From the NCBI RefSeq assembly GCF_964204645.1, contig NC_134026.1, positions 25,872,650 through 25,936,649 on the forward strand: DNA of 64,000 nt. The letters are read 5' to 3'. How positions within the stretch are numbered: the stretch's first letter is position 1; every line of letters begins with the position of its first letter. This document shows positions 1 to 64,000 of this stretch, piece after piece. The notes below the pieces were generated by a model, which made no database searches, was not told the origin of the DNA, and saw nothing but the letters and a program-made list of their open reading frames with translations. The translations under genes were made by a program, and so were the position numbers. The DNA is from Tubulanus polymorphus (lineage: Eukaryota; Nemertea; Palaeonemertea; Tubulaniformes; Tubulanidae).

Positions 1-189
1 TGGAACGTTGTTAGCGGGTATGCATTTTTGACGATAATGATTTTAAGTATTCATGGTGAGTTTTATTATCCAAAAGTAGTCGTTCTTACGGGTACCGCAG
101 AGCCATTTCACCTGACAAAGCACTATCACCCGCCGCGGGCAAAAAGAGATGTCGTGCAGGAATTTCATTTAACAATTCAAACCAATTAA
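1..189 (+). CDS. Possible 3'-terminal coding exon, partial at window edge
   Basis: Frame 1 is open from the first base to a TAA at 187-189, giving 62 codons. The translation starts WNVVSGYAFLTIMIL, a hydrophobic stretch, and continues to a polar end that includes HPPRAKRD. It could be the last exon of a gene lying to the left, or a short signal-peptide exon ending at the GTGAGT near 56. It could also be chance, because a 62-codon open stretch is not rare over six frames. I recognise no domain and see no polyadenylation signal that settles it. Confidence 0.2.
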   Translation, partial: WNVVSGYAFLTIMILSIHGEFYYPKVVVLTGTAEPFHLTKHYHPPRAKRDVVQEFHLTIQTN

Positions 190-2108
190 ACAATATTTCA
201 ACAGAAAATTATTAGCAAAACACTTTCTATTTCAACGGTGAATATGGGATCCTGAAATGAACGCCTCGACGTCAAGGTTGCCACAGTTACACAGACACAC
301 AGTCGTTATTCTAATACTGAAACCACGGACGATTTTATACTGAATATCATAACAGTAAATGTTATTTTGTTTGTAACGGTTCCATTCGATCGAGTTCCCG
401 TGTCGAAATGCACGTAACCCATTCGATGCAAAAACGTGTAGACACAGAAAAACTAATTTAACGAGGTACTCCATAGTCCTTGAACCAACTCCAACAGATT
501 CGGGCACATGGGAGTGTTCACGCCCATGTCTGGTGGCTTAAATGTCATTTATTGTACACGAATTTTAGAAATCCTTAACCCATTTAATGCGTACAATTTT
601 CGAATCAGGAAAAAGACGTTATATAATAAGAATTTTCATATTAGGCCAAGGCAACACATTTTTATCAAATTTTGATGCTGTCATTCAAATGTAATTCACA
701 AAATACAATATAAGCTGGATGGGGCACCTTAACCCAAAATTTTTCGATGTTATGTGGTTTGAAAGCGGTGATTAGTTATGAAACCAGTGACGTATACTAT
801 CCAATCAGATCACATCGCTTAGATTCATTGATGAAATATACTACTCGCTACTCACATCCAGCATGTTATTCACTGGCGGTTATCCACTAGGATTCTAACT
901 GAAAACATAGTCATTTGGTTGATCCGTGTAATCTTGATATTACACCGATTTCAACTGACAAAGTAAAGGTAAGTTGGAAATGGGAATGTTTTCTTTATAA
1001 AACATAGGGCCTATTCTATTTCTGAAATTGATCCTATCATCAGATTTCGAAGTTCGATTTCTTTTTCTAATGAATGGTCACGATATCTCGAGCACGAAGA
1101 ATGAAAAAAGGTTATGCTTGAATTAACAGATTAGTTTTATATATTATTTCTACACCAAAACAATCTATAAGGTGAACAAATAACTGAAAAGTAAGATCGA
1201 ATTATTTCCCAATTCCCCAGTAGGAATACATTTGCTTCAATGTCTAATTTGTAATGGAATAGGTTAATCAATGAATAGTTCAATAGGTCATATTGGACAT
1301 ATTTCATATTACCGGTTGCCGTGTTCCTGAGCAACATTCTTTATGTAAAAAAGCAATCCAATACTCGTATAAATGAACGAATGCGATTTCTGGAAATGTT
1401 TCGGAATAGAGAATAAAACATCTGAAAATTAGTTCAAATTCGCTTTTACTTCTAGAAATAATCAATGGTAACATTAACAAAAGGTATCCAGGGAGGGGAC
1501 CTCTCGGCAATTAATGAATCATCGGAATTATCTATCATTATCTGATGACAATATTTAAATCATTACCAAGTCTGGTATCAACATTCAGGTATGAACGGTT
1601 TCGTGCATTGCAGACTGATTCGTGTGCTGTTTCAACCTCCCTATAGATTTCTCTGTAGATGCGGCACAATGCATGTCTCAATTACTCTGTCTCCGGCCAT
1701 ACAATATTTATCAATATCATAATCGAAACCAAAGATGGCTTATCCGTAAAGTACCGCGACTAGCATATTATACACTGGCCATATACATGCGTCCTAGTAT
1801 AAACGTTCTTATGATCGAACCTAGGTTCATGTGTGCATAAAAAATTAAATTCCCAGGAAAGTAAAATGTTTGAAAACCCGCTCAATCCAGCACCTTATAT
1901 CGATTCGATTCTGTGAGGTTTATTGTCGGTCTAATTGAGAAGTCATGTCGATCTAACAAAAACGTGTGTCAATGAAAAAGCACCTGGAATCAATCAAGAA
2001 TCAATTGCTCAGGAAACCGATAGCAAAACGTATTTTATTCATACGTTACACAGTCACCAACGGTTTACTTAAGTTACCAGCATCATGACCATGGGTAAAG
2101 AATTATCA

Positions 2109-2256
2109 TTTCTTTCATTAAACTGCGATTTATTTACATGTTAGTTCCACAAAAGAAAAGCAGTAATTCAAACCTCATAGTGAGGTACTTTCATTAAACT
2201 ACGATTTATTAGTTTAAAACAGTAATTCAAACCTCATTCGATGGTGAGGTAACTCA
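2109..2256. repeat. Imperfect tandem duplication, about 75-bp unit
   Basis: Two adjacent copies share the blocks TTTCATTAAACT(G/A)CGATTTA, CAGTAATTCAAACCTCAT and GGTGAGGTA or TAGTGAGGTA in the same order and orientation. The copies differ by substitutions and small indels. No coding potential. Confidence 0.75.
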
Positions 2257-2800
2257 AAACCGAATTATTAGAAGTTATCAAATCAAAGTCTCGCACTGAA
2301 ACTTGCTTTATTCGAGGCGTTCAAAAACCTCTAGCTACATTTGTTGCGTTCAGTTCATCCTTACCGCATATCATTCGGATTGTCTTCATACCTGCAGTGA
2401 TAACTACAGAAAATAAACTGATGGTGAGAAGGAACTACACATATTTCGATATTGGCATAATAAAATAAATATCACATTTGACGTCATCAGCCAATCAGAC
2501 GAAAATAGATGTATAGGATGATAACGGGGCAGAGGTTGCATTTAACGTGGTCTGATAGTCAATTTATTAATAAACATTATCGTACATACCGTCAATTCGT
2601 ATTAGAAGTAATAAGTTCTCGCCAGTCTACAAAAACCTGGAGTTTAAAATCTGACTTCTTCAACCATTGTCTGGCACCATTCATTATATATACATATGTT
2701 TATTAATACGATGTATACATAACTTCTACATATACAGAGTAATAAGAAATAAACACAACTTTTTATGGTCGTTGTTTTATTTATTTATTTACATATTTAG

Positions 2801-2838
2801 ATATTAGTTTTATTTGGTGATATTAGTTTTATTTGGTA
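2801..2838. repeat. 19-bp perfect tandem duplication
   Basis: The unit ATATTAGTTTTATTTGGTG occurs twice head to tail, just after a TTTA-rich low-complexity run. Confidence 0.85.
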
Positions 2839-3969
2839 GCGCATATGCATGTATATCAGTATAGCATTCGAAACTGATATCGATTTGAAAGGATTTAAGA
2901 AAATAATATCCAGAATTAACACAATCAGAATATGAATAAGAATAATAATGATAAATATACACAATTAATAATGAAAATGAACCCATCGTAAGATGATTGA
3001 TTTTCAGCATGAACATTCACTGAAACGGTTAAGTAGGGTTGTGCTATGTTTGTTGTATTTTTATTCTATTTTCTATGTTGGTTTTTGAACTTAATAAACT
3101 TACGAAAATATTATCATGCAACACTGGAAACTTTATTTTCCATCCGCTTGAGAATAGCTTGCATCGTCGAGGGTCTAATAACTCTAATCATATCTAATGC
3201 AGTAATTAGATTTTGCTAAGAATGCTAGTTCATTGTTCGATTCGACGCCAACTATGTGGGATTGATCCTGGGTCCACGGACCGTCGGGGTACTCGCTACA
3301 TAATTATGCGTGAAAACCTAATATCTGATATCTCGGAAGCTGTAACTATTGTCACTGGCGTGGATTTCATGTCGGGAACTATTGACGATATATGGTTATG
3401 AGCTAACGTATTTATGATTTTGGGTCACGACTGAAGAAGTGATTTAATCAAGCTGTTTGTCAACGTAGTCCCCTGGATCGCCGGCGCTGTTGAAACATGG
3501 AGGTCTCCCAATAAGCGGACAGCAATTGATAGCAGACTAGCATGTACTTATAGAGCATAATTTTTAACATATCAATTAATGTTCGTTCTCGTTAAGCGGT
3601 ATAATGATTTGTTTCAGGAGGTCTTGCAGGAATGGCTTCACGAGTTGCGAATAAGACAAACTGATGCAGATCTGGTTTCCGTTTAATTGACCGTTTGGAT
3701 TTCATATCAGGTTATACGGTAAACTGATACCGACGGTTCATTTCTCATGCAATTCGTTGTTTGGCATTCTATGCGTGTGTGTCCCGCTGACGCGCGTTGA
3801 CAATCTCAACATGTTAAAAAAAGTTACCCCGTTCCTTTATTACCATTCCGTTTAGCCGTTTCTTGGCGACATTGACTGTTGACGCGAAAGTATAGAAGTG
3901 ACACGAGGGTTGTTGAAACATGGACGGAGACTAATTTATCACACTATAGTGTGCATTTATAGCCCCTGC

Positions 3970-3999
3970 TGCGTCTAAACTTGTGCGTCTAAACTTGTA
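3970..3999. repeat. 15-bp tandem duplication
   Basis: GCGTCTAAACTTGT is repeated directly, a small local duplication in non-coding DNA. Confidence 0.75.
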
Positions 4000-4285
4000 A
4001 CTTTTGCTGGGCGTGGTATGGATGATGAATCATACTTAATAATTACGTTGATTAAGTTTTCGATTGTATGAAGAAAGTGTCTTCTTGAAAGTATAAGCAA
4101 TCTATCATATTCACATGTAACCACAAACCTGACACGGACCCTTGTCAAACAAGACTTACCTGATAATCTTCCTCGAACGATGGTTTTAGTTTACATTAGA
4201 GAATACTTTTGTTCATTACGTTTCATTTTACATCAACTATCAAATGGCAAGACATCGGAGTTTTTAAAAAAGTATTAAATTATTT

Positions 4286-4315
4286 CCAAATGATATCCTT
4301 CAAATGATATCCTTT
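4286..4315. repeat. Short tandem duplication
   Basis: CAAATGATATCCTT occurs twice in a row. Non-coding. Confidence 0.75.
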
Positions 4316-7300
4316 TATGTTTTTTTTTTCTCAAGTTCCGTCACCTGAAATCGGACTCTTTCAGTAGAACATTCTTTCATGTGATAGCAAACAAATTTCA
4401 TTTTGTAATGGGCCAATAAGCCCTGTGAAGGCATGAGCTGCAACTTTTACTTGTACTGCGAAAAAACCATGAACTTTATCATTTTTAAACTATCATTTAT
4501 AATTGTTCGAAATAAAACGGGGGATTGACATCATTGGCTTCAACCGATTAAGGAAAAATGAGGGAAGGGACAGTTTTACCAAAAATACCAATACTAAAAA
4601 TTTCCCAAAACGTCCGCGTCAGATATAAACATGTGAGATACTACGTCTTTGTACAGATTATGATCGAACGCCAAAAACTAAGTTGAGTATCTATATATCT
4701 ACAAGAAGGCGCACTCAAAACGTTGTTGTACAGGTGTTCTCAAACTATGAAAGTAGTTCTAAGTGTCTGCGCAAATGTTTTCACTTGGTTTCGATGTCAT
4801 CTCTCATCGATTTCAAGTTGTGTACAGAACGATTTGTCGCTGAGGCTTCCGGAAACCCTTGATGTGTATGTACGTTCACAAACAAAAATAACGAGTCAAA
4901 CATCGTCAATCCTCTATACTGGGTATGACGGAAGAAGCTTTTTTCGCAATGTCAAGGACACGGAAATTTGATGAATCGATTTAGAATGTAATTTTCAGAT
5001 TTTACCTATCTCAATTTACATTCTAAAATCAATTAAATCTCAAAAGTTTTTATTCAAGTTTATTTATTTTGTCTTTCACCCTGAATTCTTCTGGAATGTG
5101 CCGCATTTATTGCACTAATTGTGCGACAAATCAAAGGTTGATGGCGGGTTTCTTCGTTTATTTTGTATTCGCTTTGATTGGTGGGCAGAAATTCTTAGCT
5201 TTATCAAATAGAGTCTGCTCCGCCCACATTTTATTATCGAAAAACTGGTTGTAGATATTTCAAAACTGCACGCCCTGCACGCTTCTAAACTTTGTCTTAA
5301 AAGGCTGGCCCCATTCGAAAAAAGTCAATGAACACAGAAGGACTAAAATCACTACATGTTACTCCAATGTTGACTCTCCGCCAATTCGGGTAAGGTAGGG
5401 TTCATCATCGTCAGAGTGAAGCCCTCAGATCTAATGTTCATTGTAGATTTTCCTAACCCATATCTTTCTTAAAAAACTAATATTCTTAGAGCCTCATAAA
5501 TCGTGTAATCAATTGCGTAATCTTAATCGAGATCACAATCTAATCAATCTGACCAGATGATAGTTTAAAGTTTATGTTAATACTTTCTATTAGATACTAT
5601 ACAACTATACAATTCCCATGCGTCCATATGTAATTTTCATTATGAATTTTTTTATAACTAATCACGAATTGCACTAAAAACCGCGGATTATTTGTATGTT
5701 GTAGCATAGGGCTCTTTCTGATAAAAATATCTTTAGAAACCAGTCACAAATTGTCGATGAAAGCCCGTGAATACAGGTACACGTACACAGCGGGCCATTT
5801 CACGACAGGATCGGGTGATTAGAAAATAAGTTTTGTAACCAGACACTTTTTGACTTAGTCTCGTTTTACAAATGCACAGCTGAAATATTCTGTACGCGAC
5901 TTTATTATGACTAAAACCGTTGAAAAGATTTCTGTCGAAGTACGTAGACAAGGCAATTGTTCAACATCGCCTTTAGACCTTTACTGAATCAATTTCAAGA
6001 GCGAAATTCAATTTTGAGTAAGAACAAAGGAGCTAGAACGAATCAGTGCTTTAAAACAAACGTGTTTTTAGTACAGAATTCCTCGAATTGCTCAGACATC
6101 GCTTTCTCAATGATTCAAAAGCGAAATTGAAAACAAAATTCAATGTATACTTTACTCGAACAGTCCATTATGAAACGCCGTTAAGAAATTATGGACCACG
6201 TCTTCGGTGAAAATTGATTTATTGACTGTTTTAATAGAATATGTGATCAAAGTCAAAAGGGACGATTATTTGAAGCATTCTTCTAGTGTCGTGATTATTG
6301 GAGAATTTCAGAAGGGTAAAAAACATTTGCCGAAAAATTCAGCATATTTGAAATATCTTTCTCGTTAAAGGTGAATTGACATGAGAAAGATATTCGCTGA
6401 ATAGATGTGTGTGTGTATTCTTCTTCTCATAGATTAAATGCTTTTACTTTGATTAATAAGAGGTGTGAGGTATTTAATGGCCAGGTTTTCCTATGTTCAA
6501 TTTTAGTCTTACAAGATGCCCATCACACTTCGGTGTTAGATAACTGGTACACTGTATAATAAGACAAGTTATTTGCATAACATGATTTTCCGCAAACATT
6601 AAAGTTCACCGTTTGTTTGGTTTTTAACTGGTTTCGTTCACAATTGTTACGGCAGACAATAAATAATTTCAGTCCCACCTACGCACACAATAGATTTGCT
6701 GGATAATGACTGTTTCCGGATGTATTCTTTCATGACAATAAGTAATACTGACAACAATTGACAAACTATGAGGAACTAGGCACAGGGAAGGGTACAGTTC
6801 ACTGAACATATTGTCAATTATTCATTTATCACATACAATAGATGATTTGTCGTTCGACCATGAAAAACCTCAACAATCCATTGTACTATGTTGTTCATAC
6901 AATAGGCATCGTGCCATAACCGGTAGTAGTAAGTTATACTGTGACGAAGTATTGTCATTCACAGACAATGAAAGGAAGACACAATCCAGTATAAATGTCA
7001 CTGAAGATGGCTGATAATAGAAATTGTTGTCACGAAAATTAGACAAAAGAATTTAGATGACTGGGATAGTTGTTAGTCAACATTCTGCTGGCTAACATTA
7101 ACAATCTAAGAATCAAATCCACCATTTCAAGATATTGATCGTTACATCTATTTAGTATAGTTTTCAATCTATTGTTATTTGCAAAATAACTCAGTTGTCA
7201 GAATTTTAGTTTTGAAGGTTAATTTTGCCAGTAAGGTCTTCTAACAAAAAGACATTTCTCTTATTGGACTTCATCGATCGAGGCGATTATTACATTAGAC

Positions 7301-9855
7301 TCCGCTTGAGGGATTTCTTGGTATAATTTCTCGAATCGTGTCAATATAATGTGTTTAATAGGGACCAAATATCGTCAGATGTGTTAGGTATATTGCCACA
7401 CCTACACAAGAGGTATTGAATAAAGCCAGAAAGACTAAAGATGCTGAATTCGATCGTACATAAAGACATGAAATAGTAATAATCCATTTCTATATCACCT
7501 CGTAGCATTTTGAAAGAAAACTTGGTATTCTAGATATGTTTCCGTGTGGATTCTATAACTGACATTCTGGACGTGAAAAGTACGTATTTGATGTTGATTC
7601 AAGCACACCTCTGGAGTGGGTTCCACTTTCGGTGTACAGGCCGGAAATCTGTGTATGGAAGTCTAAACAGTGGTTTAATCATGGCATCATTACTAAAATC
7701 GGTAGAAGACTATAGTCATTTAATCTCCGGATTAGGTTTCGCAAAACGCCGAAACTTTTGTGACGAACCACAGCTCTCAACGTACAAAACTTCAATGCTC
7801 AATCATGTTTCATATAATCCCGCCATTTCTCAGACCTGCACTCCAAAAGGTTTGATTGTGGTGGAGTGTATATCTTGATAGACATAGGATTTTCATTCTG
7901 GATATTTATTCCTCAGAGGTACGTAATTCATGTACTGATAAATGTGATGAAATTTATACATAGAAAAATATTACATTTCGGGAATATTTTGTATGTTCAT
8001 TGTATATTTGCGATATTAATTCGAAAAGGTTAAGGGTATCTCCATGTCAAAATGACCATCCGTTCTCGTGTCCTGTGACGTGTTTCCGGTCTGATTTGAA
8101 GGGTTGGCACTGACAGAGCGATTGAAGACCTGTCAAACTATCCGTCTTTATTTCGGCAGGATATCCTCGCAAACAGTGCTAGCTATAGCAAACTGCTTGG
8201 TCAATGTTTCCGGCATTAGGAAACGTAAGAAAATATACAAAATTATCTTCGAAAATACTATTTATTCAGGCTTTAGTGCGGAGCAGGAGCTTGTGATGGT
8301 AAGGCAGCTATTTAAACTGATTTAGAATAGTTTTTGTCAACGCAAAACGGTCTAGAACTTACACTGTTGAATAAAGAAAACAAACGCGAACTAATTGAAT
8401 ATGAAAAGCAAAGCTTAACTTTTGTAATGGGCTCAAATTTTCGGAATAGCTTAAAGAATATCTGAAGCTTTTGTCAGATGTATTATATAGTTAATTCCTG
8501 AACATTCCATTGCGGATTTCAAAGGGGAAGTGAGAAACGAAATTGTAGACTTATATGTTTACCCAAGAGCAGTAAGGTTTGAATACATTTTCTATACCTC
8601 ACTTCTATTATGACTGGTTTTGGTGAACATATCTCATATAAATACAGCAAAACTTGAATAAACATTAATCTTTGCTGTGAAAATGCGTCGTGTGCTTAAG
8701 AAGTTGTTTGAACCAAACTGCCGTGGCGCCTGACTTCCGCCAGGCGTAGGTTTTCATGAATGTCACTTTCACTAGAAGATCATTAAATTCACACCAAAAA
8801 TCCTCTTCACGCATATTTAGTTTTGTCACGCTCACTAAATATGTCTCAGTAATAACCTCAAAAGGCAAATGTTTGAGGCTTTCGATTTGATGGAACATAT
8901 TTCTTGATCAGTTATGTTGCAAAATCCGTCAACCCCTGTTTTTAACTCTTTCAATCATTTAGATATTACGTACATTCTTATTTTAGCACGCAGCTTTTTA
9001 ATATCGTATTCAAAATTAAAAATTCGTAGCAATAAATCATGATTTTTGATGAAATCCTGTTATACTTTTTGGACATTTAAAGGCCGTTCTTTACAATCAA
9101 GGTATATATGTTTTAACAGAGCAAATTGTATAACACGAAGTTGATCTTTTGATGGGTGGTTTTCGAGAGTTTTCCGATGATTTATTGGTTGAATTCATTC
9201 TGGAAGCGAATTTTGGATTGCTGACAATAATAATGCGTATACATATCAAAAAGTACACATATTATGAGGGTTTTGACAGTAAACGAATGAAAAGCCAGAA
9301 GATAAACATTGAAACAGGATGTCTTCCTGGCGTAAGCGATATTTAAGTCAAGAAAGTCATGAAAAAAGATCGACATATATACACCACTGGATTTATGTTC
9401 TACCTGGATCTACGTTCAAACACTATTATGTAAAATATGAGAATATATTTTAAACATCGCTAACTCAAGTTAGATAATGCGTAAATTCAAGTGGTATATA
9501 TGGCCTTTTAGGTGTAAACCAGGTTTATATATAGTGGATCAAAATATTCGTATAGATATCCTAAAGTGCGAATTGTTTTCGAAAGAATATTTCTTCTCTA
9601 ACGATCGAGTACGCGTGCGAACGCTGGTTCCAGAGGACAAACCACATTCCAGTTGTCATTATAAATTTGTCAACCACCAACCCGGGAAATATTTCTTACA
9701 GACACCTGCTGACTAAGACTTAAAACATAATTTTTACAATATATGTGTTTTCATGATCCCTATTCCATTTTTTGGATGACATGCCTGTAGACGCAAGGCA
9801 AACACCTACACTGCATGCGTGTTCATTGGGCTGCATAGATATATTATTGCCCGTT

Positions 9856-9870
9856 TATATATATATATAT
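9856..9870. repeat. TA dinucleotide microsatellite
   Basis: Fifteen bases of alternating T and A. Confidence 0.85.
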
Positions 9871-12547
9871 CATCAGGGGACTTGCTATTTGTCAGTTCCT
9901 AGAAAAGTGGGTCGGGAATGTGATTTTGCTTTAATGAGGAATTGATTCGGTATCGGGCCTTTGTTCTTCTCGTTGGTAAAATGCAATCAAAGTCGATGGC
10001 CTAAAGGCTCGGGAACTGACGCGATACGCTGTGATTTTAATACACGACTTGCATTAGAAACAAAATAACACTCTGGAAAATTGTACACATATGACGTATA
10101 CGGTACACACGTGGGAATATGAAATGGAACATGTTTTCGCTCAATACTCATACATTTTGGTCATTTTACGTCCAACTACTGCAGCCAATAGGTAAGTGAA
10201 ATTCCGAGTCTTATTATAGCACGTCTGGAGCCTTTTTCCGTTTCCTTGCTCCAAAGGTCGAATAAAGACTGACATTTTTCTCCTGTCGGTATAAATTCGG
10301 TTCACTAAAAGATGCTACTCGATTAGGCACGTAATCAGGCAGTTAAAATATATTTTGGAGTGTTTATCAATGGAGATCACATCACAACCAACACTTGAAT
10401 CTGAGATTCTAAACTTTCCAGAACAAAGTTCGTTTTGTGCTCACCGTACTTGAAAACGACACCCTCGTTATTGCAATTTGACCTTCCAAATATTTAAATT
10501 CGAGATTTTCTTCAAGATTTCGTTCTAATAGTCACCTTGACAATACTCTTCACGGACTTTGAAACGAATGTGATCTTAGTGCTGGCGTCCTGAAGAATCT
10601 CGATTTGAGTGATTTAAAACGTCGTTGAGTACCGTGTCTAAAAATTCAAAATCTTTTGGGTCGCACTGACGTAACCGTCGATATCTATCGTAAGCTTTGA
10701 ATTGCAGTTTTTATAAATTTACGATTTCAAAAACCGGCTTTAGTGCACTGGTCCTTGCCGGTCGACGTCTGCACTGATATGAAAGTAACCAGAGATCCCA
10801 AACGAATGCAATTTCTTCTTGAAAGACCTTGGAGTATTACTCCAAGGAAAGACTATGAACCTACCTTCTCTATCAACACTGGATATTTCCAACTAGATAT
10901 AGTGGTTTGTATTATGAGTAGAATGAAATGCTGAAAATATTAGAATGTAACTGGAATCCGTTTGCCAGGTTTTGTTAACAATGCGTACGGGTGTGTTATT
11001 ATTTCTATGAGAAATCCACATCGAACTATCTCGATCCAGACTCCTTGGTACGTGCAAGAAAACAGGGACCGGTAAACGTATCTTTAGGATTCTCCGAAAA
11101 GAAAATAGGGGGTTGCTTGAACTTTTCGACTTTTACCATCAGTATTCAGATTCTAGGAATGACATGTTATATTCTCCACGTTTCTGTCAGCCGGTAACAT
11201 TATGACTATACGGTGTAGAACGTAACAACCTAAATAGCTAAACTAGTCTAATTGAAAAAAACTACGTATTCTGAAACCGTTTATGTTAGCTATTAAGACA
11301 CTTAATCTGCAGTTAAGTCGAAGATGTTGGAAGAAGGAATCGCTCGAATAGAATCAACTGTTTCATGAAGAAAAATGAGGGAATTCATCTATTAAGTTAG
11401 TTTTTGGTCTTCTTTGCTTTATGATTTATTCAATCCATAAATCGGGGAAACACCTGCGATACAATTAAAACGTTTTTGCAAGTGTATGAACAATCTAAAA
11501 ATTCAAAACCTTCGTTATTAAAAAGTTATTTATGAGTAGATTATTGATTGAAGCCAAATAAGTTATGTTTTAGCGTGTCTGTGTAATGGAAATCCTCTAG
11601 CGTCTTATGTTGGGGATCACAGTTGAAAGAAATCCATTTCGAACGACAAAATTCAATGGTTGATTGAATAATATTTGGTTTTCGGTATTATATGGTTATG
11701 ATGACGTATGTGCCTTGTCGATTACGCTTTTGGAACTCCTTATATAGTATATTACACCTTTGCAAGTGTAAATATATGCACCGAAGGCACAGGTAGTGAA
11801 AGTATGTCTCCAACTGTTCAAGACACATAGAACTATACCAGTGCGTTGTACTCAATATAGATACGTCTATTCAACCTGTAAAAACGTGTGAGCATTTTTA
11901 AAAGCTAGGTAAGATAAGACACCTTTTTAGAATTAGTGCTTATTAATTAAGAATCGACAAGGTTTATATAGTGTTTACAAATGTAATGTTAAGGCTTTAG
12001 TTGTTTACGCACATTTTACCAACGAAAATTAATACTTATGATTCATGTTTCACGATTTTTTGGAAATCCCTCAATTGCAAGGTTACCACCCATTCAGACC
12101 CGCCCCCTGGTTATCTGGCTCATCCCGGCACCCTCGTGGTGAGACAAATAGCTTTTCTTGGTGAGTCAATGATAAAGGTGGGGCATTTACGACCAATTCG
12201 GTTAATACTTAACCATTAATTTGCAGTTTTATGAAAAAAGACAAACTTCATAGAAATATGATATGATAAGTTCATAGTGTCCCCAAAATATGTCGGCGTT
12301 CTTGGGCTCCGAGTGCACAAGTACTAACATCGAAGTCTTTGAATACCACCTATATAACATGTGTCACCGTTTACTTATCCTTAGCATGTTTTTCATTGCA
12401 GACGATTTGGGAGGGGCTTTTGAGAGGCCAATATACTGATAACATTCACTGCGACATCAAAGTAACGAGAAAGATGAATCGTCAATTTCACCTTTAATAA
12501 CAGAAATATCGCACGTGGAAATCTACTAGTATAAACACCAGCTATCC

Positions 12548-12555
12548 TATATAAG
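12548..12555 (+). promoter_or_regulatory. TATA box of the MMP21-like gene
   Basis: TATATAAG lies about 130 bp upstream of the ATG at 12678. A start about 30 bp downstream (near 12578) would give a 5' leader of about 100 nt without introns. Spacing and motif quality make this a good candidate core promoter. Confidence 0.6.
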
Positions 12556-12677
12556 TCACAGCACAAGAATTCTTAGACATTGAAGCAGAGACTTAACCCG
12601 CGATTACTACACGAACAGAACCACAAATCCTGTATCGCACTTAGAAAATATCGACAACATATAACAATCAAAAGGCG

Positions 12678-15600
12678 ATGGTGAAAACGAAGATTGAAAG
12701 TGGATTTGTCACTATTTTTATGCTAAGTGTTATCTTGGCTCTGGTGAGTGGAGAATACGCCTACCAAGAAAGAAATCATGCTGATCAAAATCAGCAATCA
12801 AGAGCGCTATTAGTGGAGACGGAAGCTGATGCCGCAGTAAGTACACTCATGAACGCGGTTATTTTGAGTTACAATCACAAACTAAAAAAGTTCTGAAAGT
12901 CGATCGTATTTACCGTTTATGAGGCCCAATCGGTTTTACACATTGTCCATCAAATTCTTCTCATAATGGAGGTAAATGATAATTCAAATCCGATGCCACC
13001 ATTGATTGCCTTCTTTTCAGTATTTCACAATTTTTAATTCGCATTTTTTGTCTCAGAATAGTGACTATACCGACGAGCCAGTCAAAACAAGACGATCTAA
13101 TTATTATTCTAAGGGCCTACGGGTCTCATTTACATACCGTCGAATATCTTTTATGTATCAACTCATGCAACTATTCCGATATTTTTCTTTCGAAGTTTTC
13201 CACAAATGTAGCTCAATGGGTTCGATATGGTGTTCGGATTTTTCACGAGATAGCGTTTTTCAAAGCAGTGCAGTGTAGCTAGTACAAATACCAGACAAAT
13301 CCAAAATGCCCTGTTAAGGAATTTTTATTTGTCCTGTTTTAAAATGTAGTTTATTTTCTTTTTTCCAAGGCAATAATGGTGAAATATGGATACGTGGACT
13401 GTGAAGTTCATAAACAAGACGCCGGCCGTGCGTCAGACCTGGATCCGTCGGAACTCGGCCCAATCGATGCCATAAGTCATGAAACGGCAAAACGACAGAA
13501 ACAACTTTGTACTCGAGAACTGACGCGAAAAGCTATCCGAAAGTACCAGAAACAATTCAAACTTACAGAAACGGGTATCTTAGATGAAGCAACGAGAAAA
13601 TTGATGAGCGAAAAGCGTTGTGGAAATAAAGATTTCGGTGACACGGAGGAAGAACCACAAGTTACACCGGAAGCAGTTACTAGTACACAGAGAAGCATTC
13701 TCGACGTTGTTTTACCGACGGCGAGATCGCCTCTCGTTCGGCGAAGGCGAGCAATATCCGCCGTTATTCAGAAGATGAAAGAAAGGGACTCGCAACACAC
13801 GAAAAAAACCCGACGCATTCATCGATTAAGAACAAAATTAGGAATGCCAACTACACCGACGCCAAGGAACAGGCGAAAACGTTCACCGGTTATCGATGGA
13901 AATTCAACCCGGGCGTTTCTTTCAGATAAAATCATGTGGAGACTATTAGAGTACAGTGCCCGTATTCAACCCAGCGAGCAACTATCGACTTTGAACTTAG
14001 CATTTCGCATGTGGAGCGAGGTGATCCCGAAAGTGTTCACTCAGGAAAACAACGACCACATCTCAAGTGTAGATATCGAACTGGCTTTTGCTAAAGGTGA
14101 GCATGTGATACGCTTTGAATGTAATCATGTACAGCACGAGTGAGGGCCAGTCCGCGCCCGATGGTTCACAAGTTTATAGTATCAGAGCAAGCAATATAAT
14201 CTTAAGTGCACGAGGACTAAGGCTTCAAACACTGAAATCACCTTCTACCAAGATTTGATACAAGTATTAGAACTTAATACATAATGAAAGCACTCCGTGT
14301 AACTTCGCTCTCTGTCCTAAGTCAATACGGCGATGGAAGATAGGGTAAACATGTACACCACCATTCAACCAATATTCTATAGCTTAATTCAAGTCAATCT
14401 ATTATTACTTATCCTAGGGACACATCAGAATTGTGCTCGCGTTTTTGATGGCAACGGAGGAGAATTAGCACATTCCTGGTTGCATGGGGATATTCATTTC
14501 GATGATTCCGAGGACTTTAAAGCAACTGATGATACAGGAGTGCAGCTACTCCGCGTCGCTGTTCACGAACTTGGTCATTCACTCGGTCTCTCTCATAGTG
14601 CCTCTCGTGAATCCATCATGTACCCTATATATCGACCACAAGCTGCACCACATGATGACTTCGAGCTGCAACCGATAGATCGACAGCAGATTCAAGCCAT
14701 ATATGGTAAGAACTAATTTGATTTTGAAATGAAATAAAATTAGGCTACAACCAACCACGTTGAATACTGCTTATTTGAAGTAACCTGCGCTTTTCTTCTG
14801 TTCTATCATTTAAGGGGTGTGTAAGGGAACATTTGATACCGTATTCGATTATGTGCGAACTCTTCCCGATAGTACAAGTGTGTACAACACGTATTTTGTT
14901 CGTGGCAATCGTTATTGGATGTACGATAACAGAGAGCATAGGACTCGGTATGGGGATCCGTTGACTTTGACGAATGGTTGGTCGGGATTACCGGGAAAAA
15001 TCGACTCATATATTCACGTATACTATGACAATGGATTATCCGAGCATAGCGAACATTTTTTCTTTGCAGGTATGTCAAATAAAACCGTACATGATCATTG
15101 CAAAAATACCATTATTATTATCTTCAGATACATACACATCTATCGTTATATTTTAGGGGACAAATATAGCCAATTTGATCCCGTCTCGGATAGCATTAAG
15201 CCAGGTTATCCACGCTTGATATCACATGGTTTCGGCCCGGCTACTGGTCAAACCGAAGGTATTCCTGATAACATCGATGCGTCTTTCTTCGATCCTCGAA
15301 ATAGGTTAATCTATTTCTTCAAAGGAGAATACGTAAGTACCATCACGTTACACTGTTATGAAAAATCTAGTCATAAAATGGTGAGAGAGTTTCTGAATAC
15401 GTAATAGCTTTTATGTAAACTTGTTTGAATATTTTTAATATTAATATTAAAACATCTAAATAGTATTGATTCAAATCAGCCGTATTTCAATCCTTTTGCA
15501 GGTATACGCTTTTGATGAAAATCGAGATGGATGCTGTGAGTACAAAAAGAAGATTTCCGAAGAATTTCCTACGAAAGTTGGCAATATGCCACTTGTATCG

Positions 15601-15783
15601 AACGTTGATATCGTATACTATTCGTATTATTCGAAAAAAATGTATTTCATAAAAGGCGAGGATGTTTGGGAAAACGAAACCTTCCGAAAAAAATACAAGC
15701 CTCGACAGCCGTCGAACGTTAACAGTCTGATTTACGTCGGAAAATGGTTCAACAGATGGCACGACATCTGCGACACAGACTGA
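12678..15783 (+). CDS. mmp21: Matrix metalloproteinase, MMP21-like, 7 coding exons, 650 aa
   Basis: Secreted zinc endopeptidase. Coding exons: 12678-12836, 13057-13122, 13370-14096, 14418-14705, 14815-15069, 15157-15332, 15502-15783; the sum is 651 codons in frame. Order: signal peptide (about 1-27, hydrophobic core FVTIFMLSVILALVSG); peptidoglycan-binding-like prodomain with a degenerate cysteine switch (KRCGNKD, C159); basic clusters RRRR (199-202) and RNRRKR (241-246), the second a furin-type site; catalytic domain with HELGHSLGLSH (zinc ligands H367, H371, H377; catalytic E368) and Met-turn SIMYP (M385); then, with almost no hinge, a hemopexin domain from C416 to C647, the usual closing cysteine pair. 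MMP21 is favoured over other MMPs by VFDGNGGELAHSW, GDIHFDD, the VYYSYYS block and the KWF...DICD C-terminus. In vertebrates MMP21 acts in left-right patterning. The donor of exon 2 (CGG|GTCTCA) is weak and is the least certain junction. Confidence 0.88.
13370..13744 (+). other. MMP prodomain exon segment with divergent cysteine switch
   Basis: Within exon 3, residues 76-200 carry the MMP prodomain pattern: VKYGY near the start, then RKAIRKYQKQFKLTETG and LDEATRKLM. The cysteine-switch region reads SEKRCGNKD where the family consensus is PRCGxPD. The cysteine that would cap the catalytic zinc is kept (C159), but both flanking prolines are missing. The RRRR cluster at residues 199-202 follows. 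Confidence 0.75.
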
Positions 15784-16175
15784 TAAAACTGTGTATCATC
15801 CTAGACAATTTAGCGATGACCGTTACAAAACGTTCTATACGAAAAATGTGATATGAAAAGTTGCAGTATTTTTGCAGATTGTGGTGAGTTTTTCGAGATG
15901 TTTCTGTGAAATCATTTTGATTTTGAAGAAAAGTTCATACGTATGCGCGTACGCATCACAGAACTGGTGTCGTTCCAATGAGTTCTCTTTTCTAAACTTT
16001 GAAGTTTCTCGAAAAACAAATGTATGAAAAAATCATTTGGATTGCTCAGAATCGGTTGTATATTAAATCTGGAAGATGCAATACTAACGCTTTGTAGGTA
16101 AATGCAACTCGACACGTCGACATACGATAGCATCTGACTGTGCAGTAACTATTTCTGCAAACATATAGTTAATAT

Positions 16176-16181
16176 ATTAAA
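16176..16181 (+). terminator. Candidate polyadenylation signal (ATTAAA) of the MMP21-like gene
   Basis: The common variant ATTAAA lies about 395 nt after the stop codon. I saw no AATAAA closer to the stop on this strand. Position is plausible but unproven. Confidence 0.3.
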
Positions 16182-16199
16182 CAATTACAATATATGATG

Positions 16200-19100
16200 A
16201 TTACTCCGTGAGATAATTATTTTTGTATTTCGGTAGCGTTAGCATCAGATTACTTTGATGATTAATCGTTGTAACGAAATGGACACATCACGCGTCTCTT
16301 CACCAGAGAACTCGTGGTTAATAATACGTAGACTAATCTAATTCACGCTGGACAAAACTTACGTGTTTATCCGCCAAAAGTTTACCTGGACTCGGTTTCG
16401 TAATATATCACTCATATCACATACCGTATACGAAACCTTAACTGCTTCACATTCCTAACTGCTGCTTTAGTGTTTGACTTCATTTGGTTACAAAACGGAT
16501 ATCAAATTAACACGCAACCGCGGGTGACAAAAATGCATACTTAGATTCGATGCGGTTTCGATTTATGCAAATATTCAATGACAATGGCTGTGAAGTCGGC
16601 AGATTCACGTTTCCGGAAATGACGTCACGTAAATCATGTTTGCTTTTTGAACTTTTAACGTTTGTTACTATTTATCATTGGTTAACCTCGAAGAGATATC
16701 TGTAAAAAGCCATCCATTAGCCCAAGCCGTCCATTCAATCAGTACTTATATTCTTATCTGCTGCCTATTCTTTTCTCTAAAGCAAATATTTTTTTGCTGA
16801 GAAAATATACACCCTTGTCCTTTAAAATCAGCGTATTCCCCATTGGTTGTCATGTGATAATCAATTTTATCATTACTGTTGAAATGATTTTCGATGTTTT
16901 GGAAATTCCTTATTAGTTGGAGATTTACTTTTCGATTTCTGAATCGGTGAAAAGCATATATATTTTAAATCTAGGACACAATTTTATCCGGCATTTATTG
17001 TAGAAATTATTCATCTGTAAAAACATAACTTTTTATCTCTAATTTATTATCTTGGAGTTATTGCATTATAGTTTCATCATATCCATGCGTACCTTTTTTT
17101 GGTATACGTAGTCCTATCATACTGTGGGCCAGTCGTCATATAACCAAGCTCGAAAATCTTTTTCCTAGTTAAATATCATACCTGGTACCGTATTTCAAGC
17201 GATTTTTCCATCCCATTCGTCCTTTTCTATTTAAACTATTTTGTATGCTTTGAATCTCTTTTCTATGAGGCAAACACACTGCGTATAACAAAACTCTACG
17301 TAGACATTATTTTACATTTTTTAGCAACGAATTTCTTGTAATAGTTTATTTTTGTTAACTTAGAAACATTCATTTCCAGGTATCACATCGTATTTGCAAA
17401 AAAAGATAATTGAAACAGAAATGTTAGATGAAGAAATGTATTCAGATATTTTGTAAACACTGTAAGACTGTATGATAGATAGAATATTGTAATTACGGAT
17501 AGGCCAGCGATCATCATCTATATTCCTCAATGTATATTCGAATCGATATTGCAAATCAAATTAATGAAAACCTTAGATTTCTTGTTAATATTTAATGATC
17601 GTATGTGCTGTTTGAAGTTTTGATTTTTTTTCACCACGTTTGTAGTTTATTGACAATGACAAAAGGCGCATTGGCCATAACCTATGGTTTTAATAGTCTA
17701 TTTTCTCTTCACAATAGATCATATACCCGATGTGTTATCAGTTGTATACGATTTCATTATGTAACTGTTTTCATTGTAATCATTAATCTTCAAGTAAGAG
17801 TGATGTGTTAGATTGATGAAATTGACTATTTAAAATTATAGATTTGACAGGATGCCTTGCTTTAATATCTTTCCAGAATGAGCTTTTATCTGTATGAATT
17901 TTATATATGATATACAGCTTTATGTTTTAATGCAATATTTGCAAGTATAAAATCAAAAGATCTGTCCAAAAGATTTGTTTTTCGTATATTTTCTTCTGGG
18001 GAGGCTAGGGATATTTCGTAAGAATCCACTGCGGGTAGATACCGCAGGAGTTATGCACGATAAGTCCGCTAGATGGTGCAAACAAATGGCTTGGTAATGT
18101 AAATTCTGTATTTGAGAGAAATTGACTCGATTCAACATTACGATTGAGTTCCCTAAAAAATACAAACGATGAACCCACGCTACCAAAATAATTTTGTTGG
18201 TTTGGGAGGAGTTGATTCAGTAAAATGTGATATTCAATTTCAGTAAATGTGATATTTTCCAGATGATCTACTGAGTTTAAATCATTCCATTACGATCCGC
18301 TCTAAGTTGTTTCTAATTAACAATGGAACGATAGCACACAAAGGTTTAGTTAATCGACGTGCCCATGGCTCCAATTGCCTCCTTAATTGTTATTTCAAAG
18401 TCTCCAACTTCCATCGCTGAAAGATTAAATTGCTGAAGGATTGATTTGCGCTGCGGGCAACGTTGAATGCGAAGTCATACAAGACCTTGGCAGGATAGTG
18501 ACGCTAAGCATTTATATTAATGAATAAATTGCAGATTACACGTGCTTCTGGTTAAGAAAGTTGATTGACTATGAATCACATCCTTATTAGATAGAACGCT
18601 AAAACGTTATTGCTCTGGGTATTCGTTATGCTATTTATAAGACATTGAATCCATTAGACAACTAATTGTTTAGCAAAACTCCTACTGTATAACAGGTCGG
18701 GTAAATTAGATATATTGTGTACATATTTTCTAGATTTTATAAATATATATACGTTGGTTGTGAGGTGTAAAATTAAATGGGGAGTTTCAGATATATATAT
18801 ATGCGATATTCTACTTTTATGAACAATGAGCAACAAGCTTTATGCGCATCGATTACGAGGATTAAGTGGAATTTGTTTTCGTTCTCGGCACAAGAGACTT
18901 TTTATATTTTGTGATTGAAGAACGTCTTTATGAATTATGAAAATAATTATTCGTTGTAACCGACTAATCGGCACTCATCATCGTAGGTCAACGATACAGG
19001 GATGCTCGGCAATTAGAGTGATTATATTCCAATTAAGAGGATGGTACGTGATGGTCGGAGTACTTCTGAGAAACAATTCCCGCGGCTTCCTAAGAACATG

Positions 19101-20801
19101 TTCTTTAAAGAGCCCGCCATCGTAGACTCTTTAATTGCAGACTGTTTAAACTGGATGAACATGATTTCGCTGAATAGAATCAATTACCCTGAGTGCAACG
19201 TAATGAGGAAGCGACTCATATTCGCAGATGCAAGTGGGCTTCAGGCTGTACAAGCCACCGAAAGAAAACACCGTAAAAGCACACTGATTCGGTATTCCGC
19301 ATCGCATATTATTCAGAGTTTCCGTCACGGGGTTTCACGATTTCTTACACATTATACGGTGGATAGAATGAGATAATAAGGCTTCCTCTAATTGCAATCG
19401 AGTAGCAAATGCATTGGAAAAACATTAGAGAAAACCCCAGGTAAAGACCACATTGCATTTATTATTCATTCAGTTTAGAAATATTTTACAAGGGAGGTTC
19501 CAACAAAAGAACAATTGAAATCCACCTAAACATACATATACGTATACAGGTATAATTTACAGTGCAAAAAGTGTGTGAGCGTCGAAAATTGAATGATTTC
19601 TGGAAGTTGTTGCAGATCATCAGATCACCCTGGGTTTACTAATGGATGTGAGTATGAATATCTCGAATATATTCATTATGTGAAGAACGTCACATGCTCG
19701 AGTCATTAAGTATCACATCACGAAGATTAAGCTAGATTTAGAATCATATTGAATTTAGAGGGAGAATCTTGGAGCAATTAGCATCATTGTTTCTTAATAT
19801 ATAAAACAGCATGTCTATCGTATATCTATCTATTTTAAGATACTGCAGCCTAGTAATAAGTACACGAGTCGCATTTTAATTATGAATACATTACCGGGAT
19901 TGAAGTGGATGGAGGCTACATCGGAAATTAGATGATTTCATCAGACGAAGACATTTGAAACTTAAGTTGCCATATTCAATTCATTAGGGTGAAAAATATA
20001 CGAGCGTTTTCATTTGAGAAATATCTCCATCCAAACTTTGTTATTTATATCGTATGAATTTTGTGTACAAATATATCAGATTGATAATACATTGTGTGAG
20101 GAAATGTGATGTTTTGCTTTCTTGAATATATGATTCTGATTTTTCTTTCTATTTTCTATTTGTGTCAAACGATGCTTTGATAGATTATTTCACGCGCATC
20201 ATGTGTTAATCAAGAAAAGATTAAGAGAAGAGACTCGCTTTCATCTGTGTACACGAAATTACGAAATGATGAAACGGCGAATAAAATGACAAAAGATCCG
20301 GATGTAAGGTAATCGCCGAGCGTTCACAATCCCGACCAAGCTACATCAGATATATCGTCCAATTGTCACATCGGCTTTGTAACACTATCCTCGCGATCAG
20401 TCTCACATGAAATCACAAAACCATCGTCGCCTTTCAATAAATAGGTTTCAGTATGATAGGAAATTGCACGGCTTCAGTGTATCGATCAGTAATTTCTGGT
20501 AATAGTTGTAACAACATGCTTCACAGCGGGCTAATAACTCTCTTACTCTTTAGGTTGGCTAAGTTCATTACTTCCACGCCACTTCACGTATCGTGATTAC
20601 AAACCAGCCAGAAATAATGGGCAGAGCTTCGCGAGTAATGATCTTCCTTAACTCTCTTCAAGATAACACGGCGACGATAGCCAACCGAACGTGAATAGAC
20701 CGATGAACGAGTGTCGTGCACTGGCGATCGATGAGGTTGATGATGATGGAGGGAATACGGCATCGGAATAAGAGATGATTAGCGACAACCTGACGATTAA
20801 A
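16200..20801. other. Intergenic region between the MMP21-like and NK7 genes
   Basis: About 4.6 kb between two convergent genes. Open frames here are short, show no motifs and do not join by splice phase. The left part must include the end of the metalloproteinase 3' UTR and the right part the NK7 3' UTR (minus strand), but I could not fix the NK7 polyadenylation site. Confidence 0.55.
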
Positions 20802-23800
20802 TCACGTCTGGCTGATGTTTTGATTAACGTCCTTTTCAATGCAATCCGCGCCTGCAATAGGCATATTTTCCTTGCTCGCCGCCATATTTGAATCTGTGTT
20901 GCCAGCTGGAACGCAAATTTCGAGGTCGTTAAAACCTTTGTCGTTAATTGGTTCTGGACTCAGTTTTGGGTCAGTGATAGGTGCATCTGGCAATGACGTA
21001 GCCGTTTCCTTTATTTTAACATTACCATCCTCTGCAGATCTCTGTGACAGTACCGTATGTTGTCCGCATTCTGTATTTCCACCATCGTTATTGTTTATAT
21101 GTGTTCTGGTAGTATCTGATTCAATATTGCCATTGATGGCATTTTCACTCTTTTGGTCGTCATTGGTGCTAGGTTCTTGTTGGCCTACTGTCGTCGCACC
21201 ATTTTTAGTGTTATCTATATGCTTCTGCTCTGCCGCTTGAGCGTTTGAAATGTTTTCTTGTTTCTTCCATTTCGTGCGGCGGTTCTGGAACCAGATTTTC
21301 ACCTGAAAAACATCAACGAGGAAAAGATTTGCTGTTATGTGTGTTTACATTTTGCATTATACTCCTTGATTCTGAATTTAAACGCGGCTTAATCGATATT
21401 GCAATAGTAAACACGTGTTCAATAATCCTTTAATCGTTGGCCGTGTTAATAGTTTCCATCATTTTAAGTTAGACAAACACCATTAAATCTCAACAGAGCC
21501 TCATGAAAGGATAATTCATAATCGAAAAATATAAACCATTATCAGACCGAGATAAAAATGCTACTACAGATCTGTAAGACGCGTCTCTTTACAAATCAAT
21601 CACTGCCACCTCTACCCCCATATAGCATTATTCAATAATGCTAACTTTTCCAACTCAAAAGTCTTCTATGATTGATTTAGGAGGGCGACGTTTTAATGAA
21701 TAGACTTTGAATTTCAAAAGTTACTGATATCATGAGAACATTTTTATTAGCAACTCATGGCCATCTACACAGGTAACAGGTATAAAATGTGGCCATAACG
21801 ACATACTCGTCCGATCCCACAGTTTATGATGTGCTTATCACACTAAAAATTCTTTGCTTTAAACTCACTTATTATATGACCCCGAATATTGTATTTGAAT
21901 TTATTGTTTATTATTGGCAATTATACGATAATAAGTGATCGTTGGAAAGCAATAAACAAGATAAATCGCGATAAGAAAGTGACGGACTAAGATCAGCAAA
22001 CTTTTTCTGGGAACCAGCCAGTTGCTACCGACAAAATATTTGTTGACATTGAAGTTTTAATAGCAGTTATACACGGGATAATGGCTTTGTGATCATTCGA
22101 TTTGAGACCTGATCAAACAAAAGACTGACAAAACGTAAATAAATAAATGATGCGGGCTCCCGTGTAAAAATCTAACGTTTGTTTTGTGGAATGCGGGTTC
22201 GAATGTATTTTTACGTGTATTATCTATGCACGCACAAGCCTTCAACAAACAGCTATTTAGAGAAAAAATTGACTGCAATTTAGAGAGAAAAAAAATTGTT
22301 CGAATTTCAAATCCGAAATTCAAGACTTTATTTTACATAGACAATGATTTACCTGCGTTTCTGTAACATTGAGAAGTCGAGCCATTTCAGCACGTTCGCT
22401 GGACGATAGATATTTCTTCTGCTCAAACTGTTTTTCAAGTTCAAATATTTGGCGACCAGTGAAAGTTGTCCGGGCTTTCTTCTTCTTTTGCTCGTCCTTT
22501 TTATCTTTGCTGCAATCATCTTTCTTTTTTCGTTTTTCTCCTTTCAATTCTCCATCACCTGAAAATAGAAGAACACCAAAAAATTATAATAACTTCACAT
22601 CGTTTGAAAGAAATTCCCTTCTTATAACATAAAATGTAACGAGACCCGTTTCTCAGTTTAAGGAAAATCAAATTGACGTGTACTGAAATCGTTTCTTCTG
22701 TGTTACTAGCGACGATTTTATAGCGTTAATCATCGTCGTGAAACCTAAACACACGGAACAATCGACGATTCGTGCGTGAAGTGTACATTTTAATTCCCGA
22801 CGCAGACGATCGGCGTTTAAAAGCTTCTGGTCGGCACTAGTACATCAAATCACACCGTTATTGCTGTCAGCATAGGTTCCGCACCTATTATTTCTACGGC
22901 GCAATTTAATCCCCTCTTTGTCATGCTGCCAGAACGATTCCGGTATCCAGTCCGCACCCCAAGAGCTCCAGCGTCATACATCATCCGACTGACATCAAAT
23001 TAATTGTAAAATTACGAGTTGACAATTGCTTTCCGACTTGGAATTAAACGAGCCGGATTCCCGACTATCGCAGTACGCTTATCTTCATCGATTTAGCAGA
23101 AGTCGTTTTATCGGGTTGCTAAAACATGTAACACGAATTTTGAAACTTAACACGCGGAGGCTTTATGGATTGAGATAAGATCTCAACGTTCGCCAAAAAC
23201 AAATTAACTGAAAAATTTCAAGGAAAGCCTGTAGCTTGAATTACACGGACATGTGAAACCAACTAAACTTTTAACAAGTGTAAAAATACATATTTTCATC
23301 ATTTTCAAGGACCCGCTCAATGTTCTGATAAGTATGGCTGAATGGGGAATACTAAATCAAGTATCAAACATAGACGACAATAGCACAATGTATATGTAAT
23401 TGAAAGAGTCAATGGTTTATAAACAGCTTTGTCGTTTGCAAAAGAAGAGTCAAATTTGCCAGCAATTTCAGCGTACAAGTGTCGTTATGGGAACTGGGAA
23501 AAGCGTCAAACCGAATGATTACTCCCAAGGAAGTCATGAATGCGCGGTTAAGTCAACTTAGAATCCCTTGGCTCGACTAACGTTGATAGCTGTAATCCTT
23601 ATTTTTCACCCAAGAGATTATATCTGACGGATAATGAATCATCCGCTAATTCGGCATGTAAGGGCACACACCTACATTACTAACCGATACCAGCCGCCTG
23701 ACTTCAGCCGGGAATTCAAAGCTGCTATACCGAATTTTATGCGAGGTGTCTTTTATCAGAAATTTAATCAATTCCCACAATAGCGGCGAATAAACGGTAG

Positions 23801-26800
23801 CATTGCAGCAGATGAAGTTACCAGTCGACAAGTCATCTTATAGAATATCACACCTTATCGTTTCAGGTTTCCTACCGAATTAATCTTTGTAATTAATATT
23901 GCAGTGCGCAGCAATTCGCTGGCAAGGAGATTAACTGGGAATCTTTGATATTTTAAAATTCTGTCGTTATCGGGTGCAATTGTTCCGCGTTTGTTTTCAT
24001 CGAAAGATACTACACGTTTCAAACACCAGGAATCTAAACTTCACAGCGACGAACGAACGTTCCTTCATTCAAGTAAAAACTATGATTAGAATTTGATGAT
24101 AATCCCCAAAATTACTAAACCAAGATGTCGTAGAAATCTGACTCGTACGCCATTGAATTGGGAGATGAATGCCGTTTACGGAGTTTATATCGCTTGATGT
24201 AAGCTGTTTCAAGAAACGTTAACATTTCCATCGGACAAAAATAAGCCGTTTCAGGATATTCTAAAGAGCTTAAACACAGTACATTCAACATTTCATATTA
24301 AAAAAAAACGGGTTTCATTCCCAAAAGCACAAACTAGGCTTTTTTGATTACAAAACGGCGGTGGTAACCGATGGCCAATAAACAAAACGTTAGAAAATTG
24401 ACAAATTATCTTTTGTACATACTTTGTTCATATATAAAAATACAATTTATACATGGCTGTCACATCCGACACCCTTTTATCCAATTTCAATATACTCCAT
24501 CATATCGTGGTGTAACTAATATCATTTGATTAGTGCCGATTTCCGCGAAGAGTTCTCTAAATACTGGCGTTTAACGCACGTACGTAATTAAACAATTGTA
24601 TATGGTGGTAATTCACCCCATCCGTCGTATATGGGCCGTTTATTGTTTCTTTCGTGCGCAAAATATCACAACCGTAATTTTGTCAGTCATTATAAAAAAT
24701 AAACAATGTAACAGGACGATCGTTTTAATCGACGAATAATTTTGCAGCCTATTTTTTCAGAGAATGTGAAATGTATACACGTTATATGTAATCGACTGAT
24801 CTTTTGTATCGAGAACCCTCCGGGCGTTACCCAGAAACATTTTCTATTCGAATGTATCTAATTCAAGAAAATACGGTAAAACACTTTCGTATAGCGATAC
24901 TTACGATGGTTTATAGAGATGGAATAGAAATTGATATTCTGATTGTATCTGACGCGCAGTACTATTTTATGGATAAAGCGCTTTGAAAACAGGAACTTGC
25001 CACATACAGCTTCGTGACTTGCATCAATTTTTCGTTTATAGAGCTGGCTGTCTGCTACTGTCGACTCTAATGTTACTCGCATCGACGTCGTTTCAATGTT
25101 TTATCTTATCTTATTTTAGATGATCGGTGCATTTCTCACCGACTTATGATTGCGAGATAAAAATGCGCTTTAATCAGTATCCCAAAATAATTGTACATAT
25201 ATATTCTTCATTTATTCTTAATAACCAATTGACACTGTTCACTGCACTCATATTGCAACTGCCCATCATTGTAAATAACTTATGTCCGTTTTTCTGTCGA
25301 TGGAATGTCACGACCAGATATCGAACGCCATAATTTACAACTGATAGTAAAAAATGCCGTCTGCCAGAGCTAGTAATGATCTTAATCGACCCGTTAGCAT
25401 ACAGACCACGCGGATGCCATTTAAGCCTATCGGTAATTGGTATTCATCGTGAGAAACAAAGCCATTTTATACTCGTATCAAGAACCCTTCGCTCGTAATC
25501 TATTTTCTGTGTCGTTGGGTACCGGAAAGTGCTGTTGTAACTGATTGAGGCTGGTCTGGTCTTTTTCTTCCGTATATGCAGATGAAATCTAACCGAACAA
25601 GGCACATCGGCACGCTGGTCCGCAATTAGGCAGTTTAATCGTATCACGTCGTCACTACCGGGTGTCTACTATGGGCTGAACGACACCAGAACCAATTAGA
25701 TACGGCATCAAGGAGAAGAATCTTCATGTACCAGTTTATTTGTCAACCATAAAACGGCCACTAATACAATCTGGTTTCAGCGTAATGAACAAATGAAAAA
25801 AATGACATGGGAAATTTGAAAGGAATTGGAATTGAATTGATAAGCTTGATGGTTCCGATGAAAAAGCAATCTTACCCACCACGTGTTCGGCGTTCACTCG
25901 TTTAATTAAAAACTAAATTGCTGCGTGAAATAAGATGTGGATTATAGAAACATCGATCATGCGACAACAGCAACAAAAAATCCATCTGCAGTTAAGCACC
26001 AATAGGACACCTGCCCGTTAAATTGTGCGTTCCTTATAATGAACAAATCTAATAGTCGCTCTCGATGAAAAATAGTTTACGACTGCCGTCGACGATTACG
26101 GTCTTGACAGGAGCGAATTTGTTCGTGAATTCGCCTGATTAAATCGAGTCAGGCTATTAGAAAATAATTGGAATTCATCACAATCAGTTAAGCCGTTAGT
26201 TTAATTGCTCGTTGATCGTGCACTGTCACTCACGTATTTAAATCATGTTTCCGCTAAATATTGCGCTGGCGAGGTTTGCTAGAGATCTGACGTCTATGTA
26301 GGTTCGCTTAATTTCATTTTTCTAGCTGTCATGCCGTAGAACGTTCGGCAGCTAAGTCAATTAATAAACGATGTGTACTACTCGCAAAAGGCCGGTGATA
26401 GATATTCACGCTGAATGATGCGACGGTGTCTTCGACTCCAAGACCTGATTAGACGCTTGATTGAGCTATACATAGCCTTATTGCTGCTCGGTTCAGTCTT
26501 ACAACAGCGCTGCAAATGAGCCATTGGTGTACACGGTTACAATTAAGGGAAGGTGGACGGATGATGTTCATCAGCGGCTGATTGCCGAGCCAGTTTTTGC
26601 TTGTTCCGGGTGCGTCGTTGCGACCACGGGCGAGACTAATAAACACGGAGGTGACACCGCAAATGTGGCTCTCATTACAGCAGTTCTCGTAAAATGAATC
26701 GACTCACTGGGAAAGCGCTTGTTATCTTATCATCAATGGATAACAATCATTTGTTCAGTTTGGCGAACTGCTACAGTTCCCGACTTGTTTTTTTCGATTT

Positions 26801-29800
26801 TTTTCCTATTCTGGAATTTCTATTTCTAATTTATACGGGTCTATTTATTCTAACAATATGGTGTACACATACATTGAGCTTAAAGCTATGAAAATAACAT
26901 GACTTAAAAATGGTCGCCAAAAATTGAATTATCGATATGCACCGAGATAACAAACACACGAAAAATGGATAAACACTAAAATTATTCATAAATTCATTGT
27001 TCACCTGGTAGGTAATATCAAAAATGCAAAACACGATTGATTCAGTTTTTAATTCAAAAGGGAATTGCAAATTCTTAATTATTGGTGGCACTAAACACAT
27101 GAATTTCAATAAGGGGATTATTTCTAAATGCAGTCGAATTCGTAAGCGGGACCCGTGATGGAAAAATCCTCGTATCTTTCCCGTACATATCAGAATTCAT
27201 TGGCATTTAAACTGAATTATTGCAATTATTTCATCTATCAAACGGCTATGAAATTCTGAATATGGATTTTATGGTCATAATTCATGTCGTTTTATATGTA
27301 AACTTCAATTGAAACACATGTCGACAAAGTCATTAAAACTGACACTAATAATGAGTTCATCGTATTAATTCACTTTTAGTATGGATTTAGTATATTTTCA
27401 TTTCAGCCAAAATTACATTAGAAGTTATTGCCATTTAACGTGAAATATGCGTATCATCTATTGACGCTGATCAAGATGACACCATATACTAAATCCTTTA
27501 TTCTCTAGTTTTATGAAAATTGATAATTTCATTTCATAACAATGCCTTTACTACATATTTATTCTATTTTTAAAACAGATGGAAAATTACGTTGGTTGGT
27601 TGTTCGAAGAATCTATATGGTCTTTCTAACATATGATCTTGACCATTTTCATGATGTGGTATAAGGCTAAAAAGTATGTATTATAAAAACTGTTTATATA
27701 TCAAACGATATAATGCGAAACGCCGTTCACAAATATGAAAGACAAATATTATACACGTCGATGTAATTAATGATACAGCCGTTTATTGAGATTTACTTCA
27801 AAACACATCGGATCTCTTCATAAAACAAAGAGAATTACTGTTCCCTACGCGAGCAGCTGTCGGCTTATGAACTCTGGGTTTATCTTGAAAAACATTCGAA
27901 CAGGGATTGATAACGTAACAAAGTCCCCCATTTATTTCATAGCAATGCGAGCGAATATTCGGTTCGTTTATCTTTACGGCGAGCAATTCATCCCCGAAAA
28001 ATATTGGCATCATGCAGGGGCATTCGTGGCTGCTGGCATCATTAACTTCCTCGATGGTGGGAGTTGTTGGTGTTTTGTGCGAGAAATGGAAGTGGTGTTA
28101 TCTGATCGTTCAGCGATGTTTAGTCACGCTGTAATATGTGTTTTACGGTGAAGGAAACATTTAGCAGATATAACCGGTATTTAATAGGCGATTAAAAGGC
28201 CGTTTTTGAAGCGCCAGACACGTTCAACGAATTAGTCAAACTGCTATAATTACAAATCACTGATAAAGTATATATTCCCCACTGGTATAACGAGAAAGGT
28301 TGATCAAAGGCTAACAAACATCGACTCGGGAGCAAACTCAAAGCATGGAAATATTATTTCGATGAAACTTATTCCTACACGAACGTTTTCAAACTAGTAG
28401 ATATGGATGTATGAAGGTCCATGTAAAGCGCAGTTAAATGTCCCGAGGTGACCTGAGCAGAAGCAATAAATGGACATATTACAATCGCGATGAGCATTTT
28501 AAACACATCGGCCATAGTAAACAAATATTATTCTACAGATGATAAGTTGTACGTTCAATAAGCGCATTTTATCGTTCGAATTCATATGTGAAGTGCCTCC
28601 AAGACAAGTGTTGAAGTAAGAACGAGTTGAACTTTGCATGATTCAGACAGGGATTCGGGTTATCAGTAATGGGACTTTAATATCGCGCATAGTCGAGTCG
28701 GTAATTGCAAGGCAATATACATTCCAAAAGATAAAACCTTTACAAAGTCTTTTGAATTTCGAAACCTCAATAAAATATCGAGCGTATGTTTACCTAGTAG
28801 TGATAGCGTAATATTCAGAAGCGATTCAGAAACGCCAATAGACTCAAAACTAGTTACAAGAATTGTTGCTATCATTACGTATAATGAATGTATAAGAATG
28901 AATATCTGCCTAAATGTTTAACGAAAATGATACCAGCTTTAAAATCGCTTTCTGGCAACATTCATTCGATTAAAAAAAATCAAACAACATGCGGGTGAAA
29001 TAGGGAGTGATTAATGAAATGAATGTTATGCGAATTTCTATAAAACTTCCTACACGCATTTTCGGACAGAGCGTGAATACAAATTTATAGATATTTGTGT
29101 ATATTTAATTCATTATCGTCGTCGTATATGCTTGTATATAAAAAAATAAATTTGAACGCGAATAAAGATACTTATTTCTACGAAAAATTGAAATTGAACG
29201 ACACTGATATATAAACGCATTTAGCCTAACTAAATAAAAGCACATACTTCTACGATTACCAAGGATCCAACTTGCTCATTATTCACCATTTCATCCAATG
29301 AACAAGTATTTAGATATCAAAAGAAACCACGTGATTAAGAAATGAAACGTCGTGATGAATGCGAGGAGGTGTTTTCTTAGATATGTGTGCAAAGTAATTA
29401 CACTTTGCTTATACGTCGTTCTCGGGAACTGAGGCAAAAAACGAAACATCGTTTCACTAACAATTGGCGATTAGTCGACGCAATTCTGTTGGATACTTGA
29501 GCTTGATCGGTCTTCAATCGCTTTTAACGCTTTGATCGATGTCACTTTGAAGCTATCTACTTAAGCACGAACTTCTCCCGTCAATTCGATCCACGCCGTG
29601 AATCGCAATGTTTTCCAGATTCCGAAAACATTTTATTGTATAAAATCAACACAACAGCCGCCTGCGGGAAGCCGGCAATCATTTCTGTAGTCAATGTGTT
29701 GTTTTAAAGTTTTACGCGACTTTTTACCCCACACGATGGAACTTTCATAACGTATAATTGATGTAGAAATATAAACTTTCCTTGATATGATGCCTATGTA

Positions 29801-31432
29801 TACCGGAAATCTTTTTCTATTCAAATGTGCGTAAAATGATTGTCGAGAAACCTAAATACATTGAAACATTGATTATTGGTGTTTTTTTTCTTTTAATTCT
29901 AGTGTAAATACATGAAAATGTTTGTAAAAAAAACTTAAAGAAATGTTATGGAATAGAGAATTATGTCGCGTTGCAATTAGACGATACTGTTACTTAGGCG
30001 AGGCATATCATCGTTAAATGAGCGAGGAAGGACAGAGAAACCAGTTCATGTCAACATACCATGTTTGTAACTAGATTTACAATATAGTAGCAATTACCCG
30101 GCACTCAAGGCGTTAGTCAGGTTTTGACATGTTATAATGAGTTTCTACTAGATTTCACCATTGCGATCAGATTTCGCCTCGGGTTCTGAGGCGAGACCGT
30201 TTTAACATCGCAAGAGTGCTTCCCTTTGTATAGCACGCACTTCAAGACCCGTTTTCCGGTGGTGATTACGTTTCTGAAATTTGCATCTATGTTGCATATG
30301 CGGCGATGTAAATCGTCGGTCCTGGGAATTTCTTTGCATATCGCACTCGCGCCATCGACTAAGATCACTGGGGGAAATTCCATTGAGTAATTGATTTTAT
30401 TAATAGGATCTGTAAATTATCCAAAAGACCTTCAGCTTTCGATTATGTAATCGACGAAAAATGTATCGTATATTTAATAGGTTGTTATGTTTCAGTCACA
30501 TTTGCGAAATGGAACGCAACACAATTAATTAGAACTTATATTGAAACGCAGTGACCCGAGTGTCGAAACGTTGCATATACCTAGATAAATAGGACTGAGA
30601 GAACTGAAAACCCACAGTTTCCTAATTGATAAATTGAGTCTAGACAAACGGCGCGAAAGAAACTGTTCAGAAAACAACAAAATGGCAAACAAGTCCTGAG
30701 GGTACATCATTTTGACCTTACGTTGTTCGTTTTATTTATAGCTCGATATCAAGTTATTGCCCTGGATTAGGTTTACGACGTTACCATACGATAACTTACG
30801 ATTAAAATACGAAATACTGAATTATATCTTTAATAGTTCTATTTCTTAACAAGCTATCTAAACATCTCTTCTCGGTGTCGATACTTGAATTTATTAGTCA
30901 TTAATCATTGTATCAATATTCAATACTGTAAGAATTTGATACTCGGGCCAAATAGGCCACTAAACGTGCAAATTAAATTGTTTCTTATTTTACACCGTCT
31001 ACAAATGTGTTTGAAAAGTAATTAGTATAAAAACTAACCTGAAACAGCTTTAGTCACGTCCACGACGTTTATTGGACTTGTACTGGACCGAGAGGACATC
31101 GTATCTGCGTCAGTGTCCCGTTCTGCACTGCTGCCTGTCGTCGAGTCGCATCGCTGTGGTCCACCTGCACACCCGAGTACAGAAAACCTCTCCAGTCCTG
31201 ACGATGAAATTACACTGTCTCGTGAAGACACCGGTGAATGTTTTCGATGGTCCCGAATGGGGCTGCGACATCGTTCTTTGGTAGTTTGGAGTCCGAGGAT
31301 ATCGGCTATCGTGTGCGGCGTAGGCTTCTTCGGTGATTTGTCGTAAATGTGAGGATGCCACGTTCGAGGTAACGTGTACATCTTTTGGCCGTTTAGGTGT
31401 ATAAACGGAAAGCTAGTTGCCGAATGCTGCAT
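20802..31432 (-). CDS. NK7-class homeobox transcription factor, 3 coding exons, 366 aa
   Basis: Nuclear DNA-binding transcription factor. Coding exons on the minus strand: 31432-31039, 22558-22353, 21302-20802; phases agree (1, then 0). Exon 1 carries HTIADILGL (residues 40-48), an eh1/TN-type motif that in NK-class proteins recruits Groucho-type co-repressors. Exon 2 has a Lys-rich stretch and homeodomain positions 1-44, with [17 protein letters not shown] and [19 protein letters not shown]. Exon 3 starts at homeodomain position 45 with [15 protein letters not shown] (I47, Q50, N51). The homeodomain is residues 157-216. The KKYLSSSER...LLNVTETQ core fits the NK7 (Nk7.1) class better than NK6 or BarH. 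The C-terminal 150 aa are Asn/Asp/Thr-rich and disordered in composition. The intron at position 44/45 is a known homeobox site. Introns are 8.48 and 1.05 kb. Confidence 0.88.
22559..31038 (-). other. Large first intron of the NK7 homeobox gene
   Basis: Donor AG|GTTAGT at 31038-31033; acceptor TTTTCAG next to 22558. The 8.48 kb contain no supported exon. Frames such as 27786-28151 (+) and 25444-25647 (-) lack motifs. Long introns of developmental homeobox genes often carry enhancers, but none can be identified here without comparison to another species. Confidence 0.7.
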
Positions 31433-31514
31433 GTTATCCTTCGTGACTAATCCTGACTACGAGTTACGACTGTAATCTTCTCTCATCGATGAATCCGCTT
31501 TGCGACACACGACA

Positions 31515-31523
31515 CTATTATAC
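31515..31523 (-). promoter_or_regulatory. Candidate core promoter of the NK7 gene
   Basis: On the minus strand, GTGACGTATAATAG lies about 85 bp upstream of the ATG at 31432. It combines a CRE-like TGACGTA with a TATA-like TATAATA. A CCAAT motif (CCAACCAATC on the minus strand, near 31540-31550) lies just upstream. Proximity and motif order are suggestive only. Confidence 0.35.
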
Positions 31524-31559
31524 GTCACTAAGCGCGTGCGATTGGTTGGATAGATAACA

Positions 31560-34500
31560 CCAATTAGGTACTTCACTTATGTGTGGCGCGTCTGCCTTTC
31601 TCCGTCGGCGCTGCAAATAACACGCGTTTTATTAAAACCGCCGTCAACGTCGAAACCGAACGATCGCTCTGCAATAGTTTACTGTAGTCGTTAACGATCA
31701 CCCGAACGTTGTCAGTTAGTTGAGAACCCAAATAGCTTCTAGCGATCTGCCAAATAGAAAATTAATGGGAACTGTGACACTGATAAGCTGCGTTCTATAA
31801 AAGCGTCTACGCGAGTAGCTTTGTAAAGTAGCGGCTATAAGATTGATCGAGATGGGCGCGAGCAAGTAGACTCCGTGCCTATTCCACAGCCTCCATTCGT
31901 CTCCCGTTCACGTCTGTATAATAAAAGAGGGGATTTAAGTGTTTTCAATCCATAATACAGTAATTATGGCGCTAGGATTTGCTGATCAATTAGACTTCCA
32001 TATAGCATGAATTATTAACTACAGGGAAAAGGCAATTGAGACTGCACAGCGATGGCCCATTAAATCCAGCTCTATGAGCTGTCACGATATATTGGATCGT
32101 GCGGCGAGAGAATAGCTATCAAAGATGCCGAGTGTAACACACAACCATTTAATTGGGGTTGATGAATATATGACAAGCCGCGTATAGTCGCCGCTCGATT
32201 CAATGCAAAAAAATGAATCAAAAGAAGAAGAAAGGGCCGCGCTTTAATTATCCACACTTAATATAAACTAATATAAACTAATAAAAACATGCTCAACCGT
32301 CATACTGGCCTCGAGCTGCACTTCCAAAAATTATAACATGCAACATTATATTGATTTTACGCATGTGGCAAATTTTGATGAACATCAGCAGTAACTGTAT
32401 ACATTTTTATACAATAATATTCGAAGTTCATTTTCACGATATTCAATTCTATTTACCTTTTGTTTGGACAGGTAAGAAGATATGAACGCCACTTCCGCCG
32501 TGTTTTATACCCACAGGGATCGTATTTATACGACTTCACAGACTCACTTCAAACAGCTTAACACTGGCACCAAAAACGTTTGCATTTTTTGTTTTGTACT
32601 GAATGATCTATATCTTTTATCGTAGCGAACTTTCACTTGAATTTAAGTATGCTATTTTACAAGGATAGAAAACAATTAATTGCGATAGTCGATATTTGAA
32701 CAGAACTTGCACTGCCTGTCTGGTGATCCAATAACCAACAAATAACAACGTGTTGAAAAGAACTTCTCTGTGGCTATCACTATCAACTATTAACTTTCTG
32801 GCTGCTCTTCTTTCTCACAAAATGGCAATAAGTGTGCAATATTGCGCGTCCTCAGTGCATCTTTTCACATCTAAATAGCCCTTAATGGCCCGATAAAACT
32901 CCAATTTATTGCATGTTATCGCAAACACGTCTGACAGTTAACCAATATAGTACGTCGTGTATAGATTAGTTAAAGAGGTATAAATCTGCAGCTCGATCAT
33001 CGGGACATTTTTATCAATCATTGAAGGCGACGGTCGATGTGGAGAATTTCAGCAATAGATTTATCATTTTTGAGTAGACATTTTGCTAACTCTGAAAATA
33101 CTCAGATCGCCGTAAAATGATGAATCGACAAAGAAAAAGTCTGCCGAGAAAATTGAAAAAAAACGCGATATAGGTCTCGTTCGAATCTTAGTCATAGCTT
33201 TACTGCCCTTGGCCATATATCAGTATTCTTTTGCATCGTGGCAAAATTGCATCGATACCTCGGGGACGAGATGAAATATAACTCTCACGATGCAAATCGA
33301 ATGTGTTTATAGAAATCCCATTGCTTACCATTGAGTAGTTCGCCAATCGTTCGTCTTTGTTCAAGTCACGAATTGCGAGGCAATATGTCACCGAGCGTAA
33401 AAAAACGAAACATCAAAGCAACTCATCGCGCAATCTCAACCAATTTAGTTAACGCGGCAAAATAACCACCTTCGGCAACCATTTACATTCGAAAGGTTTG
33501 ACTTAACAAGCTTCGCAGGCAACCGGCTCTTATTGGCAAACACATTAGCCCGCATTTATTGGCAGAATCCCGGGAAACCTCACCGAGTCTAAATTGCTAA
33601 CGGCGGCGCTTTAAAAGTAATCAAGCGGCCGGTGTTTAGGATTAATTTATTTTCTATCTTCGTCCCGACGGTAAGGTAGAGTAAATATGCAGCCCATGTG
33701 AGTTGCTGCAATAACTGGCGCTGATCTAATATAACGTCAATATGCCACTTTAGAGTTCGGCTAACGTCCCCAAGCGCACATGCTATGCATTAAAACAACG
33801 GACATAAACCTGTCAACAGCATCGCTTCCGCTAGTCTCTCCGTACCGCCATCATTGTAGACTTATTGCGCGCAAATCGACAAATTCGGTATAAGAGATTA
33901 TATTGTAATTTTATCGTTATGAAACGTCTGTTTTCGTGTAGTGTAGATATGAATATTTCAATAGCCATTAAAGCTTTGAACAAAATCATTAATAGCCATA
34001 CGCGTTGTCTAAAAACAACGTGTGATATGTATGATTGAGGAATTATGAATAGAAGTGATGATTTTCCAAACACCAAAAATGTTATCTTACATTTCATGGC
34101 CTGTCTATGTATAACGGAAGTGGTAGTGGCAACCATGTTTTATTCCCAATTTTTCATCGTAACAACTTCCTCACAGGAATAGCGAGAACTCATAACGACA
34201 TTCTTCGTGCGCTATGGCTTCGTTTACGCAACCATTCCCCAGCGTCAGTCATCTCATGGTTTATACAAACTCGATATTACCAGGGTAATAATGAAAATAT
34301 TTGACGGCAATTCGCCAAGGCGATATCATTATCCATAGCTAAAACGTCTAATAGACACTAGCTGTTCGCTGCTGTCGGCTATTAGTTCACCCCGACTACC
34401 AAAGTAGCGGAGAAGTAATCAACAGAAATTAATGGAAATTGTCGACAGAAACGCATCATATACGCTAGGTCACACACGCTTTTACCGACTTAACGAGAGA

Positions 34501-37500
34501 AATTGGAAAACAAGTTGAAATAGCGGCAACCCACCGCAAATCGATCCCATTCCGGCAATATGTCAAAAGATATTATTGCCTGCGAAATGTGTGAGCAAAC
34601 ACTCGGCGAAACCCGAAAGGTGGCAATTTAATATCGCCGCCGACGAAAGGTTATTTCGCAATAAAGTGACGTTTTACATCAATATCGAAGAGCGATCAAA
34701 ATGAAATCTCCAACGGAGTTCACGCCGGTAATATAAGTTAATATATCGATCTGTGGAAAAATGCGAGAGAAATAAAGCGATGCTATTTGTCAAGCATCAC
34801 GCAATGATATGATCTGAATATTGACGGATTCGTTAAAGTAAAGATTCAATCCGGCAGATTCGCATTTGATTGCACTGCAAACAAATCGATTTTCGATTGA
34901 TTGAAATCCAGTTGGTTGAATTTGAATTTTCTGTATTTAAAAAAAAAACATCGAATTCAGTTAGGTGCCCTAAAACTATTGTCAAACCTCGGATCATATG
35001 TCACTCGAAGATGAAAGGAACGATTTACCCCCGGCGTTGTCAATTAGAAGAGAATGAAAAAAATTGTGGCAATATCCATCAGCGACATGTGGAAACCAAA
35101 TAAAGCGACTCTTGTTTATCGAGTGAAGCTGATCGCAGTAGTTTTCACCAACTTTGCTGCCATGGGATCAGATTTTCATGCAAGAGAAAATATGGAAAAA
35201 AAAACTTGGCGAGCATATCGGTTACTTCGACAACGGCGCGTAAATAATATTCTGTCTTATGGAAACTGTTTTTATGAAGAGCGGTATTATGTGAACAGCT
35301 CATTTACAGGGCTTTCAAGTCAGTCCGTACACGGTTGAAAGAACCGATTCTTCCAGTGTTGTTAACAGATTTACACCATTACCCCGAGTCAAGTGAGATT
35401 AGCTAGCTGCAATGTGCTCCCGCATAAAGAAGCCGGTCGCTGATCGAATCTCGGCTTCTATCATTGCTTGCCTTGTCAATTTCCCTCGCGGATAATTTCG
35501 CTGCAAGTCAAGTATCTTGTCTGCGACACTGAGCTGACTCAATTGGATCAATACGGTGGAAACGATTTGACACTTATATTCCTCTCAGAGCTGAATTGCC
35601 CCGAGATGGCGGTTGTCAGCATCACAACAACCTACAATCTGCCATCTGTATTGATTACATTGCGACCATGATTTCTGCTGGCGGGGATTCAATCTCGTCG
35701 CGAATTATTCGAGCAGAAATCAACAAGGTACGGGGATCTCTGTCAGTTGTGGAAATTAAAAACGCCCGATTGGTTGTTCATACGCTACACGAAAGATTCT
35801 GGTCCGAATTGCCAATAAAACGTCGGTGTTAATTGCGCTTGCCGAGTCTACGCGGGTAATAGCCCGCGTATTTTCCAATGGAGCTGACATATTAAGTATC
35901 TCTTGCGTTGATACCCATCTCAGTGCGCAGTACCTGATCCGACTGACAATTACTGCTAATTATGATTTGGTGAGAATCGCGCGCTTAACACGATTCAATA
36001 GCTCGCACGGAGACCCATAACGGAAAGCGATAGTCGACCGAATTAAGACTACATTAACAGCGTCTTAATTATGCCGCTATTATATTAAATTGCGAAGCGA
36101 AGACCCGAGATTGCGGCGTGTTATGAATTTTGAAGAAGCCCGCATTGCAATTTTTATAATTAACGCCATGTACGAAGAATATCATCAATCGTAGAAATTA
36201 GCCGACAACGTCATATATTGTATATCAATGCAGCCGATAATTCCTAACTATCTGGACGATGTAGATTTACTTGCGTCTCAGTGTCTGTCTATTTCATGTC
36301 ACCAGATTTGCAACTAACGAAGCTTACCCGGCGCAAGTGAAGTCATTAATTCAGATCGGCTGGCGTGCTGAGGTTTCCTTAATAATTTCATTACATACGG
36401 TTGAGGATTACCACGATTATAAAAGCTCGAGATCTGATTTCCGACTTAGAAACGGTTGTGATTAATAACTACCGCTGTAACGACGGCCGACGGACTCGAG
36501 TCGACGCCGTCTTAATTCCCCAGTCACTTGAATATCTCCTTGTTGTTAAGCTCTTCATACGTACACCGCCATGAAATATAAATGTATCTATGATTTGAGA
36601 ACTGCAACCGTTACAAGATACTCGCATTAGAGCGGGACAGTACAGAGCGTTGGATCTCGAAACCGGCCTAAGCTAATAGTAAATCGAGCTATTTGTTGTA
36701 CAAAATTTATTAACTAGGAATGATATAAGATCATCCGGTAGATTAAATAAATGGCCACTTGGTGGTAAGTACATACGTAGAAATAGACCAACAATGGGGA
36801 TTATTTCTGTCGTTCTTGGATCGTTTCGGAAAAGGGTGCCTTCGATAATAGCAGCCGTAAACCGATACTTATACATATAAATATACAGACATAATCATAT
36901 ATAGCAGATTTTGAGTAATCATACATTGCATCCAACAACTTAACGCATACTCAGTCATTATCCCTAGGTAGCTGTTCATTGTTTTTCATATCTTGATGCG
37001 TTTTTACTAAGTGTCCTTGGGTTAATTCGACAATTTGAAAACCTGATGTTTTTTGCCGTTGGTGGTATCATCAAAAACAAGTATATAATTTAGTGATATA
37101 ATCTGAAACCTATATGAAATTCGTATATTGCAGTATTGGTTTTCAGCACTGGTAAATGTAATCATTATTCAGCGTATGTGGAATCGTTGAACATTAGATT
37201 TCGAGTAACGATCGATGATAATATAAATGAGCAATTTATTATTACGAACGTCGTGGGTCGGCGAACGGTCCAATTCACAATGTTCAATTCATTAAGATCC
37301 CGTGGCAGCTGAAGATTTCTTAAATCCTCACTATAAGGCCAGCCTTTTTCAAATTTATTGAAATGATATTAGAAAAACTATAAGCTTTTTCAAAAGATAA
37401 ATTACCTAAATGTCGTGCTTAAATGAGTTATTATCTAATAGAGACGGATAAAAAGTTGTTATTCTAGATGATTGTTTGCTGTCGTTGTTGCCATGAAACC

Positions 37501-40500
37501 ATAAGAGACCAGTGTTTTAGATTGTGTTTGAATATAGTTTTTCTGACAGCAATCTATCAAATTTGAAGAAAATCAACGTTGACAGAATTATTGAGTTTTA
37601 CGTAATAATCGTTTTTCGACGTCTTTGACTGGTTTGGTTTGTGATTGATGCCTTTCCTTGGCAGGCAATTAAAGGGCAATCAACGCCCTGGTATCATTCT
37701 GTCTTGCTGAAGATCGATGATCTTTAGATGAATCTTGAGATGGAGAAACGTTTTTCTGAAAATGTTTTCCAAAATCTACGATTGAAAAGAAGGGTTTTCA
37801 TAATCCTCTGGTCAATGTGTATATAACGGCTCAAATTGTGACAATTCTCTCTGATAACCTTGAAAAAACTATGAGACCTATGGTCGTCTTGTTTCAGATT
37901 CAGTGCTTATGAATAATGAAATCCAACCATGGCAGAGCCGAAAGTGCGTTAGGTACCAGAGCCATCTCTTAAATCAACGTTCTTTTTTATTCATACGAGC
38001 ACAATATAAGGTATCCAGTGACTTTATCGGTAGATGATACCACAAACCTCTGGTTAATATGCTGTCTTTATCTCAGGATATAACATTATATCTAGAATTA
38101 CGTTCTATTCGCGTTTCCCTACACGTTTACTGATCCCACCAATAAACAGGAGCGCTTCATAAAAAATGCATAGTATCTATTTGCACGGACTTAACGTTCA
38201 GAGAATTGTATTTAAGTATATCATTCGTCTGTTGTATCGTTTGTTATGACAGTGGTGTCACTTTTTTGAGATAAACTTTACATACATCTTCTATCTGTAT
38301 GTGAAAACCTTTGAATAGGAATAAGCTCGAATGATATTCAAAATAATCAAACTCCGCATAACATCACTCATGCAAAATATCAAGATGGCTTATACTAATT
38401 TTCATTTGATGCACCTAAATTACCGTGACTGATAGTGTTCACGTGACGTCGTTCATCGTCTGTTCCGCTCTGACACAACCGAGGAGGCGCAATAATCGAT
38501 GGCGTATTTAATTCGCGACTTGGTTAAAGCTTCACTAATGAATCGAGAGGAAATTATCACAAACGACGCACCATCTGCATCTTGTCATATATATCGTGCA
38601 CCCCGGTGTTATGGAAATTAGCTCTCTTGCTGAACAGCGTCGTTCTACTTCAAGTTGAGTGAATATTGTCGAATACCTATGTAATAACTTGCTACATTGG
38701 TTTAGATATAACCGGAAGGCTACGCAATATTCAATTAATCGTGGCGATTCAAGTCTATTATTCCAGTATATATATACGCAACATTGAAATTAAGTCTTTT
38801 GAAGTGCCCTTTCCCTTAATCCCTATAATAAGAATGATTTTCAGAAAATTGTAAGACATTATAAAAGGTGCAATTCACAATATTTCAGTAATTCACCGAA
38901 TGACAAGCTTTAATGTATTCAATGCATCTTCAGAATTTATGCTAAATTGTTTATTTTGTTTGTTTATTTGTATATATTGATTTATTATTTTAGGTTTGTA
39001 TCAAATATACATTGATACACGGCTTAGCGAGGTACCGGTTACAAATATTCTCATTGTGGCTCCAATAAGATTCGAATTGCTCTTTAAATTTAATGGCATT
39101 CTTATATTGAATGAGAATGACAATTTTATTCTCGACGGATGGTACTTAAATCAGTGATAATGGATCCATCACTGTGGAGCCCCGCGTTCCTACTGGCGCT
39201 GTCGTGACGGTCTTCATTATACGAACGAAGAGGGATCCCACTTAACGATGAATAATAACTGAGCAAATGTTCATGCGAAAAAACCGCCGTCGATTCGGCC
39301 ATTAATAATCCAGCAATTAAATGATGATTAAGGAACCAGCTGCCTCTTTTACCAAGGTGACGACAACGAGAGAATGCTTCAATTAGCTTCATCGCTCGTA
39401 CAACTGCATTCTCAATTAAACCACGCGATGATCTCGTTACTGCGGCAGACGAGTGGAAAACGTAGTCATATTTGTCGACCGGAAGACCCTTTACATGTTT
39501 ATCTTAAGCGCCACCATGCGACTAGTTGCTATAACTGTATGGTAATAATCACGTAGAAAACTAAATATAACTCATTTCTATCAATAATTTGATATATATA
39601 TATTTGTAACCAATGACTGGTAAGTCATTATGAAAGTTAAGATATAGACATGATAGAAATTGGTTAGTCACGAAGCCGCAATATGAAATATAACAAGCGG
39701 TTTGTCTTTCTAATATCATAGAACAATATAGAGTATATATATAGATTGAATGGGACGATAATGGATCTCGTCGATACATCAAGAAACGATTAAATAATTA
39801 GTTCATGTCTGGTTAAAACTCTCAAGTAAAAAATAGAACATTTTAAGAGTGCGTATGTTGGATTAATTATGTAGGAAATTAGGGCATGTATGTCGTGCTT
39901 AAGACTTGTGGCAAGAAGACGGATATATGAAGACAGTGTTTTGGTTAATGATCACTACGGACAATGTCTAAACCGATCTGTTAACGTCGTGTCGAAACAA
40001 ATTGAGGATATTGCATTAGTACTGGCCGTTTTACCTTGTCCGAACACTTATTTCCCCATCACCGATTTATCTATCGAACTCGTATCCTCGACACACGCAA
40101 TCGTGACAGAGTTAGGAATCGAGTCTACAGCGTTTTATTAAGTAAGGCAGGTGGGTAATTGATGGATTTCTTCCTTAAACTGTCATTCCGCGTGAGTTGC
40201 AGGTGGATGTATGACAGGCGTAAGGCTTCAAATGGATAATATCTGACCACCGCGCACGGAAGTCGTCTAATATCAAAATTACTCAATGCCACATATTTAT
40301 CAAGCTTCGTCAGATCATAGTCGAATAACATAAGTAAGCTGCACACGTCGTCCGGACACATCTCCAAATTAGGCCTCGGTCGTTTCGGATCTACGTGGGG
40401 GGATGCTTAAATCATAAAACATATAACCGAGCCTATCACACGCCCCGTCGTGACTGGGGGCATCAAAGAGCAAAATTAACCGTCAGAGTATCATCCGAAA

Positions 40501-41880
40501 CACGGAATGGTTGCGATCGCGTCATCAACACCGTCACTAATAACACGGTGTCCATCTATACGAGTCGATCTAATTGGCTTCAGTGAGCACGTTTGACTTG
40601 CAGCATTCCAATACCCAAGTCATTAACGCGTTCTCGGTGTGCCTTTAATCATTTGTGACTAACGTTTTGATCCAATTACGACGAGTAGCCGTAATATCGA
40701 TCTGAGGCTAGTGGGGACCTTTCAAGTTCTAATAGCACGATTTGAAAGGGAAAACTCGGTGCTAAAGACAGTTCAATTAAGCATGGAATTGCACGATTCA
40801 GCTGGTAATGAGGGCTCCCGGCAACAGCGCGTCAATCGTGGGCTCCCGTAAATCGGTCGCATAGCCTCTCTTCCGCACTGTAATTACCTTCATTGCAGGA
40901 GACTACAACACTGTGTCTTGGGGCTAACATAACCAGCCTACAAGCGTCAACTCATTATGTCTTGGGTGCGCTTGTTTTCTATAATATTGTGCATAGACTG
41001 AAGTTTTTCCGCGAACACGAATGGTCCATCTGTTTGTCTGTCTTATAACATGTGTTTAGTCATTTAATGTGTAAGCGATATTTAAAAAAGAAAACGAATT
41101 CAAACAACGTGTGGTAATCATCTAATTAATATCTTGTAAACCCTAAGCAAAAATAACAGCTATGTTGTATTTTTACAGCTTGTATATTAAGTTTTAGTAC
41201 TGGATATAAACCTATGGCGATCAATGATTAACTAATCAAACTTTATTTGAAATATTTGTCGTCTCCCCGGAGTGAAATTCAAATGATTGTCGTTCATGTC
41301 ACATTTTGAGCACTCGGTTTGTATTCCACCTGCGCGATGGCTTTTATTATTCAGCATGTAGCCCATTAACCGATGGCACCTTCCCTAGTCTCCGTTTAAC
41401 ACGGGATATAATCAATTCCACGTAATGAATATTGCATATTTTATCCCTTGTGTCGGGTTTATTGAAAGCAACGGCGCTTATATCATTTATTGTCTTCGCC
41501 AATACGTACCGTTAGAAAGCACCGGTTTGGTTTCACAACAAATCTGCGATAATCGAATTTTGTGATAGACCATGTACTGAGTATAGAGGAATCATCGATT
41601 ACTGGCAAATGTGGTCCATAAAAAACATCTCAAGTCGATATTGCATATTTGGCGGATCAGTATAACTTTAATGATTTTGTCCAACAGTCGTCTTGCTACG
41701 ATGTGTAAACTATTTATATTCATAACGCTGTATATTATCCACATAGTGACGAATATGATATAAAGAAAAAACAAAGCAATGTTTAGAAATTATGGAATTT
41801 TCTTAGGAAATTTGTAATATCTTTTAATCAGCATTATGAAAGTCAATCATTATGAAATCTACATTAATCGATTTTTCCAA
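31560..41880. other. Gene desert upstream of the NK7 gene
   Basis: About 10.3 kb without a supported exon on either strand. The frames seen are short, show no motifs and give no consistent splice joins. A short 11-bp tandem AATATAAACT sits near 32261-32283. The region is flanked by a developmental homeobox gene and a convergent-side coiled-coil gene, so it is a natural place for homeobox enhancers, but this is inference. Confidence 0.55.
41823..41828 (-). terminator. Candidate polyadenylation signal (ATTAAA) of gene D
   Basis: Minus-strand ATTAAA lies 54 nt downstream of gene D's stop codon at 41882, a normal distance for a short 3' UTR. Confidence 0.4.
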
Positions 41881-41881
41881 T

Positions 41882-43285
41882 CTAGGTATCTGAATGTTTT
41901 CCGTCGCTGGGCTTAAGTCGACTTTCCAGATGGGCAATTCGCGCTTTCGTTTCTCGGAGCTTCTGAGTTAGGATCAACTTCTCAAACTGCAAGAAAACAT
42001 GTCAGGATGTAGATAAGCGCTGAGCTTTTAACTAAGTCGATTAAGGCGCAAATCTCAACAAAGACTACCTCCTCCGATTGCTGTAACGATTTAATTTCAG
42101 CATCCTTCTGGCTAATTTTCACGAGCAGATTAACGATTTCCTCTTCCATCATTTCCATCTGAAATTTCAACAATTCAAGGATAAAAGAAGCATGCGCATA
42201 TACACCCGTGGACTGGCTATAGGCCTACGTATATTCATATTCTTACTGTTGTCTCGTCAAATTCCTTAGTGAGCCTCATCCGCTTTGCGGGAGAGGTTGC
42301 AGGGATTTCCCCTTCAACAAACTGTAAGGAAAATACATTCCAGATAACTAACAGCTAACAGCATCTGACACAAATAACCCGTTCGGGTCTTTCACGATTC
42401 TGTTTATTCAGCTAAAAAGATTTTATCAAATCAATAGTTAAGGCTCGGCTAACCTTATCAAAGAACCTTTTCCTGTTACCAATACCAGCGCTTTCAACCC
42501 CGGGTTGGTAATTGCTGGTAATCTGGAAAGGGGATATCAGAATTCTTGGTCTTGACGAAGCAGCGATGACATCTGTATTTGAGGAGGATGGCGAGGATAC
42601 TGGCCTTTGGGAATTGATGGAAGTTTTCTTCAATGTTAGGCCTTGTGGTAGGTCTACTAGTCGCTTCTTATGTTGTGTCGTCTCATGCGTCGGTCCTTTT
42701 AGTTGTTTTGTTGATACAGGTGCCTTCGGTGGAGGCCAGTATTTGGTGAAACTAAATATCTTGCTCTCTTCGGAATATTTCAGTTCCACAAGAAAACGGT
42801 TTAACTAAAAAAAGAAGTTCTAATGATATCACATTGTGTATTTATCAACATTGAAAGCGACGAAGAATCTTTGTTAATGGGCGTTACCTTATAGACGTCT
42901 ATATTCTTTTGATTTAGGCGAACGCCAAATTTTAGGGAGTTAAAATCAAGGCACTGTGAATAAATGAATACGGTTAATGTTTATAACACTAAAGTTCGAG
43001 ATTTGCTCAACATTAACGTACCGTATGCCATCGTTGTGATACCGTATATATCACAGTTATCGAAATGGAATCTATACTTACTTTATTTTTGAAAATAAAA
43101 TGGGTCACGGAATGACGAGATTTCATATGATTTACCAAGAAATTATCTTCAGTCGAAGTTATACCGCATATCGTGCACTTGTCATCAAATGATCCGTGGA
43201 TTTTCAGGTGTTCTTTGTGGTTTTTGGATACCCGCTTCGATTTCACGACGGTCCGACAGAAAATGCAGTATCTAGTAGCAGGCAT
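41882..43285 (-). CDS. Gene D: two C2H2-type zinc fingers plus C-terminal coiled coil, 5 coding exons, 274 aa
   Basis: Coding exons: 43285-43082, 42804-42454, 42321-42247, 42158-42069, 41986-41882; all junctions are phase 0 and the total is 275 codons. Two zinc-finger-like units sit at the N-terminus: C7/C10/H26/H30 and C37/C40/H53/H58. The middle exon (117 aa) is Pro/Ser-rich and likely disordered, including KYWPPPKAPVSTKQ. The last two exons give an amphipathic coil starting MEMMEEEIVNLLVKI and ending RIAHLESRLK. No signal peptide is seen. I do not recognise the family; a nucleic-acid-binding or scaffold role is possible. Neighbouring gene C has the same plan, the same strand and a matching 3' exon pair, which argues for tandem duplication. 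Confidence 0.7.
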
Positions 43286-43523
43286 GGCTGCGTATATCGT
43301 ATGAGACTATAGTGTTGCGTCGAAATTGAATTTCAGTCTGGCGCATACAGTGCATCGGGGTGGAACTACGCGACCAGCAAATAATGACACTTATTATGAT
43401 GCGTATATTGTATAGTCTCTTTCAAACAGTAAAACCAGGTTAATTCTCATCAGATAAATCGTCACTTAAAACCATTGGTGAAACTATGTCCGTGTTGTGG
43501 CGATCTAGAATCGCCAGTAACTT

Positions 43524-43685
43524 ACATAAATAGAAAGATGAAATCCGAAGTTTCCATAAAGCTAATGTTTTAATACTGATACGACGTTTCGACTATAACA
43601 TAACAGTCATCCCTGAAGATAACTATTAGGATATATAGTGGAAATGCCGATTTTTTCGGACTTCATCTTTCTCGTTATTTAGTTA
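43524..43685. mobile_element. Short inverted-repeat element (MITE-like), about 150 bp
   Basis: GAAAGATGAAATCCGAA near 43532 is matched in inverted orientation by TTCGGACTTCATCTTTC near 43656, with one mismatch over 17 bp. The enclosed DNA includes ACGACGTTTCGACT and AGTCATCCCTGAAG, which form a short hairpin. It lies between genes C and D and has no coding capacity. It may be a non-autonomous transposable-element copy. The minus-strand hairpin followed by CGAAACGTCG recalls the stem II/GAAA part of hammerhead ribozymes in Penelope-like elements, but the CUGANGA box is not intact. Confidence 0.45.
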
Positions 43686-43823
43686 GTGGTGATTAGATCG
43701 TCATTATCTTTAGTATCATTGTACAGTTTACGTATTTTCCAATTCAATTTACTAAGTCGCCATATCATTGCCGTTAACGAATGATCAGGCTGTACTGACT
43801 AAACGGAGTTCGACTGTTTTTCC

Positions 43824-43829
43824 TTTATT
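43824..43829 (-). terminator. Polyadenylation signal (AATAAA) of gene C
   Basis: Minus-strand AATAAA lies about 65 nt downstream of gene C's stop codon. Confidence 0.5.
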
Positions 43830-43893
43830 CACAAATGCACCTCAAGTATAGTAAAGTTGCACATTGTACATGTTAAATTTCATAAATCAATAA

Positions 43894-44675
43894 TCAATCA
43901 AATTTCTCATGTTTTACGGCTGGATGTATGGACCTCGATGCAAGCTGTTTCTCGAGTGCCTCAACCTGCTTCTCAGCTTCTTTCAACTTTCTGATTAGAA
44001 CGTTTTTCTGAAACTAAAGATTCCAGAAAAACTTAAAATATGGTATGGCAGTCATTGTATTAAAGAAAGATGATATCAAAATTAAAGTACCCTTTCAATT
44101 TGTTGAATCGATCGAAAGTGAGCATCTTTATGTTTGAGGATCAACTGCAATGACCTTTTTTCTATTTGCAACTGCATCGCCTGTAAGTATTGTCATCATC
44201 TTCACTTACGTTTTCCGCACTTCAGAATACGAGATTAAAAACGATTGTTGTTTTCACATGATAGATAAGGCCCTACCTTGTCTGGAAAAACCGATGTTGG
44301 GTCGCCGGTAGTTTCTAACTGAAGAAAAGATTTAACTCTTGAAAATCTCATATACTTATGGTATTTTATCAACGATCCACTGATTGGTCCACTAATAAAC
44401 TGACTATCGTTTGTACGCGGCCCGCGACTCGGTCGACCTACCTGCGAATTGACGGATGTTGTAGCCACGAAAGCCAACGCCTCGGCATCTATTTTGTGAA
44501 TTTCCTGGAGATGCTGCTTCAGAGAGCACGCCTTTTCAAATATTTTCGTGCATACGACACACCGGAAACAATCGGGCATGGCGATATATCCAATCTTTCT
44601 ACTTGCGTTCACCTCTTCTGACAGAAACTCGAATATTGATCCTAGCCTTGACAATGCGGACACTAACTTATTCAA
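43894..44675 (-). CDS. Gene C: C2H2 zinc finger plus C-terminal coiled coil, 4 coding exons, 159 aa
   Basis: Coding exons: 44675-44442, 44318-44277, 44180-44091, 44007-43894; all phase 0, 160 codons with the stop. One classical finger: C39-x2-C42-x12-H55-x4-H60, in CVVCTKIFEKACSLKQHLQ. The last two exons are coiled coil, with MQLQIEKRSLQLILKHKD and VLIRKLKEAEKQVEALEKQL. The true start may be M33 (MPDCFRC), which lines up with gene D's MPATRYC; residues 1-32 would then be 5' leader. Intron 1 is only 123 nt and open in frame, so it can be retained without a stop, adding 41 residues. The plan and the terminal 90-nt exon match gene D. Function unknown; a small zinc-finger/coiled-coil scaffold is possible. 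Confidence 0.65.
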
Positions 44676-44769
44676 CCACTGTGTCTCTAACCTAACTCGT
44701 TAAAATGCTGAGCGACGTCGCGCGTGGATACCGAGGTCGAACAATGATATTCGAACGACTGCAACTAAA

Positions 44770-44831
44770 TGCGATAACACAGATTTCTATACGAAAATGA
44801 ATACGATAACACAGATTTCTATACGAAAAAC
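44770..44831. repeat. About 32-bp tandem duplication
   Basis: CGATAACACAGATTTCTATA plus the following CGAAAA occurs twice in direct orientation, in the spacer between genes B and C (B's 3' UTR side). Confidence 0.8.
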
Positions 44832-44835
44832 ACGA

Positions 44836-44841
44836 TTTATT
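44836..44841 (-). terminator. Polyadenylation signal (AATAAA) of gene B
   Basis: Minus-strand AATAAA lies 155 nt beyond gene B's TAA stop at 44996-44998 and before gene C's start. Confidence 0.5.
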
Positions 44842-44995
44842 ATAATTTACTATAAAATAAATACGTTTGAAAAAACATCAATATAAACAGATGAATACAA
44901 AATTCACTTTTGATAAATGAATAAGAACTTGAATCGAAATACCGTATGTAAAGATCTGACATCTTTGATGAAACCAATAAATATAAATATAAAAG

Positions 44996-47900
44996 TTAAA
45001 AGTTATTGTAGGCGCTTGTTGATGGTGGTAGAGTTTGTTCAAGAGTTGAACGGATCGTTCTCAACGCATCGTGTTTTTCTTGCCACTGGTTTTCGTCATC
45101 AATTGAGATTGGAACAGGGGCTGCAGTGAGGATTCTACGGACTCCTGGTGCTCCGACGGACTTTGATCGGGCATGGTGTACTCTGCTATCACTGCTCCTC
45201 GGTGTGGATCTCATTACACGTGTCGTGTATATGGGCTGTGAATATTGCTGTTGTTCTTCGACCTGGCATACAGCAACGTACTGAATGGGCGTTTTTTGAT
45301 GGTATTGGGGTTGGATTGAGTTTAGTTCAGCTTGCAGTTGGTTGATTTTTTCCTCGAGTAAACGTATCTGGTTATCCTGAAATAAACACTACTTAAATTC
45401 TGATGGCCACGAAAGGATGATTAACTGCGGAATTTTTGAATATGATAATCTTTAGTTTTACCTTGCTCATCAATTCACTGACGCGAGATCTTATTTGTCT
45501 TTCAAGGATACCGACATGCTCTCGGCAGGTTTTCAATTCCTGCTCGGTACGAATCGTCTGGAACAGGACATAAAGCAACAATTAATCTTCAAGATGGTCT
45601 ACTGATGCATAACTTTCTATGGAACAGTTTTACTTACCCGATCGCTTGTCCTCAGGGCTTTTATTTCATTTTCTCGTCTTTGTAGAAGTATTGAAGTATT
45701 CTTAATTTCACTCTCTAGTCTAGCAATCTTAAGATAAAAGTTTAAAAAATTTACATTTGACTGTAACATTGAGTTTGAAATATGAAATATATGATAGTCA
45801 ATAAATCATATTTACCCTATCCAGTTCAGATTGGGCATTCATCAGTTGGTTTTCCAATGATTCAATTTTCTCAATATCTGAGGGCAGTGATCTATATTCA
45901 ACTACAGTTTCTACTGGACGTGATTCTAAGGTTTTAATATCCTCCTCCAATAGAGCAATCTAAATTTGTAAAGGAAATACATTTAGTTAGATACCATATG
46001 TAAACCTTCTTAATTTGTACACGATATCACTAATCATCAGATTATTCATAGCCTTGGCCAATAGATATATACCTTATTGAGTAGATTTGAAATGGTAACC
46101 TGCGCTTTCTTCAAATCATCTTCGAGTTCTTCTATCTGTAAGAGAATACAGAAAAATAATCTACCATTCATTATTTCCATCCTTTTATATACACATCTTC
46201 AGTTTTAAACCGATATACGAATGTAATCCCAATATTTTAAATCATATTCAAAATATGTTAGAAATCATTTTGTAATTAAAGGAAAACTTACTCTCATTAG
46301 ATCAGTGTCGACCGAACGAAATTCTATTTCTGGTTCCTTCGATTGCACTAATTCTAATTCGGCCTTTATCTTTTCGAGTTCAGTTTCTAATTCGCTTATC
46401 TTTAATAATGGAAACAAAGAAATCATTAAAAGTATCAGTATTTTGATTGTGTAATATGACATTGTCATTCAACAAACTGAACGTACCTTTACTAGATCAG
46501 CCGATGAACTTTTTTCAACAATTCGATACACGACTTCAGCTGATTTTGATTTTTGTTCAGCTAACTCCTCTTTAACCACTTCAAGTTCAGATTTAAGCTG
46601 TGCAATCTAGAAATCATCATCATTAACGATTGATAAATAGACTATCAATGATTATATAATATCAAAAATTTCGGTAATCGATGAACTAGAAAATAAAATC
46701 TGGTTACCTTTTCGACATCAGCCTCAAGAGATTCCACCACCGGATCAACAGTTTGCAGTTCAACTAATGTTTCCTGCGTTTGTAAAATCTGAGAATGAAA
46801 AATTTGAAACAATCACTGAAATTTTGTGATCGTTCAATACGAAAAGATTTAAAGTAACGGGGTTTTGTTTATTTTACCTGGTCAGTATCACTATTCTTTT
46901 CATCTTTAATCTCTCCATCTTCATCCTTTAATCCATAAAAGAACAACAGTTTAATTTGACAATAACGATCTTTAGAATAGACGTTCGATGTAGGTGATAT
47001 TTTCGTTTGTTCGACAATTTACTAGTATTGACTAAATTTCGAAACTTATATGAATAGCTATGATAGATTTATATACACCTACGCCTACCTCATCTACAAA
47101 AGTCTCATCTGGACTCGATTCGACGATCTTGACCTTTTCTACAGTGACTATTTCGGTTTCTACTACTTCGACTGATTCTGCAGGTTCAATAATGTCAACT
47201 TCATATGTTTCATTTGAGTCGATGTTTTCCTCTGTTTCATTCGCATCATCCTTTTCGATTTCGTCAACCATCGATTCGACAACCTCAACTGACTCCACGT
47301 TTTTGACTACTTCTATGACAGCATCTTCAGTATCAACAGTGTCTTCACCTTCCTCTTCAATAGTTGTCTCTTTTTTATGTTTAATGGTAACATCTTGTTC
47401 GTTGCCATTGAGGCATTCCAATAATTTGATCATATCGTTGACCTTGACGGAGCTCTAAAAGCGAATTAATACATAAAATGATTTGGTGGACAATTCGTGT
47501 AGCTTTAAGAAATTCTTAATGCCTGACATTATTTACCACAGCAACTTTATGGGGTGCGATTTCTTCAATGAATTCATCCTCTTCCACTGTTACTACATCG
47601 GCAACTGGAGCAGATTCGACGCCAATTTTGTGAACTGCCGCGATTTCATCATCAACATTTACTTCCAAGGAATCGACATTGTCGATTGAATCGTGGCTCA
47701 GCTGTTTTGTCACGGTCACTAGTTCTGTCTCGAGTTCGTTTATCTTAAGAACAAAACATGTTGGAATTAGAATGGTTTGTTTTACGGCGAGCTAATTCAT
47801 GAATAACAGTAGAATTACCTTCTCCAAGTCTATTTGAAGAGAATCTACGTCATCTTGCTCTAGCTCAATCCTCTTGATCAATTGTGCATTCTGTATTAAA

Positions 47901-49429
47901 AGAATAAAATCTAATGACTGAAACGAATATGAAACGCTCAATAAAATCTCAATAAAATCAAATGTTTTACCATGCTAGATAACAGAAAACAGTTTCATTT
48001 TTTTCTCATATCATGAATGAAACTGTTCTGTTATCTTATGAACTTCCTAACGCGAAAATGTGGAATGTCGTGTATAAATTAAGACTCACTAACCTCTCTC
48101 TTAAGTTTCTCCAGCTCAACAGCCTTAGCCTCTAGCTGTCTGTCATGAGTCGATTGCCTGCTCGTAATAATCTTCATTTCAGCTTCTAGTTTGCCGTTCA
48201 AAGCCTCTATCTCACTACTCTTTTCCTTGAGTTGATTTTCCAGAAAGACAATACGTTCGGATTTCTCTTGTAGTTCTATATCCAATTCTGCTTGTACTGA
48301 CTCGTACTTGCTTATTTCTTCGTCTTTTCTACGCATATCACTTTTCAGGTCGTTGATGCTTTTTGCGGCGTCCTTTTCAACTCGGCCAACACGGACTTGG
48401 AGCTCTAGTTTCTCGGAACGCAAATTCCTAATTTGGCCTTCGAGTTCTGTTACTCGCTTTTCACCTTAAATAGTAGAAAAAGGGTTAACAACATCAAATC
48501 AGCTGCCTTTTTTAATTTGCAACGCAAACAAGTCTTTGTGAATTACCATTTTCTGCACGATTGACGATCTCTTTCATTTCATCGAGTACTGATGTCTTTT
48601 TTCGCACTGGTTCGGAAACGTAAGGTGAAGGTGGAGCACTAGAAACCCGCGATACAGCTGATGACGTAATTGGTTGCTCCTCGATCTTAGTTGCTACTCT
48701 GAAATTGAAATTAATGTTACACACACACATTGTACAAATAGCTGATTGATAAGTTGAAATTAGAAAGAATACAATTCTCGACATATAAACCTACTTTCCC
48801 TTAGTCTTCGAATTTGGTAGCAAGACTCGATTTCCAGATGTTGTGATAACCCATTTTTGGGCTGGTTCTCCCCCTTCGATAATTGATGATCTTGCGCTCA
48901 ATGTGTCTGAGCCATAATCTGATGTGGGAGCTTTATTCAATGATGAAGTACTTTGGCTCCTGTAGATTACTTCACTGTTCATCGGATAGATACTTTTTGG
49001 TGCACTATTCAACGATGAACTTGACGAAGCAAAAACTCTTTCTTGTAAATAACCTCCATTAGCAGTCCTGGAACTTGTGTCTGCGCTGGATGTATGCATA
49101 CCTTTCGGTGGGTTGGAAACGATTCTTCGGGAAATGACTCTTTTACCATTGAAATATTCAGGCGATTCTGATGCAGTACTACTGACTTGAGTTTCGCCAG
49201 CTGTGTAAGTCTGCTGTGTATTTGGTGCGGCACCGTTGAGAGTAGAACGACTTGATGAATACGTCATATATCGTGTACCATTGCCGTCTAAAATATCATA
49301 TCGAGGAACAAAATTTTTTAATTTTTTTTTGATCGACAAAATGTTCATAGTCAAATATTTGATTGTTGAGTCAATACAATGAGTACAGGTTCAATTCATA
49401 CCTTGAATACGTTTTTCGTTAGTTGACAT
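44996..49429 (-). CDS. Gene B: coiled-coil protein with Ser-rich head, 16 coding exons, 939 aa
   Basis: Coding exons: 49429-49402, 49287-48795, 48698-48547, 48464-48094, 47890-47819, 47743-47537, 47454-47089, 46925-46878, 46788-46708, 46606-46487, 46399-46292, 46135-46073, 45959-45816, 45727-45638, 45557-45462, 45376-44996; the total is 940 codons. Head of about 225 residues, rich in Ser/Thr/Asn (YMTYSSSRSTLNG, GKRVISRRIV). The 371-nt exon gives about 123 residues of unbroken heptads (SEKLELQVRVGRVEKDAA onward). From 47890 every junction is phase 0. Many later exons start with the same I-x-x-L-E pattern as gene A's modules: ISELETELEKIK, IALLEEDIKTLE, IARLESEIK. The tail is Gln/Ser/Thr-rich. 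No signal peptide or membrane segment, so probably a cytoplasmic structural or scaffold protein. No LNDR or TYRKLLEGE rod-end signature was seen, so intermediate-filament membership is not supported. Family unrecognised. Confidence 0.75.
47089..47454 (-). other. Acidic Glu/Val/Asp-rich exon of gene B (122 aa)
   Basis: This phase-0 exon begins SSVKVNDMIKLLECLNG and then becomes strongly acidic and low-complexity, with runs such as NVESVEVVESMVDEIEK and AESVEVVETEIVTVEK. It breaks the heptad pattern of its neighbours. The antisense strand is open here only because of this composition. Confidence 0.7.
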
Positions 49430-49643
49430 GTTTGACTTTTTTTCGCAAAAATTACCAGTATTCTGAAATTAAATGAGGTAAATCGTAGTTCAAACTACAT
49501 ACCATCTCATTCCTAAAACCAACAGTAAGAACCACACTAAAATGTCTTACACCTTAACTAAGACGTAGTTGACATTTCGAAAAACACTTTCCTCTTGACA
49601 TAAACATTATTATGACTTTCTTATGAATATAAGAGCTACGTAC

Positions 49644-49699
49644 CGATCCGATGTCTATAGAGAAATCTCTCTTGTTAACTAATAGTCCAATTGCTGAAT
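49644..49699 (-). promoter_or_regulatory. 5' untranslated first exon of gene B (3' end defined by donor)
   Basis: The minus strand reads ATCG|GTACGTAG at the exon end (last base 49644). It pairs with acceptor TTTAATTTCAG before 49462, which leads into the ATG at 49429. The upstream edge is estimated from the TATA box about 30 bp further upstream. Confidence 0.45.
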
Positions 49700-49722
49700 G
49701 TAACGGATTGTATGAGCTGTGA

Positions 49723-49730
49723 TATTTATA
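49723..49730 (-). promoter_or_regulatory. TATA box of gene B
   Basis: TATAAATA on the minus strand sits about 30 bp above the inferred start of the 5' exon. The match to a consensus TATA box is strong. Confidence 0.55.
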
Positions 49731-49800
49731 TGTTCGATGGTCGGTTACTGGGTAATTTATTGTACAACTAATTACTCTCCGTTTTGTTTATGGCCTAATA

Positions 49801-49842
49801 CTTGGCAGGTCTGGGCTTTGGCCGGCCATGCCCTGTCAAGGT
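49801..49842. repeat. Imperfect inverted repeat upstream of gene B
   Basis: CTTGGCAGG ... CCTGTCAAG with an internal GGCCGGCC palindrome, giving a hairpin of about 40 bp, roughly 80 bp above the TATA box. It could be a small transposon relic or a protein-binding dyad. Confidence 0.4.
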
Positions 49843-49849
49843 ACACGCA

Positions 49850-52770
49850 TAATCGAGTTTTAGAATTTCTTAAGGGGATTATAATCGTAATCATTTATGA
49901 AATCCATGACCTGTCCGGACAGACTTTGACCCAATTGAATGGCTATGATTTCTTAATCCTCTGTAGGCGATATAAAATTCTCACTGTACAAATCCTCTCG
50001 GAAATTTCATCTGTTAATTACTGTTCTAGAAGAAATTCGTAGAAACTCGTAACGTCCATGGAAAACCATCCGTCCGTAACGCCATTTAAAAATCTAATTA
50101 AGCTTTCTGCAAGAACGTCTCTGCACGACGTTTAAAGTAAACAATTTGAAGTTTTATCAATGGCTGTGGTATCAATACGCTGTGCCTCTTTGGGTTGTAA
50201 CTCTTTCAAAAATTCTGACTAAAAGACTACTTAGATAAAGCCGTCAGATCCTAATATGAAATTCAAATGCGTAACCAACATGCAGTGCCTTCATACTATA
50301 ATATTGGATGGTATTTCTGTGCGTTATTCGTATTGTGGTTAAGGTTTAGAAAGAAACCCTCGGATTTCTTTTCCGTTAGCGGCCTGTTTATGTGAAACTT
50401 CCAGTCAGTCTCAATAACGTCTAATTGGTGAATCAGACAGAAAATTTGATTGAACCGAACGAACAACCGGGGAACTGGTGGCGCCGAAAATTCTAGTAGC
50501 TATGGTAACGTTCACGGGCGCTTCTTCGGGGCTATTAGTATATATTACAATTAAATTTATTTTATAACTCATTTATTTTATTTTATAACGTTGTACAAAT
50601 TGGTCTGATGGGAAATATAATTTTACAAAAAAATTACCAGGTGTAGCTGGCGGAATAGTAGTAGAATAGTAGTAAGTTAGTATCAAGTATTGTAATTAGT
50701 TTGAAATGATTTTCTGGTGATCAAATAGACTGGCTTGACTTATACGTAGTAGTAACAATTTTGTATTGGAGTTTAATTTGATTAATCGATGCATTTTTCA
50801 TTAATATCACAATATCAAAAATTTTGAATTACTCTTTGATGTTATCTGATTGCGATGTGTCATAATATGAAAGATATTCTAGATGTTCTAAGTTATCAAT
50901 CTAGTTTTTTGTCAGTTCGATGTATCATAATTTCATTATCATTCAATTCAAATTTCATCTTTTATCGTCTATGTTTGTTTTTTTCCAACATACTGTGCCT
51001 TGCAAAACTTCTGAAACAGCTTATTCCATAGATATTTCATGGATTGCCTTCGTCATGCCGTGTTGCTTCTGCTTTGTAATGTTTGATTGTTTTAAGATCC
51101 ACTTTCTGAATTTCAAAAATATCCGGATGCATGTTCAGAAATGGTATACACTGTACTGAATTAAAGAAATCTCTCTTTCTTCTATTTCAATAAAACATTT
51201 ATTAACTCTTAATTTATGAGGAGAGAATCCCACAATGATATCATTGTGGGATTCTCTCCTCATCGCGTCAACACGGATATTGTGTTCTACCTATCGTGAA
51301 CTCTTAATTTACCTTGAATATGATAATAGTATTGAAACGGTGATTTGTCAGTCTTCTTGATTTTTATCACAATGTAACTTTTTTCACTTTATCATATGAT
51401 TACTGTGCTTTTCGAACCTTGAGGTATTTGCTTTGGTCTGTTTATGTGCAATCAGACCTATCTAGACAATATCGTTGTAACACGAGTTGTAACTGATGCA
51501 GATGTACAATGAATAAAATGGCGGTTAAGTTGCTTAAACAATTATCACCTTTATTCACAAAGTAGTATCAGTTTTAAGTTCAATTCATCATTCTCAACAC
51601 TGTATTTTATGATATTTGTACATAATGAAATTCCAGATGGTATCGTTGAATCTCGTATTTTATTTCATATTAGGATGTTTGAAACCTCTCAGATTGCATC
51701 TCGGACGTTAAATTTTTCAAATTTTTGCCATACATCCAAATATCGACTTCGCAGCGTTGGCATCATGATGTGTCAGAAAACTCATCATCGCTCCTAAGGG
51801 TCCGGTATCGCTACCCGAACTTGCTTTGTCCACCAGTTCGGGGATTGGTTTAGCTTAGTGAGTTCGAATCCCTTGACTTGAAGATGCAGCAAACTGCCCT
51901 TTCCAATATAGAATGCAGTTACAATTTGTCCGTGGATCCGACCTTGCTCTCCTCGTATGCTTGTCTGCCACAATTTCATGTATCAGAAACTAACAACATT
52001 TACATTTACAAAGAATGAGAAATCAAATCCAAAGCGTAATTTCAGCAGCAGAAGATCAGAAGCGAATAAAACTAGAATATATTGCATTATCCAGTATTCA
52101 TTTTATTTCAATACAAGACTATCCTATGCATCAGTTTAGATATTTTCATAACTAAGCGACTGACATAAAAATCAAAATAGCCTAAATATATTAATTTCTC
52201 CAATTCTGATCGTAATACGAATCAATGTTTAGAAAGTTAATTTTCTGTCCAATCGCAATACTGTTAGGTGTAAAGATGCCATTGTATGAAAATAGTGTAA
52301 ATTTAAAAAGACCACAATAAAAAATAAACTAGTTCAAGGCCACATCTTTTTAAAACACGAAACAAAATACATTACGAAAAATAAATATTTTAAGGAAACA
52401 ATATTGTACAAAATGTATAATATCGTTCCTATTCTTGTAATTCCATTATGTAACAGCGAAAATGGGAAAGTTTTCCTCTGCGAAAAGTCATATTAGTTTA
52501 ATTACAGTAACTCCTAAATATACAATTCTATATTCTAAAAAGCCAATATGATAAGCATATCGCACAAATTCGCTTATAATTTTCAAATCTAATTTTACAA
52601 TAATTTCTATTAATATATATACTGAGATAAAATCTATCAAACGAATAACTTTTCACGCGAAGTGTTCACAGCCATAGTACTTCAATTAGTTGTCTGCAAA
52701 GAAATTTTGATGATTTTTCGTCAAACGCATCATTCAGAATTTAAATCGAATGCGATATTGAACCATTTCG
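49850..52770. other. Spacer between gene B promoter and gene A 3' end
   Basis: About 2.9 kb, AT-rich, with no supported exon. It must include gene A's 3' UTR (minus strand) at its right side. It contains a perfect palindrome (51216-51263) and a minus-strand open frame at 51979-51794 without a recognised motif. Confidence 0.55.
51204..51311. repeat. 48-bp perfect palindrome inside a 13-bp direct repeat
   Basis: 51216-51263 is a perfect inverted repeat with 24-bp arms and no spacer; it can form a cruciform. The direct repeat AACTCTTAATTTA occurs at 51204-51216 and again at 51299-51311, bracketing it. No coding potential. Confidence 0.9.
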
Positions 52771-52778
52771 CATATGAT

Positions 52779-55700
52779 TTAATACTTACAGTAAGAATGA
52801 GAGTAGGCTCGGCTGGTACTAGCACTGCGAGTAGCCGCTCCTCTGGATGAAGTTGAAGATTGTCTACAAAAAAAATCCAATATGATCGTTTTTGACATAA
52901 GAAAATGACACAGCATTACAATCAATTAATTAATGCGAAAACAATTACCTGCTGCCATGGGAGGTACTTGTTGCGCCGAAGAGTGGCCCTACCTCGTAAG
53001 AGGTGCTGGTTACTACAGTGGGGGATTTGTAGCTGGATACTTTGCGTGTCTCAGTAATTGATGGTGCAGATTCGTAGGTTGTCGAGTACGTGAGAGTTGG
53101 GGCAGATTCAAAGTATGATGTAGATGAAGATTGAACTGATTCATCGATGTAAGGTGACGAGGACGAACCGTAGCTTGAAACTTTGCGGGTCTCAGTAATG
53201 GTCGGTGCAGATTCGTAGCTAGAGACTTTGCGGGTCTCAGTAATGGTCGGTGCAGATTCGTAGCTAGATACTTTGCGGGTCTCAGTAATGGTCGGTGCAG
53301 ATTCGTAGCTAGAGACTGTGCGGGTCTCAGTAATGGTCGGTGCAGATTCGTAGCTGGAAACTTTGCGGGTCTCAGAATATGCCGGTGCAGATTCGTAGCT
53401 TGAAATTCGTCGCGGGGAAGACTCTTCGTAGGTAGAGATTTTACGTGTTTCGGAATATCTCGGGGAAGATTCAACGTAGGTTGTCTGAACTGGCTGAACA
53501 ACTTCTACGTGTTGTGTTTGTCTAAATTCACATAAGATTATAAACCGTCAGAAATACGATCAGTGATGCTTGAAGGGATAGAAATTTCGGTGTTGTTCTT
53601 ACCTAACAGTCACAAGTTCTCCTTCCAATCGTCTTACTTCCTTTTCCAAGAAGGCAATCTATAAAATAATACATGAAGAATAGGATTTTATGAATTGATT
53701 ACACAAGAAACGAACGTTGATGTATTGTTTAAGTGACCGTGACAATATTTACCCTCTCAATATCTACAGCTGACGTTTTTTCAACGTATTCTGTTTTGTA
53801 CTCAACACGAGGAGGGGTACTCTTGAGCAGTTCAATTTCACGTTCAAGTCTGGAAATCTACAATATATGATTGACATTCTTTATTGTTCATCATATTATG
53901 ATCCTTTTGAAAGAAATCGTTGTTTTTATAACTAACCAATGAAATATCCTCTTGCGCTCGTTTCTCAACCTCAACGTATTCGGTCTTGGTTTCCACACGT
54001 GCTGGGATATTTCTCATTCGCTCCACTTCTCGTTCGAGATACAAAATCTGAAACAAATCAGGGTTTCACTTACGCTCGTAAGATGACACGATTTCGTGGT
54101 GCATACACCACACAAGCCTTTAACCTTACCCTGTCAGCATCGTGTTGTGATCGCTTCTCGACTTCAACGTACTCGGTCTTGATCTCAACCTTTGGTGGTG
54201 TATTGCGGAAAGTCTGAATTTCCTTTTCCAAACGTTCGATCTGAAAATAGCGGTAATCTTGAGGTCTCGATCGTTCAATTAACATAACAAAATCAAATCA
54301 AATCAAAATCCATTCTTACCATAAAGATGTCATCCTGACTACGCTTTTCAACCTCAACATATTCAGTCTTGTACTCGACACGTGGTGGTGTGTTTCTCAA
54401 TCGTTCGAGCTCTCGTTCTTGGAATGCGATCTGAAAATTGATAACATAAACTACTGAAGCATCATTCTCTGGTTCAGGTCTTTTGAGTTGTGGGACATTT
54501 TTAGTTCCGAAAATATATGTACCTTGTCGACATCAGCTTGCATTCTCTTTTCAACTTCTACTTCAATGTATTCGGTCTGTACTTCAACTTTGGGAGGGAT
54601 GTTTCTCAGTCTGTTAGTTTCCTTTTCTAAGAATGAAATCTGTAAAAAGAATGTTAACTATTTTTGTTTCTCTCCTCATAGTTGACAAGATGAATGCGGT
54701 ATATTATTATTTAGTTACCCTGTCAATGTCAGTCTGCATGCGTTTCTCGACCTCAACATATTCGGTCTTGATTTCAACGCGCGGTGGAATGTTCCTGATA
54801 CGTTGTACCTCCTTTTCAAGGAAGTTTATCTTTTTGGAAGAGAGAAATAAATTATGGATTATCGAATTTTGATATATCGAAATGTATTTCTAAATATAGT
54901 ATTTTAAGACATTTACCCTGTCAATGTCAGTTTGCATACGTTTCTCAACCTCAACATATTCAGTCTTGATTTCTACACGTGGTGGGACATTTCTGATACG
55001 TTGAATATCTTTCTCAAGGAAAGCAATCTGTAACAGATAGATGCATAAATATCAAATAAAAGCTAAGACTATGGTACCAGTAGTTCTGTTTTTTCTTGAG
55101 ATACTTACCCTGTCAATGTCAGTCTGCATGCGTTTCTCAACCTCAACATATTCAGTCTTGATTTCTACACGGGGTGGGATATTTCTGATACGTTCAATAT
55201 CACGTTCAAGGAATGCAATCTACAATACGAAAGTGGAAAGTGGTTAATCATTTAATCGAACTAATGTGGGTTATTGGGAATTGGATTAACATTTCATAAG
55301 CGACATAAGATCTTACCCTGTCAATATCGTTTTGCATACGTTTCTCAACCTCAACATATTCAGTCTGGATTTCCACACGTGGTGGAATGTTTCTGATTCT
55401 TTCAATATCTTTTTCCAAGAAAGCGATCTGTAAAAATAATACATTACCATAGCAATATCTACAAATAAAAATTGACAACATGGTTTCACAGTTTCCAGAA
55501 CGGTGAAAAATACCCTATCAATGTCAGTTTGCATGCGCTTTTCAACCTCAACATATTCAGTCTTGATTTCTACACGTGGTGGGATATTTCTGATACGTTG
55601 AATTTCTTTCTCAAGGAAAGCAATCTGTAACAGATAGATGCATAAATATCAAATAAAAGCGAAGACTATTGTACCAGTAGTTCTGTTTTTTGTCCTGAAA

Positions 55701-58700
55701 TCCTTACCCTGTCAATGTCAGTTTGCATACGTTTCTCAACCTCAACATATTCAGTCTTGATTTCTACACGGGGTGGGATATTTCTGACACGTTCAATATC
55801 ACGTTCAAGGAATGCAATCTACAATACGAAAGTGGAAAATTGCCAACCATTTGATCAAACTAACATTTGCTCAAACATGTACCTGTGGTTTACTGGGAAT
55901 TGGATTTATATTTCATATGCAAAATAAGATCTTACCCTGTCAATATCGTTTTGCATACGCTTCTCAACCTCAACATATTCAGTCTGGATTTCTACCCGTG
56001 GTGGGATATTTCTGATTCTTTCAATATCTTTTTCCAAGAAAGCGATCTGTAAAAATAATTGAATTACTACAGCAATATTAAAATTGACAGTATGGTTTCA
56101 CAGTTTCCAGAACGGTTAAAATTACCCTATCAATGTCAGTTTGCATGCGTTTCTCAACCTCAACATATTCAGTCTTGATTTCTACACGAGGTGGGATATT
56201 TCGTACGCGTGTAATTTCATTTTCAAGATGAGTAATCTGTTATCAAAATAAAAAAGTAATAAAATCCAATTTAGAGTAGGAAATGTTTGAAAAGTTTGTG
56301 ACGCATACCATTCGCTAGCTTACCCTGTCGATATCAGTTAGCATACGTTTTTCAACTTCAACATATTCAGTCTTGATTTCTACGCGAGGTGGAATGTTTC
56401 TGATTCGAGTAATCTCATTTTCAAGATGAGCAATCTGAAAAACACCACGGAGATCAATTGAAAATACAGTTACTTGAGTTAAAGGTTGATTTTGCTAATA
56501 AACTATTGAAATATACCCTGTCAATGTCAGTTTGCATACGTTTCTCAACCTCAACATATTCAGTCTGGATTTCCACACGTGGTGGGATGTTTCTTATTCT
56601 TTCAATATCCTTTTCCAAGAAAGCGATCTGTGAAAAAAAAACCGAGTTAACATACTGTAGAATAGTTATTTTGAGATATATACACATATAAGTTGGATTT
56701 CCAATTCCCGGTAGCAATTACCCTGTCAATATCTGTCTGCATGCGTTTCTCGACCTCGACATATTCAGTCTGGATTTCTACGCGTGGTGGGATGTTTCGG
56801 ATGCGAGTGATTTCATTTTCAAGATAAGCAATCTACACCGTGGAATATAAATTTCAGGTAACTTACTCACTTATTCAATGAATAATTTTATTAATGGACC
56901 CGTACGCTCTGTCTATACCTTATCGATGTCGGTTTGCATACGCTTCTCGACCTCAACATATTCAGTCTTAATTTCTACTCGTGGTGGGATGTTTCTAATT
57001 CGTTCAATATCTTTTTCCAAGAACGAAATCTATGAAAAGAGTTCATAAACTGTAGTTTCTATGCTGATATTAGATAATAGAAAGAAATCTAAAAATATTA
57101 ACGTTTTTAAAAACCTAAATGATTATTCTAATACCTACCCTGTCAATGTCACTCTGCATTCGTTTCTCAACCTCAACATATTCAGTTTGGATTTCTACAC
57201 GGGGTGGGATGTTTCTCAACCTTTCGACTTCCTTTTCGAAGAAGGCAATCTAAAACAAATAGATAAGTGCGCATGAAGTGATGCAACAAAAAACTGCCAT
57301 GCAATATATGAATTGACTTCTCGGATATTAAATCATACCCTGTCGATATCAGTCTGCATACGTTTCTCGACCTCAACATATTCAGTCTTAATCTCTACGC
57401 GAGGTGGTGTATTGCGGAAAGTTTCAACATCTCGCTGCAGTTGCTCAATCTACAAAAGTTGTTAACAAAATATTCTCTTGCTGTAAACAGGCTGATGTAA
57501 GAAATCATACAAGCCCAAACAAGATATGATTCCTACCAATAAGATGTCATTTTGTTGCCGTTTTTCGACTTCCACGTATTCAGTTTGAATTTCAACACGG
57601 GGTGGGGTATTGCGGAGTTGGGTCACTTCAACTTCAAGTTGGCTGATCTGCATAGAAAATCAAATATCGCCAAATGTGAAATAGTCAAGATTTGGTGTTT
57701 TTGCCATTTCATGAAAATTTGCTTACCCTGTCAATATCACTCTGCATACGTTTCTCAACTTCAACACGTTCTGTTTTGATTTCTACGCGCGCTGGGGTGT
57801 TTCTAAACGTCTGCACTTCACGTTCAAGGCGTTGTATCTAGAAAATGGACGTCGATTACATTCACCTGATTCTTAACTACAGACAGCCAAACACGAAAAT
57901 CAGAAATACAAAACTTACCAAATCAATGTCGCTTTGCATGCGCTTCTCTACATATTCAGTTTTATATTCAACACGAGCTGGTTGATTCTTATAGGTTTCT
58001 ACCTGTACGCGATAAGTCTCCAGTTCTCTCTCCAAATACGCAATCTACAAAGATGCGGCGATAACATAAGTCCGCGCAAGCCTTTCAATACGAAGTCCCT
58101 CATATTTTGTTCATAAATCGAATTTCCGAAAGTGGGAGGAAATAGAACCTTAGGGGATCTACGAATCTATGTAAGAATCAAATCTAGCATTTACTTAGGT
58201 TCTTTCTCAAACTCGGTGTTATTTTCTTGTATTTGAGGGGCAGTCAAACCATGGACGTATAAACTAGTTTATACGTACATGGTCAAACAAGCAACATGAT
58301 TTATAACTCTTCGGTTAGCATTCAATAAATAGAAGAATAATATTTACGCGATCCAAATCAGCTTGTGATGTTTTCTCAACATATTCCGTCTTGTACTCGA
58401 CGCGACCAGCCGTAGCTCGTAGAGTTTCTACCTCCCGCTTGTACTTTTCTAATTCCTTTTCCAAGAATGCGATCTAACGTAAAAATATCATTGAGTTAAG
58501 ATCAATCAGAAATGCAGACATTTCTTGATTTCATGATGAAATTGAACATACCCTTTCTGTGTCCTTACTACTGGTTTGAATGATAGTTGTAGAACTAGAT
58601 GGAGCTTCGGCATAACTCGAGTAAGTCGACTCCCTGACTAACGCCGGCCTGTTCAAATCAAAATCCACATTTTAGAATGTTAACATCCATTGACATCATA

Positions 58701-59546
58701 TGTGACTTACGAAAAGTGAATTTTCAAAAGAACAGAGTTTGACAGTTTTGATGGGAAAACCTACTCAGAGGAAACATGCGACACTTTTTGGGTAGTGATA
58801 GTCTCTGTGGGTCCGTAGTAGTGTGCCCCAACTGAGGATGATTCGTATGTAGTACTGTATGATTCCGGAGCACTACTCTTGTAAGTAGTAAGTGTGTACT
58901 CAGCTGGAGTCGAATGAACGGTTGTATATTCAGTAGGTACTACCGATGAATAAGACTTGCTAACAGTAGTGGAACTCGAACCATTGGTTTCAGTGTAACC
59001 ACCACTGCTGGAGCCTCCACTTACAACAGTGTAGCTACTGCTGGAACCTCCACCAACTACCTGTTTACCACAGCTGCTGCTTGAGCTTCCACTAACTACC
59101 TGGTAACCACCGCTGGTGCTTGAGCTTTCACCAACTACTTGGTAACCACCGCTGGTGCTTGAGCTTTCACCAACTACTTGGTAACCACCGCTGGTGCTGG
59201 AGCTTCCACCACCTACCTGGTAACCACCGCTGGTGCTGGAGCTTCCACCAACTACCTGGTAACCACCGCTGGTGCTTGAGCTTCCACCAACTACCTGGTA
59301 ACCACCGCTGGTGCTGGAGCTTCCACCAACTACTTGGTAACCACCGCTGGTGCTGGAGCTTCCACCAGCCACCTGGTAACCACCTCCGCAGCTGCTGGAG
59401 TTTCCACCAGCTACCTGGTAACCACCTCCGCAACTGTTTGAGCTTCCACCAACTACCTGGTAACCACTGCCGTAGCTTGAGCAGCTGTAACCACCATTTA
59501 CAGCACCACTCGTCATCATATAACCACCATTCATATTGTAAGACAT
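52779..59546 (-). CDS. Gene A: tandem-module coiled-coil protein with Gly/Ser head and Ser/Tyr tail, 28 coding exons, 1391 aa
   Basis: Head: exons 59546-58765 and 58648-58552, 293 aa, Gly/Ser/Tyr-rich with a repeated GYQVVGGSSSTSG unit. Then 23 complete modules of 35-42 aa, one exon each, all phase 0 (58473-58348 down to 53857-53753), and a half module (53658-53603). Tail: 53521-52949 with repeated SSYESAPTITETRKV, and a last exon 52863-52779. The CDS sums to 1392 codons. A typical module starts IAFLEK, has a central IPPRVE, then TEYVEVEKR, and ends TDIDR. The first half has heptad-like I/L spacing; Pro-Pro interrupts each module. No signal peptide, membrane segment or intermediate-filament rod signature, so a cytoplasmic structural fibre or scaffold is the best inference. 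Paralogous to adjacent gene B by module start and exon phase. Family unrecognised. The stop lies inside a consensus donor (T|GTAAGTATTAA), so a further exon is possible. Confidence 0.78.
52949..53521 (-). other. Gene A tail exon with 15-residue Ser/Tyr repeats
   Basis: A 573-nt exon (acceptor GAATTTAG, donor AG|GTAATT). Five consecutive 45-nt units encode SSYESAPTITETRKV or close variants (roughly 53175-53400), with looser YESAP copies after them. Codon use is nearly identical between units, so the array is young or homogenised. The frame is fixed by phase from the 56-nt exon upstream; another open frame across this exon is a shadow. The many Ser/Thr/Tyr residues could be phosphorylated, but that is inference. 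Confidence 0.8.
54917..56125 (-). repeat. Recent duplication of a three-exon block (about 600 bp) in gene A
   Basis: Introns as well as exons match between block 54917-55513 and block 55514-56125. GATAGATGCATAAATATCAA occurs at 55036-55055 and 55633-55652. ATACGAAAGTGGAAA occurs just after 55219 and just after 55818. TGGTTTCACAGTTTCCAGAA occurs just before 55514 and just before 56126. Matching introns show that three exons were copied as one unit. Confidence 0.85.
58255..58276. repeat. 22-bp perfect palindrome in a gene A intron
   Basis: ACGTATAAACT followed directly by AGTTTATACGT, extended imperfectly by CCATG and CATGG on either side and flanked by GTCAAAC copies. It lies in the intron between the 126-nt exons, the longest of the array introns, and may be a small insertion. 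Confidence 0.7.
59046..59480 (-). repeat. Gene A head minisatellite (39-nt unit, 13 aa)
   Basis: About ten units encoding GYQVVGGSSSTSG and variants (GYQVAGGSSSSCG, GYQVVGESSSTSG, GYQVGGG). The units are nearly identical in DNA, so copy number probably varies between individuals. Gly/Ser loops with regular Tyr recall keratin-type heads and silk-like linkers in composition only. Confidence 0.88.
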
Positions 59547-60990
59547 ATCGCCCTGGAAATCATCAAATATTTTTCTAAGTAACTACAGCTAACAGAATTG
59601 ACTTCTGTTAAAGGATTTTATATCTAGCTTGACCGTTGTCAAGTTCACGCCCCTTTCTTTACAATGGGTCATGACCTGCTGGCACGGGGAATTCTGACCA
59701 ACCATGCGTACGAGAACTTCGCCCAACATGTTCATGGGTAAGGATTGTGTAGTAACTAAGCGGCGTTGTCAATGAAAATAATCAACAAAATAATGTATAT
59801 ATGGGCGGGGCGGAAGTGCGCGATCTCCGGTTTTATAATTTGTAAGTTTTATGTCGTCGCATGTCAAAACAATGAAAATAAAGAAATGAAAAATGAAGTT
59901 ACCTTTAAACTTTTATCCCTCGTAATATCAAAAGATTCTTCCGTAGTTTCTGTAATAATAACACATGATGAATTAGTGGACCCAGTTTATCTTGTAATAG
60001 ATACCTCGATATTTGAAGGAAGAATTTAAACTTAAAGAAATAGATGTATTGAAACTGTTCGTACACATGTTCAATTAGATACGTATAATCGTAAATAGAT
60101 TGTCAAATAAAAAGATTCTCCAATGCATTTCAAGAGTTTCTGTTAAAGCCTCTCGCTTTAATTCGATTTATGCGCAATTTTTCAAAATAACGAATAAACG
60201 TTTCATAGAAAATAGGTAAACAAAAAACGCTTCAAACAACATATTAGTACTTGATTCAAGTAATGAATAAGTTGATGATTTCGATGATTTCTTCATTTGG
60301 ACCGACCAAGGATATATATTTCATATTTCAGTAATGAGAAGAAATGTACATGTAAAAAGGTGCATGACGTAAAGAATTCGGTTTAACTGCGACGTTAATG
60401 CTTCCTATGAAATGAATTTCACACTTTAGCGGTAAATAAATGAATGATGTAGCTAAATGAATATTCCCAGCGATAACCATTAACAAGTTAAACTGACCAC
60501 AGCAAAGTCAATCGAGTTGCAGCACTACGACTTACGTCCAAAGGTTACAGTTTTTCCTAAGCTCGACATTTTATATGATATTTATTTTTTTCTGCTGCAA
60601 AAAAATCGTCAACTAGTAAAGACAACTTTTACAACGTACTACCGATAAGATGTTTTAATTTCTTTCGGCTCTAGTATAGACTTAAATATGTTAAAAACAA
60701 GCTGTGTTTTAGAAAAGTTCATGTGGATTGTGAAAGTAACACGCTCCCCATAAATTATTCTCAGGTACGTATCAATTAGAAACCGAGTCAATGATTAGGT
60801 ATTAGTTCTAATTCTGTATTCATATATTGTAAAACCTTTTTTTAATTCCTATAAAACGATAAGTGGCTGGTTTTAAAACAAGTAAAAATATAACTTAATG
60901 AATTAATAAATTAATCGATACAGTCTTCAAATAAAAAAGCAAGCTAAAAAGCAAGTTAGTAATCAGGAAAAATGCTGAATATAGACTTAC

Positions 60991-61055
60991 GGCGTTCAAG
61001 GCAGACAAGCTCTCAGCACGGAACTGGTTAACAGTGTCTTCCTGTCTGAAGTGAC
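60991..61055 (-). promoter_or_regulatory. 5' untranslated first exon of gene A
   Basis: The minus strand ends GAACGCC|GTAAGTCT (last exon base 60991), a strong donor. It pairs with acceptor GATTTCCAG before 59552, six bases above the ATG, giving an intron of 1.44 kb. The upstream edge is estimated from the TATA-like box at 61078-61085. Confidence 0.5.
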
Positions 61056-61077
61056 GTCCAGTGCGACCCTTGACCGC

Positions 61078-61085
61078 ATTTTATT
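61078..61085 (-). promoter_or_regulatory. TATA-like box of gene A
   Basis: AATAAAAT on the minus strand in the context GCTGAATAAAATGCGG, about 25-30 bp above a candidate initiator (TCACTTCAG). A similar GAATAAAAAGG occurs upstream of gene E. Confidence 0.35.
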
Positions 61086-61199
61086 CAGCTTCGGACCGTG
61101 ACCGCCACTGCACATCGCCCAGGGTAATAGTCCAACGAAACGTGCGCCGACGGGCAATGCGGGATTAACGGCTATGGGTTGAAAAATCTAAAACAATAA

Positions 61200-63180
61200 T
61201 AGGTCGTCTGGATATGAATAAGTCTGCCGAAAAATACACTTATGTAAGCGAAGGATTATTCTAATACTTGAAGAATGATAAATTATTGTAAAACGTGAAA
61301 GGAACAAGCCCTGGTGATTGAATTGCTTTCGAAATATATTCATATGTCAACAATGTTTTTCAAGTTTATTCATATTTTTCATATCATGAATATCTTTATG
61401 AATGGATTCCTTTTCGCTGAAAAATAACGTTTTATGAGACAAATAGATTATTTGTGTATGAATTAGTATCAATATTTCATATCATTGTAACATCCAGTTT
61501 CACGATATACACAGCATTGATTTCAAAACAATATTTTCAACAGCAACACAAGAAACACAAAATGTTGTCAAATGATGTCAGAACTGTAATGTATTCATGG
61601 AAAATTGTCTCAGGTGGCCATAATTGAATATCAAATTAGATAAATGAACATGGAGTGTCGCACTGGTTGCCTCATCTATTCATAAATACGGCAATTATTT
61701 TCGAAGATAAGTCATGCATACCCTATCCAGATAATGACGAATATGGCATGCTTTGAATTGGGAGTGTCTAATTAAAGAACAGGTCATCTAAGCAGTGCAA
61801 AATTAATATCGAGTGGACAGCTTTGATTTATAAGATTCATAGTACTTTAGTAGACATTCGTCTTTAAACTCGGCGGCGTCGAGGCCAGGGCTTTGTAATT
61901 ACTAACTGTAGCCTTACGCCCGTTGTTTGTGATTACTAAAACGTTTAGAACACCCCTCAAGTTAACTTGGCATAGTTCAAAAGATTTCTACAAATCGATT
62001 TTGCTAATTATTCCAAGAAGTCAGGAAAGATATGTTTTGGCAATATACCTTAAAGTGTATGTTGAGATTTTATGAAAAAAAATCTATGAACTTGGCAAAT
62101 CTATTTTTCATGATATACCCAAATTATTCTCATTGAATCTTGTTTCAAAATATTTTTCTCCCTTCTCTCTTTTTAAATCTCGTCCAATGATTTAAAGCTC
62201 TGACTAAAAGTAAATCCTTAATACCAATTGCATAATTGCAATTACGTCATTCGTTTTATTCATACGTATATCTATATAAAACAGAACATTCTTGAAATAC
62301 CTACGCTTCAACGATTATATGCTGCAATATTCGGATTAATTTTGCTAATTGCGGATTCCAACGTGCGTACTTCGGGTATCCAGGTATAGCGCTTCGCTCG
62401 GTTGAACAACTTAAGCCTGGACATAAAACGGGCGAACTCTTTACGCAGTTGTCCAGTCGATCACTGTATACGTGTTCGGAGCACTGTCGCAGTACTGACG
62501 AGAGAGTACTCGGGATCTTTAGCGCAGTAATGTAAGTAAAACGTTTTAAACGATCCGATAGTTGTATAAATTTATCAAGTAACAGATACGATCGTTTCAT
62601 CATGGACCTAAAACCAAATTATTCACGAATCACAAGTAATCGTAACTTTGTTATTTTGATCAAAATGATACGTATATATTTGTTTTTTCTGAACCAAACA
62701 TGATTTACAATTCACTGAACCTCATTATGAAGAATAAAAGGTTATTGAGCGGAATTTAAATGTTAGTAAATTCCATACCTTTTAGTGGATGACAGTTGTT
62801 AAAGTTTTTTTTTAACATTTTCAATTTTTGTCGTAAAAACAATGGATTTCGAGGATGTATTTTGTAAAGATAGATTGACTGCTTTGCAAAATCATTCCCA
62901 AGGCAACTTTTTCGGTTTTATATCTTAATTCAATAGAAATTGGTTTGTTTGATGTGACGAACAAGATAGTATCATTTGTCAAATATTGATGATCGTTTTC
63001 AATTCTCAGTTGTAAAAGAAGAAACGAGAATGTAAAAGAATGTTTGACATGTTAATCAAATACAATTAAAGTCATCAACAAATTAGAATTCATTTGTTTT
63101 CACAATAGAAATGACTAAGAAAAACACGAAGAAATTGATTATTGAAAATTATTAGTAATATTTATATATACAATGTAAAA
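61200..63180. other. Intergenic region between divergent genes A and E
   Basis: About 2 kb of AT-rich DNA between two divergently transcribed genes of similar type. The open frame at 62603-62301 (minus) has no motif or splice partner. Shared enhancers are plausible from the arrangement, but no specific site can be named. Confidence 0.5.
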
Positions 63181-63191
63181 GGCGTGGCGTT

Positions 63192-63254
63192 AAGATGGCC
63201 GCCAAAAATACGCGACCAAACGGTTGAATGCAGACCAGTGGTCGAATAAAAAGG
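63192..63254 (+). promoter_or_regulatory. Candidate promoter of gene E
   Basis: AAGATGGCCGCC (63192-63203), a YY1-type motif, is followed by the TATA-like GAATAAAAAGG (about 63244-63254). A 5' noncoding exon is expected, because the first coding exon starts after an acceptor (TAATTTCAG, ending 63529), but I could not fix its donor. Confidence 0.35.
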
Positions 63255-63553
63255 CACCTGTAGCGCCTAACGACATAAATAGTAATATTGCAAGTCAATG
63301 CAGGTTCGCCTCGCTAGAGTGAACCTCTTTTTATATAACAAGACTACAGTAGAGTAATAATCCAAGGCTTTTACATATTATAAGAGATTTCTGAAATATG
63401 ATTTGTTAACACGAAAACAGATTAGCCGGACTTCGCTTTAACTGATTTGACACCAGGTCAAAACGGCTTCTCTACAACTCTTAGAATAAGATTGGCTTTC
63501 TAAATTTCTTTTGTTTGATCTAATTTCAGTAAAAGGGAAAGACGACGATTGAA

Positions 63554-64000
63554 ATGTCGAGACCAGTAAATAGAGTATCGGGTAAATGGAAACCAACAGC
63601 GAAATATTTCATTACTGTAGTGTAGAATATCTTTTAGAATTGTAGCAAAAATGAATACTCTTCTATTTCAGTCCCCCAGGGTCATTTGACCAATGGAGCC
63701 AACGGTAACGTTACGATTACATCCTCAAAAACTGTTCAAGGTGTAAGTAATCAAGACATATCGAGAATTGATTATCTATTTTCAAAATAGATTTTGAAAT
63801 ATTTTGGGTTTTATATTTTAATATTTCTATTGTAGCACCCTACTGGTGGGAGACGAGTTATCAGCGCTGAGGAATATCAACAACGATCTCGCAGCGTGGG
63901 TGCCAACCGACCGATGACTGTCATCAGCTCCCAAGCGGCCAGTCGCAGTAGCAGCGCGTCGGCAACTGCTCATCAACCTGCGAACTCAACTACTGTCATT
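63554..64000 (+). CDS. Gene E: N-terminal part of a gene B-like coiled-coil family protein (partial)
   Basis: Coding exons: 63554-63581 (MSRPVNRVS plus one base), 63672-63742 and 63836 to beyond the window end; phases join (1, then 0). The first coding exon is 28 nt ending in phase 1, exactly as in gene B (MSTNEKRIQ plus one base). The head is Ser/Ala/Thr-rich, with GGRRVISAEEYQQRSRSVG recalling gene B's GKRVISRRIV. This is the N-terminal head only; any coil lies outside the window. The start is supported by the acceptor just upstream and by similarity to gene B. It is divergent from gene A. Confidence 0.6.

Follow-up and report, generated by a model that had tools for sequence, protein, structure and literature searches.

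The window, meaning the whole 64,000-nucleotide stretch of DNA that was analysed, carries on its minus strand a gene, called gene A here, with 23 phase-0 module exons between 58473 and 53753. Its model comprises about 1,390 residues, in which a Gly/Ser-rich head is followed by the 23 modules and a Ser/Thr-rich tail. The features of gene A, from head to tail, were:

58765-59546 (-), start-codon exon, Gly/Ser/Tyr-rich head (MSYNMNGGYM...), phase-2 donor
59039-59467 (-), tandem repeat in the head, 39 nt (13 residues, GGYQV...), 10.8 copies
58552-58648 (-), exon 2, Ser/Thr-rich, reaching the first module
58348-58473 (-), module A1, 42 aa, without Pro-Pro
57919-58044 (-), module A2, 42 aa
57727-57837 (-), module A3
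57537-57647 (-), module A4
57339-57449 (-), module A5
57139-57249 (-), module A6
56919-57029 (-), module A7
56722-56832 (-), module A8
56517-56627 (-), module A9
56324-56434 (-), module A10
56126-56236 (-), module A11
55936-56046 (-), module A12, near-copy of A15
55708-55818 (-), module A13, near-copy of A16
55514-55624 (-), module A14, near-copy of A17
55317-55427 (-), module A15
55109-55219 (-), module A16
54917-55027 (-), module A17
54719-54829 (-), module A18
54523-54639 (-), module A19, 39 aa
54320-54430 (-), module A20
54130-54240 (-), module A21
53937-54047 (-), module A22
53753-53857 (-), module A23, 35 aa
53603-53658 (-), half-module exon, 56 nt, IAFLEKEVRRLEGELVTV, helix part only
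52949-53521 (-), tail exon, Ser/Thr/Tyr-rich
53169-53405 (-), 15-residue (45-nt) repeat of the tail exon around YESAPTITETRKVSS, 5.3 copies
52779-52863 (-), last exon, ending in ...RAYSHSYCKY and stop

An earlier note on this DNA had counted 21 of 23 modules at 105-117 nt, nineteen of them at 111 nt. This count was exact, with 19 modules of 111 nt, two of 126 nt and one each of 117 and 105 nt. A scan of the whole window recovered 23 module-type phase-0 exons, all on the minus strand in the gene A region, and none of this type elsewhere on either strand, which places the array above chance. Acceptors of the 23 modules and the half module were AG in 24 of 24 cases; the 24 donors read GTAA (16), GTAT (4), GTAG (2), GTAC (1) and GTTA (1). 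The 23 introns among these exons measured 79-117 nt, with a single exception of 303 nt. The proposed module start I-x-x-L-E was complete in 20 of 23 modules and its initial I was found in all. At the proposed end, D-x-(D)-x-(R/K), all 23 modules carried D at position -4, as did all 65 canonical modules, and 19 of the 23 closed with R or K. Pro-Pro was present in 19 of 23, against the earlier claim that every repeat has it; A1 reads AG and A2, A3 and A22 read PA. Exact TEYVEVEK occurred in 18 gene A modules, and E23, E28, K29 and D34 were invariant in all 44 of the 37-residue modules. The 861-residue rod contains no Cys and one Gly; Cys occurs towards both ends of the protein, head and C-terminus, and there is no Trp. 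A14 and A17 were 96% identical over 181 nt, including flanking intron.

Gene A does not stand alone. It sits in a cluster of three clear paralogues (A, B and C) and one degenerate relative (D). To the right of the window lie genes B and C. All three paralogues use one exon per module, with 12-30 canonical modules per gene. In a genome-wide tblastn search with 70 candidates scored, 68 of 69 module matches fell within 37 kb (C2:25.926-25.963 Mb, on the contig of the window), and the sole match outside the cluster had an E value of 2.1. Gene D, at 49390-44999, has the look of such a degenerate relative. The parts of genes B and D in the window were:

63836-64000 (+), start of the gene B head frame, which runs beyond the window to C2:25937489
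48791-49390 (-), gene D, Ser/Thr-rich head exon, open frame
48082-48465 (-), gene D, long coiled-coil-like frame
46487-46606 (-), gene D, degenerate module, 40 aa, without Pro-Pro
46292-46399 (-), gene D, degenerate module, 36 aa, without Pro-Pro
45816-45959 (-), gene D, 48-aa frame with a module and the beginning of the next without intron; folded
44999-45388 (-), gene D, tail frame with RTIRSTLEQTLP

A likeness around IRSTLE was seen by eye among the tails of D, B and C. The gene B tail, used as bait, found itself and neither the C nor the D tail.

The gene family is under purifying selection. Values of dN/dS were 0.12 within A, 0.07 within C and 0.08-0.10 between genes; within B the ratio was not computable, pS being above the correction. 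Silent sites have diverged, with a mean 4-fold identity of 0.43-0.55, and together with the dN/dS of 0.07-0.12 where computable this indicates a real, constrained protein.

The module had been described as a short heptad stretch followed by a Pro break and then by alternating residues. This succession was supported; the physical unit is out of register with the exon, because the predicted helix crosses the exon junction. By prediction, each unit opens with a helix of about 22 residues in heptads, made of the end of one exon and the beginning of the following one; Pro-Pro usually comes next, and then 12-15 residues in extended form. AF2 placed a helix at residues 2-12 of a single module (block means 82, 74, 63 and 56) and helices at 2-13 and 26-47 of the gene D 48-mer (mean pLDDT 83), the second crossing the junction; no helix was predicted for residues 13-37 (module) or 14-25 (48-mer). 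Both models were built on thin paralogue alignments (25 and 7 sequences), with pTM of 0.26 and 0.38, respectively. Neither contained a predicted strand, and a single short chain could not reveal a sheet. In residues 29-37 joined to 1-13, a period of 3.5 was reached by 1.7% of shuffles, was weaker at 3.6 (9.6%) and was absent at 3.67 (27%). A period of 2 was reached by 3.0% of shuffles in residues 17-24 only and did not stand out in 16-28 as a whole (69%) or in 23-29 (42%); all these percentages are uncorrected, several segments and periods having been tried. Heptad periodicity and predicted helix, the general marks of a coiled coil, coincide in the helix part only. The first 13 residues of the module resembled short PDB coiled coils at non-significant E values of 0.065-0.89. 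Chou-Fasman averages did not separate the two module parts. A likeness to ApaG (1tza, RVEVKTEYIE), which would suggest a strand, was rejected as not significant (E 0.3).

Lengths were counted in 80 modules, 15 of them split by hand. The first part, before RVE, had 16 residues in 68 modules, 23 in six, 27 in one and other lengths in five; the second part, from RVE, was of odd length in 78. Outside the count are, in gene A, the half module; in gene B, the frames at 25941161, at 25941778 and from C2:25938276 to 25940957; in gene C, the decayed exon (C2:25958851) and the frame at 25956264; and in gene D, the remaining frames, because the alternating segment was not recognisable in any of these. 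Canonical modules ranged from 33 to 46 residues. These length variants fit a unit of helix and extended segment, and the rule, by which one half mostly changes in steps of seven and the other half in steps of two, gives a structural clue from sequence alone. The two-residue steps could also come from V-E codon slippage alone.

The family could not be placed: no known protein family fitted in searches of Pfam profiles, of the contigs of this genome and of prokaryote and viral collections. Single modules gave no convincing Pfam match. Joined module arrays exceeded the cut-offs of several coiled-coil families, Lzipper-MIP1, DUF1192, ZapB and Cep57_CLD, but these are mutually unrelated and single modules fail their cut-offs; the matches apparently result from summed heptads. 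Lzipper-MIP1 (PF14389; cut-off 32.2 bits) scored 28.2 and 34.3 in parts 1 and 2 of gene A, 52.1 in 12 joined B modules and 26.0 in six C modules, and was absent for all 53 single modules at E ≤ 10, so that its score is apparently a sum of heptads. DUF1192 (PF06698; cut-off 25.5) reached 31.5 bits in six C modules and 46.4 bits in 12 B modules; its best stretch covered positions 27-41 only of the 58-position domain, and one of 53 single modules matched, at E 0.11. Such matches support helices, not a filament claim. The pattern was fitted by 9 stretches in the prokaryote collection and by 118 in the viral one; tblastn confirmed none. The letters EYVEVEK were not found in open-licence full-text literature, where nothing fitting was among the matches listed for the Spiralia cytoskeleton and combined repeat features or a Lophotrochozoa context gave no match.

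A loose likeness to articulins or alveolins had been judged probably convergent. The resemblance stands as a compositional one, Val/Ile alternating with Glu/Lys as in alveolins, articulins and epiplastins; a gene B frame reads EKIVEVEVEKIVEIPEK. The IMCp Pfam profile was not listed for the gene A, B, C and D sequences scanned (for six C modules, among the best 25 of 28 matches), the 53 single modules or the alternating gene B frame. Epiplastin medial domains are high in V+I and low in A+G, and the gene A rod, with 9.5% V, 11.4% I, 2.7% A and 0.1% G, may lean in that direction. The rod has no VPV. Excerpts of the literature describe 12-residue repeats in alveolin-type proteins (PMC4303705) and a mostly helix-free medial domain in alveolins and epiplastins (PMC6212826). 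Neither trait was found here, the unit being of 37 residues and helix being predicted in the module and in gene D. The excerpt of PMC6212826 states that IMCp candidates were not found in animals and reports epiplastin-like proteins in Insecta.

The reading we favour, at about an even chance, is that these few clustered genes, probably of a spiralian animal, encode a cytoplasmic structural protein, a modular rod of filaments or a scaffold. The spiralian placement, in the mollusc and annelid branch, came from Hox homeoboxes; searches for the exact nematode SL1 leader and for the COX1 family gave no match. In the gene A protein, flexible Gly/Ser/Thr/Tyr-rich ends would flank the long rod. Helices of adjacent chains may pair into short coiled coils, and the extended segments may form small sheets between chains or act as stiff linkers. 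Rods would then pack laterally to give filaments or a mesh, perhaps cross-linked by Cys and the repeat-rich ends. Each module exon is in phase 0 at both ends, so unequal crossing-over can lengthen or shorten the rod with the frame intact; the earlier proposal of growth by symmetric exons was supported. A bolder and rather doubtful extension is a lineage-specific class of animal cytoskeletal filament, unrelated to intermediate filaments, with mixed coiled-coil and beta-alternating modules, length quanta of seven (helix) and two (strand), and a rod length tuned exon by exon. Few such classes are known from animals.

Actin subunits are spaced close to 55 Å along the strand. A module of unbroken helix would span nearly the same distance (37 × 1.5 Å, about 55 Å), and the invariant E23, E28, K29 and D34 would be expected of a charged binding face. 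The rod could be a ladder like cortactin, each 37-residue module binding one subunit of actin or another filament without self-assembly, a reading we consider unlikely. Cortactin offers published precedent for the module size, with 37-residue repeats, five human exons of 111 nt, copy numbers that differ among species and a non-functional 111-nt relic in an HS1 intron (excerpt of PMC554100). Its repeats bind F-actin (excerpts of PMC554100 and PMC5711941) and are reported as disordered in solution (excerpt of PMC5711941). Cortactin has about six repeats, whereas the genes here have many more, with Pro-Pro, heptads and almost no Gly; GFGG is absent from the rod. The HS1_rep profile (PF02218) gave 13 matches at E ≤ 10 in the genome, 12 on C1, one on C11 and none in the C2 cluster. 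Eleven exceeded the cut-off and lie together at C1:27.356-27.359 Mb, from which a separate cortactin follows. Furthermore, Pro-Pro should break the helix and the variable module length spoils a fixed spacing. The rod might also be helical and segmented throughout, with no beta part and a unit of one 30-35-residue helix that Pro-Pro kinks at the N-terminal end. Prolines are tolerated in the first turn of a helix. Modules of 35 or 42 residues amount to whole numbers of heptads, and columns 20, 24, 27 and 31 of the 37-residue form also lie on a heptad stripe. The non-helical AF2 regions weigh against this reading and two-residue steps in the second part would rotate the helix by about 200 degrees, which leaves it improbable as well.

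A derived intermediate-filament protein, with its rod replaced through exon duplication, appears very unlikely. Intermediate filaments and lamins share the head-rod-tail layout, heptads and a Gly/Ser-rich head, but the rod here consists of serial short modules with Pro-Pro breaks. The genome carries lamin-like and cytoplasmic intermediate-filament loci, and joined gene B modules scored 29.4 bits against the crescentin rod profile, far below its cut-off of 100. As the earlier note had held, the family did not match intermediate filaments: PF00038 was absent from every family sequence scanned, namely both parts of gene A and the gene B and D modules (E ≤ 1), 53 single modules (E ≤ 10) and, among the best 25 of 28 matches at E ≤ 10, six modules of gene C, and none of its 25 matches genome-wide was on C2. 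Decay of a functionless or untranscribed tandem duplication is suggested by gene C, with its decayed exon and a truncated one at C2:25961979. It is highly improbable given a dN/dS of about 0.1 and gene A module exons that are stop-free in 23 of 23 cases and keep AG and GT throughout.

For the favoured modular rod, the cluster suggests an origin. Intermediate module forms were seen in genes D and B, and the likeliest ancestor of the module is an ordinary coiled coil of the gene D kind. The cluster appears to show a plain coiled coil (D), half-formed modules (B) and the regular rod (A and C), in which exon gain and loss continue, and it lets the making of a structural repeat protein be followed. 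A16 and C17 have 102 of 111 nt in common; alignment of the introns did not exceed that of random controls, a loose control in that the aligner omits poor ends. This exon-only likeness may reflect gene conversion of exon length.

Gene A, the rod gene on the minus strand of the window, was modelled by splicing of reading frames and comprised about 1,390 residues.

Exons of gene A (spliced frames)
59546-58765, minus: head exon, Gly/Ser-rich
58648-58552, minus: short Ser/Thr exon
58473-53753, minus: 23 module exons (A1-A23)
53658-53603, minus: half module
53521-52949, minus: tail exon, Ser/Thr-rich
end at 52779, minus: last exon

Each module is a one-exon repeat of about 37 residues with a heptad part, usually a Pro-Pro, and an alternating Val/Glu segment. 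As the earlier note had counted, 19 of the 23 module exons were exactly 111 nt long; Ile came first and Asp stood at position -4 in 23/23 modules. Tandem repeats were also present in the head (39-nt unit, 10.8 copies) and in the tail (45-nt unit, 5.3 copies). By eye, no signal peptide was apparent in gene A (MSYNMNGGYMMTSG). Scanning both strands of the rest of the window revealed no further module-type exons.

Searches of the genome at the DNA and protein levels, with 70 candidates scored in the latter, placed 68 of 69 module matches inside C2:25.926-25.963 Mb, on the contig carrying the window; the sole match outside this cluster was on C1 (E=2.1). The paralogous genes B and C were located on the plus strand to the right of the window (L001, L003), and 12 and 30 canonical modules, respectively, were taken from them for analysis. 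Gene B held extra degenerate 5' modules and one exon in which a module is fused with the start of the next. Gene C held degenerate 5' modules, a decayed module exon at C2:25958851 and a truncated one at C2:25961979 (L003), the latter two representing ongoing exon loss. Inside the window, gene D (49390-44999, minus) comprised coiled-coil-like frames, several with an I-x-x-L-E start and a D-x-x-K/R end, without Pro-Pro. Judged by the likeness of these frames, its position and a tail stretch matched by eye, gene D looks like a degenerate relative. Genes A and D run in the same direction, B and C in the opposite one. Upstream of its modules, gene B showed a second exon-repeat-like series (L001 2507-3566, C2:25939156-25940215), by eye roughly six frames, each of some 25 residues with the pattern I-x-D-L-E...MTNMK...YKNK. 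The interval from gene B to gene C contained a 1,147-codon open frame (C2:25951580-25955020, L002), by look a LINE-type element, and just right of gene C a frame resembling a TGF-beta ligand by eye (L004 5214-5867, C2:25971863-25972516).

Module length followed a rule. Eighty modules from four genes, all those with a recognisable alternating segment, were cut before that segment, 65 canonical ones by pattern and 15 by hand. The first part had 16 residues in 68/80 modules (62/65 canonical, 6/15 hand-split) and 23, one heptad more, in six (2 canonical, 4 hand-split); one module had 27 and five, all hand-split, had 18, 18, 19, 21 and 22. The second part had 9, 13, 15, 17, 19, 21 or 23 residues in 78/80 modules and 14 or 24 in two. 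Judged from sequence, the seven-residue steps would suit a coiled coil and the two-residue steps an extended strand; the latter could also arise without selection, through slippage at Val-Glu codons.

In the 44 modules of 37 residues, strongly hydrophobic columns were 1, 4, 8 and 11 (heptad), 14 before the Pro-Pro, and 18, 25, 27 and 35; column 20 was more weakly so. Residues 29-37 and 1-13, joined over the module junction, showed a period of 3.5 that 1.7% of shuffles reached (9.6% for 3.6 and 27% for 3.67, all uncorrected). A period of 2 in residues 17-24 was matched in 3.0% of shuffles (uncorrected); over residues 16-28 as a whole and 23-29 it did not exceed shuffles. AlphaFold2 predicted one helix, 2-12, and nothing beyond for a single module (alignment of 25 window modules, mean pLDDT 69.9). 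For a 48-residue gene D frame reaching into the next module, it predicted two helices, at 2-13 and at 26-47, separated by residues outside any helix (mean pLDDT 83.0). In these models the exon boundary thus falls within a helix, and the break falls within the exon.

Substitution rates, computed on the 44 modules of 111 nt, gave pN 0.16-0.21 and pS 0.64-0.77, with dN/dS of 0.12 among gene A modules and 0.07 among those of gene C (not computable within B); comparisons between genes gave 0.08-0.10. Shared residues had an average 4-fold-site identity of 0.43-0.55. The module protein sequence is under constraint. Recent near-copies were A12/A15, A13/A16 and A14/A17 (106, 108 and 105 identical of 111 nt), the last extending into the intron with 96% over 181 nt, and C7/C25 (102/105 nt). 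Identity within genes (0.718) exceeded that between genes (0.678), a small difference matched by none of 1,000 permutations. Across genes, A16 (55109-55219) and C17 (C2:25960285-25960395) had 102/111 nt in common, possibly by exon-length gene conversion.

Only 5 of 53 single modules had any Pfam match at E<=10, to four families in total (best E 0.017). Joined arrays passed curated cut-offs: gene A part 2 for Lzipper-MIP1 (34.3 bits), 12 gene B modules for Lzipper-MIP1 (52.1), DUF1192 (46.4), ZapB (41.2) and Cep57_CLD (38.4), and six gene C modules for DUF1192 (31.5); gene A part 1 passed none. These families are mutually unrelated, and the matches were read as summed heptads and not as membership. 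The PDB profile search returned seven sequences at E<=1, mostly short coiled coils (best 0.065), and no candidate was confirmed in the GTDB and IMG/VR collections. The family was not placed by the Pfam, PDB, GTDB, IMG/VR or own-genome searches; relatives may exist in other spiralians. Repeat proteins that grow via symmetric exons are a known kind.

Intermediate filaments, which the earlier note had set apart from the modules, were rejected: none of 25 genome-wide profile matches fell on C2, and lamin-like and cytoplasmic loci lay on C5, C7 and C40. The cytoplasmic locus at C7:15680788-15699316 (L007, L008, L010, L011) had three successive first-rod exons, possibly alternative starts, and one distal rod-end exon. 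An alveolin/epiplastin identity also appears unlikely, as the published traits, 12-residue repeats and a largely helix-free centre (PMC4303705, PMC6212826), do not fit the modules; epiplastin-like proteins are described from insects (PMC6212826). A gene B frame at L001 3821-4099 (C2:25940470-25940748), EIIVEKEIEIEKIVEVEVEKIVEIPEKIIEVEK, had an alternation recalling alveolins and no Pfam family at E<=10 among the best 25 of 28 matches listed.

From the architecture, we give even chances to a cytoplasmic self-assembling rod, in which short coiled coils would mediate assembly, stiff extended linkers would space them and sticky ends would be open to cross-linking. The rival taken most seriously, a cortactin-like ladder on another filament, appears unlikely; cortactin is a close formal precedent (PMC554100), and its repeat profile matched 12 times on C1, once on C11 and nowhere in the C2 cluster.

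Elsewhere in the window, a matrix metalloproteinase catalytic exon was present at 14321-14716, plus (Peptidase_M10, 97 bits), and the end of a homeobox, which we take to be NK7-like, at 20802-21344, minus (Homeodomain score 22.9 bits, exactly at the cut-off). Ten Hox-like homeoboxes were clustered on one strand of C6:5318228-5634747 (5.318-5.635 Mb), one followed by KLNGP, presumably Lox5-like, and two by KKExQxIKELN; their Hox identities are our assumption from such signatures, on which the animal is probably a spiralian (lophotrochozoan). One Cdx-like homeobox was located on C5.
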